From Opitutales bacterium (GTDB lineage Bacteria; Verrucomicrobiota; Verrucomicrobiia; Opitutales; JAJFLR01): a stretch of DNA of 32,124 nucleotides. The stretch covers positions 1-32,124 of the forward strand of contig JAJFLR010000089.1 in assembly GCA_021772565.1 (NCBI GenBank), written 5' to 3'. Within the stretch, counting starts at the first letter, position 1, and every line of letters starts with the position of its first letter. The notes below the pieces were generated by a model. It had not been told where the DNA came from and searched no databases. It saw nothing but the letters and a program-made list of their open reading frames with translations. Shown here piece by piece: positions 1 through 32,124 of this stretch. Both the position numbers and the translations under genes were made by a program.

Positions 1-121
1 GCAGCCATTTAGGCTGTACTAATTTCAGGAAATGTAATAAATTCTCCCGTTAGGCCACTCTGTGAATGTAAGAAAATTCACGCATGCGGTCAGTTTAACT
101 ACGATTCAGCCTATAGCATAA

Positions 122-1081
122 ACCCTGCCGAACACTACTGATTATCACCATGAAAATGAATTGATTCAACAGGAGATCCATCACCTACAGGCGACATTAG
201 AAACTAATATAAGGATACTTGATGTAGGCTCAGGAACAGGAAGAGTTGCTGAGTTTCTTCTGCAAGATCATAGTGGTATAGATTACATTGGTGTTGATTT
301 TTCAGGTTGTATGATTCGTAAGGCAGTTGAAAAACTTGGTGCATTTTGTGAAGGCAGAGTTGCGGTTGGTAAATTGGTTAAAAGCGAAAAAGGTAAATCT
401 AGTATATCATTTTTCAAAGCTCCAGCCGAAAAATTGTCTTTTTTACAACATCAATATTCTTCTGGTTTTGACTTGGCTATTTTAGGTTTTGGTTTTCTCA
501 GTTACGTCAATTATCTTCTTGTTATGCCTCCAGTTGACGCTAACCACATTGATAAGGAGGCCGGTATTTTGGCACTTCTGAAAAAGGGTGGGAAAACACT
601 TATTTCCGTATACAACGATTCGTCGGCGATCTATGATCGAATTCGTTACATTGACGATTCGGATGACAAACTTCCTTTAGCCGCAGTTATGGATATCAAC
701 AAAGGTAAATTGATTGTAGGCAAATACGCATTCAACTGCGAGCCGTTTTCAGTAACGATCCTCGCAGCAAGCTACGAGGCATTAAAGAAAAAAAAGAATT
801 TCAGAGTGCGCGAAGCAAGCTTCGAGGTATTCATCATCCTACAGTGAATAAAACGTGTCGGACGATTTTTGAGACAGGCTGGATTTGATGTTGCGCCAGA
901 TGATATACTTACCTTTCCAACATTACACATGGCAATTGACAACACATTTGAGTCTGGGTTCATTCGTGATAGTAAAGCAGGTTTAAAATTTAATCATGAA
1001 TACTTTGATTTAGATCAAAGGCTATCTAGAGTTTTGCCTGGCAAAGGACATTATATTACGGCGTTGGGAACTAAGCCCTGA
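122..1081 (+). pseudogene. Class I SAM-dependent methyltransferase, disrupted by a repeat
   Basis: The open frame carries a clear SAM-binding motif I (ILDVGSGTGRVAEFL) followed by an acidic strand end (YIGVDFS), so this was a class I Rossmann-fold methyltransferase; the substrate cannot be told. The frame runs from about 122 to a TGA at 845-847 and resumes in the same frame after it (IKRVGRFLRQAGFDVAPDD) to a TGA at 1079-1081. The stop lies inside a hairpin-rich repeat (760 to about 850) that looks inserted into the gene in frame. No ATG lies in frame upstream of the SAM motif; TTG at 161 is the first candidate, and the frame is open back to a stop at 119-121, so the 5' end may also be lost. 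I read it as a pseudogene. A shortened enzyme of 228 residues is possible but would lack the C-terminal strands. Confidence 0.75.
760..850. repeat. Palindromic repeat inserted in the methyltransferase gene
   Basis: Two hairpins lie in tandem. The first is at 760-779, an inverted repeat around AGCAAGCT with one mismatch. The second, CGAAGCAAGCTTCG at 811-824, is a perfect 6-bp stem around AA. An A-rich spacer lies between them, and a tail (TATTCATC..CTACAGTGAATAAA) carries the stop codon that breaks the methyltransferase. The outer limits are estimated from where the protein similarity stops and resumes. Confidence 0.6.
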
Positions 1082-1147
1082 TTCAAAAACATATTTAATC
1101 TTCTAAAAATATAAGTAAGAAAAAGGCAATTATTAAGCTATAATATT

Positions 1148-2437
1148 ATGCGAAAGAATTTCTTGTACTCTACCTTAACTGAAAGAGGATTCATTGAGCA
1201 GATCAGCCACGAGGACGAGCTGCCTATTAAGCTGGATCGCGAGCAGATGACAGTCTATGCCGGGTTCGATCCTACTTCTGACAGTTTACACCTTGGACAC
1301 ATCGTTCCGGTAATGGCTTTAAGTCATTTTCAACAATGCGGACATAAAATTATCGTACTTGTCGGAGGGGCGACAGGAATGGTTGGAGATCCGAGTGGAA
1401 GATCGACTGAGCGTAATTTACTTGGACCGAATGAAGTTCGACGTAATGTTGAAGGATTAAAGACCCAGCTTTCACGGTTCGTTCAATTTGAAGGAGACAA
1501 TCCTGCACTTATAGTGGATAACAACGACTGGATAAGTAAGATGTCTTTTATAGATTGGCTTAGAGAGGTCGGAAAGAATTTTACTATTAGGTATATGCTG
1601 GGGAAAGAATCCGTGCGTAGGCGAATGGAATCAGAAGATAGTTTAAGTTTTACGGAATTTGCCTATATGACAATGCAAGCATTTGATTTCTTGCACCTGT
1701 ATGATCATTTCAATTGTAATCTTCAAATAGGGGGTAATGATCAATGGGGAAACATTACAGCCGGGTTCGATTTGATAAAAAAGGTACACACTGATGCCGA
1801 AGTTTTTGGAATGACTCTTCCTTTAATTAGCACATCGAGTGGGGAGAAATTTGGAAAGTCTGCTGGAAATGCAGTTTGGTTAGACCCGAAAAGAACCACG
1901 CCATTCCAGTTTTTCCAATATTGGCTGCAGACTGATGATCAGGATGTAGAACGTTTTCTCAAATTATTCACCTTTCGATCATTAGCCGATATTACAGAGA
2001 TATGTGAAACACATATTGAAAAAGCGGAGTTGCGAACTGCACAGCGTATTCTTGCTGAAGAAACGACCAAGCTTGTTCACGGAGAGAATGGTCTTCAAAA
2101 GGCATTGCAGACCACGAATGTTCTTTTTGATAAGGGAGATTTAAGAATTCTGACAGAGGATGATCTACTTGCTGCTTTCAAGGATGCTCCTTCCGTTGAC
2201 CTAGAGGTTTCGGGCATAATAGGACGAACAATCGTCAATTTACTCCAATCTTCCGAAATCTGCAAATCGAGAGGCGATAGTCGCCGACGAATATTAGAGG
2301 GAGGTGTCTACTGCAACAATTTACGAATAGAAGATGCCAGCCGGTTATTAAATTCTGATGATTTGCTTTACGGAAAATATCTCGTCATTCGTCTCGGGAA
2401 AAAACACTACACAATTGTCCGCGCCATAGGAGTATAG
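1148..2437 (+). CDS. tyrS: Tyrosyl-tRNA synthetase
   Basis: This cytoplasmic class I aminoacyl-tRNA synthetase charges tRNA-Tyr with tyrosine. At 429 residues it has the normal bacterial length. The HIGH-type motif is HLGH at residues 48-51, after GFDPTSDSL. The KMSKS-type loop is KFGKS at 234-238. The tyrosine and tRNA recognition region includes QIGGNDQWGN. The C-terminal 80 or so residues form an S4-like RNA-binding domain (LLQSSEICKSRGDSRRRI..). The ATG at 1148 fits the family N-terminus; no Shine-Dalgarno sequence is visible before it. The gene is followed after 9 bases by the tRNA-Tyr gene, so enzyme and substrate RNA are probably co-transcribed. Nothing about the gene looks damaged. 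Confidence 0.97.
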   Translation: MRKNFLYSTLTERGFIEQISHEDELPIKLDREQMTVYAGFDPTSDSLHLGHIVPVMALSHFQQCGHKIIVLVGGATGMVGDPSGRSTERNLLGPNEVRRNVEGLKTQLSRFVQFEGDNPALIVDNNDWISKMSFIDWLREVGKNFTIRYMLGKESVRRRMESEDSLSFTEFAYMTMQAFDFLHLYDHFNCNLQIGGNDQWGNITAGFDLIKKVHTDAEVFGMTLPLISTSSGEKFGKSAGNAVWLDPKRTTPFQFFQYWLQTDDQDVERFLKLFTFRSLADITEICETHIEKAELRTAQRILAEETTKLVHGENGLQKALQTTNVLFDKGDLRILTEDDLLAAFKDAPSVDLEVSGIIGRTIVNLLQSSEICKSRGDSRRRILEGGVYCNNLRIEDASRLLNSDDLLYGKYLVIRLGKKHYTIVRAIGV

Positions 2438-2446
2438 GAATTTTAA

Positions 2447-2532
<86 letters not shown>

Positions 2533-2577
2533 TATTTCATTTCGGCAGAAGTAGAAATAATGATGTTTATTATATTT

Positions 2578-2658
2578 TTATTTAAATAAGTCTGAATGTG
2601 ATCCTGCATCTTTCAAATCAGGGGCAATTCGAGCCCGCACTGTTGCTGTTTTACTCAT
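2578..2658 (-). pseudogene. dinJ/yafQ chimera: antitoxin start fused to toxin end
   Basis: This 26-codon frame on the minus strand begins MSKTATVRARIAPDLK, the start of a RelB/DinJ-type antitoxin. It ends GSHSDLFK plus stop, the characteristic end of YafQ/RelE-type toxins (the intact counterpart at 30.7 kb ends TGSHSDLFR). The most economical reading is a deletion that removed most of both genes of a dinJ-yafQ module and joined antitoxin codon 16 or so to the last toxin codons in frame. Upstream on the same strand, at about 2670-2700, a TTGACA-like box and an imperfect CCCAAATGGG inverted repeat may be the old operon promoter and operator. It is not expected to be functional. Confidence 0.65.
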
Positions 2659-2868
2659 AAAAGACACTGTGGCCCATTTGGGATATTTGTCAAATATTCT
2701 TTTTATTATTAGCGTTAATCAGCGTCCATTGGTGGATAATAAAAATTCCTGTACATCTTGTACGTCCATGTAAATATTATTCCAATTGCTGAAAACAAAA
2801 GAACTCAATGGTAAACATTCAATGAATATCTTTTTCCAACAATGGAGCGATATCTACATCTACGAAAA
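2659..2868. other. Gene-free stretch with degenerate intergenic repeats
   Basis: With the flanking relic, about 335 bases after tRNA-Tyr lack an intact gene. Apart from the probable old TA promoter, I see only worn repeat-like text: GCGTTAATCAGCGTCCATTGG at about 2711-2731 and CCTGTACATCTTGTACGTCC at about 2750-2769, which resemble short dispersed intergenic repeats common in bacteria. No RNA gene or reading frame is supported here. Confidence 0.4.
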
Positions 2869-3817
2869 TTAAATCTCTGCTTTCAGCTTATTATGAAGCG
2901 CCTGTAATTCTTCTTTGGGAAGACTAAGGAGTGCGTCAATTGTTGACTCCTGTTTCCCCAGCGCAATCTGCAAGCCTTTAATTTTGCCAAGTAGTATTCC
3001 TTCATTCTGGCCTTCCAAATGGCCTTTCTTAAACCCTTCATTGAGTCCTTCCTTGAGACCTCTCTCAAGGCCAAATCGTTCTATACTGGTTACATACGGC
3101 ATTTGCTTTTCCTGTTCGAATTGTAATAGTTTATCTTTAAAATTTTCATTAATACTATACGGTAATTTCATCAACCAGTCAATAAGTCTGTAAATTTTAA
3201 TAATTTCTTTTTTTGATAGTCCTTTATCATAAAGTCCGCGAATGAGATGCCATTTTTTATCACTGCGTTTATCGGTGTCATTTCTGGATGCTTGGGTTTC
3301 CAAATGAGCGGCAACGAAAATTTCGATTGGGTTTTTACTGCTTGCAAGGACAGGTAAGTCTTTTTCATAGTCTTTGATTTTGCAAACAGGATATTCCAGA
3401 ATTAGCCGGCAACCTCCGATCTATTTTGAATTTAGAGGGTCTCCAATCCGGAATATCGTCTGTCAAAACGGCAAGACTGGTTACATTGACCCTGAAATGA
3501 TCGCGTGCTCGAGTATGATAATTTAACATTCTCGCCGGAAGCTCCGGGTCTTTTTGATTTTGAATTTCAACGTGCACCAATATCCATTCCTCTTCACCGG
3601 ACAGGAAAAAGACTTTTATTAGCTTATCGACATAGCGTTTACCGGTTTGGCTGTCGCTGGCAATCTTTTGCAACTCCTTGTCGAGGAAGACGAATTTCTT
3701 GCTCCAGTCAATGAGTTCGGCAACTTTTGGAAAACAGAACTGCATGAATGGTTGGAAGTAAAACTCAAGCACTTCCTTCCAAGCGCCGTCAAAATCGATT
3801 CGATTAGTTTCTTTCAT
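2869..3817 (-). pseudogene. Rpn/YhgA-type PD-(D/E)XK nuclease, frameshifted
   Basis: Read in one piece this is a protein of about 315 residues of the Rpn (recombination-promoting nuclease, formerly putative transposase) family. The N-terminal part includes FDGAWKEVLEFYFQPFM, then HVEIQNQKD (the E-x-Q signature of the nuclease core) and ARMLNYHTRARDHF. The C-terminal part is the family's charged tail with short G/E/K-rich repeats (ERGLKEGLNEGFKKGHLEG). The first 150 codons end at 3365 because of a frameshift between about 3418 and 3411. In the other frame GCRLILEYPVCKIKDYEKDLPVL continues to the stop at 2869. A single indel explains the break. Rpn enzymes are DNA endonucleases linked to recombination. 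The gene is probably inactive unless the break is a sequencing error. Confidence 0.8.
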
Positions 3818-3996
3818 AATAGGATACGCTTAAAAGATCGTTGATTCATTTAAAAAAATATTCGTCAATTAGCAAGAATCAAATAATTATCTCGCGCAGA
3901 AACGGTAGAGAGTGCATAGGAATAAGGGAAAGAAGATATTGATATTTATATCCATTTATTGAATTAATCACCCACACGCGAAAGCCAATAGGATTG

Positions 3997-4215
3997 TCAG
4001 GCAATTTGATATATCGCGGGACGATAATGTGGTTCGGGAATTGGTTTTGAATTCTTTCGTGCACTTTCCAACCATGCTTCTTTTGCAAGGATAACTTCAT
4101 TTAGTGCTTCCTCTGGTGTGTTGCCAAATGCTGAACAAAATTGAATATCCGGCACATCTACAATATAACCGCCGTCCTCTTCGCTATAGAATACATTGAT
4201 ATGATAATCCTTCAT
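3997..4215 (-). CDS. HicB-like antitoxin domain protein (orphan)
   Basis: This 72-residue protein has the HicB N-terminal fold signature: a short strand (INVFYSEEDGGYIVDVPDI), then the hinge (AFGNTPEEALNEVILAKEAWLESA) and the typical end KPIPEPHYRPA. HicB antitoxins neutralise HicA, a small mRNA-cleaving toxin, and often carry a C-terminal DNA-binding domain. That domain is absent here, as in the short HicB-like family. No HicA frame is visible on either side: upstream lies only about 90 bases before a MITE, downstream the Rpn relic. AGGA seven bases before the ATG is one of the few good ribosome binding sites in the window. It could be a solitary antitoxin left after toxin loss or a stand-alone HicB-like regulator. 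Confidence 0.75.
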   Translation of the reverse strand: MKDYHINVFYSEEDGGYIVDVPDIQFCSAFGNTPEEALNEVILAKEAWLESARKNSKPIPEPHYRPAIYQIA

Positions 4216-4303
4216 TTTTTATTCCTTTGATTGGATAGTAGCTTTTTTAATAACTTTTTATTGTTCACACGCAAATTAGAATTTTTGTTAGATTGAGGCA
4301 GTA

Positions 4304-4593
4304 GTATCTGCCATAATAAATTGGTAGATGTCGTTTTCAACTCGGTACCGAAATAGATAGAATGTACAGTATCCATTACATTTGGTAATATATTAAATTA
4401 AAGTCCTATAATATTTGGAAAAGTTCTGCCTGAAAAAGTCATGGATCGCCACGTCGCGCTGCTCCTCGCGATGACAAAGTAAAAACCTAATTGTCATTGC
4501 GAGCTCTGCAATAGCAGAGTGTGGCAATCTATCTGACTAACGTTTATTGATTGCAGACACTGATTTATTTCGGTAATTTATTATGGCAGATGC
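4304..4593. mobile_element. MITE-like element, copy 1 (TA-flanked)
   Basis: The element is 290 bases with no transposase. Its left terminal repeat (4304-4354) matches the terminal repeat of the copy at 30292-30607. The right terminal repeat (about 4567-4593) has lost about 24 bases internally but keeps the tip ATTATGGCAGATGC. TA lies on both sides (4302-4303 and 4594-4595). The core at about 4440-4540 is a long imperfect inverted repeat (ATGGATCGCCACGTCGCGCT opposite TGTCATTGCGAGCTCTGC), nearly identical in the other long copy. It was presumably mobilised in trans by a transposase elsewhere. Confidence 0.75.
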
Positions 4594-4640
4594 TATAAAT
4601 TATAAATATTATTCATCACTACTTTCCAACTATGAATTTT

Positions 4641-5124
4641 TCATTTCGGCAAAAGCACAAGGACTCGGTTATCAACATTTAGCAATTTATTGCTTCCCAG
4701 CTTTTGATGGAAATTCTGCCAATGGCAGTGCCCAAAGACAAACAGTGTACTTCCTGTTTTCATGAGGCAGTCATTTAGCAACGCATCACCTTTATCGTTA
4801 TTGTGCATACCGGCAGGACCTTGGTGCGCTAACAATATATCGATTTTTCTGCTTAACAATTTTTCAATAACTCCAATAAAATCTACCTGCTCTCTTCTTT
4901 TGGGTCGCTTTGGATTACCAATAATTCCCGACACTCCACCGATTTTTAATCCTTTTATATCGATAATTTCATCGTCTATAACTTTTGCGTTATCTCCAAT
5001 TGAGTTAATTTCAATTTCATCATGATTCCCAATGACACCAATTACTATTTCAAAAAGTTCTGAAAAGCGTCGATATACAGAAGAGACATCGCCGGTTCCA
5101 CCAAGTTTATGATGATCCGGATAA
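4641..5124 (-). pseudogene. Metallophosphoesterase, 5'-truncated
   Basis: The minus-strand frame shows the C-terminal two-thirds of a small calcineurin-like phosphoesterase. In order: FYDYPDHHKLGGTGDVSSVY, then VIGNHDE (metal-binding NHD motif), DILLAHQGPAG (histidine motif), VFGHCHW (GHxH motif), ending NVDNRVLVLLPK. The first metal motif (D-x-H) and the early GD motif are missing. In this frame the recognisable part starts where the neighbouring 250-residue gene ends, and the two sit in different frames with no start codon for the esterase in front. A deletion probably joined the neighbour's 3' end to the middle of this gene. GTG at 4934 could start a 97-residue stub, which would lack NHD and should not be catalytic. 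Confidence 0.7.
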
Positions 5125-5877
5125 TCATAAAAACGAATTGAATGGCTGTGTTGGTGAAAACTTCGGCATGGCAGGTGCTTGAAACTCCGGTTTCATGTTA
5201 TCATAATGAGCATCGGTAATGCCGTGGTCGTAACATCGAGGCGGATTGTAATTGAAGTCCGGTTTTGTTTGAATTACCGGATTGATTAATGGTTGAGCAG
5301 GTGGATATTTCATATAAAGCGGTTTGGCAAATTCACCTAATTCATCAAAGGTGCCATGAATTGGATTAAGTGAATGCGATTTATTAATTTCATCAGCGGA
5401 TAGCATTGGATTAATTAATGGCTGTGCCGGTGGATATTCCATATGAATTTGTTTGGGAAGTTCGTGTAACTTATTAAATGAATTGCCAATGTAACCGTCA
5501 TCAATTCCAGTGTTATACAATGGCTTGTTTAATGGAATATCCAACGGCATTTTTACATTGAGTGGCTCTGGTATATAATTAATTTTTGGATGAAAATCTT
5601 TTACAGGAGGTAATTCAGAAGGAAGTGGAATATCGATAAATTCAAAAGATGATTTATCACTAAAGTTTTTAGTAAGATTATAGTCATGTTTAACGAATAT
5701 ATCCAGTGGCTCCGGTATAATATTAGGAATTGGATTAAAATCATTTACAGGAGGTAATTCAGAAGGAAAGGGAATATCAATAAAATTTTTAGTGAGAGTA
5801 TAGTCGTGTTCAACGAATAAATCCATATCAATCGGATCAATGTTAATTAAGTTTATAAATGATTTTTTGTCTGACAT
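5125..5877 (-). CDS. Proline-rich hypothetical protein with two internal duplications
   Basis: I do not recognise this 250-residue protein. It is rich in Pro, Asn, Asp and aromatics, with no signal peptide or membrane segment, so probably extended or disordered. Two duplications stand out. FVEHDYTLTKNF..SELPPVNDF..IIPEPLDI (21-60) recurs at 61-107 with few changes. F-x-x-L-x-E..YPPAQPLINP occurs at 134-157 and 177-200. AAAGGAA lies before the ATG, a better ribosome site than most here. The last few codons overlap DNA that reads as metallophosphoesterase in another frame, so the native C-terminus may have been replaced by a deletion junction. It lies 239 bases after the five-gene envelope block on the same strand and may be functionally tied to it, but co-transcription is not shown. 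Confidence 0.6.
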   Translation of the reverse strand: MSDKKSFINLINIDPIDMDLFVEHDYTLTKNFIDIPFPSELPPVNDFNPIPNIIPEPLDIFVKHDYNLTKNFSDKSSFEFIDIPLPSELPPVKDFHPKINYIPEPLNVKMPLDIPLNKPLYNTGIDDGYIGNSFNKLHELPKQIHMEYPPAQPLINPMLSADEINKSHSLNPIHGTFDELGEFAKPLYMKYPPAQPLINPVIQTKPDFNYNPPRCYDHGITDAHYDNMKPEFQAPAMPKFSPTQPFNSFL

Positions 5878-6116
5878 AATATTATTTTTCCTTTCTTTGG
5901 TTAGTTTGATATTTTATTTTAATTAAAAACTTATCTGTATATATAGTTTTAAACAATTGTTTCGCGAAATTTGGTGCATTTTACAATGCGTGATTTCGTA
6001 TAGTGGCAACCAAATGGATGTTTTTTAATCCAATACCTGGATGACAAATCAAGTACTTCAACGAGAAAATACAACGCTTTATTATTCATTTTCTATAACG
6101 ATAAAATTGACTAACT
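5878..6116. other. Intergenic region with short palindromes
   Basis: No gene is seen. AAACAATTGTTT (5951-5962) and TTTCGCGAAA (5960-5969) are overlapping perfect palindromes that could be protein-binding sites. GCATT-TTAC-AATGC at about 5978-5991 can form a small hairpin. It probably separates the five-gene block from the repeat protein gene and may hold that gene's promoter. Confidence 0.35.
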
Positions 6117-7214
6117 CTAACCGTTGTTTCCCATTGTAATGGTAAAAAGCCGAGATCGATTTCCCTCACTACCGGGAATTTGCATAACAACACCATTGGC
6201 CGATTTACCAATATGAACATTAGGTTGTAAACTATCTCCTTCCTGATTAAATAATCTTACTAACCGCGATAGAACATCTTTATGAAAAAAAAGGTGTCCA
6301 GTACCGCGGGTTGGTTTAATTGCCGGGCCTTCCCCCTCTATTGCATAGGCTTCTTTAATTTCTTCTGCTGAAACGATTTTACCGAATTTTTCATACCGGT
6401 CGTTGCTATTACGATAAATAAATGCCGGCTCCCAGCCATTTGCTCCCTGCTCCCAGGATATACGCAAGTTAGAAGGAAGATCTCCATTGAATGAACGCAC
6501 TTTACTCGACGAAGAATCAACAGTGATTTGCTCAACGATCTGAATTGATGTTGGGTTGACCTTTTTTAATTCCGGTAATTTTTCCGGGTTTGAATCTTTT
6601 TTATCCGGCAACTCCTTTGGAAGTTTAACAATTTCCTCGATGGAACTATAGTTAAAATTAAATAAAAAATAAATGCTGACTCCAATAATAAACATAACGG
6701 CAATGCCTGGCTTAATGAATTTACTAATTCCCGGGCGTTTTTTTTCGACAGAATTTCCCATTTCGGAATTTGGAATTAATTTTACAGCATGGCAATATTC
6801 ACGAATTACCACGCTTAGTGCCGAAACATAGAACAAGGCCATCGGACCATAAAGAGAGAATATTGATTCTGCATTACCGGAAAAATTCGGCGCTAGATTT
6901 TTTACCTCAGTGGCTAGAAATCCCAAACCGGTAAAGAGCATTAAACTAATAAATGCACTATTGAGTTTCCCTGTTTCATGTTCTACTATCCTTGCCCGAC
7001 TACAATACCCATGATGTATTAAAGAAAGTCCCAGTACGCAAAGCGCTATGAATAGATTATCCGCAGCAGCTGTTATGAATCCCATAACCAGGGATGCCGC
7101 CTGAATAAACATTTGCTTGGTTATCTCAGGCAATATTTCTACTGGAAGATACTGCCATGATAATATAAATAGCATTCCTGTTCCGGCAATTAATAGTATT
7201 TTTGATAATTTCAT
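6117..7214 (-). CDS. Polytopic membrane protein with C-terminal soluble domain, unknown
   Basis: I do not recognise this 365-residue protein. About five hydrophobic segments lie at residues 5-20, 38-67, 86-101, 119-138 and 168-187. A Lys/Pro/Asp-rich linker (LPKELPDKKDSNPEKLPELKK, about 198-218) follows, then a soluble domain of about 145 residues beginning at PTSIQIVEQI and ending MGNNG. The linker and domain suggest an inner-membrane platform presenting a domain on one side. It is the last gene of a tightly spaced minus-strand run (19 bases after the previous gene), so it is presumably co-expressed with the lipoprotein-like, secreted and anchored proteins upstream. No catalytic motif is visible, and resemblance to energising membrane subunits could not be supported. 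Confidence 0.7.
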   Translation of the reverse strand: MKLSKILLIAGTGMLFILSWQYLPVEILPEITKQMFIQAASLVMGFITAAADNLFIALCVLGLSLIHHGYCSRARIVEHETGKLNSAFISLMLFTGLGFLATEVKNLAPNFSGNAESIFSLYGPMALFYVSALSVVIREYCHAVKLIPNSEMGNSVEKKRPGISKFIKPGIAVMFIIGVSIYFLFNFNYSSIEEIVKLPKELPDKKDSNPEKLPELKKVNPTSIQIVEQITVDSSSSKVRSFNGDLPSNLRISWEQGANGWEPAFIYRNSNDRYEKFGKIVSAEEIKEAYAIEGEGPAIKPTRGTGHLFFHKDVLSRLVRLFNQEGDSLQPNVHIGKSANGVVMQIPGSEGNRSRLFTITMGNNG

Positions 7215-7233
7215 AAATAATTTAGTATTAGAG

Positions 7234-7605
7234 TTATTGTTTAATTAAGAGGCGAATCGGGATGTTTGATTGAATGGGTCCTTCAATCTCAATAATGACA
7301 GCCTCAATTGGGTTAATTTTATCCTTAGATAAAAGTATAGCTCTATGGGTAGGCTTCGGTGATTTTGTACCGGTTGATTCCGACTTGCTGGGAGTATTTT
7401 TTTCCTGATTCTGGATATCAATAATTTTCACTTTTGGATTTTTATCGCTATTATCCGAATCCAATTGTTGTGATGAATCAGCTTCTCCACTAATCCCCAT
7501 TAAAGCTATTCCAGCCACAGCCATTAGGGTTGCCACATCAAAGCCACCGATCGCCCAGGATTGATCTAATCCGTCAGAGGAATTTGGTTTTTTTTCGTTT
7601 TTCAT
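7234..7605 (-). CDS. Small membrane-anchored protein, unknown
   Basis: This 123-residue protein begins with a short charged and polar stretch, then one hydrophobic segment (FDVATLMAVAGIALMGISG, about 22-40). A polar Ser/Asp/Lys-rich linker follows, and a short C-terminal domain of strand-like pattern (RAILLSKDKINPIEAVIIEI..IPIRLLIKQ). That predicts one membrane pass and a tail domain. It lies 8 bases after the 162-residue gene and 19 before the polytopic protein, in the same apparent operon. AGGA sits 13 bases before the ATG, too far for a strong site. The family is unknown to me. Confidence 0.65.
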   Translation of the reverse strand: MKNEKKPNSSDGLDQSWAIGGFDVATLMAVAGIALMGISGEADSSQQLDSDNSDKNPKVKIIDIQNQEKNTPSKSESTGTKSPKPTHRAILLSKDKINPIEAVIIEIEGPIQSNIPIRLLIKQ

Positions 7606-7613
7606 TATTATAA

Positions 7614-8102
7614 TTATTCCTGTTTTTCTTCGATTTTGCCATCCAATACCCGTTGTAGTGCACTTTCAACCTCTTCACTTTTTATTGGTTTTTTTTGCTG
7701 GTAATCACTCTCATTGACCTGTCCTTGCATTACCCTCTCCAAAGCAGTTTTTCCTACACTCGGACCTTTCTGCTCCGTAGATGTGCCCTCCTCGATTTTC
7801 TCGTACCTAATTATTTTTTCCAAAGCTGATTTTTTATTATCATCTTTCTCTTCAGTATTAGCCTCCTTAGAAGAATTCACTTTTGATGAAATACTTTTGT
7901 CTTCAACAGCAGCATCAGAATTTTCTTTGACAGATTTTTTTTCAGCTGTTTGATTTTTAGATTTAGTCAATCTCATAAAAATCGGCTTAACTATTTTCGG
8001 TACTGAAAAATCTTCCCAAGTGTTTTTTACACTACCTGACTTTAAAAATGAAACCAACGTGATAGCAGTAAATGTTATTATAATAATTGAAACGGTTCTC
8101 AT
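7614..8102 (-). CDS. Anchored charged protein with three ALxRV-type repeats, unknown
   Basis: This 162-residue protein starts with one N-terminal membrane segment (SIIIITFTAITLVSFL, about 5-20), followed by a highly charged Lys/Glu/Ser region. The C-terminal half carries three spaced copies of a short motif: SALEKIIRYEKIEE (92-105), TALERVMQGQVNES (119-132) and SALQRVLDGKIEE (147-159), spaced about 27-28 residues apart. Such evenly spaced short helical motifs on a flexible tether often act as docking peptides for a partner; that role is inference. It sits third in the five-gene run, 17 bases after the secreted protein gene and 8 before the next. The composition is otherwise low-complexity and no family is recognised. 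Confidence 0.65.
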   Translation of the reverse strand: MRTVSIIIITFTAITLVSFLKSGSVKNTWEDFSVPKIVKPIFMRLTKSKNQTAEKKSVKENSDAAVEDKSISSKVNSSKEANTEEKDDNKKSALEKIIRYEKIEEGTSTEQKGPSVGKTALERVMQGQVNESDYQQKKPIKSEEVESALQRVLDGKIEEKQE

Positions 8103-8119
8103 GATTAGTAATTTTTGAA

Positions 8120-8884
8120 TTAATATAGCTCTATTTCCACATCTGAGTCCTTCAGTGAATTTTTATTATCCAACTCATTCTGTCTGTTGCGAATTATCTC
8201 GGGTAATGCGCCCATCATTGCGCCTGAATTCTTTGCTTTAAACAATTCAAGATTGTAATTTTTCTCCAACTCTAACGATTGAGTTATCGCTAAATTAATC
8301 ATATCATCAGATATCACATTATTAGACTGTGCAAGTGATATGCTGACCTCCGGAAATCTCTCCATCAGTTTTTTTCTAGCATCATCAAGTTTTTTATTTT
8401 GTTTGTCCAAACTTCTATAATTTGCGCTCTGCTCGCTGTCTGTAGTTGACTCAATAATCACATTATAATTATCAACCGATTGACCAATTGCCGGCGTTTT
8501 TTTCCCCTTACTTTTCATTTCGTATAATCGAGTTCTTCTGGCAGAATTTTTGATTTTATTATCCTCAATTCTTTTCCCTTTATCATTATAATATTTTGTG
8601 CCAAAACCATTTTCCATGGCATTTTCATATTCAGTCGCGGCGGCTTCGAGCTCATTGGCTTCAATAAATTTATCTATGTTTGAGACGTATCCTTTACTTT
8701 TTTCGATCTCCGGATTACTTTTGTAATTTCTCAATTCACTTTGACTAAACGATAAATCTCGCTTAATTTCCCTGAATGTCACTACGACTCCGTCATTTGA
8801 ATCTATATTGCCAACGGCACTTTTTGATGAAATCAAAAATATACATATTAACATTTTAGTGCTGATTAATTTATTACTTTTCAT
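8120..8884 (-). CDS. Secreted hypothetical protein
   Basis: This 254-residue protein has an N-terminal signal peptide pattern (positively charged start, hydrophobic LICIFLISSKSAVG, likely cut near residue 25). The mature part is charged and probably mostly helical, with helix-rich stretches such as IDKFIEANELEAAATEYENAM and KLDDARKKLMERF; some may be coiled coil. I see no enzymatic motif and recognise no family. It is second in the run, 21 bases after the lipoprotein-like gene and 17 before the anchored repeat protein. A Sec-exported periplasmic or outer-membrane-associated component of the block is the simplest reading. Confidence 0.65.
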   Translation of the reverse strand: MKSNKLISTKMLICIFLISSKSAVGNIDSNDGVVVTFREIKRDLSFSQSELRNYKSNPEIEKSKGYVSNIDKFIEANELEAAATEYENAMENGFGTKYYNDKGKRIEDNKIKNSARRTRLYEMKSKGKKTPAIGQSVDNYNVIIESTTDSEQSANYRSLDKQNKKLDDARKKLMERFPEVSISLAQSNNVISDDMINLAITQSLELEKNYNLELFKAKNSGAMMGALPEIIRNRQNELDNKNSLKDSDVEIELY

Positions 8885-8905
8885 AATTATTTATAGTTAT
8901 AATAT

Positions 8906-9754
8906 TTATTTGTTTAACATCTCAATTATTTGTAGAGCTAACGTTTCGCCGCTAATAGCATTTTTTGCGGTTAAAAATGGTATTAAATATATTCCCTGCA
9001 ATTTTAAATCTCTGGCAAGATTCTGTATATCACTGGTGTCCGATATTCCTGTCATTATCCAATTCGCCGCAAAAAAATTAATCAGAATATTTTGTACCCG
9101 ATGTTCAATCTCAAGATCAATTTCTCTACCATCAATTCTTGTTGTGAACAAGATCTCTGAAGGGATTGTAACTTTCTCAGATTCCAATCCTAAACGTTTA
9201 GTAACAATCGTTGCTGTTGTATATTTTTTCGGATTTTTTCCTAGTCTATAGGCCGCAAGCCTCAGAAAAGTAGACTCCTCACTATAAACGATATTGTTAA
9301 GGACTGGGTTCGCAGCACTATAAATATTTATGGAGTGCTCTAAAATAGAGTCATCGTTTAATAATAACCCTATTTTGGATCCCATACCCGATAAAATTGC
9401 TGCGTCCTCTGCGTGTAATTTTGTTGGATCTAAATATTTCAAAACCTGACCTGCTTCATTTAGCAAATCTATATCGAGGCCGTCCAATGCCTCATCTATT
9501 AACTCAATTGCCCTGTTTGCTGTGAGCTTCGTTCTGTCTGGAATGATTATATTAGAATAGCTTTTTTCTAGAATTCTTTTTGGTGGCGGGGTACTACTGA
9601 CAACATTTGTAGGTACAGTATTTTTTGGCATCGGCTTATATTTTGTCTCTACACTATTGAAAAAGCTCTTGCAACCTCCGGATACGATGTTCATAGATAA
9701 AAAAATAACGATTGCCGTTATGCGTATATTTGATTTAATAACATTTAATCTCAT
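8906..9754 (-). CDS. Probable lipoprotein, first gene of the envelope block
   Basis: This 282-residue protein has an N-terminal hydrophobic segment (ITAIVIFLSMNIVSGGC) ending in Cys28. Lipid attachment at that Cys is plausible, but the lipobox is imperfect (Ser at -3). A Pro/Ser/Thr linker (VVSSTPPPKR) follows, then an alpha-helical domain (ANRAIELIDEALDGLDIDLL.., LHAEDAAILSGMGSKIGLLL) that recalls helical-repeat folds, and a C-terminal alpha/beta part. No family is recognised. It is the most upstream gene of the block, preceded by about 515 bases without a gene where the promoter should lie. No Shine-Dalgarno sequence precedes the ATG; the context there is plain A/T. Confidence 0.65.
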   Translation of the reverse strand: MRLNVIKSNIRITAIVIFLSMNIVSGGCKSFFNSVETKYKPMPKNTVPTNVVSSTPPPKRILEKSYSNIIIPDRTKLTANRAIELIDEALDGLDIDLLNEAGQVLKYLDPTKLHAEDAAILSGMGSKIGLLLNDDSILEHSINIYSAANPVLNNIVYSEESTFLRLAAYRLGKNPKKYTTATIVTKRLGLESEKVTIPSEILFTTRIDGREIDLEIEHRVQNILINFFAANWIMTGISDTSDIQNLARDLKLQGIYLIPFLTAKNAISGETLALQIIEMLNK

Positions 9755-10270
9755 AATTTATTTAATTTATTATTCATATTTTTAGTTTCTACAGTTAAAG
9801 GTCTGGACAATAGTTTGAGAAATTGATTTCATTTCAGGCTAGTATTAATAGAACAGAAATAGCGTTAGATATTTTATTAAATTAATTTTTGAGTTATTAT
9901 ATACATCATAGCGCGAAACAATTGTGTGTCGTTTTCGCAGGATGAATATTCAGTTTTACAAAAGTAAGGCTTTCCCGATTTCATATCGGGAAATACCATC
10001 TACGAACGCCAAAAAGGCATGAAACAAACTACAGCCCGGCTATTTTTCAGTTTCAAAAGATTTTCAGTTGCAGAAGAGTCTCAGCCGAGCAGACAACGCA
10101 TTGCATCATAATTCGGGATTTACTTATGTCATTGGCATTATGCAGTGCTTGAGATAATCTGCAGCTATCCACAATACATTTAATAATCTTGTCGAACTCC
10201 AAGGAATATCTGATGTTTTCTATCTTTATAAAAATTGTATATCAACATGCTAATTCAGAATAACTAATTA
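9755..10270. other. Intergenic region between divergent genes, with a hairpin
   Basis: This 516-base gap separates the minus-strand envelope block from the plus-strand DUF488 gene, so it should contain both promoters. TTTCCCGAT-TTCAT-ATCGGGAAA (9971-9993) is a perfect 9-bp stem. A 14-mer at 9912-9925 (CGCGAAACAATTGT) recurs inverted at 5953-5966, on the other side of the block. No reading frame of convincing composition is seen. The text at about 9960-10040 could be the remnant of a coding repeat, but I cannot name it. Confidence 0.4.
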
Positions 10271-11155
10271 ATGCCAAAAATTCCCAAATTCTATCGACAA
10301 CGTTTTTTATTGTTATTGCTGGAATGTCTTGGAGGTTACATATCTAAAATGGACTTCCAAAAGCTACTGTTTTTGTCACATAAGGAAGCAGGTTTTTCAT
10401 ACTATGATTTTGTTCCTTATCATTATGGTTGTTATTCCTTTCAAGCACAATCTGATATCGAATTACTGGAATCATTTGGATGGATTGAGCAAAAGCCGAA
10501 ACATATTAAATTACTGGCAACACCGAATGATGCGAAAAATAATAATGAGCGAAATTCAATCAACATATTTAAAAACAAGATTGAGGGATATAAAGGCCGA
10601 AAACTGATACAATATGTTTATGAACGTTATCCATATTATGCTATAAATAGCAAAATAATTTCTGAGGTACTAGATGATTTGGCTGATGTAGATGTTGAAA
10701 GAAGCAAATTAATAGGTAAAAATAAAATCCTTTATACAATTGGTTATGAAGGTCTTTCATTCGAGTCATATGTCAACCGACTTCTTGAACATGGTGTTCA
10801 ATTATTATGTGATGTTCGCAAAAATCCTTTTAGCCGTAAATTTGGTTTTTCAAAAGGTGTGCTTAGTCGCTTATTGCCAAAACTTGGGATTGAATACGTA
10901 CATATTCCTGAATTGGGAATACCATCAGAAATGCGCCAGGATTTAAATTTAGCAGATGATTATATAAAACTTTTTGATGTCTATCGGAAAACACTGACGC
11001 AAAATGTGAAAAGTTTTCAATTAATAGAGACATTACTCAATAAACATAAACGTATTGCCCTAACCTGTTTTGAAAAAGAATATCATTTCTGCCACCGTCA
11101 TTGTGTCAGCGATTATTTGCAAGACAGAAGCAATATCAAGATTTGCCATCTATGA
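10271..11155 (+). CDS. DUF488 protein with an N-terminal helical domain
   Basis: The protein has 294 residues. The C-terminal half is a DUF488 domain: it starts ILYTIGYEGLSFESYV, continues LLCDVRKNPFSRKFGFSKG and YVHIPELGIP, and ends in the Cys/His signature TCFEKEYHFCHRHCV. The N-terminal half (QRFLLLLLECLGG..MDFQKLLFLSHKEAGFSYYDFVPYHYGCYS) resembles the SocA/Panacea-like (DUF4065-type) domain found in antitoxin and phage-related proteins; that match is from memory. The function of DUF488 is unknown; it is frequent in defence or mobile contexts. Its stop overlaps the start of the next gene (ATGA), so the two are translationally coupled. Three internal hydrophobic leucines near residue 14 do not make a signal peptide. 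Confidence 0.75.
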   Translation: MPKIPKFYRQRFLLLLLECLGGYISKMDFQKLLFLSHKEAGFSYYDFVPYHYGCYSFQAQSDIELLESFGWIEQKPKHIKLLATPNDAKNNNERNSINIFKNKIEGYKGRKLIQYVYERYPYYAINSKIISEVLDDLADVDVERSKLIGKNKILYTIGYEGLSFESYVNRLLEHGVQLLCDVRKNPFSRKFGFSKGVLSRLLPKLGIEYVHIPELGIPSEMRQDLNLADDYIKLFDVYRKTLTQNVKSFQLIETLLNKHKRIALTCFEKEYHFCHRHCVSDYLQDRSNIKICHL

Positions 11156-11502
11156 GCAATACACGAAAAGTATTCATTACAGTTAAAACATACCCAACTT
11201 TATCCAAAAAATATGATGAACTAGTTTGTACTGCGGGGATTCTTGATAATGGGAAAGAGAGTAAAATGATGATTGAAGATTGGGAGATTGGAATGTTGTA
11301 TTGGAACTGCTTAAAACAAGTTGAAGGGAATGAAAGCGAAGCTCTTATATTAGTTAGAAAAAAATATATCGACGAATTTTCGACGAAAGACCTTCATTTA
11401 TTTTTAGGCACAACAAGACAATTCCATAGTTGGGCTAAAAATCCATTTGTTATCATAGGTGTTTTTTATCCTCCGATTGATAGGCGATTGTCGCTTTTTT
11501 AA
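11152..11502 (+). CDS. DUF488-associated partner protein, apparently internally deleted
   Basis: The start is the ATG at 11152, which overlaps the TGA of the DUF488 gene by four bases; the frame is open further upstream but the overlap decides the start. The 116-residue product begins KVFITVKTYPTLSKKYDELVCTAG and ends FLGTTRQFHSWAKNPFVIIGVFYPP. As I recall the family, full-length partners are about twice as long, with a middle that includes a WIRIYPVPFR-like stretch. Here ILDNGK runs straight into ESKMMIEDWEIG, so the middle seems to have been lost by an in-frame deletion. It may encode a shortened, probably inactive protein. Confidence 0.55.
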   Translation: MSNTRKVFITVKTYPTLSKKYDELVCTAGILDNGKESKMMIEDWEIGMLYWNCLKQVEGNESEALILVRKKYIDEFSTKDLHLFLGTTRQFHSWAKNPFVIIGVFYPPIDRRLSLF

Positions 11503-11579
11503 TTTTCTTTTTGATGTGACTTTCAACCACCCCTATATGCAGTACCCGGCCCTAATATCCGTTTAGGTTCAGTGATATC

Positions 11580-11608
11580 TTGACTCAAAGAAATAGGGAG
11601 TGAACAAT
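11580..11608 (+). promoter_or_regulatory. Candidate promoter for the ABC-2/GldG run
   Basis: TTGACT at 11580-11585 is followed after 17 bases by AACAAT at 11603-11608, an acceptable -35 and a weak -10. It sits about 40 bases before the permease ATG in a 144-base gap. This is a pattern match only. Confidence 0.25.
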
Positions 11609-11646
11609 CCGGGCATGTATTCAATTTACAAATTTAGAAAAATTTA

Positions 11647-12417
11647 ATGAAGCACCTACCCTGTCTTCTAGTTAAAGAAATAAGATCACTATTATTTGCA
11701 CCATCTACCTATGCCGCTTCAGCATTGTTTATGATGATAATGGGGATTATTTACTGGCTAATTTTATTGGAATACAGTCAGGAGGCAATTGATAGTTTAC
11801 CCATAATAGATTTCTTTAAAGGTTATTGGTTGCCGGTTTTGATTTTGGTTCCTATGCTGACCATGAGGTGTATTGCTGAGGAACGGCGACAGAAAACTTT
11901 GGAAACGTTATTAACTACTCCGGCCTCTGCGCTTGAAGTGGTTGTGAGTAAATTTTTAGCTGCCTATTTATTATACTGTGGGTTATGGATGCTAACATTA
12001 TGTTACCCAATAATTACTAGTTATATTGTCTACTCAAATTTGGATTTCAACCCTTTTATGGATAGAGGTATATTGTTAGGGGGTTATTTATTTATTGGAT
12101 TGAGTGGTCTACTTTTTGTCAGTATTGGAATTCTTGCCAGCTCACTGACACGTAGCCAACTTGTTGCCGGCATGCTTTGCTTTACTATTTTATTTATAAT
12201 TATTGTTGGTGGGTTTTTGATAGCCCGAACACCGATCTCTCAAAATTCTATAATTCCCATCATCGAATTGCCTATGGAATATGCCCTTCAATCATTCATA
12301 CATCTGGAAGACTTTAGTCGAGGTGTAATAGATACTCGACCGTTTTCATTTTATATAAGCAACACGTTACTTGCATTGGGTGTATCAGTACTTGTAGTAG
12401 AATCAAAAATTCAATGA
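11647..12417 (+). CDS. ABC-2 type transporter permease (GldF-like)
   Basis: This 256-residue integral membrane protein has about six hydrophobic segments. It shows the family's landmarks: an N-terminal KEIRSLLFAPSTYAASALF, the cytoplasmic EERRQKTLETLLTTPASALEVVVSKF signature before the second span, and LASSLTRSQLVAGMLCF in the middle. It would form the channel part of an ABC exporter of the GldFG type, found in gliding Bacteroidota and widely in other phyla without gliding. Its 3' end overlaps the GldG-like start by four bases (ATGA). The ATP-binding subunit that normally precedes it is absent from the window, so it must be encoded elsewhere or lost. Confidence 0.85.
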   Translation: MKHLPCLLVKEIRSLLFAPSTYAASALFMMIMGIIYWLILLEYSQEAIDSLPIIDFFKGYWLPVLILVPMLTMRCIAEERRQKTLETLLTTPASALEVVVSKFLAAYLLYCGLWMLTLCYPIITSYIVYSNLDFNPFMDRGILLGGYLFIGLSGLLFVSIGILASSLTRSQLVAGMLCFTILFIIIVGGFLIARTPISQNSIIPIIELPMEYALQSFIHLEDFSRGVIDTRPFSFYISNTLLALGVSVLVVESKIQ

Positions 12418-13883
12418 ACTTCGACGATTTTAGAACAACAAATTTGATAAAGTGGATTAATCGATCCTTGCAGATTTTATTTGGCGTACTGTTGATAGCC
12501 GGTATAAATTACCTTTGTTTAAAATATTATTTTCGAGAAGATCTAACCCAACGTCACTTATACTCACTATCGCCTGAAACAAAAGCTTATATTAACAAAA
12601 TTGAAAAACCACTGAAAATCATATCGACTATTACTCCTCAAACACCGGGTAGTTTACATAAATACGTTAGTAACTTATTGAAAGAATATGAGTATGAAGG
12701 TAAAGCAGGAAACAGCCAAAAAATTGAGGTTGAATTCGTAGATGTTTATAAAGAGAGAAAAAAAGCGGAACACCTTGCACGCACTTATGGACTTCAACAA
12801 TCTGATATTATTTTGGTAGCAAGTGATGATCGCCAAATAATACTTTTGCCAAGTGATATTATGAAAACTGAGGAAAACGTAACTATGGCATTTAAGGGCG
12901 AGCAGGCATTGACTTCTGCTATTGTGGAACTAACTGCAAAGAGAAAGCAAAGAATTTATTTTCTCGGTGGTCATGGAGAAATGAGAATCGATGATTCAGA
13001 TCCGTTAAGAGGCTTATCTGAGGTAGTTCAACAATTACACTTTAGAAACTTTGATATGGGGGTACTCGATTTATCAGTAGTCGATAAAATTCCAGATGAC
13101 GCTGATTTAATAATTGTTGTATCTCCCCAAGGTTCTATACAACCAAATGAAGTTAGAATTCTTAAAAAATATCTCAATGAACAAGCGGGGCGGTTAATGA
13201 TTTTTTTAGATCCTGGCAAAAATCACGGGTTAGAAGACCTATTTTATGAATGGGGAATACTTGTTGATGATATGCTTGTATTTGATAACGGCGATGATTT
13301 TCAAGAATCGAGTGGCGATTTAATTATCAGACAATATGCAGATCATCCAATTACAGAAACACTAATAAAAAACCAGATTCCTTTGGTCTTTGGATTGTGT
13401 CGTCCGGTTCGAATGAACCCAGGAAGCCCGTTAGATGAAAGATTGCAAACCACACAACTACTCGGTAGCTCTGCTTCCAGTTGGGCAAAACGCAATTATT
13501 TAAACCCAAAAAATATTCAGGAACTCAGCTATAATCCAAAAACTGACTTAAAGGGCCCTATAAGTTTAGCTATGATTGCAGAAAGAAAAATCTCTCCGAG
13601 TCTAGGTATTAATTTTTCAGGTGGGCGTCTACTTGTATTTGGCAATTCAGACTTCATAACTAACCAACGAATTGGTGCTCTCGGTAACTATATGTTATTT
13701 CTTAACACAATTAATTGGAGTCTGGACAAAAATGATTTATTAGCGATACAACCTCGACCAATACATAGAATTCAAATTCCATTGAGTCGTAAAGAAGTCA
13801 TAAATTTGGGATTGGTTTTATTAATATTACCCTGCAGCACTGCAATTGCCGGAGTCATAGTCTATTGGATTCGAAAACAATAA
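12414..13883 (+). CDS. GldG-like ABC-associated protein
   Basis: The 489 residues comprise an N-terminal membrane span (about 19-37), the family's DLTQRHLYSLSPETKAYI segment right after it, a large extracytoplasmic region and a C-terminal span (about 461-485) ending IRKQ. Inside, IYFLGGHGEMRIDD and LMIFLDPGKNHGLEDLF mark the IFT52/GldG-type domain of the uncharacterised ABC auxiliary family. The start overlaps the permease stop, and the DUF4340 gene begins 12 bases after its end, so the three are surely one operon. The cargo is unknown. Complete length, with no sign of damage. Confidence 0.85.
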   Translation: MNFDDFRTTNLIKWINRSLQILFGVLLIAGINYLCLKYYFREDLTQRHLYSLSPETKAYINKIEKPLKIISTITPQTPGSLHKYVSNLLKEYEYEGKAGNSQKIEVEFVDVYKERKKAEHLARTYGLQQSDIILVASDDRQIILLPSDIMKTEENVTMAFKGEQALTSAIVELTAKRKQRIYFLGGHGEMRIDDSDPLRGLSEVVQQLHFRNFDMGVLDLSVVDKIPDDADLIIVVSPQGSIQPNEVRILKKYLNEQAGRLMIFLDPGKNHGLEDLFYEWGILVDDMLVFDNGDDFQESSGDLIIRQYADHPITETLIKNQIPLVFGLCRPVRMNPGSPLDERLQTTQLLGSSASSWAKRNYLNPKNIQELSYNPKTDLKGPISLAMIAERKISPSLGINFSGGRLLVFGNSDFITNQRIGALGNYMLFLNTINWSLDKNDLLAIQPRPIHRIQIPLSRKEVINLGLVLLILPCSTAIAGVIVYWIRKQ

Positions 13884-13895
13884 TGGAAATAATCG

Positions 13896-15761
13896 ATGCG
13901 TTTTAAACTAACTATAATTTTATTACTCCTTAATATCACTTTAATTAGTTTTATCTATTACATTGATAAATCAGCGAATACTGAAAAGTTTTTTACTGAA
14001 GAAGGAAATCTAGTCTTTCAACCCGGAATAGTGGAAAATTGTGATTCTTTGATTATTGAAAATAAACAAGAACAACTTACATGGAAATTAGTAAGAAACA
14101 ATAATGACTGGCAAATTGAAAAACCTGTTGAATGGCCGGCCAATATTTTCGCAGTGAGAAGAATTATTAACCAATTAACTTTTTTGGAAAAAGTTACCGA
14201 GTTCGATGTTGATGACATTAAAAAGTCTGGGCAATCCCTATCAGATTACGGATTATCAGAACCAAATGCTGTGATTAGTCTTATAAATAATAATATTAAA
14301 ACGACTATAAAAATTGGTGAAACTACAGAAATTGGTCGACGTTTGTACGTGTTGTCACCCGATGAATCGAGAATACTCGTGATTAATCGCGATATTCTTG
14401 ATAGCATATCAATAGGACTGGAAGAACTTAAAAGCCAAAAGATTTTTGATATACCTTTATTCGAAATTCAGTCTCTGAATATACAGCTGTATAAACCGGA
14501 CAGTGTAACAGTACAACTTTCCAAAAATGAAAATGGGTGGAGTTTTGAATCACCTATCCAGACGGAAGCTGATACGAGTAGCGTCATTGCCACTATTAAT
14601 AGTTTAACATCACTCAACGTTGATTCATTTATAAAAGCAGATTACGACTTACAAGGGCTTACAAATCCATCAATGAGATTAACTATTCAAGGTGATAATC
14701 GAAAGCTTACAGTAAAATTGGGAAATTTAATTTCCGAAAACAAACGACAAAAAAAGTACTACGGAATGCTGGAAAACAATCCAACTGTGTTTATTTTATC
14801 AGCACAACCATTTGAAGTTTTGAAAGAAGCACAAGTTAACTTGAGAGATAAAACATTCATAAAGTGTAATTGGGATGAATTGACGTCAATTGATATAGAG
14901 GTGTCAGATAAAATGATAACATTACAAAAACTTGAGACTGGTATTTGGAATGTACTGGAGAAAATAGACAAAGGTGAATTAATCGTCTGGGAAGCTGACT
15001 CTAATTTAGTTCAAGGTATTATCAACGCCTTTACCAAGTTGGAGGTGTTAAAATTTATTACTGATGCTCCAGCTGAAAATGATTTAGAAAAATACGGAAT
15101 CAAATCACCTCACAGGAAAATTACCATACATGCTGACAAGGATCTTGAAGTATTAATAGGGGACATGGATTTTAAAAATAAATTGCGCTATGTGAAATTA
15201 AACTCTGAGCCGTATATATACCAAATTAAACCTTTCTTGCTACACATGTTGAAGCTCAATGCTCTACACTATAGACAACGCACGTTAAACGAACAGCCTA
15301 CTTCAGCTAAAGTTCAAAAACTTACCATTAAAGAGTTAAATAAAGGGATAACTATACTTGCACAAGATTTTGATGTCGAATCAGATAATTTAATATCAAC
15401 ATTAAGTGATTTAGATGACAAGAAAAGAAATGCAGTTGTTGAACTGTTGAATTCGATAAAGACTTTTGAAGTTAAAGAATATTTGCGCTATCAGTTTGAC
15501 GAAGAATTTAAGTTGGACAAAAAAACCAATCTTCCATGGAAATACCGATTTGACGCTGTAATATTGCTTCCATCCGGTAATGGAAAAGAAATCGTCAATA
15601 AGACATATTTCTTTACCGACAGAGTGGGTGGAACTACTCAATATGGCGGATCCCCTGATGATGATTTGACTTTTACACTAACGCAAAAATTAATTGATGC
15701 CTTATTTACCGTTACATTTACTCCTGAATCAATAATACCTGATAAAAAGAATAAAGAGTAA
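13896..15761 (+). CDS. DUF4340 domain protein
   Basis: A 621-residue protein with an N-terminal anchor (LTIILLLLNITLISFIYYI) and a periplasmic body made of repeated DUF4340-type modules. Each module has the pattern W-x-(I/F)-x-x-P followed by a helix and then LSDYGL or LEKYGI-type turns: NDWQIEKPVEWPAN / LSDYGLSEPNAVISL near 65-135, GWSFESPIQTEAD / LTNPSMRLTI near 210-265, and WEADSNLVQGI / LEKYGIKSPHRKITI near 365-415. This family regularly follows GldG-like genes and probably assists the same exporter. The ATG at 13896 is 12 bases after GldG. Reading frame and length look normal. Confidence 0.85.
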   Translation: MRFKLTIILLLLNITLISFIYYIDKSANTEKFFTEEGNLVFQPGIVENCDSLIIENKQEQLTWKLVRNNNDWQIEKPVEWPANIFAVRRIINQLTFLEKVTEFDVDDIKKSGQSLSDYGLSEPNAVISLINNNIKTTIKIGETTEIGRRLYVLSPDESRILVINRDILDSISIGLEELKSQKIFDIPLFEIQSLNIQLYKPDSVTVQLSKNENGWSFESPIQTEADTSSVIATINSLTSLNVDSFIKADYDLQGLTNPSMRLTIQGDNRKLTVKLGNLISENKRQKKYYGMLENNPTVFILSAQPFEVLKEAQVNLRDKTFIKCNWDELTSIDIEVSDKMITLQKLETGIWNVLEKIDKGELIVWEADSNLVQGIINAFTKLEVLKFITDAPAENDLEKYGIKSPHRKITIHADKDLEVLIGDMDFKNKLRYVKLNSEPYIYQIKPFLLHMLKLNALHYRQRTLNEQPTSAKVQKLTIKELNKGITILAQDFDVESDNLISTLSDLDDKKRNAVVELLNSIKTFEVKEYLRYQFDEEFKLDKKTNLPWKYRFDAVILLPSGNGKEIVNKTYFFTDRVGGTTQYGGSPDDDLTFTLTQKLIDALFTVTFTPESIIPDKKNKE

Positions 15762-15802
15762 CGTTTAATAATTTCCAATATAGAGTTTAATTGCAGAATT
15801 TA

Positions 15803-18517
15803 ATGGCTCCGGTAAAAATCAGTTGTATTGGGAAAAAATGTTTCAGTGAAGGCTACAAATATTCCTGTTGTCTGATAAATACAATATTAGTTTTTATAGC
15901 ATTCGTACAATTTTATATAATTTTATTAAATGTAATCAAACTGGAGATACCGACTCCAGAGTTTTTAAAAAGCAAAATTGAGCAAAAATTAATTAAACAC
16001 AATCTTGTCGCTAACTGGGAATCAATAAACTTGGATTTAGCAGGAGGCATTCACGTTAGAGATTTGTCTTTATTTTTATCACAATATAATAAAAATTTCG
16101 AAATCGCTCATGCAGACGCAGCATTAGTAAATTTAAATGTTTTCGACTTATTACTGAATAAAATTAATATAAATAAAATCAGTCTAAACAATGCTGAGTT
16201 GTTTGCACCTAACATTAATCCCCTAATTAATAGCAATAATCCATTGGTCAAAAATTTTAATGGGAAGCTGATTAAGAAAAATGGAAATTGGGAACTGCAT
16301 AATTTAATTCTAAATTTTTTTAATTTAAGCCTATTTGCGAACGGACAACTTCCTGAATTGACAGGCGTTGACTCAAATAAACAACTTAATATTTTAGATC
16401 AGTATAAAGCATTTTGTTTTCTAGCCTATAAATATAAATCCCATTTTGAAGCATCTACAAGCCCTCAACTAAAAATTAATTTTCTGAAAAACGAATCCGG
16501 TGAAATAGGTATAGAAGGGGAATTAATTGGAAAAAATTATCAGTTAAATCGCAATCTAACTGCTAAAAATATTCGAGCTAGTTTTATCTCTGATAGATTA
16601 ACAGAAGCATTCCCTATAAGTCTCCAAATTGCAGATATAAATTTTCTAAACATCTATTATTTGAAGGATATAAAATTACAGTTTCCTCTACAGATCAAAA
16701 ATCTGACAAGTATACCCGATAGAATAAAACTAAGTGTTAATCGATCTATTTTGTTTAACCAATCACTAATGTCACTGTATGGTGAAATCGATTTGTCGGA
16801 ATACCCTATTATTAAAAGTCAGACTCATTTTATTCGCAATAAAAAGCCAGTAAACGTAATATCAAATATAGATTCAAAAAATAAAAGCGGTCAAGTTCAG
16901 TACGATGGTGAATTCGACTTAAAATTGATCAATAAAGTTTATGATTTAAACTCTTTTAATTTCATCAACAAATTCAAAATTAAAGGATCCACTAATATTA
17001 AGTTAAGTGTCAACTTTGATAAAAATTTCAAATTTAATAACGCTGAATTTGAGACGACCCTAAATAACCCTAAATATAAAGATATTGAAATTTTAAATCT
17101 CTTTGCTAAAGGGACAGTGAGCAAGACGGATCTATCACTAAACCAGTTAGAATTTGATCATGCTAAATATCATGTTTCCGGTTCATATGCTCAAAACTTC
17201 ATCACTAAGGATTACCGTTTTCTTCTAAGTGGAGATGTTTATCCACACGATTTAAATTCAGTACTCGACGACTGGTGGGATAATATTTGGAATAGAATTG
17301 AATTAAGTGAACCCACGGTAAAAGCCGATATTGATATAAGTGGCCAATGGGGAACTTTAAGAGAATTATTTGTTTATGGATATGCAAAGGGTAACGATTT
17401 TTTGTATAAAAATCTACCGGTAGATTTTTGTAGCACAAAAATTTTTCTCTCGTATAATTTTACCTATATTTACGATTTAGTAGCACAAATGAATGACAAG
17501 TTCTTTAACAGTGATATTCAGTGGTACTATATTGAGAATCAGCCAACTCCGGTAGAAATTCAGTATTCAATATTTTCGCGACTCGATCTTGATGAATTAG
17601 AAATAGTAACAGAAACAGATTTATCTGCAATAAAATCTGATATCATTCCGACAGCTCCTCCAGAATTAAAAATAACCGGCAAGTGGTTAAGTGAAAACAA
17701 TAAAAAAGAATCAACTAACTATAAAATAGAGGCCAGATTGAATGATAAACTCAACTTCTACAATATCCCTATCGACAGGATAAATTTTAATGCTGATATA
17801 AATACCTATCAATCTAAAATTTCCAATTTAAATTTTGATATTCAAAACGGTCATGGAAAAGGAGATATTGTAATCGAAAATAAAAAAAATAATGATATTC
17901 TAAATTTCGATATCAGTCTCAGTAATATGGACTATATGAAAACATTAGAAACTATTAAAAAATTAAATTTGGATGATGATCAAAAAAGTAATGTTATTAC
18001 TGATGTCGATGAACTAAAATCAGATCATGGTAAAATTGATATTAAAATTAAAGCAAAAGGAACTATGGGCGATTTAAAAAGTTTTGTCGGCGAGGGAAAC
18101 ACAGAAATTAAGGGCGCGAATATCTGGTCAGTACAACTCTTTGGTCAGTTATCGCGATTATTAGAGAAAACCTGGGCCAGTTTTACAACTTTACCATTTA
18201 ACAACTCAATAGGAGATTTTAAAATTAGTGATGGGATAATCCATTTCCCGAAATTATCAATTTCCGGCCCAAATGCAGAAATTCAGACTAGTGGATTTTT
18301 GAATTTCACAAATTCAAAACTTGATTTCAAAGTTAAATTATTTCCTATGGAAAAATCCAAACAACCGATGGCATCCATAATCAGCCCAATATTAAAACCA
18401 TTTAGCCATGCTCTTGAATTAAGATTAAAAGGAACTTTGGATGAACCAAATTGGCGCCTATCGATTGACCCAAGAAACCTATTTCAATCAGATAATAATA
18501 AAACCAAAACTGAATAA
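15803..18517 (+). CDS. AsmA-like outer-membrane biogenesis protein
   Basis: A protein of about 904 residues. It has one N-terminal membrane span (TILVFIAFVQFYIILLNVI), then a long beta-rich repeat region typical of AsmA/TamB-type lipid-transfer proteins. It ends in a recognisable AsmA C-terminal region: FGQLSRLLEKTW, FNNSIGDFKISDGIIHFPKL, ISGPNAEIQTSGFLNF and LKGTLDEPNWRLSIDPRNLF. Such proteins bridge inner and outer membrane and move phospholipids, so the host is diderm. I chose ATG 15803 over TTG 15791. It starts 41 bases after DUF4340 and ends 5 bases before nfo, so the run may be transcribed through. Confidence 0.8.
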   Translation: MAPVKISCIGKKCFSEGYKYSCCLINTILVFIAFVQFYIILLNVIKLEIPTPEFLKSKIEQKLIKHNLVANWESINLDLAGGIHVRDLSLFLSQYNKNFEIAHADAALVNLNVFDLLLNKININKISLNNAELFAPNINPLINSNNPLVKNFNGKLIKKNGNWELHNLILNFFNLSLFANGQLPELTGVDSNKQLNILDQYKAFCFLAYKYKSHFEASTSPQLKINFLKNESGEIGIEGELIGKNYQLNRNLTAKNIRASFISDRLTEAFPISLQIADINFLNIYYLKDIKLQFPLQIKNLTSIPDRIKLSVNRSILFNQSLMSLYGEIDLSEYPIIKSQTHFIRNKKPVNVISNIDSKNKSGQVQYDGEFDLKLINKVYDLNSFNFINKFKIKGSTNIKLSVNFDKNFKFNNAEFETTLNNPKYKDIEILNLFAKGTVSKTDLSLNQLEFDHAKYHVSGSYAQNFITKDYRFLLSGDVYPHDLNSVLDDWWDNIWNRIELSEPTVKADIDISGQWGTLRELFVYGYAKGNDFLYKNLPVDFCSTKIFLSYNFTYIYDLVAQMNDKFFNSDIQWYYIENQPTPVEIQYSIFSRLDLDELEIVTETDLSAIKSDIIPTAPPELKITGKWLSENNKKESTNYKIEARLNDKLNFYNIPIDRINFNADINTYQSKISNLNFDIQNGHGKGDIVIENKKNNDILNFDISLSNMDYMKTLETIKKLNLDDDQKSNVITDVDELKSDHGKIDIKIKAKGTMGDLKSFVGEGNTEIKGANIWSVQLFGQLSRLLEKTWASFTTLPFNNSIGDFKISDGIIHFPKLSISGPNAEIQTSGFLNFTNSKLDFKVKLFPMEKSKQPMASIISPILKPFSHALELRLKGTLDEPNWRLSIDPRNLFQSDNNKTKTE

Positions 18518-18522
18518 TTCTT

Positions 18523-19404
18523 ATGACAACTATTTCAGATAAACAGAAAGCAAAGTTTCAAGTCGGTGCACATTGCTCAATTGCAGGCGGGCATGATAAA
18601 GCTATCTATCTCGGCCAAAATTTAGGATGTGAAGTCATCCAGGTATTTACAAAAAATAATATGCAATGGTTCGCCAAACCGTTACTGCAAAAATCAATTG
18701 ATGACTACAAAAAAGCAAAAAATGAGACCGGTCTAAAAAATGTTTTTGCCCATGCCGGATACTTAATCAATTTGGCGACAACCAAACCTGAAAATCTGGA
18801 AAAATCACGGCAGTCATTGCTCGATGAGTTGAATCGTTCTTCTCAACTGGAATTTCCGTTTATCGTTTTGCATCCCGGAGCACATCTTGGCAAAGGTGAG
18901 GAAGCAGGACTCAATCTTATAATCGAATCGTTAGATATCGTATTTAAAAAATATGAAGGTGAAACTAAAATTGCACTAGAAATTACTGCCGGGTCTGGAA
19001 CTGTTATGGGCAACAAGATTGAGCATCTGGCGTATCTAATAAAGAACTCTCCGCATGGAGATCGACTCGTTGTGTGCCTGGACACCTGTCATTTATTTGC
19101 TGCTGGTTATGATGTCCGCACAAAAATTGGCATTAATAATTTCATCAAAGAATTTGAAAAAAATCTTGCATGGGAAAAAATAGTATGTCTGCACATGAAC
19201 GATAGCAAAAATGATCTCGGATCAAGAAAAGACCGTCATGAACTTCTGGGAAAAGGAAAAATCGGCATTGAATGTTTTGAAACTATTATGACGCACAAAA
19301 AATTTGCAGAGATTCCAATCTGCCTGGAAACTCCAAAAGGTGATGATAACATTAATGATCGTAATACTTTAATTCAGTTGAAGAAAATGCGCAAGTTAGG
19401 GTGA
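18523..19404 (+). CDS. nfo: Endonuclease IV (AP endonuclease)
   Basis: A 293-residue TIM-barrel enzyme that cuts DNA 5' to abasic sites in base excision repair, using three zinc ions. Family landmarks in order: VGAHCSIAGGHDKAIYLGQ near the N-terminus, FAHAGYLINLATT, FIVLHPGAHLGKG, KIALEITAGSGT, VVCLDTCHLFAAGYDV, and the C-terminal CLHMNDSKN..GSRKDRHELLGKG. Zinc-binding His, Glu and Asp residues lie in these blocks. The length is normal for the family. It follows the AsmA-like gene by 5 bases and ends 7 bases from the convergent yicC gene. Confidence 0.95.
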   Translation: MTTISDKQKAKFQVGAHCSIAGGHDKAIYLGQNLGCEVIQVFTKNNMQWFAKPLLQKSIDDYKKAKNETGLKNVFAHAGYLINLATTKPENLEKSRQSLLDELNRSSQLEFPFIVLHPGAHLGKGEEAGLNLIIESLDIVFKKYEGETKIALEITAGSGTVMGNKIEHLAYLIKNSPHGDRLVVCLDTCHLFAAGYDVRTKIGINNFIKEFEKNLAWEKIVCLHMNDSKNDLGSRKDRHELLGKGKIGIECFETIMTHKKFAEIPICLETPKGDDNINDRNTLIQLKKMRKLG

Positions 19405-19411
19405 TAAACAC

Positions 19412-20284
19412 TCACTCAACATTCTGAACTTGTTCGCGAATACGTTCTAGTTCATTTTTGCAGTCAACTACGCATTTGCTGATTTCATAACGACTTGCTT
19501 TCGAGCCGATGGTGTTAAACTCTCTATTGATCTCCTGTAAAATAAAATCGAGTTTTCTGCCGATGAGATCATCTGATTCAATAGTATCAAGAAACTGTTT
19601 TATATGGCTATCCAAACGAGTTATTTCCTCAGCAATATCGCTTCGATCAGCAAATAGTGCAATTTCTCTGAGAATTCGTTCATCATCCAAATCAATTTCC
19701 AAATTGATGAGTTTTAATCTTTTTAGTAGATGCGTCCGGTAATCTTCCACAACAGATTTTGCCTCTTTCTTAATATTTTCTAACCATTCACAAATAGATT
19801 GAACGCGGTTAATAATATCAATTTTTAAAGCTTCACCCTCCTTACATCTCATATCAACCAATCCTGATATTGCATCTTCGAGGGATTTAAGCACTAGAGC
19901 CTCGCAATCTCCAATGAGTGGAATATCTGCTTTAGATCGAACATTACAGGCAATTTGAAAAAGTAAATTTGAATCGGGGTTATAGGAAATACCGTTCTGC
20001 TCTGTAACATTTTTCAATCTGTTTAAAATTTCTACAACACTTTGATCATCCCAGTTAAAATCTGAAGACTGGCCTAATTTTTGAATTTGAACAACACCAT
20101 TAACTTTGCCACGTCGAATTTGTGTTCGTAATTTTTCAGATATCTTTCGGTCGATTTGCATCCACTCTTTTGGTAATGCAAAATTTATTTCCAAATTTTT
20201 TCGATTAACAGAAGAGAGTTCCACTGTAATTTCGAATATTTCGTTAGCCGCAGAACCACGACCATAACCTGTCATACTATTCAC
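19412..20284 (-). CDS. yicC: YicC/YloC family endoribonuclease
   Basis: The protein has 290 residues. It opens with MNSMTGYGRG, the invariant family start, followed by the YicC N-terminal domain (TVELSSVNRKNLEINFALP). It closes with the DUF1732-type end (DIAEEITRLDSHIKQFL, GRKLDFILQEINREFNTIGSKA). Characterised members are manganese-dependent endoribonucleases acting on small and structured RNAs. It begins 5 bases after trpB, so the pair is probably one transcript. It converges on nfo with 7 bases between the stops and no obvious terminator. Confidence 0.93.
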   Translation of the reverse strand: MNSMTGYGRGSAANEIFEITVELSSVNRKNLEINFALPKEWMQIDRKISEKLRTQIRRGKVNGVVQIQKLGQSSDFNWDDQSVVEILNRLKNVTEQNGISYNPDSNLLFQIACNVRSKADIPLIGDCEALVLKSLEDAISGLVDMRCKEGEALKIDIINRVQSICEWLENIKKEAKSVVEDYRTHLLKRLKLINLEIDLDDERILREIALFADRSDIAEEITRLDSHIKQFLDTIESDDLIGRKLDFILQEINREFNTIGSKASRYEISKCVVDCKNELERIREQVQNVE

Positions 20285-20289
20285 AATTT

Positions 20290-21516
20290 TTATACATTCG
20301 TTAAAATTTTTTCAACTTGTTCGACATCTTTATCTCCTCTACCACTTAAATTTACAACTAATATTTGATCCTTCGACAAATCAGCTGCTCTTTTAATCGC
20401 AAATGCGAGTGCATGTGAAGACTCCAACGCAGGAATTATGCCCTCCAGTTTTGAAACTTGTTGAAAAGCCTCTAACGCTTCCGAATCTGTTGCATAGCCA
20501 TAATTTATTCGACCCCTATCTCTATAGTAGGCATGTTCTGGTCCAATCGCCGCATAGTCCAGTCCTGCTGAGATTGAGTGCGTAAGATTGATTTGGCCAT
20601 CGTGATCTTGCAAAATATAAGTTTTACAGCCTTGCAGTACACCGAGTTTTCCACCTTCAAATCGAGCTGCGTGATTGCCACAAGTTATTTCGGTTCCACC
20701 GGCTTCGATACCGGTTAGTTTAACAGACTCATCTTCAAGAAAATCAAAAAACATGCCAATGGCATTACTTCCACCGCCGACGCAGGCTATTAGTTCATCC
20801 GGTAGGCGCCCTTCTTTTTCCAATATCTGTTCTTTAGTTTCCTGTCCAATTATTCGATGAAAGTCTCTAACCATCATTGGATAAGGATGTGCCCCCAAAG
20901 CCGAACCGAGTATATAATGGGTATTTTTAACATTTGTAACCCAATCACGCATTGCCTCATTTATGGCCTCCTTTAAAGTCTTTTGACCCGCTTCAACTGA
21001 GACAACTTCAGCTCCACACAAACGCATGCGAAAAACATTGAGAGCCTGACGCTCCATATCCACGGCGCCCATATAAATAACACATTTCATACCAAATCGA
21101 GCTGCGCCGGCGGCAGTGGCAACACCGTGCTGACCAGCACCTGTCTCTGCTATCACACGTTTTTTGCCCATTTTTTTTGCCAATATTATTTGTCCCAAAA
21201 CATTGTTAATTTTATGGGCTCCGGTATGCAGCAAATCTTCTCTTTTTAAATAAATTTTTGCTCCACCAACGTGATCAGTAAGTCTTTCTGCAAAATATAA
21301 TGGTGTCGATCGACCGGCAAATTCGGCCAAATAATAATTGAGCTCATCTTTATAACTTGGGTCGTCCTTTGATGACCGATAAACTTTTTCCAATTCATAC
21401 AGTGCAGTCATCAATGTTTCAGGTACATACATTCCACCATACTGACCAAAGTGCCCTTTTTCATCAGGCAGAGAAAATCGATCAATTTTTGAACTCTCAA
21501 ATACTGATGTCACCAC
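20290..21516 (-). CDS. trpB: Tryptophan synthase beta chain
   Basis: TrpB joins indole and serine to make tryptophan using PLP. The 408 residues match the normal length. The PLP lysine is Lys102 in [18 protein letters not shown], the phosphate-binding loop is [12 protein letters not shown], and the C-terminal end includes [11 protein letters not shown]. The start is GTG at 21516 (a second GTG follows immediately). No Shine-Dalgarno sequence precedes it, but a ten-codon frame with a good SD ends across the start (see 21510-21542). trpA is not next to it; yicC follows instead. No damage is seen. Confidence 0.96.
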
Positions 21517-21542
21517 AAAATTTTTAAATTGGATTTAGACAA
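21510..21542 (-). promoter_or_regulatory. Candidate coupling/leader mini-ORF before trpB
   Basis: On the minus strand AAGGAAG (about 21553-21559) lies 10 bases before a TTG that opens a ten-codon frame, [10 protein letters not shown], with a Trp codon right before its TGA. That stop (21510-21512) falls just inside trpB, whose GTG start lacks its own ribosome site. Ribosomes ending here could restart at trpB, and the Trp codon could sense tryptophan. No attenuator hairpin pair was identified, so regulation is only suggested. Confidence 0.3.
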
Positions 21543-21613
21543 AATAAAATAACTTCCTTAAATATTGAATTTAAAGAGATAAATTGTAATTAGAAAATTT
21601 ACCGCGAAAAAAA

Positions 21614-22513
21614 TTAATCTATAATTACAGGTACTTCAACTAAGGAAAAACCGCTCGATTCAACAAAGATATAACCCTCTCCTTTTTCACCCCCTTCTAA
21701 AGGTACATTGACTGATTTTTCCCCTTCAGGAATTAAAACTTCAGGCATAATTACACTTTGTGGAATATCAGTAGTAACATTAATTATTAAGCCGCCGGCA
21801 GGTGCTTCAAAATCTATATTGAAATTCAATGTTTCAACCTGACCTGACAGTAATGAAATTTTATTTGGTGAAATACCGATTTTTGAACTATCAACTCTAA
21901 AGTCTCCAATTAAGATATCATCATTATGATATGATCTAAGAGATACGTTGTAATCGACATTCGCCGGCACTCCCGGAACAATAAAACTAATTGAGTTAGG
22001 AGATTGAAATTCAGTAGAAATTTCAGTGTCATCAAAGACAATTCTGTCTTCTGGATTAAACCCACGTCCTAAGACGGCAACTTTAGATCCTTGCACGCCT
22101 CGATCACTTTCAAGTTGAATAACGTATCTATCAATCAATTTAACTGCAAATAATTTTGTTTTTTTCCGTTCATGCCTTTTAACAACTTTGGTTTTGAAAT
22201 TGTAGACTAATTCATAATAATATTTGGCGCTAGCTCTATTACCTGGAATTAAATGCTCGTACTCAAAAATATATTCACCTAAATTACTTTTAACCATTCG
22301 ATGAGTCTCACCATCAATTACTATATTGGCTTTTATAGATTCCTTATCTATTTTGGCTTCACTTGGTTTTACTCTTAAACTGAATGTATAAATCCCGGAA
22401 GAATTAACTGGGATTTTCCCGGGTGTCAGATTAATCATACCAGTTGAACAACCGGACAAAACCAGTGTGGATATTAGAATTATATAATTTAAAAAAATTT
22501 TCATTTGCTTCAT
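21614..22513 (-). CDS. IPT/TIG-domain lipoprotein
   Basis: The start is set at the ATG at 22513 (MKQMKIFLNY), giving 299 residues; the frame is open 27 bases further and a second ATG follows at 22504. The signal peptide ends in a good lipobox, LVLSGC, with Cys22 the lipid site. The mature protein is beta-rich. The middle contains a TIG/IPT-like stretch (IQLESDRGVQGSKVAVLGRGFNPEDRIVFDDTEIS), an immunoglobulin-like fold often found in surface proteins. The remainder has further beta-sandwich patterns ending VEVPVIID. Membrane-anchored in the periplasm or at the outer membrane. It is divergent from hemW with only about 35 bases between start codons. Confidence 0.75.
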   Translation of the reverse strand: MKQMKIFLNYIILISTLVLSGCSTGMINLTPGKIPVNSSGIYTFSLRVKPSEAKIDKESIKANIVIDGETHRMVKSNLGEYIFEYEHLIPGNRASAKYYYELVYNFKTKVVKRHERKKTKLFAVKLIDRYVIQLESDRGVQGSKVAVLGRGFNPEDRIVFDDTEISTEFQSPNSISFIVPGVPANVDYNVSLRSYHNDDILIGDFRVDSSKIGISPNKISLLSGQVETLNFNIDFEAPAGGLIINVTTDIPQSVIMPEVLIPEGEKSVNVPLEGGEKGEGYIFVESSGFSLVEVPVIID

Positions 22514-22548
22514 AATTTTAAGTTTGATGAAAATTAGCACTGCTATTT

Positions 22549-23715
22549 ATGAAACTGCAAGAAAAAGCTGAAAATACTTCTGCGTTAGGTATATATTTTC
22601 ATATTCCCTTTTGTGCCAGCAGTTGTGATTTTTGTGCTTTTTACCAGGAAGCACCCCAAAGAGCTGAATTAAGTCGATATATTACAGGCATCGAGGATGA
22701 GCTGAAGGTATATACATTTGCTGATATTGAGACAACAGTTTTTTGGGGTGGTGGAACACCAGGATTATTACCAGCCTCTGATTTATACCGAATGGGGACT
22801 GCTTTACTCAATAAATTAAGTAAACCACCTATTGAATGGACTGTTGAACTCGCCCCTTCTGTTGTAAAAGAGGATAAAATTAAAGCGTTGCTTGATTTGG
22901 GGGTCAATCGCATTTCTATGGGGGTTCAAACATTTAATGAAAAATATCTCAGAGTAATTGGTAGACGTCATTCAGCAAAACAGGTTTATAAAGCTATAGA
23001 TATAATTAAGCACTGTGGATTTGAAAATTTCAATTTGGATCTAATATTTTCCATACCGGGACAATCTATGGATGATTGGTTATTGGATATTAATGAGGCA
23101 AAAGCGACTGAGCCCGCGCATATTTCGACTTATTGTCTAACTTTTGAGGAAGATACAGTCCTGTACTCAAAATTATTAAAAGGTCAGACCCACAAAAAAT
23201 CTGAAGATGAAGATGCAATATTTTATGAGAAAACATGGGAGACTCTGGAAAATGCAAATTTTTCACAATATGAGATATCCAATTTTTCAAAACCAGGAAA
23301 AGAATGCCTTCACAATATAAATACCTGGAGAATGAATGATTGGATTGGGCTGGGTCCATCAGCGGCTAGTCAATTTAATGGAAGTCGATTTGCCAACCAT
23401 GCTTCCGTTGAAAAATGGTTAACTAATATGCATAAAAATAATGAGCGTTTTGAGTATTTAAATGAAATTTCCTCAAAGACATTTTTGGTTGATTCTCTTA
23501 TATTCGGTCTACGAATGAACAAAGGTGTTAATTTAAAATTTTTGCGCCAAAGATTTTCTGATATATCATTAACTCCTCTAAATAATTTATGGCAAAAGCT
23601 AATCGAAGAAAAACTAGTTATACTCAATTCTGTAGAGCAGTTATATTTAACCCCAAAGGGACGATTATTATGTGATTCTATCGCAGTTGAAATAATGAAT
23701 ACTTTTGATGAGTAA
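22549..23715 (+). CDS. hemW: HemW-like radical SAM protein
   Basis: The protein has 388 residues. The radical SAM cluster motif CASSCDFC (Cys22, Cys26, Cys29) is in IPFCASSCDFCAFY, followed by the SAM-binding GGGTPGLLP and RISMGVQTFNEKYLRVIGRRH. The C-terminal half includes YEISNFSKPGKECLHN and WIGLGPSAASQF, typical of the HemN/HemW group. HemW members bind heme and act in heme insertion rather than as coproporphyrinogen dehydrogenase. The single short CX3CX2C motif without the HemN extension favours HemW. The ATG at 22549 fits the family start. A hairpin follows the stop. Confidence 0.9.
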   Translation: MKLQEKAENTSALGIYFHIPFCASSCDFCAFYQEAPQRAELSRYITGIEDELKVYTFADIETTVFWGGGTPGLLPASDLYRMGTALLNKLSKPPIEWTVELAPSVVKEDKIKALLDLGVNRISMGVQTFNEKYLRVIGRRHSAKQVYKAIDIIKHCGFENFNLDLIFSIPGQSMDDWLLDINEAKATEPAHISTYCLTFEEDTVLYSKLLKGQTHKKSEDEDAIFYEKTWETLENANFSQYEISNFSKPGKECLHNINTWRMNDWIGLGPSAASQFNGSRFANHASVEKWLTNMHKNNERFEYLNEISSKTFLVDSLIFGLRMNKGVNLKFLRQRFSDISLTPLNNLWQKLIEEKLVILNSVEQLYLTPKGRLLCDSIAVEIMNTFDE

Positions 23716-23723
23716 AATATATT

Positions 23724-23741
23724 GGCCAGATTAACCTGGCC
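23724..23741 (+). terminator. Hairpin after hemW
   Basis: GGCCAG-ATTAAC-CTGGCC is a perfect 6-bp stem 8 bases after the hemW stop. It is not followed by a clean T run (CTACACCAAGTTTTC), so termination is plausible but not certain. The remaining intergenic sequence to 23979 shows no gene. Confidence 0.4.
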
Positions 23742-23979
23742 TACACCAAGTTTTCTAACTGTCCATAAGCTTCAATTTATCATTTTGTAATAACTCTCAG
23801 GTTATGTTAAAAAAACATGAAGCAAGCTATCAGGAATCAAATATAATTAAAAGAGTCTAAAATATATGTTTAATAATTGTTAAATTAATAACTTACTTAT
23901 GCTTATACTTGATACCTTTAAAATTTAAGCGATATTTTAGTCAAATGCAATATATTGTATCAACTAAAGAAGTTACAAA

Positions 23980-24873
23980 ATGAAGATGTCATTTGGAAAG
24001 CTAGCTTACATAATTATCCCGGCAATAATAGGAGTATCGCTGAATTTCGTCATACGGGATTATTTCAAAGTCAGCGCTGATCTAACGGTACATGAAGTTG
24101 GACTGAAATCAACTGATAGATCACTTCATATTATTGAAATTGAAAATGCCACAAATCTCGATGCCAATGAAATATATCTATCTGCTAAACTAAAACATCC
24201 TATCGTCGATATTCGGCAAGATATTGATGAGCCCTTTAGTGGAATACAAGGGTGCGATTTGGATCTTGTTGAGGGTGGAAAAGGTGAGAGTGATCTTGTT
24301 GGAAAATTCAGTAAAATAAACAACCATGAAAAACGTTATTTCAGAATTATAACAGCTGAATCTGATGTGATGGAAAAAAACAAAAATTTTGTAACTAATA
24401 TTTCATATGATTATTATGAAGGCGAACCGATACCTGATGTGAACTACAAACAAAGCAACACATTAACGCCAACATTAGGTAAAAGATATACACTTAAAAT
24501 TGCCAACCGAGGTCCTAGCAGAGCAAGAAACATAATTGTTAATTTAGCATTTGATATTCCAATACAACATTTCACAGTTGATAGACCTGACACACCCCAT
24601 ATTTTTAACGACGACCCAACTGTTTCTGATTTTTATGTTACTGAGGGTGGGATTGAACATAATACTGCTGAAGGCTATTTAAGACAACTTTGGCCCAATG
24701 AAATTGTTACAATTCAAGTTTGGACTGCTCCGCCAATGACTATCCCTGAAGAAAGCAAAGTTATTTCCGGCGTTTCATTTTCAGGCCAGAAAGAATCATC
24801 TAATTTTTCATTTCTGAACAGCGGAATATCCGGAATAATTTTTGGCTTAATTGTTCACAGAATTTTTCACTAA
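23980..24873 (+). CDS. Double-anchored membrane protein, unknown
   Basis: A 297-residue protein with hydrophobic segments at both ends: LAYIIIPAIIGVSLNFVI near the start and SGISGIIFGLIVHRIF at the very end. The body between them is beta-rich, with a C-terminal domain beginning TLKIANRGPSRARNIIVNLAF that resembles DUF11/CARDB-like immunoglobulin-fold domains. Both ends may sit in the inner membrane with the body in the periplasm. It stands alone, 264 bases after hemW. No family is recognised. Confidence 0.65.
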   Translation: MKMSFGKLAYIIIPAIIGVSLNFVIRDYFKVSADLTVHEVGLKSTDRSLHIIEIENATNLDANEIYLSAKLKHPIVDIRQDIDEPFSGIQGCDLDLVEGGKGESDLVGKFSKINNHEKRYFRIITAESDVMEKNKNFVTNISYDYYEGEPIPDVNYKQSNTLTPTLGKRYTLKIANRGPSRARNIIVNLAFDIPIQHFTVDRPDTPHIFNDDPTVSDFYVTEGGIEHNTAEGYLRQLWPNEIVTIQVWTAPPMTIPEESKVISGVSFSGQKESSNFSFLNSGISGIIFGLIVHRIFH

Positions 24874-24998
24874 ACCTTATTATTCCAATTTTCTTAATAT
24901 GAGAAAAACCTCACTGATGGAAATGAAATAGCTTGAGCCATCTGCAAAACAGATAATATTTTAATCCCATTAATACCAAAGATTATTTATGGACAACA

Positions 24999-25427
24999 AT
25001 GCAGGCAGCAAAAAAAGCCGAATTTCAAATTGAGCAATTCGGAACAACACTGATTACCCCATTAATTGCGTTAAATAAAACAACCGAAAATCCAATTGCC
25101 AAAGTTTATATTTCTTCCGGCATTCACGGTGACGAACCTGCAGGAGCATTAGCTTTGCTTGAGTTACTGCAGATACATACTCTTCCACCGGAAATATCAT
25201 TTTTCATTTGCCCATTATTAAATCCTTGGGGGATGCAAAATAATAAGCGAACCAATGCAGACAAAATTGATATAAAAACAATTGCGCCCGAAGCGATTTA
25301 CCTGGTACAGAATCATTCAAAACTTGTGTATACTTTGGAAACGCCTACAAATCTCGATATAAATGTTCGAGTTAAAACACACATTGAAGTTATTAAGGCT
25401 ATGGTGAATGAGCTGTTGAATAATTAG
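24999..25427 (+). pseudogene. AstE/AspA-type (M14-like) zinc carboxypeptidase, internally deleted
   Basis: The N-terminal part shows the zinc motif HGDE (residues 43-46) in SSGIHGDEPAGALALLELL, then CPLLNPWGMQNNKRTNADKIDI, as in succinylglutamate desuccinylase/aspartoacylase-type peptidases. The end shows the catalytic glutamate motif ETPT..LDINVRVKTHIEVI. The segment that should lie between (DLNR and the second zinc histidine) is missing: DKIDI runs directly into KTIAPEAIYL. The frame stays open, so this is an in-frame internal deletion of perhaps 80-100 codons. The 5' end also looks shortened; similarity-like text continues upstream to about 24957 with no start codon. Confidence 0.7.
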
Positions 25428-25439
25428 ACATGAATAAGC

Positions 25440-25469
25440 AGCCGTTCGGCTAAGCTCAGGACAAAGCCG
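25440..25469. repeat. Short dispersed-type repeat (AGCCGTTCGGCT hairpin)
   Basis: AGCCG-TT-CGGCT at 25440-25451 is a perfect 5-bp inverted repeat, followed by AAGCTCAGGACAAAGCCG. This arrangement resembles a short repeat seen between genes in many bacteria. It lies between the peptidase relic and the convergent rluA-type gene. Confidence 0.45.
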
Positions 25470-25479
25470 CACTCATCAG

Positions 25480-26253
25480 TCACTTTAACAAAAGATTCTC
25501 GTTTATTTTCACACCCATATTTTCAAGACAGAATTCCTCCATGTCTTCAGGAACAGGAGCGATAAAGGAAACTTCCTCATCTTCAAAATTGAATGTGATT
25601 TTAAAGGCGTGCAAAGCTTGACGCCTCATTGCCAAAGTTTTTTCCAAACGTTCTGTCCAGCCATGTTCAATAAATTCTAAATAGAGTGTATCATCAGAGC
25701 CATAAACTTTGTCCCCAACAACAGGATAGCCCATCCATTTTGCATGTGCTCTAATTTGATGTTTACGACCGGTAATTGGGGTAACTTTAACGATGGAATA
25801 ATTATTTCTATGCGTCAATGGTTCAAATAAAGTTTCTGCCATTTTAGAGGAATTGGATTTTCGGACAACCTGTTTAACATAAACCTGACTTTCCATGTCA
25901 CGGGCTAAATGTTTACGCACATGACAACTCTCAATAAAATCACCTTCCAATAGTGCAATGTATGTTTTGCTGACAATACGATTCTGAAATGCCATTTGAT
26001 ATTTCCGAGCATAATATTTATTTTTTGCCAAGATGACCACACCACTCGTTTCACGATCCAAACGACTGACTAAATGTAGAGTTTCCAGATCGGTATAAAT
26101 TTTGCAGGCGCCGACTAGACTTGATAGAGGTCCATTTTTAGACGGATGGCAAACCAGCCAGCCAGGTTTGTTTACAACCAATAAATTTTCATCTTCATAA
26201 GTAATCCAGGATTTAAGATCATCTAAAATGACTAGTTCCGCTGTATCTTCCAT
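25480..26253 (-). CDS. RluA-family pseudouridine synthase
   Basis: The protein has 257 residues with no S4 domain. The catalytic aspartate is Asp66 in LVSRLDRETSGVVILAK; DENLLVVNKPGWLVCHPS precedes it and VTPITGRKHQIRAHAKWMGYPVVGDKVYG follows, all RluA-family landmarks. Such enzymes isomerise uridine in rRNA or tRNA. The lack of an S4 domain and the length suggest an RluA/TruC-like member, but the target base cannot be told. The ATG at 26253 gives the expected N-terminus. It is transcribed alone on the minus strand. Confidence 0.88.
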   Translation of the reverse strand: MEDTAELVILDDLKSWITYEDENLLVVNKPGWLVCHPSKNGPLSSLVGACKIYTDLETLHLVSRLDRETSGVVILAKNKYYARKYQMAFQNRIVSKTYIALLEGDFIESCHVRKHLARDMESQVYVKQVVRKSNSSKMAETLFEPLTHRNNYSIVKVTPITGRKHQIRAHAKWMGYPVVGDKVYGSDDTLYLEFIEHGWTERLEKTLAMRRQALHAFKITFNFEDEEVSFIAPVPEDMEEFCLENMGVKINENLLLK

Positions 26254-26449
26254 TAATTTTTTGTATCAATATATGTTTAAAGTATTCATTCAATAGGTCA
26301 TCCAAATCAGTAATAGTGTATCTTTTAATTCAATAACAGTTGCATGAAAAACTAAATTTCGTGCATTTTAATTAATTGAAATATATATTCCCAGAGTTAA
26401 AGAGCAGATTAACAATATTATTAACAATGTTTCAAAGAAAATAGCAATA

Positions 26450-27127
26450 ATGTCACTTATTGATTCTCAGTCATTTTTTTCAGAAAAACTGCTTCTAATC
26501 GATGCCAGTTCATCAACTGTTTATATTGGCCTAATGCATAATCATAAATGGTTATCTTTTTTTAAATCAGAACAGGAATCATTAGTTTCAGTATTTAACG
26601 GGGTAAGACTGTGTCTCCGTGAAGTTTCACTAGATCTGAAAAATTTAGATGGCTTTATTTTTTGTCGAGGTCCGGGGAAAATTCTCAGTCTCAGAGTTGC
26701 TGCAATGGCTCTAAACAGTTGGTTGAATTTACCAGAGTTAAGTGATAAAAAATTATATTCCTACAAAAGTTTTAATTTCATAGCCTCAATATTATTGATG
26801 AAAAAAGAGCAGCTACCCTTTCACATAATTTCAGCGTATCGAAGTGACCAATGGAATATGCTATCAGTTGAAAATACTCTACCTGAAGCAAAATTAAAAA
26901 TTGCTGCATCTGAAGAAATTGAAAAATTATCGGGCGATATTTTTTATATCAAGCAAAGGGAATCTAAATATGAGCCGATAACTCAAGCAAAAGAAATTCA
27001 CTATCAGATTAAAAAGTTTGTTGAACTGGTAAATATTGAAATTCTAATTTTGCATAATGATAAAGCAGAAGTATTGACATTAAAAAATCCAGAATTTGTT
27101 AAATGGAATGCAAAACGACATTCTTGA
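26450..27127 (+). CDS. tsaB: TsaB-like protein (t6A tRNA modification), divergent
   Basis: A 225-residue member of the TsaB/peptidase M22 family, ASKHA fold. LLIDASSSTVYIGLM is the first nucleotide-fold strand pair and LDGFIFCRGPGKILSLRVAAMAL corresponds to the GPGSFTGLR region of TsaB. With TsaD and TsaE, TsaB makes threonylcarbamoyladenosine at position 37 of ANN-decoding tRNAs. The GPG motif is altered (KILSLR rather than SFTGLR) and the rest is diverged, as is common in this family. It is 37 bases before alr on the same strand; TsaB need not keep catalytic residues itself. Confidence 0.72.
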   Translation: MSLIDSQSFFSEKLLLIDASSSTVYIGLMHNHKWLSFFKSEQESLVSVFNGVRLCLREVSLDLKNLDGFIFCRGPGKILSLRVAAMALNSWLNLPELSDKKLYSYKSFNFIASILLMKKEQLPFHIISAYRSDQWNMLSVENTLPEAKLKIAASEEIEKLSGDIFYIKQRESKYEPITQAKEIHYQIKKFVELVNIEILILHNDKAEVLTLKNPEFVKWNAKRHS

Positions 27128-27164
27128 AATTTAAAAATTACTAGCACAACGGTTTTAATTTATC

Positions 27165-28304
27165 ATGACAACATACATAAAACATAGATGCTGGGCTGAA
27201 ATTGATCTAGGAGCGTTAGAAAGAAACATAAAACGCATACGATCTGCTCTCCCACCCTACATCCAATACGTCGCCGTCGTCAAAGCAGATGCTTATGGAC
27301 ATGGAATGAAACCAGTTGTCTCCCGCCTTATGCACAGCGGGGCAAATATGTTTGCTGTAGCTAGCATCAAAGAAGCTGCAGAAATTAGAGAGATTGGATC
27401 GGGCTGGCCAATCTTAATGCTCAGTCCACTATTACCGGAAGAAGATAAGGAAATTATTCACTACGACATCATTCCAACAATTTCAACTCTTGATGAAATT
27501 AATCGGTTTGTTGAAGTCAGTAAAAGCAACAATACCCCAATAAAAGTGCACTTAAAAATTGATACCGGCATGGGTCGATTAGGAGTATGGCACGCAAATG
27601 CCATTAAATTATATAATGAAATTTTGACTCACCCTGAAATTAAATTAGGCGGAATTTATACGCACTTTTCCAGTGCTGATCATGATCAGGAGTTTACTGA
27701 ACTACAACGATTACGGTTTTTTGAAGTTCTTTCGCAAATTAAAAATATTGATGATGATCTGCTAATTCACGCAGATAATAGTGCCGGCCTTGAAACTTCT
27801 CAGCGAGAGTCTCCATTTAATGCAGTTAGAGTCGGACTACTTCAGTTTGGAATATTGCCCTACCCCAATTCATTGCTATCGTGCGTAAATCCTGAGCCTG
27901 TATTTAGCTTTCACAGTCGAGTTGGTTTGATAAAGGAATTACCTGTCGGAACCGGTATCAGTTATGGTCAGACAGTACGACTTGAAAGAACTACCCAAGT
28001 AGCAATAGTTACTGCCGGCTATGGTGACGGCATTCCCACTACAGTTAGTAATAAGGCAGTCGTATTAATCAATGGCAACCGATGTCCAATTTTAGGAAGA
28101 GTGACTATGGATCAAACAATAGTTGATATCACAGATTTCCCGGGAATTATCACAGGCGACCAGGTTACTTTAATCGGCAAACAAAAAGATCAGATAATTG
28201 ATGTCTTAACATTTAGTGAGTGGTCAAAACATATACCTTGGGAAATTTATTGTTCCATAACTAAACGAGTATCTCGACTTTATCGTACAGAAAGCGCTAT
28301 CTAA
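27165..28304 (+). CDS. alr: Alanine racemase
   Basis: A 379-residue PLP enzyme that makes D-alanine for peptidoglycan. The PLP lysine is Lys40 in [12 protein letters not shown], at the expected distance from the start. The second catalytic residue is the tyrosine near 267 in [12 protein letters not shown], and YTHFSSAD and [13 protein letters not shown] are family blocks. The C-terminal domain includes [15 protein letters not shown]. It indicates a cell that builds peptidoglycan. It is probably co-transcribed with tsaB; the SulP gene follows after a repeat-bearing 98-base gap. Confidence 0.95.
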
Positions 28305-28308
28305 TTAT

Positions 28309-28390
28309 CAATTACAAATTACTACCGAGCAAAGCGACACCTCAACGAGCAAAGCGAGAATAACAATTACAAATTACGAATTACGAATTA
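28309..28390. repeat. Nested short direct repeats between alr and sulP
   Basis: CAATTACAAATTAC occurs at 28309-28322 and 28364-28377. Between the two copies CGAGCAAAGCGA occurs at 28326-28337 and 28346-28357. The second outer copy runs on into two more ATTACGA units. This is low-complexity repeat DNA of the kind common between genes; no function is supported. Confidence 0.55.
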
Positions 28391-28402
28391 AAATAAAATT
28401 CT

Positions 28403-30217
28403 GTGAAATCTTTTTTTAAATATCTCAAAAATATTCGTAGAAATTTTTTTGAATTCATTACAGATAACCCTTTAGATTTTTTCCCGATCAGGAAAACTGT
28501 AAAAGAATATAAATCTCATGAATTAAAAAAAGATTTCAAAGCCGGAATAAATGTTGCTCTTCTGGCATTTCCGCAAGGAATGGCTTATGCTGCAATCGCC
28601 GGCCTGCCAATATACTACGGCATCTTCGGATCTGCAGTTGCAGCTATAGTTGGCCCACTATTTTCTAAATCACGCTTTATAATTTTAGGGCCTACTAATG
28701 CCACCTCAGTATTACTATTCACCTCATTTCTGGCTATGAATGTGACTGAGTCCGAAAAATTATTTATGTTACCGTTCCTGATTTTTTTAGTTGGAATTTT
28801 TTTAGTTATCGGATCATTTTTAAAAGTTGCTAACCTCATTCAATACGTATCGCGATCAGTTGTCACAGGATACATCACAGCGGCTGCATTTTATATTATT
28901 TTAAACCAATTGCGTAAATCACTCGGTATAGAATTTGACCTGCCAGAAAAAACCACTTTTTATACTATTATAAAACTAACCCTCCTCAATCTAACCAGTC
29001 TTCATATTCCCTCGATTATTCTCAGCTTAATTACGGTGCTGTTATATATGACGATTAATAAGAATTACAAAACTTTGCCCAATGTTGCTATTACATTAGT
29101 TTGTATGTCTTTTATTACAATCGGTCTAAATTATATTTTAGAAACCTACCCATCTTTGAATGGGGAAAGTATTAGAATGCTCAGTGCATTCAGTGCCAGC
29201 GATTGGCATATGGTTATACCGACAATATATCATGGTTGGATTAGAGAGCTTTCAAATATTGCATTAGTTATTGCCTTTCTCTCGATACTGGAGGGTTCTT
29301 CAATTGGAAAATCTCTTGCTGCTCGTTCAGGAGAACGTATCGACACCAATCAGGAAATGATGAGTATGGGAATGGCTAATATTGGCTGCGGATTTTTAGG
29401 CGGCATGCCAGCATCTGGATCTCTGACAAGATCGCAACTCAGTTGGTCAAGTGGTGCTGCCACACCAATAGCCAGCTTAATCAGTGGATTTGTTTGTCTT
29501 GCCGGCGCATTCACTCTTGGGCCATTTATAAAATTTATTCCTCTACCGGTATTGGCTGTTGTCGTCATAGGAATTGGAATTTCACTGATAAATATTCATG
29601 CGATAAAAATAGTGACTAAGACGACGCAATCGGACGCCATTGTTTTTATAACTACATTTATTTCTGCTCTTCTTGTCAGTTTAGATTTTGCCGTCATTCT
29701 AGGGACCGCGACATCGATACTTCTATTTCTTAGAAAAGCAGCCTCACCCGAATTAGTTGAGTACAGTTTTACCGATGAGGGAGAATTGACAGCACTAAAA
29801 TCTAAACAGCGACCTGATCCGGAAATTTCTATTGTTCACGTCGAAGGCGATCTATTTTTCGGAGCAACTGAACTTTTCCGTGATCAGATGCGAAGAGTCG
29901 TAGAAGACCCAAATTTAAAAGTAGTCATTTTAAAAATGCGCAACGCATATCATTTAGATGCAACGAGTGTTTTTGCACTAGAAGAACTGATTCATTACGC
30001 TAGGGAAAATAATCGTCACTTGTTGATTAGTGAAGCTAGAAAAAATGTTATCCGCGTATTTAAAAACTCTGGCTTAATGGAAATTATTGGCCGAGAAAAT
30101 ATTTTTCCCGACGTCACACAAAATCCAACAAAATCAACAGCTCGAGCCTTAAAGAGAACACAGGAAATATTAGGCGATCAGCAGCCGAAAGTCAGTATTT
30201 ATGCGAAGGAGAAGTGA
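28403..30217 (+). CDS. SulP family anion transporter with STAS domain
   Basis: The protein has 604 residues and starts with GTG. The N-terminal three-quarters is the SulP transmembrane domain, with FKAGINVALLAFPQGMAYAAIAGLP (the SulP signature), GPTNATSVLLF and LGGMPASGSLTRSQLSWSSGA. The last 150 or so residues form a STAS domain (VEGDLFFGATELF.., KMRNAYHLDATSVFALEELI). Members move sulfate, bicarbonate or other anions, usually with sodium or protons; the substrate cannot be read from sequence. Full length and intact. It is the last gene before the repeat and toxin-antitoxin area. Confidence 0.92.
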   Translation: MKSFFKYLKNIRRNFFEFITDNPLDFFPIRKTVKEYKSHELKKDFKAGINVALLAFPQGMAYAAIAGLPIYYGIFGSAVAAIVGPLFSKSRFIILGPTNATSVLLFTSFLAMNVTESEKLFMLPFLIFLVGIFLVIGSFLKVANLIQYVSRSVVTGYITAAAFYIILNQLRKSLGIEFDLPEKTTFYTIIKLTLLNLTSLHIPSIILSLITVLLYMTINKNYKTLPNVAITLVCMSFITIGLNYILETYPSLNGESIRMLSAFSASDWHMVIPTIYHGWIRELSNIALVIAFLSILEGSSIGKSLAARSGERIDTNQEMMSMGMANIGCGFLGGMPASGSLTRSQLSWSSGAATPIASLISGFVCLAGAFTLGPFIKFIPLPVLAVVVIGIGISLINIHAIKIVTKTTQSDAIVFITTFISALLVSLDFAVILGTATSILLFLRKAASPELVEYSFTDEGELTALKSKQRPDPEISIVHVEGDLFFGATELFRDQMRRVVEDPNLKVVILKMRNAYHLDATSVFALEELIHYARENNRHLLISEARKNVIRVFKNSGLMEIIGRENIFPDVTQNPTKSTARALKRTQEILGDQQPKVSIYAKEK

Positions 30218-30291
30218 GTGTTGGATGATTTATAAAAATTATTCGCGAAAGATGTTCCGCTAAATCTTAAGCTCGTTTGAAAGAAGTTATA

Positions 30292-30607
30292 GCATCTGCC
30301 ACAAGAAATTGATAGGTGTCGTTTTCAACTTGGTACCGAAATAGATAGAATGTACTGTATCAATTATGTTTAGCTGTATTTTAAAATAAAGTCGTTTAGC
30401 ATTTCGTAAAAGTTCTGGCTAAAAAAGTCATGGATCGCCACGTCGCGCTGCTCCTCGCGATGACAAAGTAAAAACCGGAGCTGTCATTGCGAACTCTGCG
30501 AATGCAGAGTGCGGCAATCTATCTGACTTATGTCTATTGATTGCATACACTGATTTATTTCGGTACCAAGTTGAAAACGACACCTATCAATTTCTTATGG
30601 CAGCTGC
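30292..30607. mobile_element. MITE-like element, copy 2, with 51-bp terminal repeats
   Basis: The 316-base element has terminal inverted repeats of 51 bases (30292-30342 and 30557-30607) differing at 2 positions, with tips GCATCTGCCACAAGAAATTG and its partner GCAGCTGCCATAAGAAATTG. TA precedes it at 30290-30291; the other flank reads TG. The core at 30427-30530 is the same long imperfect hairpin as copy 1 (ATGGATCGCCACGTCGCGCT opposite TGTCATTGCGAACTCTGCG). There is no open frame for a transposase. This is the best preserved copy and defines the family. Confidence 0.82.
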
Positions 30608-30670
30608 TGTTGGACTTACCGGCAGCGACATATGGTAAGATTCAGTCTATACTTGTTTGCTGCTATATTA

Positions 30671-31151
30671 CTAACGGAAAAGGTCACTATGACTCCCTGT
30701 TCTTTCCAAATAAAGATAATTATTTTCTAATCTATAGATTAAAATCCAGTCTGGCTCAATATGACAATCACAAAAGCCAATCCACTTAACATTTAAAGCA
30801 TGATCACGATATCGATGTTCTATAGCGATTGCCATAAATGTTTTCGTATTTACATGAAAATATATAGTCTGAAAGTTGTATGCAGTAATTGAGCAATTTA
30901 ATTCAGATAGATTGCCGCGCCCTGTATTCACAGGGCTCGCAATGACAACCATTTTGTCATCACGAGGAATGAAATGACGCGGTGATCCATGATTATTTTT
31001 TTATAAATGAAATAATTTATGGCAATTGATATAACTTGATTTCAGATGTTATAATCTTGATAACTTCTTTCAATTTAGCTAATTGTTTGCCGCGCTTTTT
31101 GAGCTTCTTCAGATCTTTCTTAAAATGGCTAGCCTGAAAAATATTTATCAT
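30671..31151 (-). pseudogene. YafQ/RelE-type toxin, split by an inserted element
   Basis: The toxin gene starts at ATG 31151, overlapping the dinJ stop by four bases. Its first half reads MINIFQASHFKKDLKKLKKR..LKEVIKIITSEIKL and stops at 31017-31019. The second half (HRYRDHALNVKW, GFCDCHIEPDWILIYRLE, TGSHSDLFR) lies at about 30818-30671. Between them sits a 205-base element of the MITE family, at 30825-31029. The C-terminal half keeps the conserved catalytic-surface residues of YafQ (H in CHIEPD, R and H in RTGSH). The product is cut to about 44 residues, so this mRNA-cleaving toxin is inactivated. Confidence 0.85.
30825..31029. mobile_element. Short MITE copy 3, inserted in the yafQ-type gene
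   Basis: The ends are inverted repeats, GCGATTGCCATAAAT (30825-30839) and the complement of TCAATTGCCATAAAT (31015-31029), flanked by TA on both sides. The core contains a shorter version of the hairpin of copies 1 and 2, in opposite orientation (GATTGCCGCGCCCTG..CTCGCAATGACA opposite TGTCATCACGAGG..GCGGTGATCCATGA). It lies wholly inside the toxin gene. The exact insertion point is uncertain by a few bases. Confidence 0.7.
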
Positions 31152-31405
31152 GAATCCCAACTTTCAAAAAGCTCATCTATAGAATCGAATTTTTCTAAAT
31201 TCTTTTCCATACGCGAGTCTTTCAGAGCCAGTTCAGTTTCATCATTAGGAATATTTACGTCAAATGGTAAACCTTTTCTTAATGCAATTTGGGTATAAAA
31301 CATTCTTATTGCTTCCGTGGGACTTAACCCAAGTTGATGCAAAACAGACTCAGCTTTCTCTTTGATTTCTGGCTGAATTCGAGTATGAACTGCGGCAGTT
31401 TTCAT
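31148..31405 (-). CDS. dinJ: RelB/DinJ family antitoxin
   Basis: The protein has 85 residues, from MKTAAVHTRIQPEIKEKAESVL (the ribbon-helix-helix DNA-binding N-terminus) through GLSPTEAIRMFYTQIALRKGLPF to an acidic C-terminal tail that would bind the toxin. The frame is open nine codons further upstream, but the internal ATG at 31405 fits the family and leaves an operator-like inverted repeat just in front. It overlaps the toxin start by four bases (ATGA), the usual coupled arrangement. The toxin gene is disrupted, so this antitoxin now stands without an active partner from this locus; it might still repress or cross-neutralise relatives. Confidence 0.9.
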   Translation of the reverse strand: MKTAAVHTRIQPEIKEKAESVLHQLGLSPTEAIRMFYTQIALRKGLPFDVNIPNDETELALKDSRMEKNLEKFDSIDELFESWDS

Positions 31406-31414
31406 AACTTCAAT

Positions 31415-31432
31415 GTGTAGCAAAAGCAACAC
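31415..31432 (-). promoter_or_regulatory. Candidate DinJ operator
   Basis: GTGTTGC-TTTT-GCTACAC (minus-strand reading) is a 7-bp inverted repeat with one mismatch, 9 bases before the dinJ ATG. RelB/DinJ antitoxins autoregulate by binding such repeats over their promoter. A TTGATT-like box lies just upstream. Confidence 0.4.
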
Positions 31433-31574
31433 ACAATCAAGTCATCTTTAATTTTTTATACCACTAATTTTCACTGAGTCACACTAATATTATTATATTT
31501 TAAAATATTGACAGAACTCCTGATCTTACATTTCTTTGCATCCCTTATCAATTTACTAGAGAAATTAATATTAA

Positions 31575-31850
31575 ATGGCTAATTTAAAATCATCGAAGAA
31601 GGATATCCGTCGCAGTGCAAAGAGAGCGGAGGCTAATCGTCATATTACCAGTAAGCTTAAGACACTTCTTAAAAATGTCAGAGAAGCAGAAAAAGCTGAG
31701 GACAATGCTGTGACTGCAAAGGCAGCGATAACATATATCTCTGCATTAGAAAGAGCATCTAGCACGGGTGTGGTGCACAAAAATAAAGTAAATCGTCACA
31801 AAGCTGGATTGGCTAAATATATTTATCAGACAGAAGCTAAGGCTTCTTAA
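31575..31850 (+). CDS. rpsT: Ribosomal protein S20
   Basis: A 91-residue basic, helical protein of the 30S subunit that binds 16S rRNA. MANLKSSKKDIRRSAKRAEANRHITSKLKT is the classic S20 start, KNVREAEKAEDNAVTAKAAITYISALERAS the middle, and GVVHKNKVNRHKAGLAKYI the end. The length is normal. It is preceded by a 170-base gap that holds a TTGACA box (31508-31513) without a convincing partner. It stands alone, as rpsT often does. Confidence 0.95.
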   Translation: MANLKSSKKDIRRSAKRAEANRHITSKLKTLLKNVREAEKAEDNAVTAKAAITYISALERASSTGVVHKNKVNRHKAGLAKYIYQTEAKAS

Positions 31851-31857
31851 GCGTATT

Positions 31858-31879
31858 TTAATTTACTCGAGTAAATTAA
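31858..31879. other. Perfect 22-base palindrome after rpsT
   Basis: TTAATTTACTCGAGTAAATTAA is perfectly self-complementary and begins 8 bases after the rpsT stop. With no loop it forms a poor terminator hairpin and no T run follows; a binding site is as likely. Nothing else gene-like is visible to the window end. Confidence 0.4.
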
Positions 31880-32094
31880 CTTGACGATAGCGGAACCATT
31901 AACATTCAGTAATTATAGATAGCCGCGTTGCTATTCTCCTGGCAAAGAACACTCTAAGTTTTAGTCTTCAAGCTTACTCAGTGCAACTAGTGGTGGTCGT
32001 CATAAATAATATAACTTAATATCATAGTTATTAATGCAATAAAACTAGTAACGGATCTATATGTCCCTAAATATCATGTTATCAAATTATATTT

Positions 32095-32124
32095 GTAGGG
32101 CTCGAACTTGTTCGATGCCTTGTC
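32095..32124. repeat. Hairpin repeat cut by the window end
   Basis: TCGAAC-TT-GTTCGA at 32102-32115 is a perfect 6-bp inverted repeat within GTAGGGCTCGAACTTG..GCCTTGTC, a form of short intergenic repeat. It continues past the window end, so its extent is unknown. Confidence 0.35.

Follow-up and report, generated by a model that had tools for sequence, protein, structure and literature searches.

PqiABC combines an inner-membrane protein, a periplasm-spanning part, and an outer-membrane lipoprotein in one pathway (PMC10897342), and we propose the same three-part layout for a block of five genes in a member of the Opitutales. The five block proteins differ from PqiABC-type systems in that they have no MCE domain or other Pfam match. 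The Tol-Pal and ExbB-ExbD-TonB systems (PMC7391070, PMC8928145) are a second comparison: there too, genes for polytopic and single-span inner-membrane proteins are grouped with those for a periplasmic protein and for the lipoprotein Pal, and the ExbD-like part has an acidic residue at its span. However, homology between ExbD and the 123-amino-acid (aa) block protein is undetectable, and the block lipoprotein has no OmpA-like domain according to Pfam. Also, TolQ and ExbB have three spans, whereas the polytopic protein of the block has five spans and a probably periplasmic tail.

The block is carried on a 32-kb contig (JAJFLR010000089.1) of a 3.57-Mb assembly that is 95% complete. We refer to the whole stretch that was analyzed (32,124 nucleotides) as the window. 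The original prediction had described five minus-strand genes at 6117-9754 with gaps of 8–21 bases. When we re-measured them, coordinates, strand, and spacing were all as first described, with gaps of 21, 17, 8, and 19 bases from gene 1 to gene 5 (Table 1). Signals typical of lipoproteins, secreted proteins, or membrane proteins are present in every product, and hydropathy and inspection of the sequences recovered every localization signal that had been claimed for the five proteins. We infer that the five genes are transcribed together. The reading that we favor, and to which we give about an even chance, is that they form one accessory operon for a small envelope complex, which would bridge the inner membrane and an outer-membrane lipoprotein and act as a scaffold, sensor, or helper.

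Table 1. Features of the window and of the corresponding region in G020, a genome from another family of Opitutales.
Feature	Position	Strand	Length	Description
Window, block gene 1	8906..9754	-	282 aa	Probable lipoprotein
Window, block gene 2	8120..8884	-	254 aa	Secreted helical protein, probably periplasmic
Window, block gene 3	7614..8102	-	162 aa	N-terminal anchor, charged tail, three repeats
Window, block gene 4	7234..7605	-	123 aa	Single span, short N-terminus; ExbD-like in layout only
Window, block gene 5	6117..7214	-	365 aa	Five-span membrane protein with conserved soluble C-terminal domain, probably periplasmic
Window, tyrosyl-tRNA synthetase gene followed by tRNA-Tyr gene	1148-2532	+		
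Window, tRNA-Tyr gene	2447-2532			
Window, Rpn/YhgA-type nuclease-like ORFs	2869-3817	-		
Window, HicB-like antitoxin	3997-4215	-		PF15919, E 4.5e-5
Window, calcineurin-like phosphoesterase remnant	4641-5054	-		PF00149, E 5.5e-4
Window, proline-rich protein	5125-5877	-	250 aa	Internal repeats IDIPxPSELPPVxDF and YPPAQPLINP; no family match
Window, DUF488-domain protein	10271-11155	+		Pfam E 3e-24; PADLOC PDC-M19A E 2e-101
Window, gene cluster	11647-18517	+		Family matches to ABC-2 membrane, ABC_transp_aux (GldG-like), DUF4340, YhdP-like
G020, block member 1			282 aa	Lipobox AAGC
G020, block member 2			260 aa	Signal-peptide-like start
G020, block member 3			124 aa	One N-terminal span
G020, block member 4			128 aa	Short N-terminus, then one span
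G020, block member 5			375 aa	Five spans
G020, upstream	L004:110-1495	+		DUF4116 repeat protein
G020, upstream	L004:1840-5637	-	1265 aa	TPR repeats
G020, downstream	L004:12236-13738	+	500 aa	Papain-like cysteine protease region and membrane span

Recurrence and distribution of the block

A five-gene block with the same order and orientation, similar sizes, and matching signals is present in G020 on contig JAFIGH010000177.1 (an Opitutales MAG), which was read in its entirety; the G020 block and the block on this contig are one occurrence, not two. When all ORFs of the window were compared with all those of the G020 contig, only the block members matched. The gene neighborhood had been chosen beforehand as a check that could overturn the block, and the block survived it: G020 has the same five-gene order, and the flanks are unrelated. 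In the G020 block, provided that the ORF for the 375-aa protein begins at TTG, each of the overlaps among the last three genes is 4 bases, which favors co-expression. Among the flanking genes in G020 are those for a 1265-aa protein that contains numerous TPR repeats of very similar sequence (with units such as PILQWAAPRAVQSPQCGE) and for a protein whose cysteine protease region resembles PDB 3ois.

As a test of homology, we compared local alignment scores with those from 150 shuffles for all 25 cross-pairs of the two blocks. The highest scores came from the 365/375-aa pair (z 30.7; blastp E 3e-17) and the 282/282-aa pair (z 15.7; blastp E 4e-9). The 254/260-aa pair reached z 9.4 by alignment score only, and blastp alone was not significant for it. 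The 123/128-aa pair was marginal (z 2.0), and the 162- and 124-aa proteins (z -0.8) correspond in position and anchor only. None of the off-diagonal cross-pairs scored above z 1.8. Judged by these alignments, three members of the block (365, 282, and 254 aa) are homologous between the window and G020, and the localization signals match member by member across the two blocks.

These data cut both ways for a complex. In its favor, the order and orientation of the five genes are the same in two families of Opitutales, with flanks that are unrelated; against it, sequence conservation is slight or absent in two of the five members (162 and 123 aa). Alternatively, there might be no complex, and the five envelope proteins might have separate or loosely related tasks and merely be co-transcribed. 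Proteins that are loosely constrained would be expected to diverge almost past recognition, as the 162- and 123-aa members have. However, the order and composition of the block were kept through deep divergence and the flanks were not, and we consider this alternative rather doubtful.

How widespread is the block? With a profile built from the two sequences, 2 of 223 Opitutales genomes were found to encode the 365-aa protein, and no further credible genome turned up in our samples of the class (384 genomes) or the phylum (388 genomes; the two samples overlap), although more diverged relatives may escape detection by a profile of just two sequences. We rejected the third entry within the order (G023), which is a partial match inside an unrelated 529-aa protein, and the third entry in the phylum sample (G623), whose match spans 41 positions and includes a stop. 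Short loci around the weak matches (G023, G033, G061, G063, G623, and others) contained no ORFs that match other block members. The lipoprotein profile identified the same two genomes at E<=0.01, along with a weak 80-position match in G066 that has no block context around it.

The family of the window genome consists, in our search for relatives, of that one genome, and conservation was assessed against a single comparison genome, G020. In the family of G020, one of 17 genomes (G020 itself) has the block, and a match in G198 (E 0.08) is attributable to chance. Two genus-mates of G020 lack the block, including the 254-aa protein, so the block is accessory. A search of contigs returned the G020 contig as the sole find. 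Overall, the block is rare and accessory.

We also considered whether the genes downstream of the G020 block, which encode proteins of 104 and 500 aa, are additional members. We rejected this because the sole relative in the window genome is weak and sits on a different contig. In addition, genomes of the order that lack the block commonly have weak relatives of the 500-aa protease.

Family searches and predicted features of the five proteins

The original prediction considered the five proteins to be unrecognized and asked for profile searches. We ran these, and none of the five was assigned to a known unrelated family. Searches of Pfam, NCBIfam, and PHROGs gave zero credible families for any of the five proteins (E<=1). 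Four of the five had no match in PADLOC (E<=0.1); the 365-aa protein matched CARF_TM (E 0.031), partly over its membrane spans, which we do not consider credible. Searches of PDB sequences with two-sequence profiles gave no credible match to the 365-, 282-, or 123-aa protein; those to the 254-aa protein were confined to PPR and helical-solenoid proteins, of which almost all are designed. In a narrow search of open-access papers, we found no description of such a block. The lack of family matches, together with the recurrence of the block in a distant Opitutales genome, bears out the description of these genes as a unit of unrecognized proteins. The five genes are probably a real but rare and uncharacterized unit, and they may link the inner and outer membranes.

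The 282-aa protein is a probable lipoprotein. Its N-terminal hydrophobic stretch ends at Cys28 in an atypical lipobox (SGGC), and Cys28 aligns with the cysteine of the cleaner AAGC lipobox in the G020 homolog. By simple sorting rules, this lipoprotein is predicted to go to the outer membrane. An AlphaFold model from a two-row alignment was poor (mean pLDDT 48.5); in it, only residues ~76-178 had moderate confidence, and these are predicted to form helical hairpins. Structural matches for this model were to TPR and designed helical repeats with Z 7-8, a range that the tool flags as possibly just a common arrangement and uninformative, and the best Foldseek E was 0.15. The 254-aa protein has a signal-peptide-like hydrophobic N-terminus, and one of its hairpins resembles a PPR unit. 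TPR- and PPR-like helical repeats often bind proteins. The likeness to such proteins lies in the hairpins in the core of the lipoprotein model and in the single PPR-like hairpin of the 254-aa protein; the differences are that none of the five proteins matches a TPR or PPR profile in Pfam and that the structural Z scores are in the uninformative range.

The 162-aa protein has a single hydrophobic span (residues 3-21). The original prediction gave it three evenly spaced, docking-like motifs. The repeats themselves (SALEKI at 92, TALERV at 119, and SALQRV at 147, with spacings of 27 and 28) are real and above chance, as just 1 of 200 shuffles of the tail scored as high. Docking fared less well: we found no comparable repeat in the G020 counterpart, so the repeats cannot be essential to whatever both blocks share. 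With unconserved motifs and no demonstrable homology, this protein is a poor basis for a mechanism.

In the 123-aa protein, a span at 18-36 is followed by a tail of ~85 residues. Both this protein and its G020 counterpart have an acidic residue where the span begins (F-D-V-A-x-L-M and F-E-S-A-x-L-M) and share the layout of ExbD, that is, a single N-terminal span with an acidic residue and then a domain. This layout raises the alternative that the block is a coupling device powered by the proton motive force, like ExbB-ExbD or TolQ-TolR, with the 123-aa protein as the stator, the five-span protein as its channel partner, and the 162-aa protein as a force-transmitting rod. TonB and TolA consist of a span and a charged tail, and so does the 162-aa protein. 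However, the ExbD profile (PF02472) finds nine genes in the window genome and misses the 123-aa gene, and a profile-profile comparison of the two-row profile for this protein with 15 Opitutales ExbD proteins gave a 1% probability. Furthermore, five spans and a periplasmic tail are unlike ExbB or TolQ, and the five-span protein has no ExbB-type Pfam match. We consider such a device very improbable, and the likeness of the 123-aa protein to ExbD is one of layout, not of family membership.

The 365-aa protein has five hydrophobic spans followed by a soluble tail of ~180 residues. This topology comes from simple hydropathy and loop charges, not from a trained predictor. The loop charges place the N-terminus inside and the C-terminus outside, in broad agreement with the G020 homolog, and the C-terminal domain is probably periplasmic. 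In the AlphaFold model (two-row alignment; mean pLDDT 41.5), which is poor, the second span is split into two helices, so the protein may have five or six spans, and the predicted side of the tail depends on this number. The soluble domain is the best conserved part of the protein; stretches conserved between the 365- and 375-aa proteins include GWEPAF, EAYAIE, GPA, and HLxFHKxVLxRL. Foldseek returned only chance matches for this model, and both models are too weak for folds to be named.

A possible complex across the envelope

In the complex that we favor, the five-span protein would be the core in the inner membrane. Its conserved domain, which is predicted to be periplasmic, and the two single-span proteins would gather the secreted helical protein, and this protein would in turn meet the putative helical scaffold of the outer-membrane lipoprotein, so that the two membranes would be bridged. 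As a scaffold, sensor, or helper, the complex might then assist some other process of export or surface assembly. The original prediction proposed a trans-envelope assembly; the predicted topologies fit it, but both structure models are too poor to reveal an interaction.

Across the five genes, Pfam, NCBIfam, and PHROGs identified no ATPase, outer-membrane barrel or channel, or recognizable motor, so the block probably has the role of a scaffold, sensor, or helper and not that of a self-sufficient transporter; it also probably falls short of a complete secretion machine. A bolder reading is that the block encodes an undescribed envelope-spanning machine that is found only in scattered Opitutales, has an inner-membrane core and a lipoprotein of its own, and is unrelated by sequence to known systems for secretion, transport, or energy transduction; we hold this to be somewhat unlikely.

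The envelope biology of Verrucomicrobiota is little studied, and if the proteins form one complex, then it would be an uncharacterized envelope assembly in this phylum. The conserved block is a defined five-gene unit for cloning and testing, and more members could be sought with the conserved domain of the 365-aa protein.

Neighboring genes and a possible role in defense

The DUF488 gene in the window starts ~500 bases from the block on the opposite strand and matches a candidate defense family in PADLOC. Together with the patchy and rare distribution of the block, this would suit a mobile island of accessory genes that serves in conflicts with phages or rival bacteria, in which the block would provide envelope-based defense, exclusion, or immunity. 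However, none of the five block proteins has a credible PADLOC match; no neighbor of the DUF488/PDC-M19A type was recognized beside the G020 block; no relatives were found in the phages, plasmids, and viral contigs that we searched; and the genes recognized beside the block include no integrase or other mobility gene. We judge a role in such conflict to be improbable.

Other neighbors also differ between the two genomes. We did not find the ABC-type genes of the nearby cluster (at 11647-15761) next to the G020 block, and the cluster is therefore probably unrelated to it. The gene for the proline-rich protein lies downstream of the block in the window, after a gap of ~240 bases, and was not seen beside the G020 block.

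In the rest of the window, the putative phosphoesterase remnant covers only profile positions 63-190 of its family, and the HicB-like match is under the curated cut-off, with no adjacent HicA toxin gene recognized. The two successive nuclease-like ORFs resemble a single gene with a frameshift (with weak matches to Rpn and transposase-31), and the gene for tyrosyl-tRNA synthetase is followed directly by the tRNA-Tyr gene.
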